Assembly (NCBI RefSeq): GCF_000331995.1
Contig: NC_020134.1
Location: 2,516,627 to 2,580,626, forward strand
Direction of reading: 5' to 3'
DNA from: Thermoclostridium stercorarium subsp. stercorarium DSM 8532
GTDB lineage: Bacteria > Bacillota > Clostridia > DSM-8532
Length of the DNA stretch: 64,000 bases
In this document: positions 1-64,000 of the stretch, piece after piece
How the letters are laid out: every line of letters starts with the position of its first letter
Position numbering within the stretch: position 1 is the stretch's first letter
Made by a program: the position numbers and the translations under genes
The notes under the pieces: model-generated
What the model saw: the letters and a program-made list of their open reading frames with translations, nothing else
Told to the model about the DNA's origin: nothing
Databases searched by the model: none

Positions 1-483
1 CCCAATACTGCCCGCTTCCTTAACCACGTCGATGTTGGCGCCAAGAAATATGAATTCCCAGTTGTATTTTTCCCTTTGCCGCTTAATAAGCTGTTTTACC
101 GTTTCGTACGTGAATTCCCTGCTTGAGTTTTCCATACCGTCAGTTGTAATGACAAAAATCACCCTTCCGGGGCGTTTGCTTTTCTTGGTTTTTAAGATTC
201 TGTTGTGAACATCCAAAATTGTTTTTCCGACGGCATCGAGCAGCGCGGTCATTCCCCTGACATAATACTCCTTGTCGGTAAGCTTTATATCTTTTATATT
301 CACTCCGTTCCAAAGAATTTCGTACCGATCGTCGAACAGTACCGCCGTTATAATCGTCTCTCCCGGTATTTCCTTTTGTTTTTCAATAAAAGCATTGAAA
401 CCTCCTATTGTTTCGCTTTCAAGGCCTGCCATGGAACCGCTTCTGTCAAGAAGAAAAATTATTTCGGTCAAATCTTTGTTCAC
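1..483 (-). CDS. VWA-domain protein, C-terminally truncated by the window edge
   Basis: The reverse strand encodes the N-terminal 161 codons of a von Willebrand factor A domain protein and runs off the window at base 1. The metal-ion-dependent adhesion site is visible: DRSGSM near residue 14, a threonine in GMTALLDAVG near residue 80, and an aspartate in TTDGMENSS near residue 115. I chose the GTG start at 483 because AGGGGG lies 9 nt upstream and the protein then begins MNKDLTEIIFLLDRSGSM; a TTG four codons upstream is less well spaced. It is divergent from the HTH gene at 584. VWA proteins of this short cytoplasmic type have been placed near TerY, but the specific role here is unknown. Confidence 0.85.
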   Translation of the reverse strand, partial: MNKDLTEIIFLLDRSGSMAGLESETIGGFNAFIEKQKEIPGETIITAVLFDDRYEILWNGVNIKDIKLTDKEYYVRGMTALLDAVGKTILDVHNRILKTKKSKRPGRVIFVITTDGMENSSREFTYETVKQLIKRQREKYNWEFIFLGANIDVVKEAGSIG

Positions 484-583
484 AACACTCAACCCCCTTA
501 AACGCTTTTGTGTTATGCTATAATAATAAAAAATCACAAAAAATAAATGGTCGCCTGGCAGGCGACATTTTCAGAGGTTTAAT

Positions 584-1075
584 ATGCTTTCCGAAAAAGT
601 GCTTGATGAACTGCAGTCATTTATATACAAAAACTTCCAATCATTTAAGGTTTCCGAAAGTGTGCCATATACAGTGTCAGAACCGTTTCATCAGGAACTG
701 GAAAACTTTATTGAGGAAAACATAAAACCTTCTTTCAGTCAGACACTTATGAAATTTATTGAAAAAAAGGGACTGACCGCTTCCCAGGTTTACAGAAAAG
801 CGGGCATTGATCGCAGACATTTTTCAAAAATACGCTCAAATAATGAATACAAACCAGGCAAAAACACGGTTATCTGCCTGGCGTTAGCCCTTGAGCTGAA
901 CATGAACGAAACCAACGAACTGCTGGCTTCTGCGGGATATTCCTTATCGAAAAGCGAACTGTCGGATCTTATAATCCTTTTCTGCATACAAAAAAAGATA
1001 TACAAAATAGAAGACATAAACGAGGCTCTTATGCATTTCGGATTAAAGCCCATTGGCCGTGTTATTGAGAAATAA
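584..1075 (+). CDS. Helix-turn-helix (XRE-like) domain protein, 163 aa
   Basis: The N-terminal 50 residues are of no recognised family. A central segment of about residues 48-110 resembles an XRE/lambda-repressor-like helix-turn-helix: a short helix with SQVYRKAGIDRRHFSKI followed by a helix containing LALALELNMNETNELLASAGY. This arrangement is common in clostridial HTH proteins annotated only as domain-containing proteins. No membrane segment is visible. It is divergently oriented from the VWA gene with about 100 bp between them, so a shared control region is plausible. Its 3' end overlaps the convergent metallopeptidase gene by 14 bp. DNA binding is inferred from the fold pattern only. Confidence 0.75.
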   Translation: MLSEKVLDELQSFIYKNFQSFKVSESVPYTVSEPFHQELENFIEENIKPSFSQTLMKFIEKKGLTASQVYRKAGIDRRHFSKIRSNNEYKPGKNTVICLALALELNMNETNELLASAGYSLSKSELSDLIILFCIQKKIYKIEDINEALMHFGLKPIGRVIEK

Positions 1076-1769
1076 CCGGTAAAGCCTTCAGTTCCTTTCT
1101 TAATTTCCGCCATCCGGGCAAAAACATGTCCATAAATGCATAAAACCTTTTATTGTGGTATCTTTCAATAAGATGTGTCATTTCATGTACCACTATGTAT
1201 TCAAGATATTCAGGGGCCATTTTTGCCAGTTCAAGATTAATCCATATCCTGCCTGTAGCGGGATTGCACGTTCCCCATCTGGTTTTCATCAGCTTAACGC
1301 CAAAACTCCTGACATTAACCCCCATTACTTTTTCCCACCTGGCGATTAAATCCGGAAGCCGTTCTTTAAGCTTGTTCCGGTACCATTCGGTGAGTATCTT
1401 CTTTCTCTGTTCAGCATTGCTGTTTTCGCGGACGTAAAGATTTATCTCCCCTTTTTCCTCGCACAACTCAACTCTTTGCCTGTTGTTCGTATATATAACG
1501 TTCAGAAAATACTCCCTGCCCTGATAATAATGTATTTCTCCTGAAACAAATCTTTTAAGGGGACCTGCTTTGTACTCCCGGTATTTTGCACGGTGTTTTT
1601 TTATCCAGTTAAGTTTTGAGACCGCAAAATTTCTGATGACGCTTTCCTTCACCCTTAAAGGCGCAGTAATGCGTACCCTTCCGTCGGGCGGCAGCACGTA
1701 CAAATGCATGTTTTTAATTTTTTTCCTTATTACTTCAATTTCAATCCCGTCAATATTAATATTGCTCAT
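1062..1769 (-). CDS. YgjP-like (WLM/DUF45) zinc metallopeptidase
   Basis: This 235-aa protein has the layout of the YgjP/DUF45 metallopeptidase family: an N-terminal beta-rich region, then TRWGTCN near residue 165 and the zinc motif VVHEMTHLIERYHNKRF near residues 193-210. The HExxH pair (HEMTH) and the downstream histidine of YHNKRF would bind zinc. The family is widespread, cytoplasmic and mostly of unknown physiological substrate; it is sometimes found beside restriction genes, but none is seen here. The gene is convergent with the HTH gene and overlaps its last 14 bp. Length is normal for the family. Confidence 0.88.
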   Translation of the reverse strand: MSNINIDGIEIEVIRKKIKNMHLYVLPPDGRVRITAPLRVKESVIRNFAVSKLNWIKKHRAKYREYKAGPLKRFVSGEIHYYQGREYFLNVIYTNNRQRVELCEEKGEINLYVRENSNAEQRKKILTEWYRNKLKERLPDLIARWEKVMGVNVRSFGVKLMKTRWGTCNPATGRIWINLELAKMAPEYLEYIVVHEMTHLIERYHNKRFYAFMDMFLPGWRKLRKELKALPVISQ

Positions 1770-1941
1770 GGTTTAATATTGTCCCTGTTTAAAAATAATA
1801 ATAGCTTTATTATACATCAATCAGGGTACCTTTTTAACCTTTGCCATAAAAATTTTCGCATAATTCGGGGATGGCGCTCCCATGAATGTTTTCCCCGACC
1901 GGATTTAAACCGATTTGTCGGAAAAAAACATAAAGAAAAGC

Positions 1942-1975
1942 AAAAAAACAGGATACATTGTTTCATGTATCCTGT
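1942..1975 (-). terminator. Intrinsic terminator
   Basis: A 10-bp perfect stem (ACAGGATACA pairing with TGTATCCTGT, 8-nt loop) is followed on the minus strand by seven T residues. It lies just downstream of the stalk-domain remnant at 2004-2147, so it is probably the surviving terminator of that dead gene. It could also end plus-strand transcripts weakly. Confidence 0.75.
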
Positions 1976-2003
1976 TCCTTTTTTAACAGCCCACCGGTTT
2001 TAT

Positions 2004-2147
2004 TTAATCCTCGTAACCAATGCCGGTGTCAATTTTCACCGTTGACGTTTCGCCTTCCCACACTACCCCTATATCAAATATTTTCGCAATGTCTCTCAGC
2101 TTAAAATAGTTATATCCGCCTATCGTATACGCCTTCAGCGTCACAAA
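2004..2147 (-). pseudogene. C-terminal remnant of a copper-amine-oxidase-like stalk-domain protein
   Basis: The minus strand is open for 48 codons and ends in TAA. The translation includes YTIGGYNYFKLRDIAKIFD and then VVWEGETSTVKIDTGIGYED, which is the typical C-terminal end of stalk-domain proteins secreted by Clostridia. There is no start codon with a ribosome binding site, and a stop codon lies immediately upstream in frame. I read it as the last piece of a larger gene lost by deletion. Its terminator still follows at 1942-1975. Confidence 0.7.
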
Positions 2148-2240
2148 TTAAAAAAGTAAATTCACCCGTTAGTTTTCCATAAAGATTTGCCTTCCCCTTT
2201 ACCGGCAAAAAAATATATGGTACTATTGAAAACGGTTAAT

Positions 2241-2346
2241 TTCCTGTAACATTTAAAACAGTAGGTATTCCCATGTATGCTTCCATGTTACAGGAACCGG
2301 CAGACCAAAATCCGATGCCGATAATGCATATTTTTTTCTGCATCGG
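2241..2346 (+). other. Two tandem imperfectly looped inverted repeats upstream of pyk
   Basis: TTCCTGTAACAT at 2241-2252 is the exact reverse complement of ATGTTACAGGAA at 2285-2296. Flanking CGGTT and AACCG add more pairing after a short bulge. A second inverted repeat follows, CCGATGC at 2312-2318 with GCATCGG at 2340-2346. No reading frame crosses them. They could be an RNA structure, a degenerate repeat or a mobile-element end; the sequence alone does not decide. Confidence 0.5.
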
Positions 2347-2365
2347 GTGCTGAACATAAAAATGC

Positions 2366-2394
2366 TTGATAAATGCATCTCATTGTGATAGATT
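2366..2394 (+). promoter_or_regulatory. Possible sigma-A promoter for pyk
   Basis: TTGATA, 17 bp, then TAGATT lie about 65 bp before the pyk start. The spacing is ideal but both hexamers deviate from consensus. GGGGG at 2442-2446 is the probable ribosome binding core. Confidence 0.4.
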
Positions 2395-2457
2395 ATCATT
2401 TTATGTGCAGCAAAATAAATTAAATAAGCATACTTTATTTTGGGGGTTTAAATATAC

Positions 2458-4221
2458 ATGCGCAGAACTAAAATTATTTGTACCCTTGGTCCCGCATGCG
2501 AAAGTGAAGAAATCTTACGTGAGCTTGTTCTTGCGGGCATGGATGTAGCCAGGATGAATTTTTCCCATGGCTCATATGAGGAACACAAACGCAGGATTGA
2601 CATGCTGAAAAAAATCAGGGAAGAAACAGGACGTCCAGTGGCGTTGCTGCTTGACACAAAAGGGCCTGAAATTCGCACGGGTAAGTTTAAAAACGGCTCT
2701 GCCACCCTTTCCGAAGGGGATAGCTTTGTATTGACCCATGATGATATCCTTGGTGACGAGCATAAGGTATCGGTATCATACAAAGGATTGTACAAGGATG
2801 TTAAAAAAGGTGACCGAATCCTTATAGATGACGGGCTGATAGAACTGGAAGTAACAGCCATTACAGGGAAGGACATTCACTGTGTTGTTTTAAACGGCGG
2901 CGTATTGGGCAATAACAAGGGAATCAATGTCCCGGGAGTGGATATTAACCTTCCGTCCGTTACCCAGCAGGATATAGAGGACATCAAGTTTGGTATTGAA
3001 AATGACGTTGATTTTATTGCTGCTTCTTTTGTACGCAAAGCCGATGATGTAATTGAAATCAGAAAAATCCTGGATAAATACAACGGTCAGGATATTAAAA
3101 TCATATCCAAAATTGAAAACCGCCAGGGAGTAAACAATATCGACGAAATCCTTCTTGCTTCGGACGGAATTATGGTTGCCCGCGGCGATTTGGGCGTTGA
3201 AATCCCCGTGGAAGAAGTTCCCGTTGTCCAGAAAATGCTTATTGAGAAATGTTTCCGCAGCGGTAAACCTGTTATTACCGCCACTCAAATGCTTGACTCG
3301 ATGATACGCAACCCAAGACCCACCCGTGCGGAAGCCAGTGACGTAGCCAATGCCATTTACGATGGTACAAGCGCAATTATGCTTTCGGGAGAAACCGCAT
3401 CAGGAAAATACCCGGTTGAAGCTCTTAAAACGATGTCGAAAATAGCCGAAAAAGCAGAAAGTTCAATAGACTACTGGAAGCGTTTCATGAACACGCAGCA
3501 TGAAATGCTCCCTACGATTACCAACGCAATAAGCCATGCCACATGCACAACCGCGATGGATCTGAAAGCATCGGCAATTATTACGGTAACAAAATCAGGA
3601 CATACCGCGCGCATGATTTCACGTTTCAGGCCCGAATGTCCCATTATTGCCACTACCGTCAGCCCAAAGGTTCAACGCCAGCTGTCTCTGTGCTGGGGCG
3701 TGGTTCCGTTCCTGGTCAGCGAAGCGAAATCCACCGATGAGATGTTTGATACAGGCGTACAGAAAGCTTTGGAATCAGGTCTTGTAAAACACGGCGACCT
3801 GACCGTAATAACTGCCGGTGTGCCCATAGGAGTAAGCGGTACGACTAACATTCTGAAAGTACAGCTTGTAGGCAAAGTACTTGTGAAAGGAACGGGTATT
3901 GGGACAGGCGTGATTACCGGCGAGTTATGCGTTGCCAAAACTGCCGATGAACTGAAAAGGAAATACGCAAAAGGCAACATTATTGTAGTGCCGTATACCA
4001 CAAATGAAATGCTTCCGATGATAAAAAGCGCTTCAGCGCTAATTGTTGAGGAAAGCGGCACAAACAATCACGCCGCTATCGTCGGTCTGGCACTGGACAT
4101 ACCGGTTATTGTAGGTGCACAGAATGCCACAAGCCTGTTGAAAAGCGGATGTGTAGTTACCGTAGACGCAGAACGCGGAATTGTTCACAACGAAAACTTA
4201 ATGCCATGCAGTCTGGAATAA
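2458..4221 (+). CDS. pyk: Pyruvate kinase with C-terminal PEP-utilizer domain
   Basis: This enzyme transfers phosphate from phosphoenolpyruvate to ADP, the last ATP-yielding step of glycolysis. Family motifs are all present: RRTKIICTLGPACES at the N terminus, MNFSHG, KGPEIRTG, the catalytic-site segment ISKIENRQG, GIMVARGDLGVEIP and TATQMLDSM. At 587 aa it is longer than the roughly 470-aa core. The extra 110 residues (about 475-585) form a PEP-utilizing mobile domain with the histidine-bearing segment TNNHAAIVGLALDIPVIVG, as is known for Bacillus and clostridial pyruvate kinases. The gene stands alone, with its own terminator 30 bp downstream, and is probably expressed as a monocistronic unit. 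Confidence 0.97.
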   Translation: MRRTKIICTLGPACESEEILRELVLAGMDVARMNFSHGSYEEHKRRIDMLKKIREETGRPVALLLDTKGPEIRTGKFKNGSATLSEGDSFVLTHDDILGDEHKVSVSYKGLYKDVKKGDRILIDDGLIELEVTAITGKDIHCVVLNGGVLGNNKGINVPGVDINLPSVTQQDIEDIKFGIENDVDFIAASFVRKADDVIEIRKILDKYNGQDIKIISKIENRQGVNNIDEILLASDGIMVARGDLGVEIPVEEVPVVQKMLIEKCFRSGKPVITATQMLDSMIRNPRPTRAEASDVANAIYDGTSAIMLSGETASGKYPVEALKTMSKIAEKAESSIDYWKRFMNTQHEMLPTITNAISHATCTTAMDLKASAIITVTKSGHTARMISRFRPECPIIATTVSPKVQRQLSLCWGVVPFLVSEAKSTDEMFDTGVQKALESGLVKHGDLTVITAGVPIGVSGTTNILKVQLVGKVLVKGTGIGTGVITGELCVAKTADELKRKYAKGNIIVVPYTTNEMLPMIKSASALIVEESGTNNHAAIVGLALDIPVIVGAQNATSLLKSGCVVTVDAERGIVHNENLMPCSLE

Positions 4222-4250
4222 ATGCAGGGTTAATAAGTCACTGCTGTCTG

Positions 4251-4302
4251 AACCTAAACAGAGCCGTTCTCATTGAATGTCTCTGTTTAGGTTTATTTAT
4301 TT
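4251..4302 (+). terminator. Intrinsic terminator of pyk
   Basis: AACCTAAACAGAG pairs perfectly with CTCTGTTTAGGTT (13 bp, 17-nt loop), followed by a T-rich tail TATTTATTTT. Confidence 0.85.
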
Positions 4303-4357
4303 TCGCTGTTTACAGTGTCGGCAATAATAAATATAATGAGTAACGGAGTGGGTTGTT

Positions 4358-5305
4358 ATGATAGTCAGTGTAAGCCGTCGAACAGACATTCCTGCCTTTT
4401 ACAGCGAGTGGTTTTTTGAAAGGCTTAAGGAAGGGTACGTGCTTGTAAGGAATCCGATGAACTATCATCGGATAAGCAGGATTGAACTTAATCCCGAAGT
4501 TGTTGACTGTTTCGTTTTCATGACAAAAAACCCTGAAAAAATGTTGCCCAAAATGTACCTGTTAAAAGATTATAATTACTACTTTCTTTTTACTCTGACT
4601 CCGTATGATAACAGTATTGAAAGAAACATACCTGATAAAAGGAAATTAATAGACACATTTAAGGCGCTGTCTGACATGATAGGTCCCGACAGGGTAATAT
4701 GGCGTTATGATCCTATAATTCTAAACGACGGTATAACCACTGACATTCAAGCCGATTACTTCGGCCGTCTTGCGAAAAATTTAAGCCGGTATACCGGCAG
4801 GTGTATAATCAGCTTTGTTGATTTATACAAATGCACGCTCAGAAATTCGTCAGACCTTAAATTAAGAGAAATAACCACCGATGAAATGTGCAGAATTGCC
4901 GAAGCCTTTTCCGGAATTGCCGCAACCGAAAACATAAAGATTCAGACATGTGCTGAGAAACTCGACCTCTCGCGTTTTGGCATAGAACGCGGAAGCTGCA
5001 TTGACAGCAAACTGATTGAAAAAATAACAGGAAAACCTGTTAATTTAAAAAAAGACAAAAACCAGCGCCCTGAATGCGGATGCGTGGAGAGCGTTGACAT
5101 CGGCGCTTATGACACATGCCTCCATTCCTGCGTTTACTGCTATGCGGTTCACAACCACAAAACAGCGTTGAAAAATTACTCAGGGCATAATCCCAAATCC
5201 CCCGTTCTGTACGGTGATATAGGACCGCAGGACGTCATATATGAACGAAAAATAACAAGTAACCTTTCCACACGACATAACTTTGAACAGTTAAAGTTCA
5301 TATGA
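4358..5305 (+). CDS. DUF1848 family protein with CX3CX2C motif
   Basis: The 315-aa product begins MIVSVSRRTDIPAFYSEWF and contains VFMTKNPEKML and VIWRYDPIIL, which I recognise as DUF1848. Near the C terminus the residues C254-x3-C258-x2-C261, within a DTCLHSCVYCYA segment, match the spacing of radical SAM iron-sulfur ligands, with further cysteines at 240 and 242. The family has no assigned reaction. In canonical radical SAM enzymes the motif sits near the start of the barrel; here it is at the end, so any SAM chemistry is an inference. It is convergent with thiC, 20 bp apart, and preceded by a GGAG ribosome binding site. Confidence 0.85.
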   Translation: MIVSVSRRTDIPAFYSEWFFERLKEGYVLVRNPMNYHRISRIELNPEVVDCFVFMTKNPEKMLPKMYLLKDYNYYFLFTLTPYDNSIERNIPDKRKLIDTFKALSDMIGPDRVIWRYDPIILNDGITTDIQADYFGRLAKNLSRYTGRCIISFVDLYKCTLRNSSDLKLREITTDEMCRIAEAFSGIAATENIKIQTCAEKLDLSRFGIERGSCIDSKLIEKITGKPVNLKKDKNQRPECGCVESVDIGAYDTCLHSCVYCYAVHNHKTALKNYSGHNPKSPVLYGDIGPQDVIYERKITSNLSTRHNFEQLKFI

Positions 5306-5325
5306 TAATGTAAAAAAAATTGATT

Positions 5326-6624
5326 TTACAGGATATCGATATTTTCACCCTTTAGTATTCTGTTCATATTTTTTACCGCGCACATATTTCCGCACATCGT
5401 ACAGGTATCATCATTCTCAGGGATTGAGTTTTCCCTGTATCTCCGCGGCTTTTCGGGATCCAGGGCAAGTTCGAACATGCAATTCCAGTCAAGGTTTCTC
5501 CTTGCCTCGCTCATTTTATAGTCCCATTCTCTTGCCCCACTTATACCTTTGGCAATGTCTGCGGCATGAGCTGCTATTCTTGCAGCAATAATACCCTCTT
5601 TCATATCGTTAATATCCGGAAGCCGCAGGTGTTCGGCAGGAGTGACATAACACAAAAAGTCCGCACCGCATGATGCCGCAATTGCCCCTCCAATTGCCGC
5701 GGTGATGTGATCGTATCCGGGCGCTATATCAGTGACCAGCGGGCCAAGGACGTAAAACGGCGCACCATGGCAAAGCCTTTTTTCCAGAACTACATTGGGT
5801 GCAATCTCATTCATTGCCATATGCCCAGGCCCTTCAATCATTACCTGCACATTCCTTTCCCATGCCCTTCTCGTCAGCTCTCCCAGGACAATAAGTTCAT
5901 GAATCTGCGCGGCATCAGTTGAATCATTTATACTTCCTGGCCTTAACGCATCACCGAGACTAATTGTTACATCATACTTTTCACATATTTCCAAAAGCCT
6001 GTCGAACTGCTCATAAAACGGGTTTTCCCTTCCGGTCAGTTCCATCCACGCAAACAATAATGCCCCTCCTCTTGATACAATGTTTGTAAGCCTTTGGTTT
6101 TGCTTAAAACGCCGCGCCGTTTCCCTGTTTATTCCTGCATGAACGGTCATAAAGTCCACACCGTCTTTTGCGTGCTGTTCAACCACATTGAAAAATTCGT
6201 CGGCGGAAATTTTATCAAGTTCCTTATTGTAAAAGCCTGTCACGTCATATACAGGCACCGTTCCTATCATTACCGGAGACATTTCTATAAGTTTTTTTCT
6301 GAATTCATGCGTTTTGCCGTAGGAACTTAAATCCATTATTGAGTCGGTTTTTAAATCAATCGCCGTTCTTGCCTTCTCAAGCTCAATGTCAAAATTACGG
6401 CAGTCCCGCGAAATACCTATGTTAACATTTATTTTGGTTCTAAGCCCTTCACCGATCCCTGCCGGGTCAAGGCCTTTATGATTTCTGTTCGCAGGTATGA
6501 CCACCCTTCCGCAGGCAACAAGTTCCCGGATTTTTTCGGCAGACACCCCTTCTTTTCTTGCAACAGTTCTCATTTCGTCGGTTATAATACCTTTTCTGGC
6601 AGCGTCCATTTGCGTCGTATACAT
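5326..6624 (-). CDS. thiC: Phosphomethylpyrimidine synthase ThiC
   Basis: ThiC is a radical SAM enzyme that rearranges aminoimidazole ribotide into hydroxymethylpyrimidine phosphate for thiamine synthesis. The 432-aa protein is of the short form found in Clostridia and lacks the long N-terminal extension of proteobacterial ThiC. Recognisable segments are [49 protein letters not shown] and [10 protein letters not shown]. The C-terminal iron-sulfur cysteines are C408, C411 and C415 in CTMCGNMC. A ribosome binding site AGGAGGG precedes the ATG at 6624. The leader carries a TPP riboswitch and terminator, so expression should fall when TPP is plentiful. No other thi gene is in the window. Confidence 0.97.
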
Positions 6625-6690
6625 TTGGCAGTTTCCCTCCTGCTTCTTTTTTTAACGATTTAAGCCTTTTTTGTACCCCATTAAATATAT

Positions 6691-6718
6691 AAAAACGCTT
6701 ACCTTCGAAGGTAAGCGT
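6691..6718 (-). terminator. Riboswitch-associated intrinsic terminator upstream of thiC
   Basis: ACGCTTACCTTCGAAGGTAAGCGT is a perfect 24-bp palindrome at 6695-6718, followed on the minus strand by TTTTTATAT. It lies between the TPP aptamer and thiC and is the likely expression platform. Confidence 0.9.
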
Positions 6719-6739
6719 GAATGTCAATAATTATAAAAG

Positions 6740-6828
6740 TCAGCTTCCCTCCGGCGGTACTAACCGCATCAGGTTCAAAGGGTTAAGAGGATAATCCTCT
6801 TTCTCAGCCTTTGAAGGCACCCCCAGCT
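6740..6828 (-). promoter_or_regulatory. TPP riboswitch (THI element)
   Basis: Read on the minus strand, the region contains the conserved THI blocks in order: GGGGGTGCC, GGCTGAGA, ACCC followed by TTTGAACCTGATGCGGTTAG, and TACCGCCGGAGGGAAG. This is the thiamine-pyrophosphate-binding aptamer. A strong terminator follows, so it is predicted to switch off thiC transcription when TPP binds. Confidence 0.96.
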
Positions 6829-6865
6829 TTAATGCCTTATTCTGTTTCTAAACTATTCTGCCTTG

Positions 6866-6894
6866 ATCTTATCGGTGCTTTATCAAATTTCAAA
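6866..6894 (-). promoter_or_regulatory. Probable promoter of the thiC riboswitch transcript
   Basis: On the minus strand TTTGAA, 17 bp, then TAAGAT lies about 40 bp before the TPP aptamer. The spacing is ideal and the hexamers are moderate matches to sigma-A. Confidence 0.5.
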
Positions 6895-6907
6895 ATTACC
6901 TTCAGTT

Positions 6908-7798
6908 TTATTCCCCATAATGCAACTTTAGCTTAGCAAAAAAATCTTCCAGTGTAAAGCGCGGATCGACGTAATTATAAACACCTATAAACCGTTCATT
7001 CTGGTAATGCACATACCGCATGTCCGGCGTTATTCGCGGCGCAGGCTTCATTTCATAATGATACTCGTGCGGATCCAAAAGCAGGCTTACCGCCGGCGAG
7101 TCTCCAAGACTCCACATTTCTCCTTTTGGAAAGCGCATATTGTCTTTCAATTTAAAATTCAAATCATAAAGCTGCCGGAATAAATATTCGCCGATTTTGC
7201 CGTAAGGCTTTACCTTCACCGCCAGGCTTACCCTCATTGTGGTGTAAACATTACGCGGTACCTGCCATAACGGTATGTTTGAACGCATTACAACGTTTGC
7301 GGCGTCGATGTCATTGCCAAGGTTAAATTCCCTTTCGCCATTTGGCCACGCACCGCCACCAATCCATATCGCCGTAAGCCTGTTTTCAATGGCGGGCTCT
7401 TTCAGGTAAGCCGAAGCCAAATCTGTTAGCGGGCCGAGGAATATCACATATAACGGCTTATCACTGTCAGACATGGCCTCGCGGATAATCAGGTCGGCAC
7501 TTTCCGAAGGCATTGGCGTATGTTCATCGGGGATCTTTGCTTCGGCCCCGTGATATACTTTAACCTCACTGGTCAAATCCATAAGTTCAAGTATTTTAAC
7601 ACATTCCTCATAACTTTCCTGCATGGATTTCGCCGTGCGCTGAGTGCCAAAATGAGCCGCAATTATACCTTTAACAATAAATCTCGGCGTAAGTAACGCA
7701 TGCACAATGGCAAACTGGTCGTCGGCCTCGTTTTTGGCATCGGTGTCAATAATCAGCCTTATTTTTTTGGTATCGGGAATGTCAAACCGGTGTTTCAA
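6908..7798 (-). CDS. Nucleoside hydrolase-like protein
   Basis: The N-terminal segment IRLIIDTDAKNEADDQFAIVHAL carries the aspartate cluster (DTDxxNExDDxxA) of the inosine-uridine nucleoside hydrolase fold, which binds calcium and splits the N-glycosidic bond of ribonucleosides. Other family-like stretches are YVIFLGPLTDLASAYL and WIGGGAWPNG. The family start is normally DxDxGxDD, so this DAKNEADD version belongs to a divergent branch and its substrate is uncertain. At 296 aa the length is normal. Translation appears to start at TTG (7798) behind a G-rich ribosome binding site GGGGTGGGGGG. No pathway partner is adjacent. Confidence 0.8.
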   Translation of the reverse strand: MKHRFDIPDTKKIRLIIDTDAKNEADDQFAIVHALLTPRFIVKGIIAAHFGTQRTAKSMQESYEECVKILELMDLTSEVKVYHGAEAKIPDEHTPMPSESADLIIREAMSDSDKPLYVIFLGPLTDLASAYLKEPAIENRLTAIWIGGGAWPNGEREFNLGNDIDAANVVMRSNIPLWQVPRNVYTTMRVSLAVKVKPYGKIGEYLFRQLYDLNFKLKDNMRFPKGEMWSLGDSPAVSLLLDPHEYHYEMKPAPRITPDMRYVHYQNERFIGVYNYVDPRFTLEDFFAKLKLHYGE

Positions 7799-7971
7799 TT
7801 GCCCCCCACCCCTTTTTCATAAAAAATTACAGTGCAGCTATATCCAGAATATAATATTATACCTGCTTAGTCAAACCATTGACACTCAATCGAAAATAAT
7901 ACTTATACGACTATAGACCTTCTATTTATTACTGTGACTATAAATTTTTATATTTAATATTACTTCCTGCG

Positions 7972-7999
7972 ATAAAACCAAAACAGACTTCGGCTCTGT
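7972..7999 (-). terminator. Weak terminator-like hairpin after the YD/PKD gene
   Basis: ACAGA and TCTGT pair around a CGAA-type loop with one bulge, followed on the minus strand by TTTTGGTTTTAT. Confidence 0.4.
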
Positions 8000-8037
8000 C
8001 TCCATACTCTCAGATTTCAAAAAACAGCCTTTTCCTA

Positions 8038-9927
8038 TTATTTTGATATTTCGTTTTTAATTATGGTGTCCGCAATGATGTGTCCGCTCAGTATGAACTC
8101 TCCTGCATTTATTACAACCGTTCCCTTCGGTGCATAAATCAGCCCGTTTAACTCAAATTTCGAAGCATTTATTTCAATGTTTCCCTTTTCAGAACATATT
8201 ACAATTTTCCCACCTTCAATGCCTTTGAGCCGGGAGACATTTAAAGATATGCCGCCGGTTGCAAAAATTCCTGCTGAGATATCTAACGACTCACAATTAA
8301 TTGTTACATCCCCGTCAACAGCCAAAGGCGCTGTTATACTTGCCCGACTGCCGCTATAGCTCTTATTTGCAAAATAACGTATTCCGTTTTTCAATATTTC
8401 TGATTTTATATCATCCGCCCATTCAGGCATTCCAATAAATTCCGCACCGGCCTGCCTGTTTTTAACGTTTATGTGTTTCCCTAATGTCACGATTTCACCA
8501 GCTGCTTTGCAAATACCGTCCACCGAAAAATTAAAGCCATGGAACAGAAAATTATTGTTTGTGTGGATATCTCCGGATATTTCTATGTCCAAACCGTATA
8601 CTGAAAGGGGAATTTTACCGCTTCCCGAAAACACGGCATAAGGGAAACTGCTGTAAACCTTGTCCTGTTTACCAATGTCCCATTCTTTTTCTCCGATATT
8701 TTTATCACCGCTGTCATTATTGTTGTTACTCTTCCCACTGTCCCCGCTACTGCTACCATTCTCCGTTATCTTTTTGACATGTATAATAACCGTATCCTCT
8801 GATTCAAGCCACCCGTCACTTACGATAAGCCTGCATTCCCATATCCCCGGGGGCATGACTACATTAGGTTTGACTCCTTCCGCTTCCCCGAAAGGGCCTG
8901 TCCACTTGTATCTCACAATGTTTCTTCCGTCAGGGTTGAGATCAGGTTCCCTTAATCCTTTTAAAGAAGCGTCCGGATCATACGACAACGAGCCGTCCAG
9001 CGTTACTTTTACACCATCATCGGAACGGGTTTCAAATGTTTTATCGTCTCCTGCATTTGCAACCGGAGCCCTGTTCGGAATGCCTATTCCAAAGAAACAA
9101 AAATGTTCAACTGCCCCTTCTATGGTTTTCTCTTTTGTGTCAGGGTTACCTCCCACCCCCGGGTTTACCGGAGAGGTTATGTCTATTGTCTTACCGTCCT
9201 TGAACTGGTATAGCCTTATATCATTTTCATTTTCCTCAAATCCTCTTATGTCATATTTAAGTTTTACCCGCGCCTTACCTGTAAATCCGGCATTAGTTTC
9301 AATGTTATAATATACAGGGAACGTATTCACTATCGAAGATATGCCGGCAGGCAGTTCATTATGAACTGTAACGGTTGTAGCACCCGGTGTATGCACTTTT
9401 TCAAAAATAACTGTCGTCCCGCTGTTCTCATCAATAACTTCAACATTTTCACCAACAGGAGTATTCACTCCTTTTACCGTAATAGTTATCTCTTCAACAA
9501 GAACAATATCGCCTACTAAAGCTTCGAACCTGATGCCCTTGTGAACTCCTACCTGTTTAAGAGCAGGCGTCCATGAAAATACTCCCGTTTCCGTGTCAAA
9601 CTTTGCACCTTCCGGTAAATTATATGCCGCGAAAATTACTTTTTTATTATCATTCCCTGTAACACTTACCGTAAAAGTCAGTAACTGACCGGCATTAACC
9701 GTTTTGTCCCCTATCGGCTGAAGTTTAAGCGGTTCGGTTACTTCCACCTTCAGTATATTTCCTGCGGCGTCGTATGTATATTTTACCGTTGTGCCGTCAT
9801 CGTATACCACTTCCACAAGCCTGTCTAAATCATCATATTTGTATGTAACCGCAAAACTGCCTGAGATATACATTAATGTGGTAATAAGCAAAAATAATAT
9901 AAAAAAAGATGTTTTAATGCTGTTCAT
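8038..9927 (-). CDS. Secreted protein with YD repeat, putative Ig and PKD-like domains
   Basis: The reading frame opens at 9954, but I prefer the ATG at 9927 because GGGGTGGG lies just before it and a signal peptide follows directly (MNSIKTSFFILFLLITTLMY). After the signal come one pair of YD repeats (YKYDDLDRLVEVVYDDG, YTYDAAGNI), a putative Ig domain ending in FSWTP, a beta-rich stretch, a PKD-like domain (PVANAGDDKTF to VIIHVKK) and a Ser/Asn/Gly linker. The last 200 residues are repetitive beta strands such as VNGDV-like VDGDVTINCESLDISAG, suggesting a surface beta-helix or polymer-forming module. Probably exported and surface-associated. Function unknown. It lies downstream of YD-repeat gene debris in the same orientation. 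Confidence 0.75.
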   Translation of the reverse strand: MNSIKTSFFILFLLITTLMYISGSFAVTYKYDDLDRLVEVVYDDGTTVKYTYDAAGNILKVEVTEPLKLQPIGDKTVNAGQLLTFTVSVTGNDNKKVIFAAYNLPEGAKFDTETGVFSWTPALKQVGVHKGIRFEALVGDIVLVEEITITVKGVNTPVGENVEVIDENSGTTVIFEKVHTPGATTVTVHNELPAGISSIVNTFPVYYNIETNAGFTGKARVKLKYDIRGFEENENDIRLYQFKDGKTIDITSPVNPGVGGNPDTKEKTIEGAVEHFCFFGIGIPNRAPVANAGDDKTFETRSDDGVKVTLDGSLSYDPDASLKGLREPDLNPDGRNIVRYKWTGPFGEAEGVKPNVVMPPGIWECRLIVSDGWLESEDTVIIHVKKITENGSSSGDSGKSNNNNDSGDKNIGEKEWDIGKQDKVYSSFPYAVFSGSGKIPLSVYGLDIEISGDIHTNNNFLFHGFNFSVDGICKAAGEIVTLGKHINVKNRQAGAEFIGMPEWADDIKSEILKNGIRYFANKSYSGSRASITAPLAVDGDVTINCESLDISAGIFATGGISLNVSRLKGIEGGKIVICSEKGNIEINASKFELNGLIYAPKGTVVINAGEFILSGHIIADTIIKNEISK

Positions 9928-10595
9928 TTTACCCACCCCATAAGCGCCGAACATTAAAATTCAGATGTACATCGCCGTCAAAAATCTTTATCTGCAGAGA
10001 TTACAAACAAAACAGTCAACATGTAATATTACAATTAAGGCTTATAAAATTATGCCTTGCGGGTTGTAAACAAATTCCTTTTTATAGACATACTCCAGTA
10101 GGGAACATTTTATCTAATATCAGTATAACATGTTATTTTATACCTGTAAAGTCATACCATATAACACTTTCACCGAAATGTCCAGCAACAACGATCAGTA
10201 TATTTGCCCATTGATACCTTCTCTTTTATAGAATAATTTTTAAAGCTTTTTTATAAATATTTTTATATATATTTATCAAGTAAGTAGATTATATAAAATA
10301 GTGCACTCTTTTTCATTCATAAAACCCTTATACCTATATCTCAATTTCCTGATGTATAAATTATAATAAAAATAACAGATGTACCAAAATATTAAGAACT
10401 ATTTTGACATACATTAAGCGTGTTTTTACCTAAAGAACTCTATTACACAACTGTATATATATTTTGAATCCTCTTTCTGTGTTGTAATAAAAGATCACAC
10501 CAGCTTTATACTACGTGACCATACAACTATTAAACTAAATTCTGTTTTAGCACTTTGTATTTTACCGATATGTCTATTCCAACCATCATAGTCGA
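9928..10595. other. AT-rich gene-free stretch
   Basis: About 670 bp with no supported gene. I see short poly-A/T runs and a small palindrome (ATAACATGTTAT near 10128) but no convincing promoter, riboswitch or conserved reading frame. It lies between the YD/PKD gene and the remnants beside the IS element, so it may be decayed accessory DNA. Confidence 0.5.
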
Positions 10596-10754
10596 TTAAT
10601 TTGCACTTTCTAAATGCTGTATAAACTCCATAGGGTTATTGCAAAATCTCAAAGCATCTGATTCTTTAAGTACGTCGATAATTCTCTTCATATTGGCTTA
10701 TATAGTATTACCATGGTAATGCTTTTTCACTGGAAGATTTGGCTGGTATCGGCT
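10596..10754 (-). pseudogene. Unidentified degenerate reading frame abutting the IS left end
   Basis: The minus strand carries a 53-codon frame that begins exactly at the IS boundary and has one internal TAA (10698-10700). Before that stop it reads SRYQPNLPVKKHYHGNTI. After it comes a protein-like tail including MKRIIDVLKESDALRFC, ending in TAA at 10596. I do not recognise the family. It may be the C-terminal end of the gene disrupted by the IS, or an unrelated fragment. The 31-codon part after the stop has an ATG at 10691 but no good ribosome binding site. Confidence 0.4.
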
Positions 10755-12050
10755 GAGGGTGTTAAAATAAAATTGTGTCTGGTGTATAATAAAATCACAA
10801 AGGAGGCTGGTAATTATGGATAAAAATACCTATTATGAAACAGTCAAAAATATGGCGGTTGAAAAAGTATTAAACCAGTATTGCTCTGATTCAGATCCAT
10901 CACGCCCTGCCCTCAAAAAGTTGCTGGAGGATTTGCTCGACTGGTTTATGTTGTCTGAACGCCAAATCTATCTCTTGAAAAACGAGAACGACAAAGGCAA
11001 CGGCTTTTATGATAGAAAACTTGGTACACCTATGGGTAACCTGGACATCTCTGTCCCAAGAACTCGCACTGGCGATTTCAGACCCCACATCCTACCTGAA
11101 CCGTATAAAAGGGTGGATGAATCCTATACAGACCTTCTTATGTCCCTTGTTGTCAACGGTTATTCAGAATCTTCTCTCTTAAATACCCTCAAAAGCCTCA
11201 ACCTTCCTTACTCTGATGATGAACTCAACAAAATCAAAGATGACCTAAAAAGTGAATTAGACCTTTTCAAACAACGGGAATTACCCGAATCGGTGTTTGC
11301 TTTATTAATCGATGCTTATCATTGTGAGATAAAAGACGGCTCAAAAGTGAAGAAAGCCGCATGCTACATAATCCTTGGCGTTGATATGGAAGGTAAGAAA
11401 GACATCTTTGGCCTTTACACCTTCTTCGGCAAAGAAAACAGAGCCGATTGGAACAAGGTCTTTGAAGACTTGATAAACCGCGGTCTTAAACGAGTTTTAG
11501 TGGTTGTAAGTGATGATTTCCCAGGTATTATCGAGACCGTCAAAGCTGTATATCCATATGCTGATCATCAGCTCTGTTTTGTACACCTTCAGAGAAATAT
11601 CCGCAAATACATGACCAAAGCTGATGCCGCAGAATTCAATAAAGAACTCGATAAAATAAAATTTGCTTCTTCCTTTGATGAAGCTGTTCAAAAGTTTTAT
11701 GACCTTTGCAGTAAATTTAAGAGTAAATATAGCCGATATATGAACATTCTCATGGAGAAAGCAGAACATTATATGGCTTTCATTAAATACCCCGAATCCT
11801 TGAGGAAGCATGTTTATACTACCAACAGTGTAGAGAGTATCAACAGTCTAGTTGAAAAAATTCGGATAAGATCGGGTGGTTACTTTAACTCTGTCGAAGT
11901 ATTGGAAATTAACATATATTTACAGAGGGAGAACTTGAGGCGGACAAAATGGAAAAAAGCGGTACCAATGATAAATGCTCACATTTATGAAATACAACAA
12001 ATTTTCCAGTTACGTTACTTTAATCAGACACAAAATTCTTGACAACTCTC
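10755..12050 (+). mobile_element. IS256-family insertion sequence, about 1.3 kb
   Basis: The element holds one transposase gene bounded by imperfect inverted repeats. The left end is GAGGGTGTTAAAATAAAATT followed by GTGTCTG; the right end, read inward, is GAGAGTTGTCAAGAATTTTG followed by TGTCTG. They share TTGTGTCTG and GAG tips with a gapped match between. Length, single mutator-type transposase and terminal GAG fit IS256. The flanks (TATCGGCT left, TATTCATA right) show no 8-9 bp target duplication, suggesting rearrangement after insertion or a slightly different boundary. The transposase is intact, so the copy may still be active. Confidence 0.8.
10816..12042 (+). CDS. IS256 (mutator) family transposase
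   Basis: This 408-aa protein is the DDE transposase of the IS element. Catalytic acids are D166 in LLIDAYHCE, D233 or D234 in VVVSDDFPG, and E340 in TTNSVESIN. The mutator signature C254-x2-H257 in LCFVHLQRNIRKY is also present, and the frame is unbroken. AAAGGAGG lies 9 nt before the ATG. It acts on the inverted repeats at 10755 and 12050 to move the element. Full length compared with the family norm of about 400 aa. Confidence 0.96.
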   Translation: MDKNTYYETVKNMAVEKVLNQYCSDSDPSRPALKKLLEDLLDWFMLSERQIYLLKNENDKGNGFYDRKLGTPMGNLDISVPRTRTGDFRPHILPEPYKRVDESYTDLLMSLVVNGYSESSLLNTLKSLNLPYSDDELNKIKDDLKSELDLFKQRELPESVFALLIDAYHCEIKDGSKVKKAACYIILGVDMEGKKDIFGLYTFFGKENRADWNKVFEDLINRGLKRVLVVVSDDFPGIIETVKAVYPYADHQLCFVHLQRNIRKYMTKADAAEFNKELDKIKFASSFDEAVQKFYDLCSKFKSKYSRYMNILMEKAEHYMAFIKYPESLRKHVYTTNSVESINSLVEKIRIRSGGYFNSVEVLEINIYLQRENLRRTKWKKAVPMINAHIYEIQQIFQLRYFNQTQNS

Positions 12051-12052
12051 TA

Positions 12053-12214
12053 TTCATATCTTGTTATCCTGTTATTCCAGTCTGTAACTTTTACCAGTTT
12101 ATTGATCTCATTATATTCGTACCTTACAATCCTTCCACCAGGATAGGTTAACGCAATTAAGTTTCCAACAGTGTCGTATGAATATTCTACCACATTGCCT
12201 CTGAAATCCGTATA
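12053..12214 (-). pseudogene. RHS/YD-repeat protein remnant cut by the IS element
   Basis: A 54-codon minus-strand frame encodes typical YD repeats: VVEYSYDTVGNLIALTYPGG, IVRYEYNEINKLVKVTDWNN and ITRYE. It ends at the IS right boundary, where the first IS base completes a TAG stop. In-frame TAA lies at its other end. No start codon or ribosome binding site is present. This is clearly a fragment of a larger RHS/YD-repeat surface protein. Confidence 0.8.
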
Positions 12215-12303
12215 TTAGTCAATAGATGGGATTATAGGCATTCAGAAGCTCTGAATAAAAACAATGGTAATTGAAATGTAAAGGGAAAGCGCTCTCCGGC
12301 ATT

Positions 12304-12362
12304 AAAAACAAAAAAAGCACAAGGGTGGTTTTCCGTCCGTAATGTAACTCAGGAAAACCACC
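12304..12362 (-). terminator. Intrinsic terminator of the metK operon
   Basis: GGTGGTTTTCC pairs perfectly with GGAAAACCACC (11 bp, 17-nt loop). On the minus strand it is followed by CTTGTGCTTTTTTTG. It lies 38 bp after the metK stop. Confidence 0.85.
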
Positions 12363-12399
12363 TTCGCGCTCCTACCACTTCTTATTAATACCCGCTATT

Positions 12400-13554
12400 T
12401 TATGAAAGATTCCTTCTCAGCGTTTCTGCAAGATCAACACGTTCCCACGGCATGTTAATCGCATTACTGCCAAAATGTCCGTAACATGAAACTTTTGAAA
12501 ATATAGGGTTATTCAGTCCAAACTTTCTGATAATCACCGCAGGACGGAGATCAATATTGTGTATAATGTAATTACACAGTTCTTCATCGGATACCTTACC
12601 TGTACCGAAAGTATCCACCATAACAGAGATGGGCTCGGTAAGCCCGATGGCATAACTTAACTGGACTTCGCATTTATCTGCAAGACCTGCCGCCACAATA
12701 TTTTTTGCCAGGTACCTGGCCATATACGCTCCGCTGCGATCAACCTTTGATGCATCCTTACCTGAAAGCGCACCTCCGCCAAACCGTGAAAATCCGCCGT
12801 ATGTATCTACAATCGTTTTTCTTCCGGTAAGACCCGAGTCGGCCGCAGGTCCGCCTATTACAAATCTTCCTCCAGGATTTATAAATATCTGTGTATCATC
12901 ATCAATCAGCTCTTCAGGAAGAGCAGGATAAATTACGCGATTAAGCACATCATTGCGCAAAGTTTCTGTTTTTGCCTCTTCCCTGTGCTGACATGACAGT
13001 ACAATTGCCGCAACTCTTGCAGGAATGCCGTTTCTGTATTGAACGGTTACCTGGGCCTTTCCGTCGGGCAACAGATACGGTAAATCTCCGGTTTTACGTA
13101 CCTGTTCAAGTCGTTTTGTAAGAGCATGGGCCAGCTCGATGGGCAGAGGCATAAAGCACTCCGTATCACGGCAGGCAAAACCGAACATCATACCCTGGTC
13201 CCCTGCCCCCATATCCAGCTCATCCTGTTTTCTGATTACGCATTTTGCAATGTCCGGGGACTGTTCATGCAAATTGACATATATTTTACACGTGTCGGCG
13301 TCAAAACCGCGCCCCTGTTCAGTATAACCTATTTCCCTTATAACCTGCCTGGCAATTTCCTCGTAATCAACCCTGGCCGTTGTGGTAATTTCACCGAAAA
13401 TATGCACCTGATCGGTTGTGCAGGTAACTTCGCAGGCTACATGGGCGTCCGGATCATAGATAAGAATTTCGTCCAGTATGCGATCGGCTATCTGGTCGCA
13501 AATTTTATCCGGATGCCCTCTTGTTACTGACTCGGAGGTAAAGTACGTTTTCAT
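12400..13554 (-). CDS. metK: S-adenosylmethionine synthetase
   Basis: MetK makes S-adenosylmethionine from methionine and ATP. The 384-aa protein carries the family signatures: FTSESVTRGHPDKICDQIAD at the N terminus, GAGDQGMMFGFA, the glycine-rich GGGALSGKDASKVDRSGAY and RPAVIIRKFGL at the C terminus. Normally the start signature is SEhVxEGHPDK; here it reads SESVTRGHPDK. No S-box or SAM riboswitch is visible upstream. Instead the gene lies 13 bp downstream of a radical SAM gene on the same strand, so the two are likely co-transcribed. A strong terminator follows. Confidence 0.97.
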   Translation of the reverse strand: MKTYFTSESVTRGHPDKICDQIADRILDEILIYDPDAHVACEVTCTTDQVHIFGEITTTARVDYEEIARQVIREIGYTEQGRGFDADTCKIYVNLHEQSPDIAKCVIRKQDELDMGAGDQGMMFGFACRDTECFMPLPIELAHALTKRLEQVRKTGDLPYLLPDGKAQVTVQYRNGIPARVAAIVLSCQHREEAKTETLRNDVLNRVIYPALPEELIDDDTQIFINPGGRFVIGGPAADSGLTGRKTIVDTYGGFSRFGGGALSGKDASKVDRSGAYMARYLAKNIVAAGLADKCEVQLSYAIGLTEPISVMVDTFGTGKVSDEELCNYIIHNIDLRPAVIIRKFGLNNPIFSKVSCYGHFGSNAINMPWERVDLAETLRRNLS

Positions 13555-13567
13555 GGTGCTCCCTGCC

Positions 13568-14950
13568 TCACATGACCTTATGCGGTTTCAGTTTTCCGCT
13601 GGTAATCGGTTTGTAATCAATCTCCTTCCATAATTCATCCGCAACGGGAGCCCATTTTTCCGCGGCAGTTTTACATTTATCACAATAATCCCGGGCATTT
13701 TCAGGACATTTCAGATCAGTGGATTTCGCTCCGGTCTCTTCAACCATTTCGGCCAATCGGCCATAATTGTCCAGAACAGGGCAAGGCCTCAGCATATTGT
13801 CATTGAACGGCTGCCTTGCGCGATATGCCTTAAACAGAGGTGACTGATAAGCTTCAAGCAGTGTTTTTTCTCTGATATTGGAATCAGAGTAGTGTACAAA
13901 GGCACAGGGCTCAATGTCGCCATTTGCGTTAATGTGAATATATGCTCTTCCCGCTGCAATGCATCCGCCTACGAACTGGCCGTCATTCCAGAAATCAAGA
14001 GTAAATATGGGTTTTTCTTTTCTGAATTTACGAATCTGGTGATACATGAACTTACGCTGCTCGGGAGTAACCATCAATTCAGGTACTGCATCGGCACCTA
14101 TCGGCATATATGTAAAGAACCATGCAAATTTCGCGCCTCGTTTAATCATTTCATCAAAATACTCTTCGCTGCCGATAACATCTACGTTCTTGCTCGTGTA
14201 GCAGCAAGAAATACCAAATGCCAGCTTGTGTTCCCTCAGTATGTCCATCGCTCGGATTATTTTCTGATATGTGCCTTTTCCGCGCCTGAAGTCAGTTGCG
14301 TCTTCAAATCCCTCAACACTTATGCATGGTACGAAGTTTTTAACCCGAAGCATTTCTTTTGCAAATTCTTCGTCAATCAGTGTTCCGTTTGTAAACGCCA
14401 GAAATGCACAATCATTATGTTTTTCGCACAATTTAATTATATCGTCTTTTCGAATAAGCGGCTCGCCGCCGGAATAGAGATAAACATATGTACCATGCGC
14501 TTTTCCCTGATTAATTATATTGTCCAGCTCGTCAAAGGAAAGATTCATTTTGTTTCCATACTGGGCGGCCCAGCATCCGGTGCATTTAAGGTTACATGCC
14601 GAGGTTGGATCCATCAGAATTGCCCACGGAACATTGCAATCATATTGCTCTGAAACTTTAGTCTGAATTGGCGTGCCTATCATTGAACCGTTGACCACAA
14701 AATTTTCGAAAAGTACCTTGCGTTGCCCGGCATCAATATCCGTCCACAGGCTTTTAATTAATTTTGACCAGTTGCTGTTGGGATCGGCGATGGCTTCCTT
14801 GACTGCGACAACCTGTTTCGTGACTCCCTTGCCTATATCATGTTCCAGAAGCCAGTCCAATATTTTCGGAATATTTGCGGTAGGATCTCTGTCAAGATAA
14901 CTATAAACTGCCTTCATGCCCAATTTTATCGCTTTTTCGGATAAATTCAT
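13568..14950 (-). CDS. Radical SAM/SPASM domain protein
   Basis: The 460-aa protein has the radical SAM cluster motif C119-x3-C123-x2-C126 in SACNLKCTGCWAA, then YLYSGGEPL (the GGE motif) and LAFTNGTLI. The C-terminal third holds cysteines in GGCIAAGRAYIHINANGDIEP-type context, ending with CDKCK, as in SPASM-type auxiliary iron-sulfur domains. An N-terminal helical region of about 100 residues precedes the barrel. Substrate is unknown. It is upstream of metK in the same operon, an arrangement that would couple SAM supply to its use. A TetR-type regulator lies upstream on the same strand. No obvious peptide substrate gene was seen nearby. Confidence 0.88.
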   Translation of the reverse strand: MNLSEKAIKLGMKAVYSYLDRDPTANIPKILDWLLEHDIGKGVTKQVVAVKEAIADPNSNWSKLIKSLWTDIDAGQRKVLFENFVVNGSMIGTPIQTKVSEQYDCNVPWAILMDPTSACNLKCTGCWAAQYGNKMNLSFDELDNIINQGKAHGTYVYLYSGGEPLIRKDDIIKLCEKHNDCAFLAFTNGTLIDEEFAKEMLRVKNFVPCISVEGFEDATDFRRGKGTYQKIIRAMDILREHKLAFGISCCYTSKNVDVIGSEEYFDEMIKRGAKFAWFFTYMPIGADAVPELMVTPEQRKFMYHQIRKFRKEKPIFTLDFWNDGQFVGGCIAAGRAYIHINANGDIEPCAFVHYSDSNIREKTLLEAYQSPLFKAYRARQPFNDNMLRPCPVLDNYGRLAEMVEETGAKSTDLKCPENARDYCDKCKTAAEKWAPVADELWKEIDYKPITSGKLKPHKVM

Positions 14951-15023
14951 ACCAGTACCTCCCTGATATATTTTCTCTAAATAAAGTTTAAACCGCTAAA
15001 GATTGCTCCCTCAACAGACAAAA

Positions 15024-15062
15024 GAGGAATTTTGTTCAAAAATCGAACAAAATTCCCCTTTT
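15024..15062 (-). terminator. Bidirectional-looking hairpin between the TetR and radical SAM genes
   Basis: GAGGAATTTTGTTC pairs with GAACAAAATTCCCC around a short loop (stem of about 12 bp). It has T-rich sequence on both sides, and it sits between the regulator stop and the radical SAM start. It would separate the two units in either direction, or form part of the control region of the radical SAM gene. Confidence 0.65.
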
Positions 15063-15081
15063 GAATAAACTTTAAACATTT

Positions 15082-15669
15082 TTACAGTTCTGTCTGATTT
15101 TCAGACAAATTCTTATTTTTGTCTGAACAGTTCTCAAGGGCACGCCGTATATTTCCTTCCATAATTGTACTTAATTTGTCTATGTACTCGTCTACATCGG
15201 GCTTCATATCATTCCACAGATATTTGAGAAACAGCCCCATAAAAGCAAACTGATAAAACTCGGCCACGTATCTGATATCTTCGTCGGTTACATTCAGGCC
15301 CTCTGCTTCCTTTTTTACCAGATCGTACATGTGTCTGTTCGTCGAATCAAACAAATAACGTTCCAGCTGGTCACGGTTCAGTGAATTGAATATATGATAC
15401 ACAATCTGCCGGTTTTCTCTTACCATTTCCATAACAGCCTTGAGCAAATTCTGCAGGGGCTCATTTGCATTTGCCTCTATAACCTTTTCCAGTTCCTCTT
15501 TGAAAAAAGAGTCAAGCAGATCATATATATCACGGAAATAGTAATAGAACGTATTTCTATTGATTCCGCATCTCTCTATTATATTTGTTACCGTGATTTT
15601 GTCCAGCGGACTTTTTTCAAGCATTTCACGGAACGTCTGTATTATTGCTTTCCGTGTAAACCGCGCCAT
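15082..15669 (-). CDS. TetR/AcrR family transcriptional regulator
   Basis: The N-terminal DNA-binding domain is typical: RKAIIQTFREMLEKSPLDKI, then ITVTNIIERCGINRNTFYYY, the TetR recognition helix region. The rest (about residues 60-180) is helical and would form the ligand and dimerisation domain, close to the group with an AcrR-like C-terminal domain of Firmicutes (TetR_C_8 type). At 195 aa the length is normal. It lies just upstream of the radical SAM-metK pair on the same strand, which suggests, but does not show, that it controls that operon. No inducer can be inferred. Confidence 0.92.
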   Translation of the reverse strand: MARFTRKAIIQTFREMLEKSPLDKITVTNIIERCGINRNTFYYYFRDIYDLLDSFFKEELEKVIEANANEPLQNLLKAVMEMVRENRQIVYHIFNSLNRDQLERYLFDSTNRHMYDLVKKEAEGLNVTDEDIRYVAEFYQFAFMGLFLKYLWNDMKPDVDEYIDKLSTIMEGNIRRALENCSDKNKNLSENQTEL

Positions 15670-15751
15670 TATCTTTCTCCTGAACCGGGTAATACCTTCT
15701 TTAAATAAAAACCAAATTTCCTCGTATGAACAATCTCATATTGTAGATATA

Positions 15752-15777
15752 GCAGGTTTTGCCGAAGCAAAACCTGC
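15752..15777 (-). terminator. Hairpin downstream of groEL
   Basis: GCAGGTTTTGC pairs with GCAAAACCTGC around a 4-nt CGAA/TTCG loop. It is a strong stem, but the T-tract is poor, so it may act as an mRNA 3' stabiliser as much as a terminator. Confidence 0.55.
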
Positions 15778-15818
15778 CACTATAATAACAAGGCCTCAAT
15801 TTATGGAGGTGCTATACA

Positions 15819-17435
<1,617 letters not shown>

Positions 17436-17446
17436 TCACCTTCCCT

Positions 17447-17731
17447 TTATTCTATAATTGCCAAAATATCATCCTGTTTGACAATCAAATATTCCTCGTC
17501 ATCAATTTTTACTTCGGTTCCCGCGTATTTACTGTAAAGAACTTTGTCTCCGACTTTCACCTGCATTTTGATTTCTTTGCCGTCCTTAACCTCCCCGGGA
17601 CCTACCGCAATTACCTCTGCAATATATGTTTTTTCCTTTGCCTTAGAGGGGAGAACAATTCCGCTTTTTGTGGTTTCTTCGGCTTCTGTCTCCTTTAATA
17701 CAACCCTTGTTCCCAAAGGCTTTAAGGTCAT
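17447..17731 (-). CDS. groES: Co-chaperonin GroES
   Basis: The 94-aa protein is the GroES lid of the chaperonin. It shows [20 protein letters not shown], the mobile-loop segment [12 protein letters not shown] and [27 protein letters not shown]-type core strands. A GAAGGAG ribosome binding site precedes the ATG. It is the first gene of the groES-groEL operon, transcribed from a sigma-A promoter overlapped downstream by CIRCE. The leader is about 170 nt and contains sequence complementary to CIRCE (see 17763-17896). Confidence 0.97.
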
Positions 17732-17762
17732 AATCCAATCAACTCCTTCTTAACTTATTATT

Positions 17763-17896
17763 GTTATGAGTGAGGTATTACCTCGCTGCTATAAGACACT
17801 GAACGCCCCTTTCATAAAACAGACGGGGAAAACCTTAAAGGAGGATTAGAAGGACTTATTCGGATAATTTTATAATTTTTAGCACTCACTCATAAC
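17763..17896 (-). other. Long-range complementarity in the groES leader
   Basis: GTTATGAGTGAG at 17763-17774 is the exact reverse complement of CTCACTCATAAC at 17885-17896, which is inside CIRCE. In the groES mRNA the first lies about 17 nt before the ribosome binding site, so the two could form a 12-bp stem enclosing the leader. A local hairpin (GAGGT with ACCTC) at the 3' arm would compete. Confidence 0.6.
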
Positions 17897-17905
17897 GAGT
17901 GCTAA
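17879..17905 (-). promoter_or_regulatory. CIRCE operator (HrcA binding site)
   Basis: TTAGCACTC, nine bases, GAGTGCTAA is a perfect match to the CIRCE inverted repeat that HrcA binds to repress groESL and dnaK operons. It follows the -10 box of the groES promoter. Confidence 0.97.
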
Positions 17906-17913
17906 CAACTATA

Positions 17914-17941
17914 ATTGTATTTTTTAAACTCCCATAGTCAA
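17914..17941 (-). promoter_or_regulatory. Sigma-A promoter of groESL
   Basis: On the minus strand TTGACT, 16 bp, TACAAT lies directly upstream of CIRCE, the usual arrangement for HrcA-repressed operons. Confidence 0.8.
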
Positions 17942-18152
17942 TAAATAATGGACCTGAAAATTGGGGATTTATCCTAAATATCTGGGGATTTTTTTAAAAA
18001 TCTTTTGATTTCTAAATAATGCTATGCCATTTATGCAAAATTTTCTAAGTGTTCAATTCATCATAGTTGCTTAAATAATGGCTACTAAGTTATACTTAAA
18101 ATTAAAATGTTATATTTATAACCGGTATGTTTTCTGAATAAATCAGGAGAAA

Positions 18153-18872
18153 ATGAATTTGGGCAAAAAAACAACCAGAAGAGGATTTGATCCCAACGAC
18201 TTCAGATGGTTTTCAGACGAAGCCGTTGAAAAACTTAAAAAAGCCCAGGATGAAATTCAGTGGCTTCTTGACAGAGGCTACAAATTTGATACGGTGCTGC
18301 CTTTTGTATCCAATCATTACCTTTTTTCGGCAAGACAAAGGCTTGCCCTTCAGAGATCTGTTTCCAGCTCGGTTAAATTTGAAAAAAGGAAAAAATCAAT
18401 GCTCCCACTTGAAACCGCAAAAGACGGCTGCATTTATATTGATGGATTTAATTTGATTATAACGCTAGAAGTTGCGCTTTCCGGAAGTCCGGTGATTCTG
18501 GGAAGGGACGGAGTTATGAGGGATCTTGCCGGTCTTCACGGAACATACAGGATAATAGACAAGACCGATACGGCACTGAAACTGATTGGAAAAAGTCTGA
18601 ATGCCCTTTCGGTACAGGCAGCGATTTTTTATCTTGATGCCCCTGTTTCAAACTCCGGACGTCTTGGGAGAAAAATAATTGAATGTTCTTATGACTGGAA
18701 TATTCCTGTCGATGTTGAACTTGTACCGAATGCCGATACGGTGCTTTCGAAAATGAACAGGGTTGTCACGTCTGACGCTATAATCCTGGATTCCTGCACG
18801 GGATGGTTTAACCTGGCAAGGGAAATAATAGAGAATTATATAAGTAATACATGGATTGTAGACCTGACTTAA
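18153..18872 (+). CDS. DUF434/DUF5616 family protein
   Basis: The 239-aa protein begins with an N-terminal helical DUF434-type segment (LKKAQDEIQWLLDRGYKFD, ALQRSVSS) and continues with a DUF5616-like domain containing IYIDGFNLIITLEVALSG, LDAPVSNSGRLGRKI and SDAIILDS. The conserved aspartates at IDGFN, LDAP and DAIILDS recall a PIN-like nuclease fold. I infer that possibility from the pattern only; no activity is established that I know of. An alternative TTG start two codons in is better spaced from AGGAG than the ATG used here. It stands alone between groES and a small unknown gene. Confidence 0.8.
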   Translation: MNLGKKTTRRGFDPNDFRWFSDEAVEKLKKAQDEIQWLLDRGYKFDTVLPFVSNHYLFSARQRLALQRSVSSSVKFEKRKKSMLPLETAKDGCIYIDGFNLIITLEVALSGSPVILGRDGVMRDLAGLHGTYRIIDKTDTALKLIGKSLNALSVQAAIFYLDAPVSNSGRLGRKIIECSYDWNIPVDVELVPNADTVLSKMNRVVTSDAIILDSCTGWFNLAREIIENYISNTWIVDLT

Positions 18873-19158
18873 AATATGCCGTCGGTTACGGGCTTTCTGG
18901 TCGGTGCAACGCTATTATTAAAATATAAAAGTGCAAACTGCGTTTTGTCGCGCAAATTCAGTTTTGTTTCTCAAAATAAAGCTGTGGAAGTATTATTTTA
19001 ACTTATTTCTCTTCTTTGTCTTTCCAAAAAAAGACCGTCCTTTTGGAATTTGCATTTAGACTTTGTTCATTATCCGCCGGCATGCATTTAATAAAATTTT
19101 TTGTTAATTCCTTTAAGTTACGGGGGATATTTTACCTTAGAACAACACTTTGGAAATG
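18873..19158. other. Gene-free stretch
   Basis: I see no supported gene or regulatory element here apart from AT-rich sequence leading to the hairpin at 19159. Confidence 0.5.
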
Positions 19159-19205
19159 CCATTCGTTATATATATGGTTTTATCAAAAACGTTAAAAACG
19201 AATGG
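19159..19205 (+). promoter_or_regulatory. Inverted repeat touching the ribosome binding site of the small gene at 19216
   Basis: CCATTCGTT at 19159-19167 pairs perfectly with AACGAATGG at 19197-19205 (9 bp). The final GG of the 3' arm is the start of the GGAGGGA ribosome binding site, so folding would partly occlude it. It may be translational control or chance. Confidence 0.45.
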
Positions 19206-19215
19206 AGGGAACATA

Positions 19216-19518
19216 ATGCAAAAAGTTAACTTTGTTACTTCTTTCGAAAAATCTTTGAATCACGGTTTCAACCCCGGGTCATTATGCAAAACTAAAAATT
19301 CAAATTACAGATTTGGGTTTACGGCTTTAACAGATATCATAAAGAAATACATTTTTAAGATAAAAAAATTTCATGCCTCAACCCTGCATGAACTTAAACA
19401 ATACTGTAATTCAGAACATTTACCCGAATTCCTTGAAATGGTTGAAACTATGGAAAGGACTCAAAAGTACAGTAACGGAGAAATTATATACAACAGCTGT
19501 AAACGGTATATAGTTTGA
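19216..19518 (+). CDS. Small hypothetical protein, 100 aa
   Basis: I chose the ATG at 19216, behind GGAGGGA at 7-nt spacing, rather than the longer open frame from 19150. The protein is basic and partly helical, with KYIFKIKKFHASTLHELKQY in the middle and LPEFLEMVETMERTQKY near the end. No signal peptide, membrane segment or known domain is visible. Codon use is AT-rich compared with neighbours. It is followed by a hairpin over its stop codon and is convergent with the phosphatase-superfamily gene. Function unknown. Confidence 0.55.
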   Translation: MQKVNFVTSFEKSLNHGFNPGSLCKTKNSNYRFGFTALTDIIKKYIFKIKKFHASTLHELKQYCNSEHLPEFLEMVETMERTQKYSNGEIIYNSCKRYIV

Positions 19519-19528
19519 CCGTTTTATA
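19501..19528 (+). terminator. Terminator-like hairpin over the stop of the 100-aa gene
   Basis: AAACGGT pairs with ACCGTTT (7 bp, 10-nt loop), then TTATAG. The stem includes the TGA stop codon. Confidence 0.4.
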
Positions 19529-19547
19529 GAAGTTTTTATATTTAAAA

Positions 19548-20693
19548 TTACTCCAGAACTATAAGCGGGACAAGCATTTCTTTCTCGGTCAGGCCCGCAT
19601 GATGGCCTTTGAAAACATATGGTTCCCGGGAAGTAAGTGTTCTGTAACGCAAAAGCTTACCGGTCACGGCGCAGGCCAGGTAATTTCCTATAAAATCGTC
19701 AACCTTTTTGTGCGGTTTCCCCTTGCCAAGAAGGCCGCTGCTCAGCACCACTTCCCTTGGAATAAGAATAAAATCATCGCTGAAATATTTTTTGAATCTT
19801 TCCTCAAAAACCTTTTCCATCCCGGGTTTTACAAAAAGCGATGCAGCCCTTGGCTCTATCGAAGGCGGCATAACCAGGCATTCGTCTATTTCCGGAATTT
19901 CGTTCAAGTATATTTCCCCGTTTATATCAATCTGCCCGTGATCGGCACTAATAATGACCACTGTATCGTTTAGCTCTTTATGCATTTTCAAAACCAGTTC
20001 GTCAAGTTTTTGCATATAAAGTTTTACATCATCGGTATAGCAACCCTTTTCATGCATTGTGGAATCGGGCTCGAGCCAGTATGACATAATAAATTTTCTT
20101 CCCTCTTTGTTGCACAGCTCCAAAATGCTGTCAAAAAGACTCTCCTCCGAACTTATTCTTACTTCAATGTTCGGTCCGTCAGCCATGGTGATTTTTTCAG
20201 GTATTACCGTATACGATTTAACAGAACCGTTTGCCTCATCTATCAGCTGAAATATACTTTTATACGGCATTAATGTATAAGCGGCATGCAGACTATAGTT
20301 ATTCGTTTTTGAAAAACTGTCCTGATTTGTAAAAGTGTCGATGCACCCGTTAAATTCCTTGAAATACAGCGACCACCCCAGCCATCCATGCTCATTGGGA
20401 GACAAGCCTGAATAGTAAGCGGTCATTGCGGCAGTGGTGGTGCTTGGGAATACCGACGTTACCCGGCGTTTAATGTTACTTCTTAGAAAACTTTCAGGCC
20501 TGAGATTTTTCTCAAGGACATCCGCGCCCATTCCGTCGAAAATCATCAGCACAATATTCTTATAGTTTTTAAGCAGAATATTGTCGAGTAAATCAATTGT
20601 GGAATATCCGGTGTCTATCCCGTAATGTTTAAGTATTGAAGAAACAATATTTAATATACAGTTATCATAATCAGGCCTTATTATTTTGCTCAT
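19548..20693 (-). CDS. Alkaline phosphatase superfamily (type I phosphodiesterase-like) enzyme
   Basis: The 381-aa protein shows the metal and nucleophile pattern of the type I phosphodiesterase/nucleotide pyrophosphatase family: VLMIFDGMGADVL (first metal aspartate), the threonine cluster SVFPSTTTAAMTAYYSGL with the likely nucleophile, SYWLEPDSTMHEKG, VIISADHGQIDI (DHG) and GHHAGLT near the C terminus. It would hydrolyse a phosphodiester or phosphomonoester; substrate unknown. No signal peptide is seen, so it is probably cytoplasmic. It follows the sugar ABC permease gene on the same strand with a 137-bp gap, so membership of that operon is possible but not certain. Confidence 0.88.
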   Translation of the reverse strand: MSKIIRPDYDNCILNIVSSILKHYGIDTGYSTIDLLDNILLKNYKNIVLMIFDGMGADVLEKNLRPESFLRSNIKRRVTSVFPSTTTAAMTAYYSGLSPNEHGWLGWSLYFKEFNGCIDTFTNQDSFSKTNNYSLHAAYTLMPYKSIFQLIDEANGSVKSYTVIPEKITMADGPNIEVRISSEESLFDSILELCNKEGRKFIMSYWLEPDSTMHEKGCYTDDVKLYMQKLDELVLKMHKELNDTVVIISADHGQIDINGEIYLNEIPEIDECLVMPPSIEPRAASLFVKPGMEKVFEERFKKYFSDDFILIPREVVLSSGLLGKGKPHKKVDDFIGNYLACAVTGKLLRYRTLTSREPYVFKGHHAGLTEKEMLVPLIVLE

Positions 20694-20830
20694 TTTTCCG
20701 CTCCCGATTACTTATCCCCGATATATCTATATGTGTTATTTATGGATAATACACCGGAAAATTCAAAAATTCAAGCGCTTTTATTTAATTTTCGTCATGT
20801 TGTTAAATGCCACAGGACTGACTAAAATTT

Positions 20831-21682
20831 CTAACCCTTTATTGCTCCGCCTATTGTCAGGGCTTTTTCCACCTGCTTGCTAAACAGACAGTAAATAATT
20901 ATTGTCGGCAAACTTGCCATTACCATTGTTGCTCCCATTGCACCCCAGTCGGTGGTAAACTGGCCCTGGAAAAACAATATTCCCAACGGCAGTGTTTTCA
21001 AATGCTCTTTTACAATTAACACGTTGGCAAGTATAAACTCGTTCCAGGCATTTAAAAAGATATAAATAACAAGCGTGGCGGTAGCCGGTTTCACAAGGGG
21101 TACAATGATTCGGAAAAAGCATGTATAAACACTTGCTCCGTCGATACATGCAGCTTCTTCAAATTCCGGGGGCAAAGTAACCAAAAAACTATAATACACG
21201 AGGGTGGCAAAGGCAAGGTTAATGCCTGTATAGGGCAAAACCAGGCCAAATCTGCTGGAACCCAAATTCAAGCCGTTAATAATCCGTGCCACGGGTATTA
21301 ATATGGCCTGAACAGGAACAAACATTCCAACCGAAACAAGTATTCTTACAAATTCCCTTCCTCGCCATTTCATCCGGGATACCGCATAGGAGAAAGGCAA
21401 CGCCAAAAGGATGGTAAGAAACACCGTCGCAAAAGATACAAAAACACTGTTACCGAAGTAAACCGGTACGCTGTATTCCGACCAGGCCCTTACATAGTTT
21501 TCAAAGCGAAATACCCGCGGAAAGCCGAACGGATTAGTCACAAAAATTTCGTTATTGTCTTTGAATGAATAGAATATCAGCCAAATAATGGGATACAATG
21601 ACACAACCGCATAAATCCAGCAGAAAGCGTTAAATATTATCCTTGACGTTACATTTTTTTTTGCATTACCCCATCCAATCAT
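20831..21682 (-). CDS. Carbohydrate ABC transporter permease (MalG type)
   Basis: A six-helix binding-protein-dependent permease. The inner-membrane signature loop is EEAACIDGASVYTCFFRIIVPL, the EAA motif that docks the ATPase. I chose the ATG at 21682 over the GTG at 21688 because AAAGGG then has 8-nt spacing. Its partner permease and solute-binding lipoprotein lie directly upstream on the same strand. The operon has no ATPase, which in Firmicutes is normally supplied by a shared MsmX-type protein. The sugar cannot be told from the sequence. Confidence 0.93.
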   Translation of the reverse strand: MIGWGNAKKNVTSRIIFNAFCWIYAVVSLYPIIWLIFYSFKDNNEIFVTNPFGFPRVFRFENYVRAWSEYSVPVYFGNSVFVSFATVFLTILLALPFSYAVSRMKWRGREFVRILVSVGMFVPVQAILIPVARIINGLNLGSSRFGLVLPYTGINLAFATLVYYSFLVTLPPEFEEAACIDGASVYTCFFRIIVPLVKPATATLVIYIFLNAWNEFILANVLIVKEHLKTLPLGILFFQGQFTTDWGAMGATMVMASLPTIIIYCLFSKQVEKALTIGGAIKG

Positions 21683-21758
21683 TTGCACTACCCTTTCGCA
21701 GCAAATTTATGAAAAATTGGAACCGGCACCTGCCCCATCAGCATATACTGCAAATTTT

Positions 21759-22673
21759 TCAACCGGCCTTAAAATTCAAATTCTTCCTGGGTTTATAAAA
21801 ATCTTCACTCTGGCGTACCAACCTGTTGATGATTATAATAACAAGAAGGCATTCCAAAACCATAATACTTGCAGCCGCCATTCCATATCCATACCGGTAT
21901 TCCCTGAAAGCCGCCTTGTACATGATATATGTCAAAGTGTAAGTAGCATTCCCCGGTCCGCCTTTGGTCATGATAAACATTTCGGAAAATGCTTTTATTC
22001 CGCCTGTAAGTGACACAATAAGGCTCAGTTTGTAGGTTTCGGCAAGAAGAGGAAGAGTGACGTGCCAGTATGTTTTCCATTGTGAAGCGCCATCTATTTT
22101 TGCGGCTTCGTAATAATAATCCGGAATGGATTTCATTCCTGCCATAATAAGCGCAAACTGATAACCCATCCACTGCCATGCGTTTACAAAGGCAACCGCA
22201 TAGATTGCCTTCGAAGTCTCTGAAAGCCACTTCTGTCGATATCTCAGCCCAAGGGCTTTAAAAAGATTGTTCAAAAGGCCGTAATCGGCGTTATATATGG
22301 AAAGCCACAGCTGACACACAACGGTAACAGAAAGAACCACCGGTAAAAAATATGCGACACGCAGAAAATTTTTGCCTGCTATTTTCATGTTTGTCAGGGC
22401 AAAGGCAAAAAAGCTGCCGAGTACAAGCTGAAATACCGTAATGACTGATGAAAAAATCAAAGCGTTTTTGTTCGCAATATAAAAAACCGTGTCCCGGAAA
22501 AGCATTGTGTAATTTTTAAAACCAATGAAATTACCGCTTCCAATCCCATTCCATTCATAGAAGCTTTTCACGAAAACCTGGATTATCGGGTATAGGATCA
22601 TTATAATAAAAAGCGTAAGTGCCGGTAAAATAAACAGTATTATTGCAACAGGATTACTGTAGAATTTTCTCAA
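21759..22673 (-). CDS. Carbohydrate ABC transporter permease (MalF type)
   Basis: The 304-aa protein begins MRKFYSNPVAIILFILPALT and has six predicted membrane helices. The EAA loop YEAAKIDGASQWKTYWHVTLP couples it to the ATPase, and FIMTKGGPGNATYTLTYIMY is the MalF-type segment before the last helices. It forms the channel with the permease encoded 76 bp downstream. The solute-binding protein gene precedes it across a spacer with a strong hairpin, which could lower permease expression relative to the binding protein. Confidence 0.94.
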   Translation of the reverse strand: MRKFYSNPVAIILFILPALTLFIIMILYPIIQVFVKSFYEWNGIGSGNFIGFKNYTMLFRDTVFYIANKNALIFSSVITVFQLVLGSFFAFALTNMKIAGKNFLRVAYFLPVVLSVTVVCQLWLSIYNADYGLLNNLFKALGLRYRQKWLSETSKAIYAVAFVNAWQWMGYQFALIMAGMKSIPDYYYEAAKIDGASQWKTYWHVTLPLLAETYKLSLIVSLTGGIKAFSEMFIMTKGGPGNATYTLTYIMYKAAFREYRYGYGMAAASIMVLECLLVIIIINRLVRQSEDFYKPRKNLNFKAG

Positions 22674-22756
22674 ATGAATGCACCTTCCGAATTTTATAGT
22701 AATTTATAGTAAGGTTTTAATGAAAGGACAGTCATCCATAGAACGGGGATTCTTTG

Positions 22757-22788
22757 CCGGGTGATCGGCGGCATCGCCTTTCACCCGG
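22757..22788 (-). terminator. Intercistronic hairpin between binding protein and permease genes
   Basis: CCGGGTGA pairs with TCACCCGG (8 bp, GC-rich) with further internal pairing. There is no T-tract. In sugar ABC operons such structures commonly stabilise the upstream lipoprotein message or attenuate read-through. Confidence 0.6.
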
Positions 22789-22820
22789 TTTCGAAGAGCC
22801 CCCTTTGCTTAATCCAAATT

Positions 22821-24131
22821 CTAATTCAGGGAATTGTCAACTTCCCGGATAAAATCATCCACACTGTAATCGGAAATAAGTAAAAATTTGGTCTGATCTT
22901 CAATGGTTGTTTTAAACAGGGAATTGGTAAGATGCCAGTCAAATTTTGTAACACTGGTTATATTAGGTATGTGATCCAAAAGCTTTTTTGTCATCGGAGC
23001 GTAGTCGGTTTCAGGTTCAACATCCACCTTTAGGGCAACGAACGGCATTCCACGTAATTTCACTTTTGCTTCACAGTATTTCTCTGAAATAAACGCCGCA
23101 ACTTCCGCCGCCAGTTGTGCATGTTTGGATGAAGGGTTTACCGCATAGCCTGATGCTGCCCCGCCACCTGACCATACAGTTTTTCCGGCCTCGTAGGATT
23201 CTTCGTCATAAGAAGGATAAAACATCCAGTCAACGTTGTCCCCCAAAGCTTTCGTTGCATCGGGAATGTACCACTGTCCGTTCAGGAACATGGCTGCTTT
23301 GCCTGACAGAAACAGTTCGGATGCCTGATCGTAATTCGTAACATTTACGCTGTCTGAGAACAGTCCGGCCTTAACCAACTGCTGCATTGTCTTTGCGGCA
23401 TTTACATATGCCTCATTTGACGCCTTTGCTTCCCCGTTGTCAAGTTTTGCAATTCCACCGGCATCCCATCTGGTTGCAAGGCAGTCATAAAACGCAACCG
23501 TAATCCACCCTTCCGCTCCAAAAAGCGCCATGGGGATTATGTCATTTTCCCTGAAAACTTTTATAGCTTCCAGCAAATCGTCAAAAGTCTTTGGTACTTT
23601 CACCTTGTACTGTTCAAACAATGCCTTGTTGTAATACCACAGAACATATTCGTTGCCTGCATACGGAAATGCATAAATATTACCGTCTTCGTTATAAAGA
23701 ATGTTTTTTGCACTTTCATAAACCTTGTCAATAAAACCTGTTTTTTCAGCCACCTCGTTCAGGATCATGATATTTCCCGACTTTTTAAAATTCTCAATCT
23801 GTGCAAGTCCAACCTGATAAATATCGGGGAGGTTGCCTGTGGCAGCCAGAGTCATCAGTTTCTGTCCGTCATCCTGCGCCTGAGGTTCAAGTTCCAGTTT
23901 TACATTCGGATATGCCTTTTTCAGTTCTTCCACGGCGTAATCATACGGTACCTTGGTGTCATCATCAAAATACTGGGCATAAATTCGAAGTGTAATTTTT
24001 TCTTCCGCATTGTTGTTTTTTTCTGTCGCATTTCCTCCTGTGGATGATTCATTGCCTGAATTTGTCGTACACCCTGCAAGCATTGAGACAGCAATTACAA
24101 TGACGAGTAAGATTGCCAATTTCTTATTCAT
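22821..24131 (-). CDS. Sugar ABC transporter substrate-binding lipoprotein
   Basis: The 436-aa precursor has a lipoprotein signal (LLVIVIAVSMLAGC, with cysteine 21 as the lipidation site) and a Ser/Asn/Gly-rich tether. It then has an extracellular solute-binding protein family 1 fold with FPYAGNEYVLWYYNKALFEQ and FLSGKAAMFLNGQWYI, typical of oligosaccharide binders. It would deliver a sugar to the two permeases encoded downstream. The neighbouring YesM/YesN pair probably senses the same or a related carbohydrate and controls this gene. Confidence 0.94.
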   Translation of the reverse strand: MNKKLAILLVIVIAVSMLAGCTTNSGNESSTGGNATEKNNNAEEKITLRIYAQYFDDDTKVPYDYAVEELKKAYPNVKLELEPQAQDDGQKLMTLAATGNLPDIYQVGLAQIENFKKSGNIMILNEVAEKTGFIDKVYESAKNILYNEDGNIYAFPYAGNEYVLWYYNKALFEQYKVKVPKTFDDLLEAIKVFRENDIIPMALFGAEGWITVAFYDCLATRWDAGGIAKLDNGEAKASNEAYVNAAKTMQQLVKAGLFSDSVNVTNYDQASELFLSGKAAMFLNGQWYIPDATKALGDNVDWMFYPSYDEESYEAGKTVWSGGGAASGYAVNPSSKHAQLAAEVAAFISEKYCEAKVKLRGMPFVALKVDVEPETDYAPMTKKLLDHIPNITSVTKFDWHLTNSLFKTTIEDQTKFLLISDYSVDDFIREVDNSLN

Positions 24132-24247
24132 ACTCTACCTCCTCCAGACAATTTTGGGAAGATTCCTTTCTTCCAAACCCCCCAAGGTCTAGTTTAGAGG
24201 CATTCTGTATTGTAAACAACGGAAATTTCAAAATTGTTTGGTAATAT

Positions 24248-25801
24248 TCAAAATTTATTTTTCGTTGCGCTGGGTAAATAACCAAAAAATTTCTTGTAGC
24301 ATTTGGTGAAATAACTTACATCATTATACCCGACGCTGCATGAAATGCTTGAAAGTTTCTGCCGCCCCTCCATAATCAGTTCCCGCGCTTTTTTCATTCG
24401 CACTGCGGTTATATAGCTGCTCATCGTCATATTATATGCTGACTTAAACATTCTCCTGAGATATGTCTGATTTACATGGAGTTTTTTTGAAATATCCGCC
24501 ACCGTAAGATCCGGCTCATGGAAATGACTGTCTATGTACAATTTTGCCTTTTCGGCAATTACGGCTTCCGCACTGTCGGTGTTTTCTTTTTTGAATTCCA
24601 CAGTCTTTTTGTAACAGTCGTATATAAATTCCCGTTTTTTCGTGTATGGCATGTTACCCGTCAGCATTGTGTAGGGATAAAAGTCTTTTCCGAAAATGTC
24701 ATCTATATTCCTTCCGTTTTTTACTATGTATGAAAAAAGCAGACTTAACAGACTCATATATATCATCGGGGCAAATTTGGGATTTTCGTATTCCCTGATT
24801 CTGTCCAGTTCAGCGGAAATTAACCTTTCAATCCTCTCATAGTCCAGTGCGTCAAGACTATAATATATATCATCGATAATTTTCCATGAATAAAATTCCT
24901 GATTGGCATTCAGTCTCATTTTTCTATAATCAAATATCCCGGATTTTCGCAGATTGTATGAAACACTGAGCGCCTGTATTGTCTGGTAATAGGCGTCCTT
25001 TATTTGCGAAATTCGGTAACAGTAATCACTGATACCGACGGAAATGTTAAACCCCAGGTGCTTTCTGGCAAGATCAATCAAATCTTTAAATTCGTACGCG
25101 GCATAATTTTCCATGTCTTTTTTGTCGAGGAAGTTTAGTATTGTCACTATATTGCCCTCATAGTCATAAAAGATTTCAAACACGCCGTTAATTTTTATCA
25201 TGTTATGAAGCAGCTCATATAAAATATGTCTCCATTTGACAATATTGTCCGGGTTTACCTTATTCTCGTGCAGTTCTGTTTTCACGGTAGCGACCAAAAA
25301 GTATTCCGACGGGAATATGCCGGACTCATACTGGCTGCCGGGATTGTTTGAATAAATGAGTTTCCTTAAGAAATCCTCCTTTTGTTTTATTTGTATTTCC
25401 TCTTTTTCATTCTGTTCCTCAAGGTGTCTGTTAACGTTATCCTGAAGTTTCAGCAGGGAAATTATAAGCTCTTCCTTTTCAAAAGGCTTGACTATGAAAT
25501 CACATACTCCCAGCTTCACTGCCTTTCTTGCGTATTCAAATTCACTGTTGCCGGTTATAAGTATAATTGACAAATCCGGATTTTCAGCCAGCAGCATTTC
25601 CGACAGCTGAAGTCCGTCATAATACGGCATTACAATATCGGCCAGCACAATATCGGGAAGGTATTTTTCATAAAGTTCCAGCGCCTCTTTTCCGTCTTTT
25701 GCTTCACAGCATATTTCAAATCCGTATGCATTCCAGTCTATGAAATTTCTGAGATATTCCCGGAAAACAGGCATGTCATCCACAATCATTATCTTCATCA
25801 T
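24248..25801 (-). CDS. YesN-type response regulator with AraC-family output domain
   Basis: The 517-aa protein has an N-terminal receiver domain (MKIMIVDDMPVFREYL, phosphoacceptor aspartate in DIVLADIVMPYYDG near residue 56, and lysine in FIVKPFEKEEL). A long central region of about 250 residues follows, and then a C-terminal AraC-type double helix-turn-helix with LHVNQTYLRRMFKSAYNMTM and SCSVGYNDVSYFTKCYKKFF. This is the standard YesN architecture for carbohydrate uptake control. It overlaps the 3' end of the kinase gene by about 26 bp, indicating translational coupling, and lies upstream of the ABC genes. Confidence 0.95.
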   Translation of the reverse strand: MMKIMIVDDMPVFREYLRNFIDWNAYGFEICCEAKDGKEALELYEKYLPDIVLADIVMPYYDGLQLSEMLLAENPDLSIILITGNSEFEYARKAVKLGVCDFIVKPFEKEELIISLLKLQDNVNRHLEEQNEKEEIQIKQKEDFLRKLIYSNNPGSQYESGIFPSEYFLVATVKTELHENKVNPDNIVKWRHILYELLHNMIKINGVFEIFYDYEGNIVTILNFLDKKDMENYAAYEFKDLIDLARKHLGFNISVGISDYCYRISQIKDAYYQTIQALSVSYNLRKSGIFDYRKMRLNANQEFYSWKIIDDIYYSLDALDYERIERLISAELDRIREYENPKFAPMIYMSLLSLLFSYIVKNGRNIDDIFGKDFYPYTMLTGNMPYTKKREFIYDCYKKTVEFKKENTDSAEAVIAEKAKLYIDSHFHEPDLTVADISKKLHVNQTYLRRMFKSAYNMTMSSYITAVRMKKARELIMEGRQKLSSISCSVGYNDVSYFTKCYKKFFGYLPSATKNKF

Positions 25802-27548
25802 TTCCCTGTTTCAAAACTCCCTCCTGTTCTTTTGGAAGCCTGATGTCCACCTTTGTTCCCAATCCTTCGGTGCTGTTTACTGAAATTCCATATTTATCGC
25901 CAAACATAAGCTTTATTCTGTGGTTTACACTGTATACGCCAAAATGGCCTTCAACATTATTTAACAATATGGATTCCAATGTCTCTTTCTTCATTCCTAC
26001 GCCGTTATCCTCAACTGAAAGGATAACATAATCTTCTTCCATTCTTCCGGTAATTGTTATATTTCCAGTCCTGTCCAGATACTTTATTCCATGATATATT
26101 GCATTTTCAACCAGAGGCTGAAGGGTAAGCTTTGGTATCAGCATATTTTCAATTTCCGCGTCGACGTCGATTTCATAAGTGAACAAATCACCGTACCTGA
26201 TTTTCTGTAATTCCAGATAATCCTCAACAATTCTTATCTCCTGTCCGACTGTAATTATTTCCTTCCTGTCTGACAATGAATTTCGGTAATAATCGGCCAG
26301 CTTGCTGGTTGCCCTTCTTGCTTCACCGTTTTTATTCATTTCTATCAGTTTTATTATGATATCAAGGGTGTTATATAAAAAATGGGGTTTTACCTGCTGG
26401 TGCAGCAAAGAAAGTTCGTATTCCCGTTTTTTCCGGGCTTCGTAGTCCACCTTTTTAAGTAACTCTTCCACCTTTTCGGTCATATAATTAAAGCTCTTTC
26501 CCAACTGACCGATTTCATCCCCTGTTTTAAAATTGAACCTGATTTTCATATTCCCTTTTGCAATTTCTTCCGCGCCTTTTTTGAGTTTCATAAGCGGCTC
26601 GGTTATTCTGGAGGTAAGATAACCTGAAAGCGCAATTTCCAATAAAGTTGCCACCGTTGCGACCACAATAACAAGATAAAATATTCTCTTTGCATCCACA
26701 TTGAATTTATCCAGATCGGTTATAGCTATCAGCGTCCATTGGTAATCTTCAATCCTGTAACGCGATATGAAATATTTCCTGCCTTTATGCCTTTGTATTA
26801 CGTTTCGTGCGGATTTATCAATCAAATCCAAAGCATCCCGCTCGTTGAGGGTTTCAGAACAAATCCCGTAACTTATAACCCGGTTATTATCATCCAGAAG
26901 AAAGTAGCTAATCAGCTGATTTTCCAAATTCCGTTCTATGGAACCGATACTAACATTAATAATCAAATATCCCAAAGGTTCGCCCGAATTTATCCGTATA
27001 ACCTTTTTACCAAGTGTAAGCACCGGCCGGTCTGCATCCCGGACCATATACTCGCGTTTCTCATAAGGAAACCATATTGATTTGCCCGTAGTAGCTTCCA
27101 ATTTACGCAAAATAGGGCTGTCCCTGAATCTCTCAATGTTTTTCAGCATGGAATAGTCTGAAACATAAAAGTTGCCATCCACACTGTAAAAAGCCACCGA
27201 ATCAATTTCATCAAAGATAATCTTGGAGACATACAATTCATTGGATATAGCTTTCTGGTAATTTAACACGTTTTGTTGCGACATCTGGCTCAGTTGTTCT
27301 TCAAAAGCTTTATTAATATTAACGGTTAAATAATTCGAGCAGTTTTCAGCATCCCGTAAAACCCGCGTAATGCGTGATGCAATTATTTTGCTTGAATCCT
27401 CCACACTTTTTTCGGTTCTTTTATTAACCGAATCGTCATAAACATCTGTTAAAAGAACTGCAAAGGCAATTACCGGTACTATGGCAACAATAATATTAAT
27501 CAGAATAAGCTTTTTCTTAATGGATAACTGATTTTTGAACCGGAACAT
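25776..27548 (-). CDS. YesM-type sensor histidine kinase
   Basis: The 590-aa membrane kinase has an N-terminal helix (LILINIIVAIVPVIAFAVLL), an extracellular dCache-like sensor of about 240 residues, a second helix near residue 290 and a HAMP segment (SRITEPLMKLKKGAEEIAKG). The kinase core follows, with the phosphoacceptor histidine in LLHQQVKPHFLYNTLDII, LQPLVENAIYHGI (N box) and VEDNGVGMKKE (G box). It belongs to the HisKA_7/YesM group, which pairs with AraC-type regulators. The partner is encoded immediately downstream with overlap. Confidence 0.95.
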   Translation of the reverse strand: MFRFKNQLSIKKKLILINIIVAIVPVIAFAVLLTDVYDDSVNKRTEKSVEDSSKIIASRITRVLRDAENCSNYLTVNINKAFEEQLSQMSQQNVLNYQKAISNELYVSKIIFDEIDSVAFYSVDGNFYVSDYSMLKNIERFRDSPILRKLEATTGKSIWFPYEKREYMVRDADRPVLTLGKKVIRINSGEPLGYLIINVSIGSIERNLENQLISYFLLDDNNRVISYGICSETLNERDALDLIDKSARNVIQRHKGRKYFISRYRIEDYQWTLIAITDLDKFNVDAKRIFYLVIVVATVATLLEIALSGYLTSRITEPLMKLKKGAEEIAKGNMKIRFNFKTGDEIGQLGKSFNYMTEKVEELLKKVDYEARKKREYELSLLHQQVKPHFLYNTLDIIIKLIEMNKNGEARRATSKLADYYRNSLSDRKEIITVGQEIRIVEDYLELQKIRYGDLFTYEIDVDAEIENMLIPKLTLQPLVENAIYHGIKYLDRTGNITITGRMEEDYVILSVEDNGVGMKKETLESILLNNVEGHFGVYSVNHRIKLMFGDKYGISVNSTEGLGTKVDIRLPKEQEGVLKQGNDEDNDCG

Positions 27549-27759
27549 AGAGAACCCTGTCCTTCAAAATGCGGAATTTTTCTGTCTGTCCCCCTTTTTG
27601 CCGTTTCTGTTAAGGAATTTTTTCTCTCACATGTTTGCGGCAACCGACAGCACCTGACTGTTCCTCCTGCCGTTGCTTAAAACTCATATGCCTGTTTAAA
27701 ACATGGCGAAAAGGTTTCACAGTTATCCGTTTACTATATCGAAATAATATGGATTGCCG

Positions 27760-30700
27760 TTAAGGCACAACTTTTACAAGACCATGGCCGGTAAAATACA
27801 GTTCACCGCTTACAGCCTTCTCATTCAGGATCTTTTCCAGAACGGAGCAGTAAATTTCAATTTGTTTTGAATAATGCCTAATGAGTAAATTTAATTGTTC
27901 TTCTGTTTCATAATGGTTAGTTTTATAATCAATTACGGCCCACCCGTCTTTCTCCTTGACGACAAGGTCAATTTTACCATGCAGAATTACAGGCAGTGAA
28001 TCATTTATGCCCAGTTTTTCATATACTGCGTCGCCACTTTCCAGCCGGATCGCAAAAGGAATTTCGGTTAATTTCAGCTCAGCGTTCAGTATTCGTGAAT
28101 AAAGTTCGCTTTCTTTAAATTCCTTTATCAGTTTCTCGGCCTGTTTGCCATGCTCCGGTTCCGTAAATCCATACCGCTTAAGTATTAAATCCATGCAGTT
28201 GCCGTAATATGCTTCATCCCTTACCAGCCTTTCAATAATTTCGTGCATGGCGCTTCCCCACTCAGGGCCAAGGCCGCCCTTTACGGCAGGAAGCGGATCT
28301 TCGCTTATTACGTCGGTCACAGCCAGCTCCATGTATGTCGGTCTTTCAGCGGTGTTAATCAGTTCCTTCACATGTTTCGTATATTCTTCAAGTTCCTTCC
28401 TTTTTATATATACTGATGATTTGGGGTAATCAGGCTTAGGAACAGGTATTTCAGGTATTTCATAAACGTCCTTGCTGGTATCGGTAAAGTCAAGCAACGG
28501 TTCCCATGGGTTTTTGTTGTTGTTTTTTTCACAGCAGGAAATAAAAAGCAGATTTTTGGCTCTTGTTGCGGCAACATACAAAAGACGGGTTTCCTCGGCA
28601 TTCAGGTATCGGGTCTCAGCGGCCTCATATTCCGCCCAGTTCAAAGGCTGAGCCAAAATCCTTTTAGGCTGAAATTCGCCTGTTTTCTTTTTTATAACGA
28701 AATAGCCGACCGATTTGTTTTCGGCTCTTTGAATATGGTAATCGGGAGCAATGTTCGGTTTTTTGTAAGGATTGGCGAGAAAAACCACAGGGGCTTCAAG
28801 GCCCTTTGCCTTGTGGAGATTCATAATCCTTACCGCATTGCGCTCTTCACCGGTTATATCAAGCTCTTCGTCCAAATTCGCATTTACTATTGCGTCGAGC
28901 CGATCAACCATTGAATTGAAATCGCTGAAACCTGAAACGGCATTGCGTCTCAGTATTTCCAGAATTTTTATTATATACCCGCAGCCTGTCTGACCTTCTG
29001 TCCCGACAAGAACCAGCGGGATTAACCCTATATCCTGCGCAATTTTTTCAAAAGCGGTTACCGGCGGATTATTTCTCGTCCAGTTAAGGTACATCAAAAG
29101 TTTCTCATATGCAGTCCTGAACAAGGATGCGATCTCTTCGGGCAAATCTGCCGGAATTTCGGCATAAGGCCTGAAAACGCCTCCACAGAGTCTGTATTCC
29201 GCCAGAGCTTTGTCGCTGATGCCAAAAAATATCCCTTTAAGCACGGCAACAAGCAGGACCTGGTTTTCGGGATCCCGCAAAAACTTAAGAAGTATAATAA
29301 ACTCCTTTAATTCCTCCACATCGGAAAGCAGACTGCCGCCCGACATCTGTACCGGGATACCGTACTTTTTCAGCGTTTTTGCATAAACTTCCATTCCGTC
29401 CTTGTAACGCAGAATGATTAGAAAATCCCTGTATTCCGGTTTTTCAGAAAGACCTTTTGCCTTCTCCTGCGGGGTTCTGTAGAGTTTTATTCCTCCATTG
29501 TCAACGGCGTTTCGGATAATCCGCGCAATATACTCTGCGTCGGTTTCAATTATCTCCTGCTTTTTTTCAAATTCTCCGGGTATTTTTATAACCCTTACAC
29601 CCGAGTCACACCCGGCGGCATTCTCATTAACGGCATTCAGAGGAGAAAATTCGGCCTGGCAGGCAGTCTCCCCGCCCGACAGCAGATTCTCAAAAACCCG
29701 GTTAAACCATATCCCCAAAGTATCCATTGAGCGGAAACTGGTTGTCAGTTTCACCACACTTCCGCCGGTTTGCAAAAATATCTGTTTCACGCGGTTGTAT
29801 ATATCGATATCCGCCCTTCTGAATCTGTATATGGACTGTTTCGGATCCCCGACAACAAAAAGGGAACCGGGGTGGGGAACAAGTTTATGCCACTGCTTTT
29901 CATTTATGTCCTGCCCTGTAATCATAAACATCAGCTCGGCCTGAATGGGATCGGTATCCTGGAATTCGTCTATCAGAAGGCAACGGTATTTATTCTGGAA
30001 GTACAGCCTGACTTCGGGATGGTTTTTAAGCATGTTAACTGTTTTTAAAAGCAAGTCCTGGAAGTTAAGCCCCGACCGCCTGGCTTTAAGATTTTCGTAA
30101 TACTCCACCGCAGGAAGCAGAAAGCTCATCACTACATCATGACAATATTCCCGCCATTTTTGCAAAGCAGGTTTTATTTGTGTTTGAGCAATGGTATTAA
30201 ACTCTCCCTGAATCTGCTTTGTTGTTGCGCTGTCACAAAGCCACCTGTTCAGAATCACTCTCTGCTCGTTTTCAAACCTTTCAAGTATACTGACCCTGTT
30301 AATGTCAGTATCCATGTCAAAATAACTGAGCATTCGGACCGAATCCATGATTTTTGACTGAAGACTGTCATACCCCTTTTCAGGTTCGGTTTTCGGGATG
30401 TAATGCCTTGCCCTGTACAGAAGTTTTTTAAGTTCTTTAACAACAGGCATTAAGTCGGGCTTTTGAATACGGCTTCGCACAACCTCCACATCGGGATATT
30501 CGGTCAGAAGATTGAAAATCTCTTCCATGTCCGCAGGCTTAATTCCGATATCATTGAGTTCTGCCAGCTTTTCGGGAAAATCCTTCCTGATATCAAGCAA
30601 ATACTGCTGCCATGCCTGTTTATGCATAAGTTTATCGGTCAATTCGTCCATTTCCTCAAAATCGGGATCAACACCGCCTTCGACAGGTCTTTCCCTCAGC

Positions 30701-31041
30701 AATGAAGCACAGAAGGAATGTATTGTCCCTATAAAACTCTTTTCCATATTCTCCAGCGCTTCTTTAAGAGCGCTTTTAATCGCTGTATTTTCCTCCTCAC
30801 GGTACCGTCTTTCCAGTTCGTTCTGAAAGCGCTCTTTCAGCTCCTGCGCCGCTTTTCTGGTAAATGTTATCGCGGCCATGTTTTCCACTTTGCATTTTCC
30901 CGAAATTACAAGGCTTACCATACGGTTTACAATGCTTGTAGTCTTTCCAGATCCGGCTCCCGCTTCCACAAGCATATTTTTATCAAGTTCATTTACTATC
31001 TGATTTCTTTCGTCAATATCCGGGATTACCTTTTCATTCAT
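27760..31041 (-). CDS. addA: ATP-dependent helicase/nuclease subunit A (AddA)
   Basis: AddA is the helicase-nuclease subunit that processes double-strand DNA ends for recombination. The 1093-aa protein has Walker A at residues 27-36 (EAGAGSGKTTSI), the UvrD motif CLLIDEFQDTDPIQAEL, GDPKQSIYRFRRADI, ALHKAKGLEAPVVFL-like MNLHKAKGLEAPVVF and VAATRAKNLLFIS. The C-terminal PD-(D/E)XK nuclease shows GKIDLVVKEKDGWAVIDYKT. It is shorter than the roughly 1230-aa Bacillus AddA, but all motor motifs are present. It overlaps addB by 8 bp. Confidence 0.95.
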   Translation of the reverse strand: MNEKVIPDIDERNQIVNELDKNMLVEAGAGSGKTTSIVNRMVSLVISGKCKVENMAAITFTRKAAQELKERFQNELERRYREEENTAIKSALKEALENMEKSFIGTIHSFCASLLRERPVEGGVDPDFEEMDELTDKLMHKQAWQQYLLDIRKDFPEKLAELNDIGIKPADMEEIFNLLTEYPDVEVVRSRIQKPDLMPVVKELKKLLYRARHYIPKTEPEKGYDSLQSKIMDSVRMLSYFDMDTDINRVSILERFENEQRVILNRWLCDSATTKQIQGEFNTIAQTQIKPALQKWREYCHDVVMSFLLPAVEYYENLKARRSGLNFQDLLLKTVNMLKNHPEVRLYFQNKYRCLLIDEFQDTDPIQAELMFMITGQDINEKQWHKLVPHPGSLFVVGDPKQSIYRFRRADIDIYNRVKQIFLQTGGSVVKLTTSFRSMDTLGIWFNRVFENLLSGGETACQAEFSPLNAVNENAAGCDSGVRVIKIPGEFEKKQEIIETDAEYIARIIRNAVDNGGIKLYRTPQEKAKGLSEKPEYRDFLIILRYKDGMEVYAKTLKKYGIPVQMSGGSLLSDVEELKEFIILLKFLRDPENQVLLVAVLKGIFFGISDKALAEYRLCGGVFRPYAEIPADLPEEIASLFRTAYEKLLMYLNWTRNNPPVTAFEKIAQDIGLIPLVLVGTEGQTGCGYIIKILEILRRNAVSGFSDFNSMVDRLDAIVNANLDEELDITGEERNAVRIMNLHKAKGLEAPVVFLANPYKKPNIAPDYHIQRAENKSVGYFVIKKKTGEFQPKRILAQPLNWAEYEAAETRYLNAEETRLLYVAATRAKNLLFISCCEKNNNKNPWEPLLDFTDTSKDVYEIPEIPVPKPDYPKSSVYIKRKELEEYTKHVKELINTAERPTYMELAVTDVISEDPLPAVKGGLGPEWGSAMHEIIERLVRDEAYYGNCMDLILKRYGFTEPEHGKQAEKLIKEFKESELYSRILNAELKLTEIPFAIRLESGDAVYEKLGINDSLPVILHGKIDLVVKEKDGWAVIDYKTNHYETEEQLNLLIRHYSKQIEIYCSVLEKILNEKAVSGELYFTGHGLVKVVP

Positions 31042-34033
31042 AGTCTCTAAGCCCCCTTAACGCCACAAGAGCAGAAACGTCCTGATCATTTCTTTTGGCC
31101 TGTATCACATTCACGAGCCTGTGAACGCGGCACACCTGCCGGTAGTCACACCAATGGCAGTCGTCGGTATTTTCGGTCGGGGCGAACACCCCTTCCTCAA
31201 TAATGTCAAAAAGGTTGTTAAGCAGTTTTATTAGTTTGGTCCGATCCCGCTGAACGCGGATAAAACGCCTGCCCTCACCTTTCCTTGTGGGGAACAGATA
31301 GACCCCCTCTCTTACTTTTACGTCTCCGGCATTATTTTTGTTTCTGAGCAGTACTTCCAAGGCATAGGCATACAAAGCATGCTGAAGCTGCCTTCCCTGC
31401 TTGAAAAAATCCCTGTCGCTGAAACCGTAAGTTCCTCCTGATTTATAGTCCACTATTCTGTAAATGTTTTCATCCAGTTTATCAACCCTGTCGATTTTTC
31501 CCGACAACAGAAGTGTTCTTTCTCCTCCAAGACGGATTTCCACCGGAGGGTAACCGTTGTCGTCCAGCCCGAATGCAAGTTCAAATTCAACAGGTATGCC
31601 TCCGTCATAATTCTCTTCTTCAGACGCCAGGAAAATCAGGCATGATTCAAGAATATCCCTTTTTTCAATGTCAAACACGACATCGTTCGGAGGCGAGATT
31701 TGTCTCCTGAATTCGTCGATCACCGTTTCGGCAATTTTAAGTATAAGCGAACAGTGAGCCTCTTTAGACGGTTTCTCGTTTTTTTCTGCTAACGTCTTGT
31801 AAAACCGTTCGAAAACAGCATGGTAAAGCAAGCCCTTCTGTAAGGGATCAAGCCACTTTTCAGGATCATATACCGGTTCCTCGGGTGGTGACACGTTCAG
31901 AACATAACGCAGGAAATACTGATACGGGCATTTTGCCAAAAACTCAAGCCGGCTTGCAGAAAACACTTCATTTTCCTTATACAGATTCAGTTTCCCGACA
32001 TACCCGTCATAACAGGTCAATCTGTCACTCCAGCGGCAGTTCCACGCGTTTATCCCGTGTTTCAAATGAGGATAGCATTCGGTAACCGATTTGTTCAAAT
32101 TCTCCGCCGAAAAACCTTTACAGTACACATTAAGCCAAAAATGCGTCTCATCGAGGGCGTTGTCCGAGGTATATCCTTTGGTATCGTCAAGATAATTTTT
32201 TAAATCAGAATAGTCGGCAGAAACATTTCCACTGATCATCCTGTAAACCTGAAGCACAAACGGCGAGGGTATTTTGGCCCTGTTTTCCGCCGTATCAAAG
32301 GCTGAATATGTAATTGTCACATTCCCCTCTGTCGCTGCCAGTAACTGAACAAGCCTGTATAAGTTTTCAGCGGGCTTGTCCCTGTTTGTGGCTATATGTT
32401 CCGAGATTCTTTGCTTTTCCACATCAAGTAAAACGGGATCCTCCCCCGCTCTTCCCGGGAATCTGTCCGCGTCAAAACCGATGAAATAGTGATTGCGGCG
32501 GTTTATATAAAAACCGCCATCGAAATCGGTAAGATGGATATGCCCTTTTTCCGGTCCGGATACTCTTATCCGGATACCACCGATATAATGCTCAATAATC
32601 CGAAGCCCTTCATCAAACTCAACCAACAGTCCCGTTGAAATCAGCTCAAGCCTTTCGGTTATTGCCTTTTTAGCCTCTGCGTCCATCACGCTTTTCACCT
32701 GGGCAAATGAACTGATAAAATCCGATATCCCCTTTGCGAGTTTATCCAGGTAAACCATTCCGTCATTTGACTCGGGAAGCATGTTCAGCACGGTCTCTGC
32801 AAAACCCCTGAGAATGGCAAATACTTTAATCCTGTTTTGCGCTTTTTCATCATCCGGACTGCTTTCATTTTGAAGAAGCGTTATTTTTTCATCGAGAACA
32901 GGAAGATACCTTTCTCTTCCCCAGCCAATTCCCGAAACCCTTAACGCGTTCGCCGCCTGAAACGGGGTTATTGTCCAGCCGTTTTCCCCGGGTATCTCTA
33001 TCAGTTCCTGATAAAGCATTCCTGTCAGACAAGATACCTGATAATTTGAAGCCATCCACTGAATTAGGGCATTAAAGGCCTTTCCGGGCCTTGAGTTTAA
33101 AACGCTAATGCCAAAACCGAACGTAACATCTATGCCGAGAAGCATTGCTTTCTGGTATAACAGCTGGGCATAGGGCTCCATTGCAGATGTATAAATACAT
33201 ACACTGTCAAAGGGTATTTTTCGTTCCACAATGTCCCGCATCACGGCTTCAACCTCGTTGCTTTCACCGTAGGCTTTCATTATGCGAATATTGTTTAAGC
33301 AGTTATTTGTCCTGCGCTCATCCGGAGAAAACAAACTGGCAAATACAGAGGAGGATTTTTTCTCTTCAGGATATTCCCGGCGGTAATATGACCTCGGCGC
33401 ATCCATGCCTGCGACAGGCTCGTCGTAAATTACCTTAACCGGGCTGAATGCCTTATCAATAAATTTTCTTTCAATAAAACGAAGTTTAAGGCTGTTAGGA
33501 ACGAGCAGCAACACCTCCCTGCTCGATACCCCGCTTTCCAGAAGCATTTGTATAAGCCCCGGATAATCGGTCATTTTTTCTGCTTTGAGCAACAAATCAT
33601 AGTTTTTAATTATATTTTTAATATCTCTCGCTTTTTCCGGGGAAACAAACAAAGTTTCATCAAGAGAGTCGGGATCCAAACCTGCATATTTGATTTCCAT
33701 TACGGCGTTCCATATAATATCCGCAACTGAAGGTGTCGGCTGTATATCGGTGAAATACTCAAACTCGTTATTGCGTTTCATTTTATATATAACTGAAAAC
33801 ATTTCCCGGCGTGATACCGTATCATCGATTAGTATTTCATTTCTGCCGCTTAAAAGCGGCATGCCAAATTCATGCACCAGCCCCTGAACCGTCTCAACTC
33901 TCAGATTGAACACCGGGATTTTTGACGACGCAAGGGATGTGATAATATTCCGCCCCACCGAATATGACGGTACGATAAGTATTTTGTTCCTTAACAGATT
34001 ATCAGTGCATACGGCAGCCAAAGCATCTATCAT
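31034..34033 (-). CDS. addB: AddB/RexB-type nuclease subunit
   Basis: The frame is open from 34420, but I place the start at 34033, behind AGGAGA, giving 999 aa beginning MIDALAAVCTDNLL. The C-terminal nuclease has SGKIDRVD (D848), IVDYKSGG (D862, K864) and QLQHALYAYAL. The iron-sulfur staple of the AddB nuclease is present: C702 in AKCPYQYFL and C959, C962, C968 in CHWCDYRQVC. The N terminus, where Bacillus AddB has a Walker A loop, reads KILIVPSYSVGRNI and lacks GxxGxGKT, so it resembles RexB. It is first of two overlapping genes with addA. Confidence 0.92.
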   Translation of the reverse strand: MIDALAAVCTDNLLRNKILIVPSYSVGRNIITSLASSKIPVFNLRVETVQGLVHEFGMPLLSGRNEILIDDTVSRREMFSVIYKMKRNNEFEYFTDIQPTPSVADIIWNAVMEIKYAGLDPDSLDETLFVSPEKARDIKNIIKNYDLLLKAEKMTDYPGLIQMLLESGVSSREVLLLVPNSLKLRFIERKFIDKAFSPVKVIYDEPVAGMDAPRSYYRREYPEEKKSSSVFASLFSPDERRTNNCLNNIRIMKAYGESNEVEAVMRDIVERKIPFDSVCIYTSAMEPYAQLLYQKAMLLGIDVTFGFGISVLNSRPGKAFNALIQWMASNYQVSCLTGMLYQELIEIPGENGWTITPFQAANALRVSGIGWGRERYLPVLDEKITLLQNESSPDDEKAQNRIKVFAILRGFAETVLNMLPESNDGMVYLDKLAKGISDFISSFAQVKSVMDAEAKKAITERLELISTGLLVEFDEGLRIIEHYIGGIRIRVSGPEKGHIHLTDFDGGFYINRRNHYFIGFDADRFPGRAGEDPVLLDVEKQRISEHIATNRDKPAENLYRLVQLLAATEGNVTITYSAFDTAENRAKIPSPFVLQVYRMISGNVSADYSDLKNYLDDTKGYTSDNALDETHFWLNVYCKGFSAENLNKSVTECYPHLKHGINAWNCRWSDRLTCYDGYVGKLNLYKENEVFSASRLEFLAKCPYQYFLRYVLNVSPPEEPVYDPEKWLDPLQKGLLYHAVFERFYKTLAEKNEKPSKEAHCSLILKIAETVIDEFRRQISPPNDVVFDIEKRDILESCLIFLASEEENYDGGIPVEFELAFGLDDNGYPPVEIRLGGERTLLLSGKIDRVDKLDENIYRIVDYKSGGTYGFSDRDFFKQGRQLQHALYAYALEVLLRNKNNAGDVKVREGVYLFPTRKGEGRRFIRVQRDRTKLIKLLNNLFDIIEEGVFAPTENTDDCHWCDYRQVCRVHRLVNVIQAKRNDQDVSALVALRGLRDYE

Positions 34034-34458
34034 TGTTAATGTCTCCTGTCCGTTGGAAGTTTCGAACCGGTAACCACAAGCATGCTGAAGGACATTTAGG
34101 CTATATATTAATATTACTATAAAACCGTAATTCTGTTGAGAGAAAAATAACCGTAACTGGCGTAAAAAACTCTTCATGGGCAGACAAGTCGGACGAAAAC
34201 GGTGATGATACAGCCTGTCGGGCTGACCCAACGCAGCAGACTTTGGAATATTGCAATAAAACTTTGGATAACTGAATAATAAGATGTTTAAACACCCGGA
34301 GAAGTCATATACGGAAATATACGCCGAAATCATGATTATGGCCATGCATATCAGAGGAAAAATTTCAAAATACCCGGAACCGAGTGCGTGATTTCGGAAA
34401 AAACAAGTCCCCTGTAACATGCCATGGCCATATTGTATTGTAAATCGGCAAGTTAAGT
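34034..34458. other. Spacer between citrate synthase and addB
   Basis: About 425 bp without a supported gene. On the minus strand a small hairpin, ACAGG-GGA-CTTGT, at 34403-34415 followed by six T residues may terminate the citrate synthase transcript. The rest shows no recognisable aptamer or promoter, although the addB start must have a signal here. A 35-codon plus-strand frame at 34285 looks like chance. Confidence 0.35.
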
Positions 34459-35856
34459 TTATAAATTGCCTGCAAGGCTGTCCATTTTGGCATTTCTCAT
34501 ACTGAGAGGCACATATTCTCTTTGAGGTGCTATGCTCTTATAAGCCGGCCTTATTATTTTGCCCTTATTCACCAATTCTTCTATTCGATGGGCGCTCCAG
34601 CCTACAATTCTTGCCACTGCAAAGAGCGGGGTGAACAGCTCTTCAGGAATGTTAAGCGCCCTGTAAACAAATCCTGAATAGAAATCCACATTGATGCTTA
34701 CGCCTTTGTAGATTTTCCTTTTTTCCGCAATAACTTCAGGCGCAATTCGTTCCACTTTTTCATAAAGTCTGAATTCTTCCTCAAAGCCCTTTTCCTTCGC
34801 AAGCTCCCTTGCATATTCTTTCAGTATCTCGGCTCTTGGATCGGATACGGAATACACCGCATGGCCCACACCATAGATCAGGCCGCTTCTGTCAAAAGCC
34901 TCGCCATTCAGTAATTTGTTGAGGTAATCTCTTATCTGGCCTTCATTGTCCCAGTCTCTGACATTTTGTTTCATATCTTCAAACATCTGAACAACCTTTA
35001 CATTCGCTCCGCCGTGCCTTGGTCCTTTCAGCGAACATATTGAAGACGCTATTGTGGAATAGGTATCGGTTCCGGTTGATGTTATTACATGGGTGGCAAA
35101 GGTGGAATTGTTTCCCCCGCCGTGTTCTGCGTGCAAAACCAGGGATAAATCCAGAATCACGGCTTCAAGATGGCTAAATTTTGAATCCGGCCGCAAAAGA
35201 TGAAGAATATTCTCGGCAGTGGAATACCTGCGTTTCGGGACGTGGATCACAAGGCTCTTTTTCTGGTGATAATGAGCCAGCACCTGATACCCGTAAACGG
35301 CCAAAAGAGGGATTTGAGCTATTAACTGCAGACACTGCCTTATAACATTGCTGATGGATATGTCATCAGCCTGATCATCATAAGTATATAACGCAAGCAC
35401 GCTTCTTGCCAGAATGTTCATAACATCCCTGCTTGGCAGCTTCATAATGGCGTCTTCCACAAAGGACGGAGGCAGCTTCCTGTATTCCGCCAACAAAGAT
35501 TTAAACTCGTTCAGTTCGTTTATCGTGGGTAGCTCTCCGAAAAGCAACAAATACGCCACTTCTTCAAAACCGAACCTGCCTTCCGACAGGAACCCGTTGA
35601 CTATGTCCTTTATGTCCATGCCTCTGTAAATTAATTTACCCGGCCCCGGAACAGTCTCGCCCTTTTCGTTGACATATGACGCCGTTACTTCACCAATTTC
35701 GGTGAGCCCTGCCAAAACGCCTTTCCCGTTTATGTCCCTCAGGCCCCTTTTCACGTCGTACTTAATATAGAGTTCGGGATCAATTCTGTTGCTTTTCTCC
35801 GCTATTGAAGCGTATTCCTCAAGCAAGGCATGTTTTCTTTTCTTAATTCCGTCCAT
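34459..35856 (-). CDS. Citrate synthase
   Basis: Citrate synthase condenses oxaloacetate and acetyl-CoA. I placed the start at 35856, behind AAGGAGG, giving 465 aa; a longer frame opening at 35940 would run into the terminator. Catalytic segments are SLVLHAEHGGGNNSTFATH, CSLKGPRHGGANVKV and the second histidine in IYGVGHAVYSVSDPRAEIL, plus SINVDFYSGFVYRALNI near the C terminus. This is the Si-type family; a methylcitrate synthase role cannot be excluded. The leader contains a c-di-AMP riboswitch and terminator, and the unit is separated from addB by 425 bp. Confidence 0.95.
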   Translation of the reverse strand: MDGIKKRKHALLEEYASIAEKSNRIDPELYIKYDVKRGLRDINGKGVLAGLTEIGEVTASYVNEKGETVPGPGKLIYRGMDIKDIVNGFLSEGRFGFEEVAYLLLFGELPTINELNEFKSLLAEYRKLPPSFVEDAIMKLPSRDVMNILARSVLALYTYDDQADDISISNVIRQCLQLIAQIPLLAVYGYQVLAHYHQKKSLVIHVPKRRYSTAENILHLLRPDSKFSHLEAVILDLSLVLHAEHGGGNNSTFATHVITSTGTDTYSTIASSICSLKGPRHGGANVKVVQMFEDMKQNVRDWDNEGQIRDYLNKLLNGEAFDRSGLIYGVGHAVYSVSDPRAEILKEYARELAKEKGFEEEFRLYEKVERIAPEVIAEKRKIYKGVSINVDFYSGFVYRALNIPEELFTPLFAVARIVGWSAHRIEELVNKGKIIRPAYKSIAPQREYVPLSMRNAKMDSLAGNL

Positions 35857-35928
35857 GTTACACCTCCTTAAACCAAAATAATAAATTACAATTTGTGTAA
35901 TAAAAGTAAGAATTTTAGCTGTTGTGTA

Positions 35929-35957
35929 TAAAAAAACCATGGAGTATATCCATGGTT
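35929..35957 (-). terminator. Riboswitch terminator upstream of citrate synthase
   Basis: AACCATGG pairs with CCATGGTT (8 bp, 7-nt loop), followed on the minus strand by TTTTTT. It sits directly after the ydaO aptamer and about 75 nt before the citrate synthase start. Confidence 0.9.
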
Positions 35958-35961
35958 ATGT

Positions 35962-36090
35962 GCTATACCCCTCTTTCAAGGCCTACGAGGTTAGCTGCCG
36001 GGCTCGGGCTGAAAGAGTTACCCTATCCTTTTAGAAAGGAATTCGCCCCAAAAAATTGGTTCCCCCGCTTCACTATATGTGAATTAAGCC
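35962..36090 (-). promoter_or_regulatory. ydaO-type (cyclic di-AMP) riboswitch
   Basis: Read on the minus strand the region has the ydaO blocks in order: CTTAATTCAC with a short hairpin, GCGGGGGAACCAAT, TTGGGGCGAATTCC, AGGATAGGGTAACTCTTTCA, GCCCGAGCCCGGCAGCTAAC, CTCGTAGGC and TTGAAAGAG. This matches the c-di-AMP aptamer of Bacillus ydaO block by block. It is followed by an intrinsic terminator, the usual off-switch layout. Confidence 0.93.
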
Positions 36091-36127
36091 TATACAATTT
36101 TAAGATAAAAACACCGATCGTATCATT

Positions 36128-36156
36128 ATTTTACTATATGCAATACTCTTTGTCAA
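36128..36156 (-). promoter_or_regulatory. Sigma-A promoter of the citrate synthase leader
   Basis: On the minus strand TTGACA, 17 bp, TAAAAT precedes the aptamer by about 35 bp. The -35 is a perfect consensus and spacing is ideal. Confidence 0.85.
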
Positions 36157-36356
36157 ACAAAAACTTGGATGTAACGGGAACTCCGAAATGAAAATTTTCC
36201 CGAATTCCTTTCATTGCAAATATTGGGTTATTAATAATTTTGTGTTCATTATTTTAATGATCAGATTGGGGAAAATTTATGGTCATCAGTTGTAATGTGG
36301 AATTTATTTATTTAAATGTAACATTTCGACACCAGTTTTGTTTTATATAATGAAAT

Positions 36357-36391
36357 CCGATGTCACCACGGCTTTGGCATCGGTGTTTTTT
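36357..36391 (+). terminator. Orphan intrinsic terminator
   Basis: CCGATGTCA pairs with TGGCATCGG (9 bp with one G-U) and TGTTTTTT follows on the plus strand. No plus-strand gene lies upstream within the gap (the citrate synthase unit reads the other way), so it either ends an unannotated small transcript or blocks stray transcription into the Usp-like gene. TATAAT at 36346-36351 is adjacent. Confidence 0.65.
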
Positions 36392-36569
36392 CAGATCTTC
36401 TTACAGCGCCGAAATACCGAAACTTCCGTTGTCCGGCGCATTGGGCAAAGACAACATTGTAATATTTAGTAACAAACAATTCACAATAAGTTAAGAAATT
36501 CTAAATCTTTTTCTGTTATAATTTTAGTGTATGGCTTTTCAAAAACGAATGAAAAAGAGGTAGATCCAG

Positions 36570-36947
36570 TTGAGTTTATATCAGAATGTATTAGTGTGCG
36601 TCACCAAACAAAAAACCTGCGAAAGACTCATAAAAGCCGCATCCAAACTTAAAGCAAAAAACGGAAATCTTCGTGTCCTGCATGTTGCAAAAAATTCATG
36701 GAATATTCTTGACAACAGCCGTGAAAGCGAAGCCCTTGAATATCTTTTTAAGGTCTCGAAGGAATACAATGCAGATATGACAGTATTAAGATCGGACAAT
36801 ATATCAAAAACCATAGCAGACTTTGCAAAAAACAACGGAATAGACTTAATTGTACTCGGGCAGTCGAATAATGAACAGGAAAACAAATTCTACAAACAGC
36901 TCTGCAACCTGCTAAAGGACGAAATAAACATTGAGGTTATACCTTAG
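36570..36947 (+). CDS. Universal stress protein-like (Usp/KdpD-Usp fold) protein
   Basis: The 125-aa protein has the Rossmann-like Usp pattern: an initial strand YQNVLVCVTKQKTCERLIKAA, the strand LRVLHVAK and the late strand IDLIVLGQSNNEQENKF. The classic Usp ATP motif GxxGxxxxG-S is not complete, so nucleotide binding is uncertain; resemblance is to the Usp domain of KdpD-type sensors. It starts with TTG at 36570 after AGAGGT. A TATAAT at 36517-36522 is a likely -10 box. A strong bidirectional terminator follows, and the gene is monocistronic. Confidence 0.75.
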   Translation: MSLYQNVLVCVTKQKTCERLIKAASKLKAKNGNLRVLHVAKNSWNILDNSRESEALEYLFKVSKEYNADMTVLRSDNISKTIADFAKNNGIDLIVLGQSNNEQENKFYKQLCNLLKDEINIEVIP

Positions 36948-36959
36948 GTTATACATAAG

Positions 36960-36996
36960 CAAAAAGGACTGTAATGATTAATACAGTCCTTTTATT
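36960..36996. terminator. Bidirectional intrinsic terminator
   Basis: AAAAGGACTGTA pairs with TACAGTCCTTTT with A/T tracts on both sides. It separates the convergent Usp-like and PLP enzyme genes and can serve both. Confidence 0.88.
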
Positions 36997-37010
36997 TTTG
37001 CTTAAAACGT

Positions 37011-38216
37011 TTAATTTGCTTTTCCTTCTTTCGGTTTTACCGGCGGAAGCTTTGAAAATACTTTGCCTATCGCCTCCATAGCCCTGTCCATCTGCTCTTT
37101 TGTGTGCGTTGCAGTATAACTCGTTCTGAGTAGGCACTGCCCGGGCGGTACAGCGGGAACTATTACAGGATTTACGTAAACCCCCTCTTCAAAAAGCATT
37201 TTCGTAGCCAAAAATGTCCTTTCGGTCTCATAGGTCATTATCGGAATAATCGGGGTTTCTGAGTCAAGTATCGGAATACCCATTTTTTTTAGCCCCTGCC
37301 TCATATAATCTGCAATACTCAGCAAATTCTTTATCCTCCACGGCTCCTGTTCTATAATTTCGAGGGCTTTCAAAGCTGCAGCGGCGTTAGCGGGAGGTAT
37401 TGACGCACTGAAGATAAAGGGGCGTGAATTATGCTTTACATAATGGATCACTTCCTCACTTGCGGCCATAAATCCGCCAAGGCTCGCCAAAGACTTACTG
37501 AAAGTACCCATTATGATATCCACTTTGTCTTCAAGGCCGTAGTACTCAGCCGTTCCACGGCCATGCTCACCTATAACGCCAAGGCCGTGGGCGTCATCCA
37601 CCATAACCCGTGCGCCGTATTTTTCGGCAAGTCTGACTATTTCGGGAAGATTGCATATATCGCCTCTCATACTGAATACGCCGTCTGTTACAATCAGCTT
37701 TCCCTTGTTATCGGGAATTTCCCTTAATTTCCTCTCCAGATCCTCCATGTCGTTATGCTCGTATCTTACCATTTTCGCATAGCTCAAACGGCAGGCATCG
37801 TAAATGCTCGCGTGGTTTTCCTTGTCACATATGATATAGTCATTTCTCCCCGCAAGCGCCGAAATTATGCCGAGATTACTCTGAAAACCGGTACTGAATG
37901 TCAGTGCGGCTTCTTTGTTCAGGAATTTAGCCAGCCTTTCTTCCAGTTCCATATGTAATTTCAGGGTTCCGTTCAAAAAACGCGATCCTGAGCATCCCGT
38001 GCCGTATTTAAGCAAAGCCTCCTTAGCGGCCTCTATTACACGTCTGTCTGATGTAAGTCCCTGGTAATTATTTGACCCAATCATAATTATATGGCGGCCT
38101 TCCATAATTACTTCGGTGTCCTGGCCGGTCTCAAGATAGTGAAAATACGGGTAAATCCCAGCTTCCATAGCTTCTTTCGCCGCTGTGTAATCATAACATT
38201 TTTGAAACAGGTCCAT
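37011..38216 (-). CDS. Alpha-oxoamine synthase family PLP enzyme (serine palmitoyltransferase/KBL-like)
   Basis: I chose the ATG at 38216 behind AAGGAG, giving 401 aa. The fold-type I PLP enzyme has IIMIGSNNYQGLTSD, GTGCSGSRFLNG, HASIYDACRLS, the aspartate in MVDDAHGLGVIGE and the PLP lysine in MGTFSKSLASLGGFM. The family joins an amino acid to an acyl-CoA: glycine C-acetyltransferase, AONS or serine palmitoyltransferase. The segments GTGCSGSRFLNGTLKLH and PVIVPAVPPGQCLLRTSYTATHT look more like bacterial serine palmitoyltransferase than KBL, but the substrate is not proven. It is divergent from an SDR gene 200 bp away. Confidence 0.88.
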   Translation of the reverse strand: MDLFQKCYDYTAAKEAMEAGIYPYFHYLETGQDTEVIMEGRHIIMIGSNNYQGLTSDRRVIEAAKEALLKYGTGCSGSRFLNGTLKLHMELEERLAKFLNKEAALTFSTGFQSNLGIISALAGRNDYIICDKENHASIYDACRLSYAKMVRYEHNDMEDLERKLREIPDNKGKLIVTDGVFSMRGDICNLPEIVRLAEKYGARVMVDDAHGLGVIGEHGRGTAEYYGLEDKVDIIMGTFSKSLASLGGFMAASEEVIHYVKHNSRPFIFSASIPPANAAAALKALEIIEQEPWRIKNLLSIADYMRQGLKKMGIPILDSETPIIPIMTYETERTFLATKMLFEEGVYVNPVIVPAVPPGQCLLRTSYTATHTKEQMDRAMEAIGKVFSKLPPVKPKEGKAN

Positions 38217-38419
38217 ACCAACATCTCCTTGTCCTTTATGAATCAGGCTGTTAAAAAAGTTACAAGCCGCATTTATTACTAAGTCATAATACCTGAAACA
38301 AAGGTAAATACAAAAATATTGTATCACACTTTTTTAAAATATCCATATATTTTTGATTTTTTGAAAGGTTTGTATTAGAATTGTTCTGAAATGGAAAATT
38401 TGTTCAAGGGGGCTTATTC

Positions 38420-39253
38420 ATGCCGCAAAGCGGAAAAGTTATAATTGTCACGGGAGCGTCTTCGGGGCTGGGTCTTGCGGTTGCTAACCATCTTGGAAAT
38501 ATGGGGCATAACGTCTATGCGGGCGCAAGATCCTTTAAAAATTCCAGCCCGGACAGCGGAAATCTTAAAAAGATGTATTTGGACGTCACCGACGAAAACT
38601 CGGTAAACGAATTTGTCCGGAGCGTCATCGACGCCGAAGGAAAAATAGACGTTCTTGTAAACTGCGCCGCCATGCTGGTTTTGGGGTCGGTGGAGGATAT
38701 TTCCATGTGTGAGTTCGAACAGGTTATAAACACAAACCTTATCGGAACGGTAAGAATGTGTAAGGCCGTACTGCCATATATGAGAGAAAGAAAAAACGGC
38801 CTTGTAATAAACTTCAGTTCCATAATGGGTCTTCTGGCAATACCTTTCCAATGTGCGTACAGCGCTTCAAAATTCGCAATAGAAGGTTTTTCTGAGGCAC
38901 TCAGCCTTGAAACCCGGGATTTCGGAATTAAGGTCGTGATTGTTGAACCCACCGATCACAAATCTGGCTCACAGAAATACAGACCTCATGCGAAAGGTGC
39001 AGCACTTGAAACTTCGCCGTACAGGGATATGTTTCTCAGGGTTACTGAAAAAATAGAATACGATGAATCCCATGGAAGTGAGCCCGAAAAACTGGCCGAA
39101 GTGATAGGCAGAATAATAGACAGTAAAAATCCGAAATTAAGGTATAAAATAGGCAAATTTGATCAGAAACTTTCGGTCGCCGCAAAACGGATACTGCCCG
39201 GAAGAATTTTCGAATCGGTTATTCGATCTTATTACAACTGCGTGAAAAAATAA
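38420..39253 (+). CDS. Short-chain dehydrogenase/reductase
   Basis: A classical SDR of 277 aa. The N-terminal NAD(P) motif is VTGASSGLGLAVA (TGxxxGxG). Other motifs are LVNCAA, the active-site serine in INFSSIMG and the YSASK catalytic tetrad residues (Y and K). SDRs reduce or oxidise alcohol and ketone groups with NAD(P)H. The adjacent, divergent gene encodes a serine-palmitoyltransferase-like enzyme, whose product (a 3-keto sphinganine) would be a logical substrate. That link is inference from position only. A Cys-cluster protein gene follows on the same strand. Confidence 0.92.
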   Translation: MPQSGKVIIVTGASSGLGLAVANHLGNMGHNVYAGARSFKNSSPDSGNLKKMYLDVTDENSVNEFVRSVIDAEGKIDVLVNCAAMLVLGSVEDISMCEFEQVINTNLIGTVRMCKAVLPYMRERKNGLVINFSSIMGLLAIPFQCAYSASKFAIEGFSEALSLETRDFGIKVVIVEPTDHKSGSQKYRPHAKGAALETSPYRDMFLRVTEKIEYDESHGSEPEKLAEVIGRIIDSKNPKLRYKIGKFDQKLSVAAKRILPGRIFESVIRSYYNCVKK

Positions 39254-39323
39254 TGTTTGCAATGGTTTTGATAAACCTGTATACTTGAAATTGCTGAGTC
39301 ATGGCGAAAACAGAAAGGGAATT

Positions 39324-39857
39324 ATGAATTCTGAATTAAAGTATAAAAAATTGTATAAAAAAGTCTGGGGAAAGCTGGAAAACATTACGCCTTTAAGTTT
39401 TGACTGCGGGCAGCTGTGCAACGCAAAATGCTGTACCGGCACTGATAACAACGGAATGCTGCTTTTCCCCGGAGAAGAATATTTATATGCCGGCAAGGGC
39501 TGGTGTTCGGTTAAAGACACCAATATAGTCCTTTCTGACGGGTATGTAATAAAGTTGCTGGTATGCGGCGGGGAATGTCCAAGGAACGAGCGTCCGCTGT
39601 CATGCAGAATCTTTCCTTTAATACCGTACCTGAATGAATACAGCAGAGTGGAGTTCAGGCTGGATCCAAGGAGTTTCGGGATTTGCCCCATTACCCGGGA
39701 CCCCGTTAAGTATCCGGTGGAGGAAGTTTTTATTGACAGACTGTATGAAGTTTTTCCGCCGCTGCTGAAAGATGGAAAAGTGGTGGAATTCATTGAAATA
39801 TTGTCGGAACAATATGACGGGTTAATGGACATTTTCCGGAAAATCTCCGGGGATTGA
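39324..39857 (+). CDS. YkgJ-like cysteine-cluster protein
   Basis: I prefer the ATG at 39324 behind AAAGGG over the upstream frame start at 39285, giving 177 aa. Cysteines are clustered as in YkgJ-type proteins: FDCGQLCNAKCCTG, then VCGGECPRNERPLSCRIFPL and GICPITRD. The pattern suggests binding of an iron-sulfur cluster or zinc. The partner and reaction are unknown. It follows the SDR by about 70 bp on the same strand and is convergent with the polysaccharide deacetylase gene. Confidence 0.75.
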   Translation: MNSELKYKKLYKKVWGKLENITPLSFDCGQLCNAKCCTGTDNNGMLLFPGEEYLYAGKGWCSVKDTNIVLSDGYVIKLLVCGGECPRNERPLSCRIFPLIPYLNEYSRVEFRLDPRSFGICPITRDPVKYPVEEVFIDRLYEVFPPLLKDGKVVEFIEILSEQYDGLMDIFRKISGD

Positions 39858-39904
39858 TATTGTTTCCCGAACACTACCAATCATGCCGGCGTTAATAATC
39901 GAAA

Positions 39905-40906
39905 CTAAAAATCAAGGCACTCTGAAAGCAGGTGCATCGTCAGGCCCTTTTCCTTTATTGCGCTGATTATATCGTCCAGCCTTGATGTGTCATAGGGATT
40001 AAAATGCAGAAGGACTATCGAACCTCCCGTCACTTTTTTCGAAATATGTTCAAGAACCTCCTCCGCTAATAAATCAACAGATTCCGTCTTTAAATCATGA
40101 TGCCTGAGTACCGCATAATAGCTTTCCAGATTCCATCCCACCGGAATATACCCCATTTCGGAAACAAGCTTTAATATCCTGTCACTGTCATTTCCCGCGC
40201 CACCCGGGAGACGAATGAACGGAAACTCCCGTTTCATCCTGTCTATATATTCCTGTCCCAGTACCTCTGCGGCATTCGCTTCCCACTCGGTTATTTCCTT
40301 TTTCGCCTCGTCATTGCTGAGCCGTGTAAGCCAAACGTGGTTCTGTGTATGGTTGCATATTATATGGCCTTCCTCAACGGCCTGTTTCCACAAATCAGCA
40401 TGGGTTTTCAGATACTTACCTATTATAAAAAAAGTGCCTTTCACATTGTGCTTTTTTAACACTTCCAGGACCTTTTTTACGGCTTTCTGATTTCCCCCGT
40501 CGTCAAATGTAAGGCAAATACGGGTTTCATCATTAAAACTTTTTACCGGGTACATCAGCTCAGAAGCGGCTTTCTCCTGATCCTGGGCAGGACTTGTCCC
40601 TGAGACTGGTTCGGGAGCCGGAGTCGGCGTAAAAACCGGAGTTGGAACCCGGGTCACGGTGACAGAAAGTCCGGCCGCAGGTGACGGTGTAAATTCCGGG
40701 TATGCCGTCGGCTCAGCCTTATTGGCATCAGTTTCAGAAACGGCATTTGATTCGGTTTCGGGTAAGGCGGAGCCTGAAGTTTCAGGGGAAGATACCTTAT
40801 TGTTTTCCTCATTCTCCATCGTTCTCGAAACCGTAACCGTTTTACAACCGCTTAAAAGGGTTATCATCAGAAAAAATATCAAACAGAAATAAAAAAACCT
40901 AACCAT
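39905..40906 (-). CDS. Polysaccharide deacetylase (NodB homology) lipoprotein
   Basis: The 333-aa precursor has a lipoprotein signal (FLMITLLSGC, lipidated cysteine near residue 21) and a Pro/Thr/Ser-rich tether of about 90 residues. A NodB catalytic domain follows: ICLTFDDGGNQ (metal aspartates), ICNHTQNHVWL (H-x3-H metal ligands), PFIRLPGGAGND and IVLLHFNPYD. Such enzymes remove N- or O-acetyl groups from peptidoglycan or other surface polysaccharide. The TFDDG-P position is G here, which is a mild variant. Monocistronic. Confidence 0.92.
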   Translation of the reverse strand: MVRFFYFCLIFFLMITLLSGCKTVTVSRTMENEENNKVSSPETSGSALPETESNAVSETDANKAEPTAYPEFTPSPAAGLSVTVTRVPTPVFTPTPAPEPVSGTSPAQDQEKAASELMYPVKSFNDETRICLTFDDGGNQKAVKKVLEVLKKHNVKGTFFIIGKYLKTHADLWKQAVEEGHIICNHTQNHVWLTRLSNDEAKKEITEWEANAAEVLGQEYIDRMKREFPFIRLPGGAGNDSDRILKLVSEMGYIPVGWNLESYYAVLRHHDLKTESVDLLAEEVLEHISKKVTGGSIVLLHFNPYDTSRLDDIISAIKEKGLTMHLLSECLDF

Positions 40907-41353
40907 TTGAAAATCTCCTTAAAACAAAAAATAATACGGCTTATCAGCCGCTCCATTTTACATCACATTGAGGATTATACCACAGATTGTCAGCACAGTA
41001 TAACCCTAAAAAATTTTTATTATTGATCGCTTTCTCCGTACAAATCACCGCCCCTACTTTCCAAATCGCAGGCGGTGGAATTTTAAGCCAGACATGCAAA
41101 GTCAGGTCCATACCACCCACCGAATTATTATCTTTGGATAACAGTCTATGGGATTGGAAAATCAAAAATTATTTAAAAAGTGTATTGAAGCAATTTGCAT
41201 TATATAATATTATATAAACTTAGAAAGTTTTAGAAATGAAATTTTGAAAACTTAAAATTGCATTTTCCATTTTTACCGACTTATTATTGTCTGCTTAAAC
41301 AGCTTGTGCAAAACATTAAACCTCACATTTCATAGGTTAAGGAGCTAAATAAT
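40907..41353. other. Gap between the deacetylase and carB
   Basis: About 450 bp without a supported gene. A 73-codon minus-strand frame at 40944-41165 contains LHVWLKIPPPAIWKVGAV but has no ribosome binding site that I can see and no family, so I do not call it. The carB leader shows no recognised PyrR or T-box structure. Confidence 0.45.
41185..41213 (+). promoter_or_regulatory. Possible promoter of carB
   Basis: TTGAAG, 17 bp, TATTAT lies about 140 bp before carB. Spacing is ideal and matches are moderate. Confidence 0.45.
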
Positions 41354-44300
41354 ATGCCAAAAAGAACTGATATTAAAAAGATTCTCATTATTGGTTCAGG
41401 GCCGATTGTAATCGGCCAGGCGTGCGAATTTGACTATTCGGGCACTCAGGCCTGCAAAGCTTTAAAAAAGCTTGGTTACGAAATTGTACTTGTAAACTCC
41501 AATCCGGCCACAATTATGACCGATCCCGGCATTGCAGATGCCACGTATATTGAACCCCTGAACGTTGAACGGTTAACCCAAATCATTGAAAAAGAACGTC
41601 CCGACGCACTTCTTCCGAATCTGGGCGGTCAGTCAGCGTTAAATCTCTGTTCAGAACTGTCAAAAGCAGGAATCCTCGAAAAGTATAACGTCGAAGTAAT
41701 TGGTGTGAAGGTTGATGCCATTGAACGCGGCGAAGACAGAATAGCATTCAAGGAAACAATGCGGAAGCTGGGTATTGAAACTCCCCGCAGTATGCCTGCC
41801 TACAGTGTTGAGGAAGCAGAAAGAATCGCCCTTGAGCTTGGTTTTCCTGTTGTTATACGCCCTGCATATACGCTTGGTGGCACAGGCGGCGGGCTTGTTT
41901 ATAACATTGAGGAACTGAGGCAGGTCGCAAGCCGTGGTATTTCTGCAAGCATGGTGGGACAAATCCTGATTGAGGAATCGGTGCTTGGTTGGGAAGAACT
42001 TGAGGTTGAAGTGGTTCGCGACTCCAAAAATCAGATGGTGGCGGTATGTTTTATTGAAAATATTGATGCAATGGGAGTACACACGGGTGATTCGATTTGT
42101 GTTGCGCCGATGCTTACAATAAGTCCCCAGTTGCAGCAACGGCTCCGGGAATATGCCTTCAGAGTCGTTGAAGCAATAGAAGTAATCGGCGGTACAAATG
42201 TCCAGTTTGCCCACGACCCGGTGACAGACAGGATCGTTATTATTGAAATCAATCCTCGCACATCCCGTTCATCAGCTCTTGCATCAAAAGCCACCGGCTT
42301 TCCGATTGCCTTTATTTCAGCAATGCTGTCTGTAGGAATAACTCTTGACGAAATTCCGTATTACAAAGGCGGTACCCTTGACAAATATACGCCGTCGGCT
42401 GACTATGTGGTGGTTAAATACCCGCGCTGGGCTTTTGAAAAATTCAAGGACGCAAAGGACCAGCTTGGAACGCAGATGAAAGCCGTGGGCGAAGTAATGA
42501 GTATAGGCAAAAATTACAAGGAAGCCCTTCAGAAAGCCGTGCGTTCTCTGGAAATCGGACGCTATGGCTTTGGTTTCGCAAAAAACTACAATTCACTGGG
42601 GTTAAAGGAATTACTGGATCTTTTGATTGAACCTTCAAGCGAACGCCAGTTTATAATATATGAAGCGCTGCGCAAAGGTGCGGATGTTGATCAGCTCAGC
42701 AGAATCACCCATATCAAAAAATGGTTCATCCAGCAGATGAAGGAACTGGTTGAGCTGGAAGAAGAAATATTGAAATATAAAGGATCCAGGCTTCCTGATG
42801 AATTGCTTATAAAAGCAAAAAAAGACGGTTTTGCCGACAAATACATTGCAATGCTTTTGGACACAAGCGAAGAAGAAATACGGAAACAAAGAATTGGGCT
42901 TGGCGTTGTGCAGGAGTGGGATACAGTTCCTGTAAGCGGCGTTGAAAATGCCTGTTATTATTATTCCACATATAACGGCTCAAAAAAGAAAGAAACATGC
43001 ACTTCAAACGCAAAACCGAAGGTTATGGTCCTGGGCGGAGGTCCAAACCGCATAGGCCAGGGAATAGAATTTGATTATTGCTGCGTCCATGCCGCTTTCG
43101 CACTCCGCGATCTGGGGTATGAGACGATTATTGTCAACTGTAACCCCGAAACTGTCTCAACCGACTACGACACATCCGACCGCCTGTATTTTGAACCTCT
43201 TACGGTAGAAGACGTATTAAGCATTTATGAACATGAAAAGCCGGCCGGAATAATAATCCAGTTTGGAGGGCAGACTCCGCTGAATATTGCCGGGGAACTT
43301 GCAAAAGCCGGTGTAAGGATCCTGGGCACAACCCCTGAAACGGTTGATACAGCTGAAGACAGAGATCTGTTTAGGCATATGATGGATAAGCTGAACATTC
43401 CGATGCCGGAGTCGGGAATGGCAAGCAATCTTAACGAAGCCCTGGAAATTGCCGAAAGAATCGGTTATCCGTTAATGGTAAGACCGTCTTATGTGCTGGG
43501 CGGACGCGGCATGGAAGTGATATATGATCAGGAAATGCTTGAAAGATACGTTTCCGAAGCCAAAGGCGTTACCCCCGATCGTCCGCTGCTTATAGACAAA
43601 TTCCTTGAAAACGCCATTGAAGCCGAAGCCGATGCTCTGTCGGACGGCAGCAATACCTTTGTACCTGCGGTGATGGAGCATATAGAACTTGCCGGAATTC
43701 ATTCAGGGGATTCGGCGTGCGTAATACCGCCAATCAGCCTTAAACCCGAGCATATACGGACAATATCCGAATACACGGCCAAGATTGCAAACGAATTAAA
43801 GGTTGTCGGGTTAATGAATATTCAGTATGCCGTCTGCAACGACAGGGTTTATGTGCTTGAGGCAAATCCCCGCGCGTCCAGGACGGTACCACTGGTGTCA
43901 AAGGTTTGCAATATACAAATGGCGCGGCTTGCCACCGAAATCATTATTGCCGCAGAAAGGGGCATGAAATCTCCGGTACCCGAATTGAAACACAGAAAGA
44001 TAACCCACTTCGGAGTTAAGGAAGCGGTATTCCCGTTTAACATGTTCCCTGAAGTTGATCCGCTGCTGGGTCCTGAGATGCGTTCCACCGGAGAGGTGCT
44101 GGGAATTGCCAACTCGTTCGGCCTGGCATATTTCAAAGCCCAGGAGGCAACCAAGGTTCCTCTTCCGACGAAAGGCGCCGTTTTGATGAGCATTGCGGAC
44201 AGGGATAAACCATACCTTCTTGAGATTGCGCAAAAATTTGCAGAACTTGATTTTGAAATAATCGCCACCGAGGGAACGTATAATTATCTTACGAATAACG

Positions 44301-44587
44301 GGATAAAGTGCCGGAAAGTAAAAAAAATGTATGAAGGAAGGCCTAATATTGTGGATTTAATCCTCAACGGGGAAATACAGCTCATAGTGAATACCCCTGC
44401 TGGAAAACAGAGCCAGCATGATGATTCATACATAAGGAAAAGCGCAATAAGGTATAAAATCCCGTATATTACCACAATGACCGCGGCCCTTGCAAGTGCT
44501 AAAGGTATTGCAGCATACAGGGCAAATCATGAGAAAGACGACAAGGTAAAGTCTCTTCAGGGCTACCATGCGGACATTGACAAATAG
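41354..44587 (+). CDS. carB: Carbamoyl-phosphate synthase large subunit
   Basis: CarB makes carbamoyl phosphate for pyrimidine and arginine synthesis from bicarbonate, ATP and ammonia supplied by the glutaminase CarA. The 1077-aa protein has the two homologous ATP-grasp halves: KILIIGSGPIVIGQACEFDY, PAYTLGGTGGG and EINPRTSRSSALASKATG in the first, and VMVLGGGPNRIGQGIEFDY, RPSYVLGGRGMEVIY and EANPRASRTVPLVSKV in the second. A C-terminal MGS-like domain (TAALASAKGIAAYRA) would bind allosteric effectors. CarA is not adjacent in this window. A PurF-like gene follows after about 20 bp in the same direction and is probably co-transcribed. Confidence 0.98.
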   Translation: MPKRTDIKKILIIGSGPIVIGQACEFDYSGTQACKALKKLGYEIVLVNSNPATIMTDPGIADATYIEPLNVERLTQIIEKERPDALLPNLGGQSALNLCSELSKAGILEKYNVEVIGVKVDAIERGEDRIAFKETMRKLGIETPRSMPAYSVEEAERIALELGFPVVIRPAYTLGGTGGGLVYNIEELRQVASRGISASMVGQILIEESVLGWEELEVEVVRDSKNQMVAVCFIENIDAMGVHTGDSICVAPMLTISPQLQQRLREYAFRVVEAIEVIGGTNVQFAHDPVTDRIVIIEINPRTSRSSALASKATGFPIAFISAMLSVGITLDEIPYYKGGTLDKYTPSADYVVVKYPRWAFEKFKDAKDQLGTQMKAVGEVMSIGKNYKEALQKAVRSLEIGRYGFGFAKNYNSLGLKELLDLLIEPSSERQFIIYEALRKGADVDQLSRITHIKKWFIQQMKELVELEEEILKYKGSRLPDELLIKAKKDGFADKYIAMLLDTSEEEIRKQRIGLGVVQEWDTVPVSGVENACYYYSTYNGSKKKETCTSNAKPKVMVLGGGPNRIGQGIEFDYCCVHAAFALRDLGYETIIVNCNPETVSTDYDTSDRLYFEPLTVEDVLSIYEHEKPAGIIIQFGGQTPLNIAGELAKAGVRILGTTPETVDTAEDRDLFRHMMDKLNIPMPESGMASNLNEALEIAERIGYPLMVRPSYVLGGRGMEVIYDQEMLERYVSEAKGVTPDRPLLIDKFLENAIEAEADALSDGSNTFVPAVMEHIELAGIHSGDSACVIPPISLKPEHIRTISEYTAKIANELKVVGLMNIQYAVCNDRVYVLEANPRASRTVPLVSKVCNIQMARLATEIIIAAERGMKSPVPELKHRKITHFGVKEAVFPFNMFPEVDPLLGPEMRSTGEVLGIANSFGLAYFKAQEATKVPLPTKGAVLMSIADRDKPYLLEIAQKFAELDFEIIATEGTYNYLTNNGIKCRKVKKMYEGRPNIVDLILNGEIQLIVNTPAGKQSQHDDSYIRKSAIRYKIPYITTMTAALASAKGIAAYRANHEKDDKVKSLQGYHADIDK

Positions 44588-44610
44588 CAAGTTTAAGGAG
44601 TGTGCTGTCC

Positions 44611-46011
44611 TTGGGAGGAATATTTGGAGTTGTTTCAAAGAATGACTGTGTAATGGACCTTTATTTCGGTACCGATTACCACTCCCACCTCGGAACAAGC
44701 CGGGGTGGGATGGCGGTATGGTCGGGCCGTTCCTTTTCCAGGTCAATACATAATATTGAAAACGTCCAGTTCCGCTCGAAATTTGAAGTGGATTTGTCCT
44801 CAATGAGCGGGAATATGGGTATAGGCTGCATCAGTGACAACGAACCCCAGCCGTTGCTTGTCCGCTCCCATCTGGGGCATTATGCAATTACTACCGTCGG
44901 ACGTATAAATAATCTGGATGAACTTGTTGACCACTGTTTGAAATCCAATCTGATGCATTTCCTTGAAATGACGCGTGGCGAAATAAATCCGACCGAAGTG
45001 GTTTCAGCATTAATTGACCGGGAAAGCACGATTAAAGACGGTATATTGCGTGTTCAGGAAACGATTGACGGTTCATGTTCGTTGCTGGTATTAACCAACA
45101 ACGGCATATACGCCGCGCGGGATCGTCTGGGGAGAACCCCGCTTGTTATCGGGAAAAAGGAAGGGGCTTATTGCGTTTCGTTTGAGTCCTGTGCTTTTGC
45201 CAATCTCGGTTACAGCATGCATTATGAGCTCGGTCCCGGCGAAATAGTGCTTATAACTCCCGACGGCATTGAACAGCTTAATCCGCCCGGGAATAAAATG
45301 AAAATTTGCTCTTTCCTGTGGGTTTATTTCGGTTATCCCTCTTCAACTTATGAAGGCGTTAATGTGGAAATAATGCGGAACAGGAACGGTGCGATCATGG
45401 CAAGAAATGACAAAGTGGATGTTGACTATGTAGCCGGAATCCCTGATTCAGGCGTAGCTCATGCAATAGGCTATTCGAACGAAGCAAAAATACCCTATGT
45501 AAGGCCGTTTATCAAATACACCCCTACATGGTCAAGAAGTTTTATACCTCAAACCCAGGAAATGAGAAACCTTATCGCCAAAATGAAACTTATGCCAATT
45601 GTGGATCTGATAAACGGTAAAAAAATTTTATTCTGCGACGATTCTATAGTCCGCGGCACACAAATGAAGGAAACCGTCCAGTTCCTGTACAGCCATAACG
45701 CAAAAGAAGTTCATATTCGCTCGGCTTGCCCGCCGTTGCTGTTTAACTGCAAATACCACAATTTTTCAAGGTCAAAATCTGAAATGGAACTGATTACAAG
45801 GCGAGCGATCCAGTTCCTTGAAGGGGACAGTAACGCCCATCTGGACGAGTACTGCGACCACAGGACCGAAAGATACTGCCGCATGGTGGAATACATCGGA
45901 AAACAGCTTAACTTTACCACACTGAAATATCAGACTCTTCCCGATATGCTCGATGCAATCGGTCTTCCCCATGAAAACCTGTGTACCTATTGCTGGAACG
46001 GTTTGGAATAA
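44611..46011 (+). CDS. PurF-like (amidophosphoribosyltransferase) paralogue lacking the N-terminal cysteine
   Basis: I read the start as TTG at 44611, 10 nt after AAGGAG, giving MGGIFGVVSKN and 466 aa; a GTG three codons earlier is too close to that site. The body is PurF-like: an Ntn-type N-terminal domain, then the iron-sulfur ligand-like residues in ICSFLWVYFGYPSS, the PRPP loop ILFCDDSIVRGTQ and the terminal CTYCWNG. In true PurF, cysteine follows the initiator or a propeptide (CGIFGV) and is the glutaminase nucleophile. Here glycine occupies that place, so glutamine hydrolysis is predicted to be lost. It sits about 20 bp after carB. The role is unknown. Confidence 0.88.
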   Translation: MGGIFGVVSKNDCVMDLYFGTDYHSHLGTSRGGMAVWSGRSFSRSIHNIENVQFRSKFEVDLSSMSGNMGIGCISDNEPQPLLVRSHLGHYAITTVGRINNLDELVDHCLKSNLMHFLEMTRGEINPTEVVSALIDRESTIKDGILRVQETIDGSCSLLVLTNNGIYAARDRLGRTPLVIGKKEGAYCVSFESCAFANLGYSMHYELGPGEIVLITPDGIEQLNPPGNKMKICSFLWVYFGYPSSTYEGVNVEIMRNRNGAIMARNDKVDVDYVAGIPDSGVAHAIGYSNEAKIPYVRPFIKYTPTWSRSFIPQTQEMRNLIAKMKLMPIVDLINGKKILFCDDSIVRGTQMKETVQFLYSHNAKEVHIRSACPPLLFNCKYHNFSRSKSEMELITRRAIQFLEGDSNAHLDEYCDHRTERYCRMVEYIGKQLNFTTLKYQTLPDMLDAIGLPHENLCTYCWNGLE

Positions 46012-47312
46012 AACCCCGTCTTCATGGATATATAACCATTGACTGCATCTATTGTGAACCTGTCGGGGGCCGATTCAAGCACATAAACGCCCGACCTTTC
46101 AAGAACGGAAAATGTTCGCAGCCTGTCATCCACCAGCTTAAGCGCCGCGCTTTTTGTGAAAATGTCTTCGTTTACTCTTATTATCTTCTCCGCCTCATCA
46201 TAAAGATGAGGATTCTTTATGCATATGACCATGACCCTGTGGGCGGACGCACAGGTTTTCCACGCACTGACGATGTCCATTGCATGCTCGAAATTAAATG
46301 GATCGGTGAATAAAAGTACCAGGCTTTGCCTGCTCTGCTCTCTTTGCAAAAATGAAAAAGCCTTATGATAGTCGGCATAAGTGTCGGTTGCCTGAATATT
46401 GTAGAGGCTTTCCGCCAGTCTTTGAAAATGCGCTGTTCCCTTTGCCGCCGGCACAAACCTGCTTATTTCGCTGTCAAAAGCCAGAAGCCCTATATTGTCA
46501 CCGCAGCCTATTACCGTTTCGGCAACCGTGAACGCAGCATTAACCGCGTAATCCAGCTTGGTTATTTCATTTATTTCCTCGTCCATAACCCTGCTTGTAT
46601 CCATCATCAGATATACATACTGATTTTTTTCAGGCTCATAATAGTTTGTGTAAAGCTGTCCCGTTCTTGCCGTTACATTCCAGTTAATATATCTAAAATC
46701 ATCGCCCGGAACATATTCACGGACACTTTCAAACTCCGTGCCCGCCCCCATGCTCCGTAGCTTCTTAATCCCCGCAGACACCATGTTTTTTCGGGTGATT
46801 GAAAGATTTCTGTTTCTGTAATCACCAAGGTTTGGATACACCTTTACCCTGTCGCTGATTTTAATCACTCCTGAAACGACGCACAGTCCCAGAACACCGG
46901 TTAACCTCACATACAAATCCGGAAACTCAAACTCTCCCCGTTTCACCGGCCTGACATTGTAATATACATTCCTGATCTCACCGGGATTTACCGTAAATTT
47001 CAGTATCTCACTGTCCACGCCGAAACTTTCCGGCACACTGTCCCTGAGTTCAATTGTGAACCTGTGATTAAAAGGATTTTCTATGTACAGATCAATTCTG
47101 TTCCAGTCGGAAAGGGACAAAATTCTCCCGGTTTCCCTTCTGAAAACAAGGTTCGCGGGTTTCGGAGATATGCAAAAATCCACAATAAGCAGCGCAGCCA
47201 GCACCAAGTTGTAAGCAAGCGCCGCATATGCTCCAACGCCAGGTATCAGCGAAAAAGCGGCAGGTATAAAGCCAAATAAAACCAGTAAAACAAACCGTTT
47301 GCTGAAAAACAT
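45987..47312 (-). CDS. DUF58 domain protein
   Basis: The 441-aa protein begins with two N-terminal membrane helices (FVLLVLFGFIPAAFSLI and YNLVLAALLIVDF). A beta-sandwich region follows, and then the DUF58/VWA-like domain GTEFESVREYVPGDDFRYINW with YVYLMMDTSRVMDEE. DUF58 proteins are partners of MoxR ATPases and are thought to help assemble or activate other complexes. The gene is the most downstream of a MoxR operon on the minus strand, 22 bp after moxR, and its 3' end overlaps the convergent PurF-like gene by 25 bp. Confidence 0.92.
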   Translation of the reverse strand: MFFSKRFVLLVLFGFIPAAFSLIPGVGAYAALAYNLVLAALLIVDFCISPKPANLVFRRETGRILSLSDWNRIDLYIENPFNHRFTIELRDSVPESFGVDSEILKFTVNPGEIRNVYYNVRPVKRGEFEFPDLYVRLTGVLGLCVVSGVIKISDRVKVYPNLGDYRNRNLSITRKNMVSAGIKKLRSMGAGTEFESVREYVPGDDFRYINWNVTARTGQLYTNYYEPEKNQYVYLMMDTSRVMDEEINEITKLDYAVNAAFTVAETVIGCGDNIGLLAFDSEISRFVPAAKGTAHFQRLAESLYNIQATDTYADYHKAFSFLQREQSRQSLVLLFTDPFNFEHAMDIVSAWKTCASAHRVMVICIKNPHLYDEAEKIIRVNEDIFTKSAALKLVDDRLRTFSVLERSGVYVLESAPDRFTIDAVNGYISMKTGFYSKPFQQ

Positions 47313-47334
47313 ACAAACATCCGCCCAACCGTCG

Positions 47335-48288
47335 TTATCTGGGCACTTCCACCGTCCTTAATATTTCGTCCAGAATGTCGTCAACGGTCAGATTACCAAG
47401 CACCGTCTCAGGCTTAACTATAATCCTGTGCCTCAGCACAGGCTTTACCATTTCAGTAACATCTTCAGGTATTACAAAATCCCGCCCCGAAATCGCCGCG
47501 ACGGTCTTTGCACATTTAAGCAACGCTATCGACGCCCGGGAACTTGCTCCGAGAAGCACCGCATGCGAAGTCCTGGTAACGTAAATTAACGAAGTAATAT
47601 AGCGTATTATGTTTTCGTTTACAAAAACCCTGTTTATTTCCTGCACAATTTGCGCCCATTCATCCGGATCAATAACGGCCGAAACAGCGTCAGCGCTAAT
47701 CGTGCCCCCGCTCTCATTTACCTTTTTTAGAAGCACTTCCTCCTGCTCTGGCGGAAGATGCCTGACTTTCAGTTTCATTAAAAACCTGTCCAACTGTGCC
47801 TCGGGTAACGGGTAAGTTCCTTCAAACTCCAGCGGGTTCATCGTGGCAAGAACCATAAAGGGTTTCGGAAGTTCGTAGGTTTCCCCGTCAATCGTTACGT
47901 TTCCTTCTTCCATGCATTCCAAAAGTGCCGACTGGGTTTTCGGAGTGGCGCGGTTTATTTCATCGGCAAGCAATATATTCGTAAAAACAGGGCCTTTTTT
48001 CACATAAAAAGCACTGTTTTTGACATCAAACACTTTTGTTCCCGTAACATCCGAAGGCAAAAGATCGGGTGTAAACTGAATCCTTGAAAAGTCCGACTTA
48101 AGCGTCCTGGCCAAAGCCCTTGCCGCCAAGGTTTTCCCAATTCCCGGCACGCCTTCAATCAGCACATGTCCACCCGTAAACAGCGCTACTGCCAGTTGTT
48201 CCAGAAATTCATCCTGGCCCACTATGACTTTCCTTAGTTCATTCATCAGCCCGTCATATTTCTCTTTAACCAATGGTTTACCGTCCAT
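47335..48288 (-). CDS. MoxR-family AAA+ ATPase
   Basis: The 317-aa ATPase has Walker A GVPGIGKTLAARAL, Walker B ILLADEINRATPKTQSALLECM and the sensor segment PFMVLATMNPLEFEGTYPLPEAQLDRFLM. MoxR proteins act as chaperones for maturation of VWA-containing or metal-dependent complexes. Here the genes for its DUF58 partner (downstream) and DUF4350/DUF4129 membrane proteins (upstream) form a tight operon with gaps of 6-22 bp. The physiological target is unknown. Confidence 0.95.
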   Translation of the reverse strand: MDGKPLVKEKYDGLMNELRKVIVGQDEFLEQLAVALFTGGHVLIEGVPGIGKTLAARALARTLKSDFSRIQFTPDLLPSDVTGTKVFDVKNSAFYVKKGPVFTNILLADEINRATPKTQSALLECMEEGNVTIDGETYELPKPFMVLATMNPLEFEGTYPLPEAQLDRFLMKLKVRHLPPEQEEVLLKKVNESGGTISADAVSAVIDPDEWAQIVQEINRVFVNENIIRYITSLIYVTRTSHAVLLGASSRASIALLKCAKTVAAISGRDFVIPEDVTEMVKPVLRHRIIVKPETVLGNLTVDDILDEILRTVEVPR

Positions 48289-48294
48289 TAGGTA

Positions 48295-49314
48295 TCATTC
48301 CTTTCTTTGCCTTTGATTTCGGTTACTAATTTCAAGTTCAAGTTTTTGGAGCCCAAGGACAATCTCTTTCAGTTTCTTTTTGCTTAAATCCCCCGTCCTC
48401 AAATAATATTCGCATTCGTTCAGAAGGGGCAAGGCTTTGTCCCTTACATAGCCCGCCGTTCTCAAATATCCGCCGTATCTCCGGACAAAGCGGCCGTAAT
48501 AATTTGACAATACCAGCGAATAGGCCTTTTCCTTCTGATAGAGACCTGCAAGTGCCATGACTATTTCATTTTCGGCTCTTTTTGTCATTTCCCTGTCGCC
48601 GCGCACCCTGCCAAATGTTTTCCAGCCCCTTATCACAACAAGAAGAACGACCGTTACAAGCTGGATGACTATAAGCTGACCGGTATGTCCAATCAAATCC
48701 CATAAACCGGGCGCAGGTTTCTGCATGAACCGGTAATACTCGTTAAATACCACCTTTGGATTATTAATTCTTGCGAGCACATTAATAAAAGCAACCGCCG
48801 CGCCGGTGTTGTCTGAGATGTTTTTGTTCAGAAATCTGTCAGCACTGTCCAAAACGCAAATAACCCCATTTTCAAGCCCATACCATGTAATTGTGACATT
48901 TCCTGCATTTTCCGTTTCATACCATCGTCTATTCTCTGAAATATAGTCAAAAATCCACAAATTATCAATATTCCGGTGATCCAGAATTACAACAAGCGTA
49001 TTGCCGTTATTAAGCCAGTTTCTAAGGCCGTTCTTTTCTTCATTGTCATTAAACACCGAACCTGCGGGACAATATGCAACCATCACGGGATTATCCCTTA
49101 AAAATTTCACCGGGTAATGATACCGTGAAACCCGAAAACCGCATTTACCAGCAAGAAGGTATAAAGCCTTAAGCCCCAAGTCTCCGGTTCCGTACGTGGT
49201 GTAATCAGCATAATCCGTTTTATACACAGTTGCTGAATATAAAACTGTTACGGCGAATACCGACATAAATATTGCGAGCACGAATAAAAGACAGTTTTTC
49301 AGCCGGACATTCAT
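48295..49314 (-). CDS. DUF4350 domain membrane protein
   Basis: The 339-aa protein has an N-terminal helix (NCLLFVLAIFMSVFAVTVLY), an extracellular-like region with a DUF4350 Rossmann-type core (LKALYLLAGKCGFRVSRYHY, NTLVVILDHRN) and a second helix near residue 220 (LIVIQLVTVVLLVVIRGW). A cytoplasmic tail follows. DUF4350 occurs with MoxR and DUF4129 genes. It starts inside the last codons of the DUF4129 gene (4-bp overlap), so translation is coupled. Function unknown. Confidence 0.87.
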   Translation of the reverse strand: MNVRLKNCLLFVLAIFMSVFAVTVLYSATVYKTDYADYTTYGTGDLGLKALYLLAGKCGFRVSRYHYPVKFLRDNPVMVAYCPAGSVFNDNEEKNGLRNWLNNGNTLVVILDHRNIDNLWIFDYISENRRWYETENAGNVTITWYGLENGVICVLDSADRFLNKNISDNTGAAVAFINVLARINNPKVVFNEYYRFMQKPAPGLWDLIGHTGQLIVIQLVTVVLLVVIRGWKTFGRVRGDREMTKRAENEIVMALAGLYQKEKAYSLVLSNYYGRFVRRYGGYLRTAGYVRDKALPLLNECEYYLRTGDLSKKKLKEIVLGLQKLELEISNRNQRQRKE

Positions 49315-49973
49315 ACCGGTTTCTCCTTCTGCAAAGCATAAAATTCAAACCATCTGCTAACGCTGGCCTCGTCTATATTTCTGTTGCCGTAGCAGCATTC
49401 GTCGAACAGATTTACGAACTCCTGCACAGATACAGCCAATGTCTCGTCCTTCAGCCTGATTTCCCTCAGATACATACGGTTTGTTTTCCACTTTGCAATC
49501 TTAATAATTTTTCTTCTGTCAAGTTCCAGAAGCAGGGCTATAAAAAGAAACCTCAGGGCTTTTGAATACTCTTTTGCGGTCATGCATTCGCTATATTTAT
49601 TTAATGCGTCTTCAGGCCGGCTGAGATACTCAGAGACGCGCGGAAATTCAGCAAATTTAATTTTTTTTGACATATACAGCCTTTTTGTTATCAGTCTTAC
49701 CAGTAAAAAAAGCAGAACGGACGCGGTCAATACCAGCAAGACCTTCGCCACCGTCTGAAACGAAGAGCTGTTCAGCCCCGAATAAACTCGGATTTCCCGG
49801 TTCGGCTGCGAATAGTCAAAAAACTCCCTTACCCATTCCTGTATGGATTCCCATATATCACTTACCAGCTTAAACACCGAATTCGAATTCCCGTTCTGAT
49901 TAAATTCGCGCCTTTTCAGTATGTCATCCAGTATGCGCCTGATCTCCCGCTCGCTTATTTTGTCAGACCTCAT
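49311..49973 (-). CDS. DUF4129 domain protein
   Basis: The 220-aa protein has a soluble N terminus, one membrane helix near residues 75-95 (VLLVLTASVLLFLLVRLI) and a C-terminal DUF4129 segment (RFLFIALLLELDRRKIIKIA, RWFEFYALQKEK). It belongs to the MoxR/DUF58 operon; related DUF4129 domains are often fused to transglutaminase-like domains, but no such domain is seen here. The start overlaps the upstream membrane protein gene by 11 bp and the stop overlaps the DUF4350 gene by 4 bp. Confidence 0.82.
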   Translation of the reverse strand: MRSDKISEREIRRILDDILKRREFNQNGNSNSVFKLVSDIWESIQEWVREFFDYSQPNREIRVYSGLNSSSFQTVAKVLLVLTASVLLFLLVRLITKRLYMSKKIKFAEFPRVSEYLSRPEDALNKYSECMTAKEYSKALRFLFIALLLELDRRKIIKIAKWKTNRMYLREIRLKDETLAVSVQEFVNLFDECCYGNRNIDEASVSRWFEFYALQKEKPV

Positions 49974-51000
49974 TGTATTCCCCCTGTATCGAAGGCGTCA
50001 ATTTCCCGGCTTCTTCACGTTCTATTTCCCAAAGAGTCATTTCCAAATCAAGCCCCTCGCGTTTAACCCTGAGGGTAATGTACATAGCTGTAAATATGCA
50101 TATAAGCACCGGGCGCAGTATCTCGGCAAAAATCTGCGCTATCACGATACTTATCCTATACAGTTCCATGTCAAATCTTCCTGAATTCAAAGCGATTAAA
50201 CCGAAAACCACTCCTACAACCATTGGGAACAGCGAAACAAGTAAATTACCGAAAACAAAAGTAAGAGCGATCAGGAAAAAATTATTTTTACCAAGCACAT
50301 TACATCTGCCGATACTTGCTGCCGCCTTTTTCCCCTCTATGCATATTGCGGGCATAAACATCCAGTATTTTCCGATAAAAAATCCCACTACCAGTGAAAT
50401 CAAAATTATAATTCCAAGCACCGCCAAAATCCCCAGGATCAGAGGGGCAACCGCAATTTTATGGTATATAAATGCCGTGACTAAAAGTCCTGTGATACTG
50501 AAAGACAATGCAAACATCCCGGCAAACAGAACAATGTATAAAACCAAAAATACGGCGCACTGGATCAGCAGATACAGCACCCTCCCGAGGAGTAAAACGC
50601 CAAACTGGCCGAAACACTCCTTTATGGCCTGCTTGACCGTCACTTTTCTGTTCAGAACGGTATCGGCGTAAATAATCCTTACAACGGCACCTTCCATTAC
50701 ATTTTTTAACGTAATGGCATACAATCCTTGCAGAATCACTGCACCAAACAGCATTGCATACAAAGTAACCACTGATGAAACTATCGCCGCCGGGCTTGTT
50801 TTCACAAGTTCCGTGGGTTCCATAAGCTTCCAGTACTTCTCGGTAAATACCGGATTGAACAGGTTCAGTAATAGCATTGCAGGAATATTGAACATCAGGT
50901 TTATTATAAAAATATCTTTAAAATGTTTTTTAAAAAGAAAAATTCCATAATCCAGTATATCGGTAAATCTCGCTTTCCGTAACGCCCTTAGCGAATTCAT
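49963..51000 (-). CDS. Multi-pass membrane protein of the MoxR operon
   Basis: I placed the start at 51000, behind CGGAGG at 5-nt spacing, giving 345 aa; the frame is open from 51048. Six or seven hydrophobic helices are visible, for example IFIINLMFNIPAMLLLNLF, VLYIVLFAGMFALSFSITGL and IILISLVVGFFIGKYWMFM, with charged loops between. I do not recognise a named family; the layout resembles the glycerophosphoryl diester phosphodiesterase membrane domain group. It is the first gene of the operon, so it probably works with the MoxR complex at the membrane. Confidence 0.7.
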   Translation of the reverse strand: MNSLRALRKARFTDILDYGIFLFKKHFKDIFIINLMFNIPAMLLLNLFNPVFTEKYWKLMEPTELVKTSPAAIVSSVVTLYAMLFGAVILQGLYAITLKNVMEGAVVRIIYADTVLNRKVTVKQAIKECFGQFGVLLLGRVLYLLIQCAVFLVLYIVLFAGMFALSFSITGLLVTAFIYHKIAVAPLILGILAVLGIIILISLVVGFFIGKYWMFMPAICIEGKKAAASIGRCNVLGKNNFFLIALTFVFGNLLVSLFPMVVGVVFGLIALNSGRFDMELYRISIVIAQIFAEILRPVLICIFTAMYITLRVKREGLDLEMTLWEIEREEAGKLTPSIQGEYNEV

Positions 51001-51077
51001 AAATCCTCCGTCTGTAAAAAATCTATATTTATTATCATATAATACCATTCACTTTGTGTCAAACATTGTAAAACAAA

Positions 51078-51101
51078 TAAAAAAAAAGGCGGAACTCCGC
51101 C
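51078..51101 (-). terminator. Intrinsic terminator after the DacF-type gene
   Basis: GGCGG and CCGCC pair around a 4-nt loop, followed on the minus strand by eight or more T residues. It lies just after the stop at 51124. Confidence 0.85.
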
Positions 51102-51123
51102 CATTATGTATCCCCGGAATATA

Positions 51124-52350
51124 TTATCTTCTTGCCAGTGAAAACCAATGTACCATAAGCCTTAAAAACAGTTTTATCCACGTAGCCTTTTCCACTTCCT
51201 CGGTTGCAACCAGCGGTATATTCAGTATTTCCTTGTTCTCAAGCAGTAACACCATTTCGCCGGCCCTGTCACCGATCGACACGGGCGCATTAATATATTC
51301 GGGAAGCCTGATTTCCTCTTTTACCTTGTCCCGCTGCCCGCGTTTCAGCAAAACCGATTTGTTATCCTCATATGCTACCGGCACAGTCAGCGTTAATCCC
51401 TTTTTAACGTTCACATTTCCGGCTATTGCATCCTTTCTCTCTATTTTCAGTATTTCATAGTTAGAAAAGCCGTAATCAAGGATTTTTGTCGTCTCTGAAA
51501 AGCGCAGGCTCATACTTTCGGCGCCAAGTATTACCGATATCAAATCCAGCCCGTCTCGGGAAGCCGTCGCTGCAAGGCAGTATCCGGCCGCGTCTGTAAA
51601 GCCGGTTTTAAGGCCTGTTATTCCCCTGTATTTTCCTATGAGGTGGTTTGTATTGTCCAGGTCAAAGGTACCGTTTCTGAAAGTATCATGTTTTATTGTG
51701 GTGTATTCAATTATCTGCGGGTATTTTGTTATAAGCTCCCTCGACATAATTGCTATATCCCTGGCTGTGCTGTAATGTCCCTCATCGGTTAACCCGGAGC
51801 AGTCAAGGAAATTGGTGTTTATCATACCCAGCTCTTTTGCCTTTTCATTCATCATTGATACGAAAACCCCTTCGCTGCCTGCCACGTGCTCCGCCAGAGC
51901 AACCGACGCGTCATTTGCCGAATGTACCGCAACGGCTTTCAGCAGATCATGAACGGTAAACTCTTCACCAGGGGCAAGGTATACCTGCGAGCCTCCCATG
52001 CCTGCGGCGTGTTCCGAAACCACTACCACATCGTTAAGGCTGATCTTATTCTGTGCAATGGCTTCCATTACCAGCAGCATTGTCATGATTTTCGTAATTG
52101 AAGCAATGGGACGCCGCTCATCACTGTTCATTTCAAAAATAATTTCCCCTGTATTTGCACACATAAGCAATGCCGATTTTGCCTTGATTTCAAAGGGAAT
52201 GTTTTCAAGCAACGGCGCATTTTCATTTCCTGTCAACGGCCTGTTCTCATTTTGAAGCCCTGTTTCCTCTTCAACTGCGAAAACGCCCGGATTCGCCGGA
52301 ACAAGCAACAGAGCGAAAAGCAAAACCCACACGACCGCCTTTTTTATCAT
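51124..52350 (-). CDS. D-alanyl-D-alanine carboxypeptidase (DacF type)
   Basis: The 408-aa precursor has a signal peptide (AVVWVLLFALLLVPANPGVFA) and the penicillin-binding serine peptidase motifs: SITK (SxxK) in RRPIASITKIMTML, SAN (SxN) in VAVHSANDASVALAEH and KTG in ITGLKTGFTDAAG. A C-terminal beta domain and an amphipathic membrane-anchor helix follow. Such enzymes trim the terminal D-alanine from peptidoglycan stem peptides. It is encoded downstream of two nucleoside genes on the same strand but with a 95-bp gap, and has its own terminator. Confidence 0.93.
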   Translation of the reverse strand: MIKKAVVWVLLFALLLVPANPGVFAVEEETGLQNENRPLTGNENAPLLENIPFEIKAKSALLMCANTGEIIFEMNSDERRPIASITKIMTMLLVMEAIAQNKISLNDVVVVSEHAAGMGGSQVYLAPGEEFTVHDLLKAVAVHSANDASVALAEHVAGSEGVFVSMMNEKAKELGMINTNFLDCSGLTDEGHYSTARDIAIMSRELITKYPQIIEYTTIKHDTFRNGTFDLDNTNHLIGKYRGITGLKTGFTDAAGYCLAATASRDGLDLISVILGAESMSLRFSETTKILDYGFSNYEILKIERKDAIAGNVNVKKGLTLTVPVAYEDNKSVLLKRGQRDKVKEEIRLPEYINAPVSIGDRAGEMVLLLENKEILNIPLVATEEVEKATWIKLFLRLMVHWFSLARR

Positions 52351-52445
52351 TTACGAAAAACTCCCGCAATTTAGTCCCATAATAAATGTATGCATGGCCG
52401 ATATAGGTTTATTCGGGCTTATTTTTTATTTTGTCTGCGTCATGG

Positions 52446-53753
52446 CTACTGAATCCTTCCCAAAATCATGGGCTTTTCCGGCACGGGTTCCGGACCGATG
52501 ACAATCGAACTTTTCAAGACCTGAAGTGCCTCATGTATCCTGTTTTCATCCGAAGCATAAAGAAAAGCGATTGTTTCACCCTTTTCAACTTTGTCACGAG
52601 TTTTTTTCACAAGTTCAATACCTGCTGCTGGATCAATGGCTTCTTCCTTGGTTTTTCTTCCTGCGCCCAGTAACACTGATGCAATTCCAAGCCTTTCAGC
52701 GTTCATTTTTTCCACAAACCCCGATTTTTCGGCTTTCCATTCGGCCCTGAACTCCGCTCTGGGCAGTTTCGACGTATCTTCTATAACCTTTGGATCTCCG
52801 CCCTGCCTTATCACCATCTCAATCAGCTTATTAAGCGCGGTACGCTTTTCTATAGCTTCGGCGGCAAGGTTCCTGCACAATTCAATCTCCCCTTTTCCCG
52901 CAACAAAAAGCATATTTGCCGCAAGTTCGATACAAACTTCCTTCAGGTCTTCAGGGCCTTTTCCGTTCAGGGTTTCAACCGCTTCTTTCACTTCAAGCGC
53001 ATTTCCTATATTGTTTCCGAGAGGCCTGTCCATATCGGTTATAAGTGCCACCGTTCTTCTGCCCGCGCCGTTGCCTATATCCACCATTAGCCTTGCAAGT
53101 CTCTCGGCCTCGGCAACGGTTTTCATAAACGCCCCGCTTCCGGTTTTAACGTCAAGAACAATTGCATCCGATCCCAATGCCAGCTTTTTGCTCATTATGC
53201 TTGCAGCAATCAGCGATATGTTTTCCACAGTGCCGGTTACATCCCTGAGCGCGTAAAGCTTTTTATCTGCAGGCACCAGGTTCTCGGTCTGGCCTGCAAC
53301 TGCAATGCCTATTTCCCTTACGTTCCTGATAAATTCTTCCCGTGAAAGGTTCGTGCGGAAACCCGGTATGGATTCCAGTTTGTCAACCGTTCCGCCGGTA
53401 TGCCCCAGCCCTCTTCCCGACATTTTGGCCACAGGGACTCCGTACGACGCGACAATCGGCGCCACCACAAGGGTGGTTTTGTCCCCGACACCGCCTGTGC
53501 TGTGTTTATCCACCTTCACGCCGGGTATTGCCGAAAGATCCACTCTGTCGCCGGAATTCAGCATGGCTTCGGTCAGCCACAGCGTTTCATCGGTATCCAT
53601 TCCGTTAAAGTATACCGCCATCAGAAAAGCAGAAGCCTGGTAATCGGGTATTTCGCCTTTCGTGTACCCGTTTACGAAGTATTCAATCTCGCCTTTTGTA
53701 AGTTTCTGACCATTCCGTTTTTTTATAATCAAATCCAGTGCAAACATATCCAT
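52446..53753 (-). CDS. pdp: Pyrimidine-nucleoside phosphorylase
   Basis: The enzyme phosphorolyses pyrimidine nucleosides to the free base and (deoxy)ribose-1-phosphate. The 435-aa protein has the family signature KVDKHSTGGVGDKTTLVVAP for phosphate binding, KMSGRGLGHTGGTVDKLESI and VLDVKTGSGAFMKTV. It lies about 85 bp downstream of phosphopentomutase, which converts the released sugar 1-phosphate to the 5-phosphate, so the two genes form a salvage pathway. Length is normal. Confidence 0.96.
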   Translation of the reverse strand: MDMFALDLIIKKRNGQKLTKGEIEYFVNGYTKGEIPDYQASAFLMAVYFNGMDTDETLWLTEAMLNSGDRVDLSAIPGVKVDKHSTGGVGDKTTLVVAPIVASYGVPVAKMSGRGLGHTGGTVDKLESIPGFRTNLSREEFIRNVREIGIAVAGQTENLVPADKKLYALRDVTGTVENISLIAASIMSKKLALGSDAIVLDVKTGSGAFMKTVAEAERLARLMVDIGNGAGRRTVALITDMDRPLGNNIGNALEVKEAVETLNGKGPEDLKEVCIELAANMLFVAGKGEIELCRNLAAEAIEKRTALNKLIEMVIRQGGDPKVIEDTSKLPRAEFRAEWKAEKSGFVEKMNAERLGIASVLLGAGRKTKEEAIDPAAGIELVKKTRDKVEKGETIAFLYASDENRIHEALQVLKSSIVIGPEPVPEKPMILGRIQ

Positions 53754-53837
53754 ACTCCTTCCGGTATATCGGCATTGTTACACAGAAATATCCCTTTTCA
53801 AATATTTGTTCATGCCGCTTTAAAACAGAAGGTCCTT

Positions 53838-55028
53838 TCAAACGTCAAGTATAAGCTCAAGAAAACTTTTGCCGCCAAGCCGGTTTTCCACCCCGAAATA
53901 CTCGGCTATTGTCTTTGCGACATCACAAAAGCTGCTTCTGGTATGAAGATTTACTCCCTTTTTGACATGCTTTCCGGTAATAAGCAGCGGAACATATTCC
54001 CTGGAATGATCGGTACTTGCCGTGGACGGATCACATCCGTGGTCGGCGGTAATAACCAATACATCCCCATCCCTGAGATTCCCGATTATTTCGGGCAGTC
54101 TCCGGTCAAAATCCATTAAAGCCTTTGCATACCCTTCCACATTGTTTCGGTGGCCGTAAAGCATATCAAAATCAACCAGGTTCGTAAACAGCATTCCTTC
54201 AAAGTCATCCTTAATCCATTCAATCGTTCTTTCTATCCCTTCGCTGTTTGAACCCGTATGAACCGATTTTGTAATTCCCGATCCGGCAAAAATGTCTTCA
54301 ATTTTGCCGACCGCGCGGACCTCATAACCGTTTTCGGCAAGGTAATTCAATATTGTTTTGTCAGGCGGCTCAATGGAAAAGTCCTTTCTCCTCTCGGTCC
54401 GTGTGTAATTTCCCGATTCCCCCGTAAAAGGCCGCGCAATTACCCTGCCGACGCCATACTCGCCGGTCAGCAGCTCCCTGGCGATCCGGCATATTTCGTA
54501 TAATTCTTCAACGGGTATCACGCCTTCATGGGCCGCAATCTGGAACACGCTGTCAGCCGATGTATATACGATAGGATAGCCGGTTCTTACATGTTCATCG
54601 CCCAATTCCTGTATTATAACTGTTCCGGACGCGGGTTTGTTTCCAAGGGTTTTTCGGCCTATTCTCCTTTCAAATTCCCTCATTAAATCTTCAGGAAAAC
54701 CGTCCGGGAAAACGGGAAAAGGTTTGTCCAATACAATACCAGCTATTTCCCAGTGCCCGGTCGTGGTATCCTTTCCGGCAGATCTTTCGGTCATTTTTCC
54801 GTATGCGCCCGAAAGCTCAATTTTATTTAAATCCGTTGTCGTACGGTATGTTTCGCCGAATCCGTCTATAAACGCAAGCCCCAGTTTTTCCATATTCGGA
54901 AGGGAAAAATCCTTTACGAGCTGTGATATATGTCCGATGGTATTGCTGCCTTCATCCCCGTAATTTATGCTGTCGGGCTGCTCGCCTATCCCGGCACTGT
55001 CAAGTACAATGACAATAAATCTTTTCAT
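53838..55028 (-). CDS. deoB: Phosphopentomutase
   Basis: DeoB interconverts (deoxy)ribose-1-phosphate and -5-phosphate. I chose the ATG at 55028 (8-nt spacing from GGGAGG) over 55046, giving [20 protein letters not shown] and 396 aa. Metal-binding aspartates are visible in VLDSAGIG and [20 protein letters not shown], and the phosphoacceptor threonine in [16 protein letters not shown]. It belongs to the alkaline phosphatase superfamily. It is the first gene of the pair with pyrimidine-nucleoside phosphorylase. Confidence 0.97.
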
Positions 55029-55149
55029 TTTCATGCCTCCCGTCATTAAAGGATATAAAACAAACGCTATTCATATATTATCATTTATCTGTTAAAATAA
55101 ACAACGTAACTCCCGGAGCAGAAAAAATCCCCTGAAAGGAAAGTGCTGA

Positions 55150-55965
55150 ATGCTTAAATGGTATATAATGACACCTTTGTTCTTATTGACGGTAATTATT
55201 TACATGCTTGTTCAGGCTTCAGTATACAAAACGAGATACTATAACCTGAATTTCGGAACGGGGCTAAGGCTTTTGCACCTTACAGACATACATATAAACC
55301 TTCTGCTTGTTTCATCTTCCCGGCTAAGAAAAACCATACGCAAAGCAAATCCAGATTTTATACTGATAAGCGGCGACTTGATTGAAAAACCCGAAAATCT
55401 GAATAAATTCACAAAATGGTACAAAAATCTTGACATCGGCGTTCCTGTCTTTGCCGTATACGGAAACCATGAACACAGGTGTTTCAGGCAAAATCCGTCA
55501 TTCAAGGACAACTTTGACATGACAATGAAGCAACTGAATATTCAGTTGCTTGTAAATGACGTGGTCTTTTTTTGCGGGAAAAATTCCGGGAAAGACAAAA
55601 AGGTTGCCCTTGTCGGGATTGACGACGTGAAAACAGGCAAGCCCGTCAGCAATGATATATTCAACCGCGTTAAAGGTAACAGCAACATTGTAATAGCCTT
55701 CTCCCATAACCCCGACGTTTCCCTCAATATTCCCGAAAAAAGCGTCGACCTGCTTTTACTGGGCCATTTTCACGGCGGCCAGATATGGATGCCGTTTAAA
55801 ATCGAGTACCTGCTGCTGCGCAGGGACAAACTGAGCAGAATGGGATACATAAAGGGATTTGCAAAAGTACGGGACAACTTAATATACATAAGCAGAGGGC
55901 TGGGAACGGTATTAATACCTTTCCGCTTTTTCTCGGTTCCTGAGGTGACGGTAATTGACATTTAA
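55150..55965 (+). CDS. Membrane-anchored metallophosphoesterase (YkuE/YaeI-like)
   Basis: The 271-aa protein starts with a membrane helix (YIMTPLFLLTVIIYMLV). It then shows the calcineurin-like metal motifs LLHLTDIHINLL (DxH), LISGDLIEK (GD), VYGNHEHR (GNHE) and LGHFHGGQIWMP (GHxH). YkuE/YaeI proteins act on phospholipid-linked substrates such as UDP-diacylglucosamine, but the true substrate here is unknown. It is divergent from deoB. Its 3' end overlaps the convergent aminotransferase gene by 4 bp. Confidence 0.9.
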   Translation: MLKWYIMTPLFLLTVIIYMLVQASVYKTRYYNLNFGTGLRLLHLTDIHINLLLVSSSRLRKTIRKANPDFILISGDLIEKPENLNKFTKWYKNLDIGVPVFAVYGNHEHRCFRQNPSFKDNFDMTMKQLNIQLLVNDVVFFCGKNSGKDKKVALVGIDDVKTGKPVSNDIFNRVKGNSNIVIAFSHNPDVSLNIPEKSVDLLLLGHFHGGQIWMPFKIEYLLLRRDKLSRMGYIKGFAKVRDNLIYISRGLGTVLIPFRFFSVPEVTVIDI

Positions 55966-57107
55966 AGCTTTCTCCGCGCTATACTCCGTATTGCTTCTAT
56001 TGTAAGTTCTATTTCGGTCTCGTTGTTAAAGTATCCCGGACTGATCCTGACAAGTCCCGAGTCTGATGTGCCAAGAGCACGGTGTGCCAACGGCGCGCAG
56101 TGGAATCCGCTTCTTGTGCAAATTCCGAATTTTCTGTCAAGTATATAGCTGACCTCGGACGAATCCATATGATGTACCAGAAATGCAAAAATTCCGGAAT
56201 TTTGCTCCGGCCCGGGCGAAAAAACGGTGATGTTTTCTTCCTTTGACAGGGCTTCAAAAAGCATTGTCAGCAGTTTCTTTTTTTTCAGCCGTATATGCTC
56301 GATTCCGGTTTCACTGATAAACGAAATTCCTTTGCCAAGGCCTACAATACCCGGTACATTCAGTGTTCCGCTTTCAAGAATGTCGGGAAAAACCTCGGGC
56401 TGAAAAAGGCGATCTGAAAAGCTCCCCGTGCCCCCCTGAATGAACGGTTTTATTTTTATCCCCTCTCTTACATATAACCCTGCCGTTCCCTGGGGTCCCA
56501 AAAGTCCTTTATGTCCCGGAAAAGCCAGCATATCAATATTCATCCTTTCAACGTCTATCGGGATTACTCCCGCTCCCTGTGCGGCATCCACCAAAAAGGT
56601 TATGCCCAGTTCCCTGCAAATCCTCCCGGCTTCGGTGACCGGCATTATTGCACCTGTAACATTTGAGGAAACTGTCATGCAAAAAAGGTCTATTCCTTTT
56701 CTTAAAACTTTTTTAATGCTCTGAACCGAAATTCTGCCGTACCTGTCAGGTTCTACCGTTTCCAGACCGATTATGCCCCTGCTTTCCAGTGTTTTCAGCG
56801 GCCGAAGCACCGAATTGTGTTCCATTGCCGTTGTTGCAACAACAGAACCTTCGGTGATTACTCCGTAAATTGCCGCGTTGAGTGCGTAGGTTGTGTTTGG
56901 CATGAAAGCTATCCTCAACGGGTCTTTTATATTAAAAAATTTTGCAACGGCTTCCCTTACGTTCAGCACCGCGTCCTCTGTCTGGCGCGCCATGGCATGG
57001 GCGCTTCTGCCGGGATTTGCACATCCTCTTTTCAAAATATCCGTCATTGCCTGTATTACCTGCGGAGGCTTAGGCCATGAAGTTGCGGCGTTATCCAGAT
57101 AAATCAT
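55962..57107 (-). CDS. Class V aminotransferase (cysteine desulfurase-like)
   Basis: The 381-aa PLP enzyme has the CsdA/SufS-like pattern: MIYLDNAATSWPKPPQV at the N terminus, TFLVDAAQGAGVIP, the PLP lysine in LAFPGHKGLLGPQGTAGL and a catalytic cysteine segment CTRSGFHCAPLAHRALGT. It would take sulfur from cysteine or act on a related amino acid. The partner genes of SUF or ISC systems are absent nearby. The family often carries the label cysteine desulfurase family protein without proof of substrate. Length is normal. Confidence 0.92.
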   Translation of the reverse strand: MIYLDNAATSWPKPPQVIQAMTDILKRGCANPGRSAHAMARQTEDAVLNVREAVAKFFNIKDPLRIAFMPNTTYALNAAIYGVITEGSVVATTAMEHNSVLRPLKTLESRGIIGLETVEPDRYGRISVQSIKKVLRKGIDLFCMTVSSNVTGAIMPVTEAGRICRELGITFLVDAAQGAGVIPIDVERMNIDMLAFPGHKGLLGPQGTAGLYVREGIKIKPFIQGGTGSFSDRLFQPEVFPDILESGTLNVPGIVGLGKGISFISETGIEHIRLKKKKLLTMLFEALSKEENITVFSPGPEQNSGIFAFLVHHMDSSEVSYILDRKFGICTRSGFHCAPLAHRALGTSDSGLVRISPGYFNNETEIELTIEAIRSIARRKL

Positions 57108-57298
57108 AGCAATACTCCTTTCCCCCGGATATTAAATTATATGACTATACTTCATGCAATTTAACCCTGTACCGGAATGTTAAACCCCGAAAAATTTATT
57201 GTGAAGCCGGTTTGCTATGCTTGCTTTTTCAGCTTTTCTGTGGTAAAAAGTTTCTGAATGAAGCAGACAGAATTTTTCATGTATAAAGGAAGGATAAT

Positions 57299-58318
57299 AT
57301 GAAAATTTATAAAATCACCGACCCTCCAATAAAAATTTACGGACTTAATGTAATTGATCCCGACAACGGGAACTTCTGGCGTCTCACGCCCGACATCATG
57401 GAGAAAATGCCCCAGTACAATATAGTGGGTAAACGCTGTATCGGCGGGAGAGTAAGATTTGTCACCGATTCAGCCACCATTACTATACGTATGGAGCTGA
57501 AAACCCTTAACGTGGACAGGGCTATTCCGTTGCCCGGCTCGGCGGGAGCCGACGTATACTTTGGTACTGGAATTCAATCCCGTTTTGCCGGATATGTCGC
57601 GCCGACAAATTACAATGAAACGGACAAAACAGTTGAAACCAAACTGGTCAAATCCTCAAAGCCTGAAACGGTAACAATAAATCTCCCCCGAAACGAGCAG
57701 ATAGCATCGATGGAAATAGGCATTGATGACGGCGCAAATATTTACCAGGCCGCTGAATACAGGGTAAATAGCCCAATAATATACTATGGTTCATCGATTA
57801 CCGAAGGAGGATGTGCACCCAGACCGGGAACGGCTTACACCAGCATACTGTCAAGATGGCTGGACGCCGATTACTTTAACTACGGATTTTCAGGCGGTGC
57901 GAAGGGCGAACTTGTATTTGCCGAATATATCGCAAAACATAAAAATATTTCGGTCTTTGTATATGACTATGATCACAATGCGCCGACTCCCGAGCATCTT
58001 GCCAATACCCATGAACCCTTTTTCAAGGTTATAAGAGAGGCTCACCCGGATATCCCGATAGTAATGATGTCCCGTCCGGATTTTGACAGGGATCCTAAGG
58101 ACAGCATTGAACGAAGAAACATAATTTATCAGACATACATTAATGCAAAGAAATCCGGCGATAATAATGTATATTTCGTAGACGGCATGCAGTTCTTCGG
58201 GCCTGTGGGCAGAAGTGAATGCACGATTGACGGCTGCCACCCTAACGCCCTTGGGTTCATGCGTATGGCCGAAACCCTTTACCCGCTTATGTCACATCTT
58301 CTCAGAGATTACCGTTAA
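57299..58318 (+). CDS. SGNH/GDSL hydrolase with N-terminal GxDLY-like domain
   Basis: The 339-aa protein has an N-terminal beta-sandwich (about 1-150, with GSAGADVYFGTG resembling the GxDLY motif). A Lipase_GDSL_3-like catalytic domain follows: the nucleophile serine in IYYGSSITEGGC, an oxyanion glycine in GFSGGAKGE and the catalytic Asp/His pair in CTIDGCHPNALGF. Such enzymes are carbohydrate or acyl esterases. No signal peptide is visible, so it is probably cytoplasmic. It is monocistronic with a strong terminator after it. Confidence 0.9.
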   Translation: MKIYKITDPPIKIYGLNVIDPDNGNFWRLTPDIMEKMPQYNIVGKRCIGGRVRFVTDSATITIRMELKTLNVDRAIPLPGSAGADVYFGTGIQSRFAGYVAPTNYNETDKTVETKLVKSSKPETVTINLPRNEQIASMEIGIDDGANIYQAAEYRVNSPIIYYGSSITEGGCAPRPGTAYTSILSRWLDADYFNYGFSGGAKGELVFAEYIAKHKNISVFVYDYDHNAPTPEHLANTHEPFFKVIREAHPDIPIVMMSRPDFDRDPKDSIERRNIIYQTYINAKKSGDNNVYFVDGMQFFGPVGRSECTIDGCHPNALGFMRMAETLYPLMSHLLRDYR

Positions 58319-58325
58319 AAAATCA

Positions 58326-58361
58326 ACGGACGGCATTCCTGGCAGAATGCCGTCCGTTTTT
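58326..58361 (+). terminator. Intrinsic terminator of the GDSL gene
   Basis: ACGGACGGCATTC pairs perfectly with GAATGCCGTCCGT (13 bp, 6-nt loop), followed by TTTTT. A T-rich stretch also follows on the minus strand, so it may serve the convergent uracil-DNA glycosylase gene. Confidence 0.9.
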
Positions 58362-58448
58362 CAGCCGCGTTCATTCGGTTCATTACATGCCATGCCCTGC
58401 ATATTGCCCATATTTGCTAAATAAGGCTTCAAACATATGAGATATGTT

Positions 58449-59024
58449 TTACGACGAAATGGAATCAAGGTATTCCTTAACCTTTTTCATATCCTGGTAC
58501 AATTCCTCTTTTTTGGACGGATCCCTCAGAACCGCTGCCGGGTGATAAGTAGGCATTATTCTGAAAAATCCCGGTCTGTCGACCCAGTTGCCACGAACCT
58601 TGGTGATGCGCGCGTCACCCCCGACAATGTACCTTAACGCCGTACCGCCAAGACAGACTATAATTTTAGGTTTTATGTATCTTACCTGGAATCTGAGATA
58701 AGGAAGACATGCCTCAGCCTCTTCCCTTGTAGGCTCTCTGTTATTCGGCGGCCGGCATTTGACAATATTGCAGATATAATAATCTTCCGGGCTGAACATC
58801 AGAGCGTTAAGCAAATGATCAAGGAGCTTTCCAGCCCGGCCGACAAACGGCAGTCCCGTAAGATCTTCCTGTTCACCGGGACCTTCCCCCACAAGCATTA
58901 CAGGCGCGTTTATATTATTCCCTCTGCCAATGACAACATTGGTCCTTGTTTTGGCAAGGTCACACTTCGTACAGTTTTGGCACGCCTTTACAAAATTTTC
59001 GTAAAGTTTCAGGTCCTGCATCAT
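58449..59024 (-). CDS. Family 4 uracil-DNA glycosylase
   Basis: Family 4 UDGs remove uracil from DNA and hold a 4Fe-4S cluster. The 191-aa protein has CQNCTKCDLAKTR at residues 15-27 (cluster cysteines), VMLVGEGPGEQEDLTGLPFVGRAG (motif A with the active-site GEGPGEQED), CNIVKCRPPNNREP, a further cysteine in EACLPYLRFQ and the late motif MPTYHPAAVLRDP. All four cluster cysteines are expected to be present. A ribosome binding site GAAGGG precedes the start. It is typical of thermophiles and Clostridia. Confidence 0.95.
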   Translation of the reverse strand: MMQDLKLYENFVKACQNCTKCDLAKTRTNVVIGRGNNINAPVMLVGEGPGEQEDLTGLPFVGRAGKLLDHLLNALMFSPEDYYICNIVKCRPPNNREPTREEAEACLPYLRFQVRYIKPKIIVCLGGTALRYIVGGDARITKVRGNWVDRPGFFRIMPTYHPAAVLRDPSKKEELYQDMKKVKEYLDSISS

Positions 59025-59105
59025 AATTCCCTTCAGAAAATTTTCTGTAGTTATCCTATCACAAAACAGCGGGCATGAAAAGCACCGGACCTGAAAAAGC
59101 GTAAC

Positions 59106-59330
59106 CTATTGACGATATTTTTCAGCCCATTCCTGGAATGACAGTTTTTCCTTATCCTTTTTGTTTTTAACGTCTTCGCCTGAAGGATATTCCTTGCCCA
59201 TTTCGCTCAAATGACTGTTTTTGTTGATAACGCCGTTGAATTCAGAGGTTTTTTTCAGCCTGTATACACCTTTCTTCTTTACAAATTTTGTCTTTTCGCC
59301 AAAGACGTCCTGATCATATCCATTGACCAT
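59106..59330 (-). CDS. Small hypothetical protein, 74 aa
   Basis: A 74-codon frame with GAGGG upstream of the ATG. The product is hydrophilic and lysine-rich (KFVKKKGVYRLKKTSEFNG, ending WAEKYRQ), with no signal peptide, helix or known motif. It is the last gene before rho on this strand and ends just before the uracil-DNA glycosylase region. Function unknown. It could be a short structural or regulatory protein. Confidence 0.6.
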   Translation of the reverse strand: MVNGYDQDVFGEKTKFVKKKGVYRLKKTSEFNGVINKNSHLSEMGKEYPSGEDVKNKKDKEKLSFQEWAEKYRQ

Positions 59331-59591
59331 AGTATCCCTCTTTCTTTGAAATGAATTATTTTAAAAAACTATTTTCAGAAAAATTAAAGAAACACCGAAA
59401 AACAAACCATATCAACAAAACACATCTTAATGCATTTGTATTGTGCCCGGTTAAAAGGGATACTATGCGCAGTTTTCTGAGGTTTCTGCGAAAAAATCCC
59501 GCTCGCTTAAAATTCAGCCGCGCCGGCGACAGATGAACAATTGCACAAATACCGGCAAAATCTCAGAATATTTCATTTCAGGAATTCATGC
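59331..59591. other. Spacer between the 74-aa gene and rho
   Basis: No supported gene. A 61-codon plus-strand frame at 59351 has no ribosome binding site and looks incidental. The rho terminator lies at its right edge. Confidence 0.5.
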
Positions 59592-59618
59592 AAAAAGGGC
59601 AGGAATCCCCGCCCCTTT
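59592..59618 (-). terminator. Intrinsic terminator of rho
   Basis: AAAGGGGCGGGG and CCTGCCCTTT form a GC-rich, slightly bulged stem, followed on the minus strand by TTTTTG. It lies about 22 bp after the rho stop. Confidence 0.7.
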
Positions 59619-59640
59619 GGGTTCATTATTACAGACTGTA

Positions 59641-61434
59641 TTATTTGTACAGTAATTCGAAATTATTTTTTTCCTTCTGCAGAAAAGCCAGGTTAATACT
59701 GTTTATAAACTCTTCATTTGTCTTTGTTTGCATCAGGCGGTTTATAATCATTTCCGTCACTTCCGCCGTGCCCATGTTGCTTATTGCCCTTCGTATAGCC
59801 CAGACAGACTCGAGTTCCTTCTGACTCAAAAGCAGTTCTTCACGGCGTGTTCCTGAACGGTTAATGTCTATTGCGGGGAATATTCTCTTTTCAGACAGCT
59901 TTCTGTCAAGATGCAGTTCCATGTTACCCGTTCCCTTAAATTCTTCGTATATAACATCATCCATACGGCTTCCGGTGTCTATCAGGGCGGTGGCTATGAT
60001 TGTAAGGCTCCCTCCGTTTTCAATATTTCTTGCTGCACCGAAAAATCTTTTAGGTTTATGCAACGCACCGGGATCAAGACCACCTGACAAAGTTCTTCCC
60101 GTCGGCGGAATGGTTAAATTATACGCTCTCGCAAGACGGGTTATACTGTCCAGTAACACCACCACGTCCTTCTTTTGCTCAACAAGCCTCTGTGCACGTT
60201 CGAGCACCATTTCGGCCACTTTAATATGATGCTCCGGCAGCTCGTCAAAAGTACTGTAAATTACGTCGCCCTTTATTGAGCGCTGCATATCTGTTACTTC
60301 TTCCGGCCTCTCGTCAATAAGCAGCACTATTAATTCCATGTCTTTATAATTTTGGGTAATGGCATTCGCAATCTTTTTCAGAAGAACTGTTTTACCTGCT
60401 TTTGGAGGAGAGACAATCAACCCTCTCTGACCTTTGCCTATCGGAGCAATTAAGTCTATCAGCCTCGTCGACAGCTCCATTGGTTCGGTCTCCAGGGTAA
60501 TCCTTTCATTGGGATAGATGGGCGTAAGCTGATCAAAGGGTTTGCGCTGCTGTGCGACCTCTGGTGGATCTCCGTTTACCGACAGTACGTATAAAAGCGC
60601 CTGGAATTTCTCGCCTTCTTTTTGAATTCTTCCCTTTCCTACAATCTTGTCGCCTGTTTTTAAATTGAAACGCCTGATTTGTGACGGGGAAACATAAATA
60701 TCCCGAGGTCCCGAAAGATAATTCTGTCCTCTTAAGAACCCGTAACCATCGGGTAAAACTTCAAGTATACCGCTCACCGGCTCATCACTTTCAAGTTTGG
60801 AAAGGTCTCTTATATGAACCGGTTTTACGCTGTATTCCTTTGTTTCCTTAACATTGCTTTCAGTGGAAGTCTCTTTATCCTGAACCTTTTCCTGTTTATC
60901 AGTTCTTTCCTGTTTATCTTGTTTATCCTGTTTATCCGTATCCTCAACAGCCGTTTCCCGTTCGGTTTGCTGTTCTGAAGCCGGCTGTCTGCTTTCGCCG
61001 GTTTCGGCTTTTTTCTCCTCTTTTACAGCGGATTCGGTAACAACTTTTTCAGGATGTTCGGTATCTTTTTTGGCTTCTTCTTTAGCCGTCTCTTCGGTTT
61101 GCGCCGTTACAGTTGTTTCTTCCTGCTTATCATATGTTTCACCCGCTGCATCCGATTCTGCAGTTTCCTTATCCTTTTCTTCAGCGGGAACAGGCTGCTG
61201 TACGGCTTGCATCTCATTTTCCTCGGCATCCTTATTTTTTCTCGGACGCCCCGGTCTTTTTTTCACAGTAGCCTGCATCGGCTGGACAAGTTCGTCCTTT
61301 TTTTGTCCGGCTTCCAGTATTTTTTCTATTAATTCCTGCTTTCTGTAACGGGTTATGCTTTTTATACCCATTACTTTGGCAATATACCTCAAATCATTCA
61401 GGCTCTTGCCTTGCAGTTTCGCTATATCTTCCAT
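59641..61434 (-). CDS. rho: Transcription termination factor Rho with long N-terminal insert
   Basis: Rho is a hexameric RNA-dependent ATPase that ends transcription. The core is complete: an N-terminal Rho_N helix segment ([20 protein letters not shown]), the RNA-binding fold ([19 protein letters not shown]), Walker [18 protein letters not shown] and Walker B with [16 protein letters not shown]. Between the first helix and the core (about residues 60-215) lies a low-complexity, charged insert with DKQDKQDKQ and many E, K, T residues. The insert is predicted disordered. At 597 aa the protein is longer than the 419-aa E. coli form, as seen in other Clostridia. Confidence 0.97.
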
Positions 61435-61613
61435 GACACACCGCCTTATTCTGTTTTTCGTAATTGAAATCTATATTTGATTGGTACGGATGATTAAACC
61501 AATTATTTTTTCACGAAACGCCCGGGTTATTATATTGTTTATTGTTTTCAATTTTTATTGGCCCCGGGTGCCTGAATAAGTATACAATTTCCTTAACCTA
61601 ATAATAGATCATA
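61435..61613. other. rho leader downstream of the structured RNA
   Basis: About 180 bp between the RNA terminator and the rho start. On the minus strand TATAAT occurs near 61529 but the -35 region is poor, so I do not call a promoter. GGCGGTG before the start codon is a plausible ribosome binding core. Confidence 0.4.
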
Positions 61614-61645
61614 TTAAAAATTTTGGTTTTTGTGAACACCAAAAT
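61614..61645 (-). terminator. Intrinsic terminator in the dnaX-rho gap
   Basis: ATTTTGGT pairs with ACCAAAAT (8 bp, 10-nt loop), followed by TTTTAAT on the minus strand. It ends the transcript predicted from the promoter at 61842-61871. Confidence 0.75.
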
Positions 61646-61836
61646 ATATTTCCCGCAGAAAAACCAACAAAATAACTAATTAATCTTTCATATATCCGGA
61701 TATAAACTGGATTTTGTTGTGTCACTGGGTAGTTATTACGATCAACCGACTATAACAAAGCCCTTATCAATATCATGGACTGAAATACCAAAAATGATAC
61801 ATGTCGCAGGGAACAGCTTATACGCCTCTGTTCTGT
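61614..61836 (-). ncRNA. Predicted structured RNA of about 220 nt between dnaX and rho
   Basis: A sigma-A promoter, a series of inverted repeats and a terminator lie in order on the minus strand, with no reading frame between them. Stems seen in order are GAACAG/CTGTTC, TATCAT/ATGATA, GTTAT/ATAAC inside GGG/CCC, and CAACAAAAT/ATTTTGTTG (9 bp) enclosing the palindrome ATATCCGGATAT. The sequence also lies upstream of rho, so it could be a leader or attenuator for rho rather than an independent RNA. I do not recognise the family; I could not make it fit a 6S-type rod, a T-box or a known aptamer. Confidence 0.55.
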
Positions 61837-61841
61837 TTTTT

Positions 61842-61871
61842 ACTATAGCAGCTTGGTAAGGGCGTTGTCAA
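61842..61871 (-). promoter_or_regulatory. Sigma-A promoter of the dnaX-rho intergenic RNA
   Basis: On the minus strand TTGACA, 18 bp, TATAGT lies shortly after the dnaX stop codon. The -35 is a perfect consensus and the -10 is close. Confidence 0.75.
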
Positions 61872-61906
61872 TACCCTTTTCTAATATGTTTGCAAATTAT
61901 TTTTGT

Positions 61907-63571
61907 CTATTCGTCTATTATATCAAGTTTTACTCCTTTTCTTTTGGCGAAGGCAAGAATGTTTTCAGGTACATCTGAATTCTTTTCTTCCTTTTTGTTA
62001 TTAAGCACCGATACATTAACCTCCAAACCGGTAACTCTTTTTACGGTATCGGCTATTACTGACATATTGCCGTTCTCGTTCAGTATGCGCCGTTTGAATT
62101 CGTCTTCTTCCTGAAATAATATGCCTATGGTTTTATCGTCAGTCCAAACCGCCTTTGTTCCTATCAGGCTGCTATAGAGCTTCATACGCCCAATACCTGA
62201 AAGTTCCTTCAGAACGCTTTCCCATTCGGTAAACGGCTTAAACTGCGTTTTATTCTGAGTTTTGGAATTTTCGTCATTTCGTCCGGTATTGGTCTCCAGG
62301 CCGTTTTCAAAAGCCTCCGTCACGGGCCTGGTTCCATTTTCACCGTCATTTTTCACAGCACAGTCTGAGGCAAAATCCTGCCGCAATTCCCCTTTAACAA
62401 TTCCTTCCTCAATTTCCCTCAATCTGTCTTCAAGAAGTTGAATACGCTCCGCAAGTTCCTCTTCTCCGTAACCAATATCCCTCGAACAAATACGTAAAAA
62501 CGCAGTTTCAATCAGAATACGCTGGCTGGAACTCCATCTTAAAGAAGCTTCAAGGCCGGTCAGTTCACGTATTACCGCAAGGCCTAAAGGCATGGACATT
62601 TTCCCTGCGAAATTCTGAACAGCCTTTTTTTCCTCCTCGGTTACGCTGTATAAATGGGAAAGGTCGCCGGTGGTTTTAAAAATAAGAATGTCCCGCATGA
62701 AACGGATCAAATTATGAATGAATTGCCCCGGATCCATTCCTTCCGAAAATACCAAATCAATCTGCGAAATTGCCTCTCTGCTTCTCCGCTCTAAAAAATA
62801 ACCCACCGTATTAATTATCACCGTACCCGGCGCAACCCCGACGATTTTTTGAACCGATTCCAGGTCCAGTTCAGGCTTTCCTGTGGAAATACACTGATCC
62901 AGTATGCTTATACCGTCCCTTAAAGCCCCCTCGCTGAGCGAGGCAATAAACAACGCCGCTTCTTCAGACAAAGCCACACCGCAGTCCTTTGCAATGGAAA
63001 TGAGCCTGTTGGCTATTCCCCGTGACGTTATGCGCCGGAAATCAAACCTCTGACATCGTGAAAGCACGGTGGCAGGAAGCTTATGGGGTTCGGTCGTCGC
63101 CAAAATAAATATTACGTGTTCGGGAGGTTCCTCCAGAGTTTTCAGTAAGGCATTGAAGGCGCCAATCGACAGCATGTGCACTTCATCTATAATGTACACT
63201 TTCCTCGAAGCCCTCGTGGGAGTATATACCACTTCGTCAATTATGTTTCTTATATTGTCTACGCTGTTATTGGACGCAGCGTCGATTTCCATGACGTCAA
63301 GTATCGTCCCGTCGATAATTCCCCTGCATATCTCACACTTGTTGCAGGGATTACCGTCAACGGGATTCAGGCAATTAACCGCACGGGCAAATATCTTCGC
63401 CATCGTGGTTTTTCCCGTACCCCGGGTCCCGCAAAATAGATATGCATGGGCTATTTTTTTTGAAATAACCGCATTTTTCAGTGTTGTTACTATATGCTGC
63501 TGTTCCACGACCTCATCGAAGGTCTGAGGTCTATACATTCGGTATAATGCCAGATGTGACGTTTTAATCAC
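61907..63571 (-). CDS. dnaX: DNA polymerase III tau/gamma subunit
   Basis: DnaX is the clamp-loader ATPase of DNA polymerase III. The 554-aa protein has FDEVVEQQHIVTTLKNAV, Walker A GTRGTGKTTMAKIFARAV, a zinc module (CLNPVDGNPCNKCEICRGI), Walker B in KVYIIDEVHMLS and the sensor/arginine-finger segment ATVLSRCQRFDFRRI. The C-terminal 150 residues are a short tau-like region. In many Firmicutes dnaX is followed by ybaB and recR; neither is present here, and an RNA and rho follow instead. The upstream metallophosphoesterase gene is 7 bp away. Confidence 0.97.
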   Translation of the reverse strand: MIKTSHLALYRMYRPQTFDEVVEQQHIVTTLKNAVISKKIAHAYLFCGTRGTGKTTMAKIFARAVNCLNPVDGNPCNKCEICRGIIDGTILDVMEIDAASNNSVDNIRNIIDEVVYTPTRASRKVYIIDEVHMLSIGAFNALLKTLEEPPEHVIFILATTEPHKLPATVLSRCQRFDFRRITSRGIANRLISIAKDCGVALSEEAALFIASLSEGALRDGISILDQCISTGKPELDLESVQKIVGVAPGTVIINTVGYFLERRSREAISQIDLVFSEGMDPGQFIHNLIRFMRDILIFKTTGDLSHLYSVTEEEKKAVQNFAGKMSMPLGLAVIRELTGLEASLRWSSSQRILIETAFLRICSRDIGYGEEELAERIQLLEDRLREIEEGIVKGELRQDFASDCAVKNDGENGTRPVTEAFENGLETNTGRNDENSKTQNKTQFKPFTEWESVLKELSGIGRMKLYSSLIGTKAVWTDDKTIGILFQEEDEFKRRILNENGNMSVIADTVKRVTGLEVNVSVLNNKKEEKNSDVPENILAFAKRKGVKLDIIDE

Positions 63572-63578
63572 CCCTTGC

Positions 63579-64000
63579 TTAGGTCAGCCATTCCCCCAAA
63601 TAAAGAGGCTCAAATTTCAGATAATCCGCAGACACCAGGTGGTACCTTATCCCGTCAATTTCTCCCTCAGTAGCGGAATTACTGCTTTTGCCATGAAGAT
63701 GACCGTAAATGCATATATTCACACCGTAGTTTTTCATTATATCCACAAACCCTGTAGGGTTACCCCTGGCTGAAAAAGGAGGATAGTGAAGCATTGCAAT
63801 TTTCGTTCCGCCGAAATTTTCGGTTAATTTCAGCGATATTTTCAGCCGTTCCAGCTCACGGTTATATATTTTTTCGTCCTCGGCTGAAAAATCTTCGTCT
63901 TCCGGATTCTTCCATCCTCTTGTTCCGACTATCGCCAGGCTGCCGTAAAAAAAAGCGTTGTTATGAAGAAAGGCAATACTGTTCAATGACAGACTTTCTT
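63579..64000 (-). CDS. Metallophosphoesterase, N-terminally truncated by the window edge
   Basis: The minus-strand frame continues past base 64000. The visible 140 residues contain VGTRGWKNPEDED and IAMLHYPPF, followed by CIYGHLHGKSS, the C-terminal GHxH metal motif of calcineurin-like phosphoesterases. The N-terminal DxH and GD/GNHE motifs would be outside the window. It is the gene immediately before dnaX (7 bp), so co-transcription is likely. Substrate unknown. Confidence 0.85.
   Translation of the reverse strand, partial: ESLSLNSIAFLHNNAFFYGSLAIVGTRGWKNPEDEDFSAEDEKIYNRELERLKISLKLTENFGGTKIAMLHYPPFSARGNPTGFVDIMKNYGVNICIYGHLHGKSSNSATEGEIDGIRYHLVSADYLKFEPLYLGEWLT

Follow-up and report, generated by a model that had tools for sequence, protein, structure and literature searches.

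A c-di-AMP riboswitch in front of a second citrate synthase gene in Thermoclostridium stercorarium and related Clostridia

The uptake of potassium and osmolytes is known to be under c-di-AMP control, as is pyruvate carboxylase in some Firmicutes. On the minus strand of a 64,000-nucleotide stretch of the Thermoclostridium stercorarium subsp. stercorarium DSM 8532 genome (the window, analysed here at its full length), an RNA of the c-di-AMP riboswitch class lies in front of a citrate synthase gene, and the question is why an enzyme of central carbon metabolism should stand behind such an RNA. The original prediction, made from the sequence, held that c-di-AMP would limit the entry of carbon into the citrate/2-oxoglutarate/glutamate branch. 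The locus comprises the following features.

36128..36156 (-): sigma-70-type promoter, TTGACA-N17-TAAAAT, read from the sequence
35964..36100 (-): c-di-AMP (ydaO/yuaA) riboswitch aptamer, RF00379, located by cmscan
36011..36017 (-): 5' strand of the aptamer pseudoknot, CTCTTTC, pairing with GAAAGAG at 35977-35971
35971..35977 (-): 3' strand of the aptamer pseudoknot, GAAAGAG, pairing with CTCTTTC
35964..35971 (-): antiterminator 5' strand, GGGGTATA, complementary to 35948-35941
35941..35948 (-): antiterminator 3' strand, TATACTCC, the terminator loop plus the first 3 nt of its 3' arm
35930..35957 (-): intrinsic terminator, a 9-bp hairpin (-11.5 kcal/mol alone) running into 7 T, from sequence
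34459..35856 (-): controlled gene, citrate synthase (Si type) of 465 aa, identified by NF010635 and a PDB match

The complete ydaO-type aptamer that had been predicted was confirmed by the Rfam covariance model, which cmscan matched over its full length (model positions 1-134 of 134) at 36100-35964 of the minus strand, scoring 108.5 bits where the gathering threshold is 38 (E 6.4e-25 over the 64 kb of the window). Just one further Rfam match in the window reached its gathering threshold, a TPP switch at 6834-6729 (82.2 bits, minus strand). The consensus promoter and intrinsic terminator of the original prediction were likewise found, the former with boxes TTGACA (36156-36151) and TAAAAT (36133-36128) at a spacing of 17 nt, the latter as the hairpin AACCATGGA-TATAC-TCCATGGTT followed by seven T. 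The downstream frame scored 720.8 bits against the curated model NF010635/PRK14032 (cut-off 426) and its best PDB match was a citrate synthase (E 6.8e-54), identifying it by family model as a Si-citrate synthase of predicted catalysis. The list of open reading frames opens this frame at ATG 35940, within the terminator; because the Shine-Dalgarno sequence AAGGAGGTG precedes the ATG at 35856 and the relatives place the start there as well, we take 35856 as the real start. As predicted, the interval from terminator to citrate synthase holds no gene on the same strand, and an 89-aa opposite-strand frame over the aptamer (35922-36191, plus strand) was taken as spurious.

Could the aptamer stand before this gene by chance? 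Among 61 genomes, the host included, of which 32 belong to family f1, RF00379 was found in 41 and a citrate synthase matching NF010635 in 52. Of the 32 f1 genomes, 10 proved, on comparison of coordinates by script, to carry a switch directly upstream of citrate synthase on the same strand, at 11 loci in total and with 129-424 nt between switch and protein match. The link was present in all sampled members of three genera (g1, 4/4, one genome twice; g4, 3/3; g6, 3/3) and in none of four others (g2, 0/14; g3, 0/2; g5, 0/1; g7, 0/5), and in all it was not found in 22 of the 32 f1 genomes; in G005 and G031 one switch stands so near a contig end (299 or 70 nt) that its target gene may be cut off. 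In a 42-row tree, built without some second copies and without any g5 or g7 rows, the 11 linked citrate synthases formed one clade with support 100/100 and a single gain, and none of 500 shuffles gave a value as low as one gain. Since the same arrangement recurs before 11 genes in 10 genomes, the association goes beyond chance, and chance placement was rejected. A separate scan of 80 named citrate synthase loci, which may omit records of the host genome or near ones, found the switch at two, both linked loci of f1 genomes (G002:C145 and G003:C47); four of the 80 had less than 300 nt upstream, where a switch could be missed. This limited spread, like the 22 f1 genomes in which the link was not found, weighs against the reading of the locus as a dedicated switch.

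The paired elements of RF00379, pseudoknot included, are retained in the linked aptamers. Across the 11 sequences from three genera, standard pairs fill 347 of 363 pair cells; of the 16 broken cells, all but one are confined to two pairs, and two-sided changes occur at four well-kept pairs. The helix CTCTTTC/GAAAGAG, which we take to be the pseudoknot helix of the solved ydaO RNAs, is paired in 77 of 77 cells, yet it is invariant and so gives no covariation. The RNA is an ordinary member of RF00379, and what seems new is its target. A promoter of the form TTGAC(A/G/T)-N17/18-TAAAAT or TATAAT precedes all 11 linked aptamers, and a CCATGG hairpin with a T-run follows in all 11 leaders, the run being just 4 T in G003.

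On sequence and energy grounds, the expression platform appears able to switch, with terminator and antiterminator predicted to be mutually exclusive. The segment GGGGUAUA (GGAGUAU in g4), which spans the end of the pseudoknot strand and the bases after it, is able to pair with UAUACUCC, and this alternative helix is possible in all 11 leaders; in G003 both of its strands are changed, to GAGGGUAU and AUAUCCUC. Predicted energies were -11.5 to -13.7 kcal/mol for the terminators and -5.7 to -12.0 kcal/mol for the antiterminators, the weakest being that of G002a, which carries one mismatch. Leader by leader the complementarity is modest, again weakest in G002a: equal pairing arose in 4-142 of 2000 mononucleotide shuffles and in 2-243 of 2000 dinucleotide shuffles. 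The ligand-free minimum free energy folds hold the terminator in 11 of 11 leaders, and the antiterminator would therefore have to win kinetically. In the host genome (G000) the antiterminator 5' strand overlaps the pseudoknot strand by only 1 nt, which counts against the model as far as the block of this pairing by the ligand is concerned. The ligand-free folds would also suit a constitutive terminator or a relic aptamer that came down with the locus and has ceased to switch. We regard this as improbable in view of the pair cells kept across three genera, the two-strand shift of the antiterminator in G003, the promoter kept in every leader and the presence of a switch before all 11 members of the clade.

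The locus is thus best read, with good though not full confidence, as a transcriptional OFF switch that senses c-di-AMP and acts on a second, dedicated citrate synthase. At high c-di-AMP the ligand would lock the aptamer, pseudoknot included, so that GGGGUAUA could not hold UAUACUCC, and the CCAUGG hairpin would form and stop transcription at the T-run. When c-di-AMP drops, at low potassium or high osmolarity, the antiterminator would form and citrate synthase would be transcribed. Ligand binding and direction of control we infer from the riboswitch class.

ATP was once proposed as the ydaO ligand. An ATP-sensing paper stands among the references in the portion of PMC7266159 available to us, and a ligand other than c-di-AMP, such as ATP, or control in the ON direction would offer another account of the locus, which we consider very unlikely. 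The columns that are invariant over 48 aptamers are kept, by definition, in the citrate-synthase-linked ones among them. The host encodes one diadenylate cyclase (PF02457 DAC domain, 160.4 bits) and by gene content is predicted to make c-di-AMP. As to direction, OFF logic is expected because two terminator-type c-di-AMP switches tested elsewhere are OFF: according to the accessible sections of the two reports, c-di-AMP left less than 5% read-through in vitro at a terminator-type switch before lysine 2,3-aminomutase (PMC9337991) and promoted termination before kdpFABC (PMC6488665).

In the loci examined, citrate synthase has genes of the same direction behind it, and the true target might be a gene further down the operon (transporter, addBA, patatin or alcohol dehydrogenase), with citrate synthase a bystander. 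These genes vary, however. In g1 an ANKH-family transporter-like gene or its remnant stands behind citrate synthase, followed by addB and addA where the stretch reaches (addBA judged by eye or from partial scores); in g4 it is a patatin-like gene (G006, G012), and in g6 an Fe-ADH-family gene (G008, G013 and G017, that of G013 by eye or from partial scores). The contig of G016 breaks off within citrate synthase. The transcription units inspected share no gene other than citrate synthase, and since the genes behind it differ between genera, it is the likely target; an operon partner in that role was rejected, and we give this reading hardly any weight.

The controlled gene is an extra copy. The host genome, one contig of 2.97 Mb, encodes a second citrate synthase (1246757-1248088) that is 55% identical and lacks a switch, and each of the 10 linked f1 genomes holds at least one further citrate synthase without a switch directly upstream. 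Of the two aconitase-family frames of the host, of 663 and 436 aa, the longer was taken for aconitase. The switched enzyme, acting on top of the unswitched housekeeping synthase, would raise the flux from acetyl-CoA and oxaloacetate through citrate and 2-oxoglutarate to glutamate, and to beta-glutamate, organic anions that would balance or replace potassium. Its most likely role is osmotic, as a citrate synthase dedicated to the supply of glutamate or beta-glutamate.

A survey of 293 genomes of the class, which revealed parallel cases, found RF00379 in 91, of which 16 belong to f1, two (G035 and G157) fell below the cut-off and were dropped, and 73 are others. A citrate synthase matching NF010635 occurs in 36 of these 73 genomes (49 rows), with a switch directly upstream, by script, in a single row, that of G305 in the distant family f41; in G241 the stretch upstream of citrate synthase was scanned and held no switch. 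The G305 switch (55.3 bits, E 2.7e-10; 68.8 bits with a model of our own) lies 81 nt before the ATG of one of three Si-citrate synthases. In a 46-row tree in which the G305 branch is flagged as long, two gains are needed, and 0% of 200 bootstrap trees give one. A Si-citrate synthase in G050 (C61) was not counted, as its c-di-AMP switch lies downstream of it, before an SH3-NlpC/P60 protein.

A further enzyme type came from a Re-citrate-synthase-like protein, matched in 42 of 80 genomes (43 rows); as a query it gave no match in the host genome at E 1e-30. A 23-row tree unites eight of the rows in one clade (100/100), each of them linked to a c-di-AMP switch. In G050 (f20) and G120 (f40) the gene lies directly behind the switch; in G009, G014, G018, G020 and G022 (the sister genus g7, f1) and in G043 (f13) a glutamate 2,3-aminomutase-like gene comes in between; the G020 locus is split over two contigs, and its link we infer. 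For the other 35 rows no listed switch lies within 2500 nt upstream, and scans of the stretch upstream of the Re-like gene in G106, G139, G149, G170 and G250 found none. Four of the switched proteins reached 142-159 bits with their best NCBIfam models (homocitrate/isopropylmalate synthase; cut-offs 463-517), and an unlinked relative in G056 adjoins an aconitase; Re-citrate synthase is a putative label for the switched clade. The partner gene scored 604-641 bits with TIGR04368 in 14 near-full-length rows, below the cut-off of 650. In the four proteins compared, TIGR04368 gave 614-636 bits and the lysine 2,3-aminomutase model 431-457 (cut-off 525.4), and we therefore named the family glutamate 2,3-aminomutase-like, its score lying below 650 but above that for lysine 2,3-aminomutase. 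At five loci (L205, L206, L210, L212 and L217) switch, aminomutase-like and Re-citrate-synthase-like gene stand in a row, possibly a beta-glutamate osmolyte operon.

All eight Re-linked genomes also encode a citrate synthase that is not linked, of Si type in seven of them and a further Re-like copy in G043, and an unswitched synthase thus accompanies the linked one in 19 of 19 genomes (10 f1 with the Si type, 8 with the Re type, and G305). From sequence comparison, the switches on the Re-type genes belong to other lineages: in a quick tree the aptamers of G009 and G043 fall outside the citrate-synthase-linked group (0.98 with the G032 switch, 0.76 excluding it), and G050 and G009 share, by eye, a different terminator hairpin.

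There is perhaps an even chance that Clostridia have repeatedly built an osmotic citrate synthase, as Si-type enzymes in two lineages and a Re-type enzyme in a third, each a c-di-AMP-switched extra copy beside an unswitched housekeeping synthase, with counter-ion synthesis set by RNA at the entry of the citrate branch rather than at pyruvate carboxylase. In that case c-di-AMP would, through a direct RNA link, also govern the making of the balancing anion where carbon enters its pathway, and recurrence in separate Clostridia, seemingly with two non-homologous enzyme types, would make the design general.

The switch may also be real and control citrate synthase for another purpose, namely general central-carbon or amino-acid economy (acetyl-CoA/oxaloacetate balance, nitrogen) and not osmolytes. 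Citrate synthase is a hub, c-di-AMP acts on pyruvate carboxylase as well (PMC8822347 and PMC10243994, as far as their accessible text goes), and the glutamate 2,3-aminomutase-like gene of the host (633.5 bits, cut-off 650) has no adjoining c-di-AMP switch. On the other hand, the further targets of such switches examined in these genomes include cell-wall hydrolases, cation/proton antiporter proteins and DapB-like enzymes, six of the eight switched Re-type genes sit behind a glutamate 2,3-aminomutase-like gene, and an unswitched synthase stays in each linked genome. We judge this reading unlikely, though not negligible, and keep the osmotic one. The role first proposed, that c-di-AMP limits carbon entry into the citrate/2-oxoglutarate/glutamate branch, stands as the best reading, with its direction taken from the class. 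It has gained from the recognition that the controlled gene is a second synthase and the sole common gene of the transcription units examined, and from the switches that other Clostridia have before another Si-citrate synthase and before a Re-like gene that is usually behind an aminomutase-like gene.

How does this arrangement compare with known systems? Like other members of RF00379 (kimA/ktrAB in Bacillus subtilis, kdpFABC in B. thuringiensis), it has a full-length aptamer, an intrinsic terminator and expected OFF logic; the target is here a central-carbon enzyme, there a potassium importer or cell-wall hydrolase. A close parallel, as described in the accessible part of PMC9337991, is the Na+/c-di-AMP tandem riboswitch in front of Dehalobacter sp. 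CF ablA, where a terminator switch for c-di-AMP acts on a biosynthetic gene with ties to an organic osmolyte, although enzyme and pathway differ (lysine 2,3-aminomutase). Compared with what is available of that tandem, the citrate synthase leader has one aptamer, preceded by no further Rfam match, and pairs bases at and after the pseudoknot strand with the terminator loop and right shoulder. The same partial source ties dapB, ablA and eam under Na+ switches to osmoprotectants. Available excerpts further report that c-di-AMP lowers glutamate and aspartate pools in Lactococcus (PMC8092236, PMC10243994) and restrains pyruvate carboxylase (PMC8822347), and a switched extra citrate synthase would fit this logic. 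Inhibition of pyruvate carboxylase (Listeria, Lactococcus) and its control by DarB (B. subtilis) similarly restrain carbon entry to glutamate/aspartate-type anions, but at the protein level and one step upstream, whereas citrate synthase would be controlled at the RNA level. The author of the prediction knew of no description of the pairing, and the open-access literature searched, as far as its accessible text goes, yielded no report linking a c-di-AMP switch to citrate synthase, the consulted portions of PMC4342826, PMC5670726, PMC8388888 and PMC3871023 (ydaO with citrate synthase/gltA terms) included; an earlier listing in Block 2010, Nelson 2013 or supplements is possible.

Other switches were seen on the way. 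The host genome has two, one on citrate synthase and one at a LysM cell-wall hydrolase (L002, 1501-1634, minus strand), where the model end abuts the start codon of the hydrolase. At the latter, AGGAGG lies near the aptamer 3' end just before the ATG, a placement that points to control of translation, in contrast to the terminator of the citrate synthase leader. Among the further targets examined are cell-wall hydrolases, a CPA2-type antiporter, an MnhE-type antiporter subunit, SulP proteins and DapB-like enzymes; once the loci had been correctly oriented, AsnA and a SpoVT-like protein were rejected as targets. In genus g2 a DapB-like gene stands behind the switch at L004, L005, L007, L009-L012, L016, L018, L019 and L027, TIGR00036 having been run on L004 alone. 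In G032 a switch (L079, 2027-2152, minus strand) is followed, some 220 nt on, by a Band 7/SPFH-domain gene (PF01145), and it is this aptamer that groups with the citrate-synthase-linked ones at 0.98 in the quick tree.

Two observations concern the neighbours of the switched gene. Between citrate synthase and addB, at 34340-34420 (minus strand), lies a frame similar to the N-terminal end of the ANKH-family transporter-like gene, which is intact in G001, G002b and G003 and by eye seems decayed in G000 and G002a; the listed addB start (34420) is therefore probably too far upstream in G000. On the other side, at 36570-36947 (plus strand), lies a divergent Usp-domain protein (PF00582) whose best NCBIfam match is a KdpD-like potassium sensor (E 9.4e-10); a link through this gene is conceivable. 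According to the accessible text of PMC7288161, the Usp domains of Staphylococcus aureus KdpD bind c-di-AMP. By eye, Usp-like frames are also present near the switched citrate synthase in six relatives.
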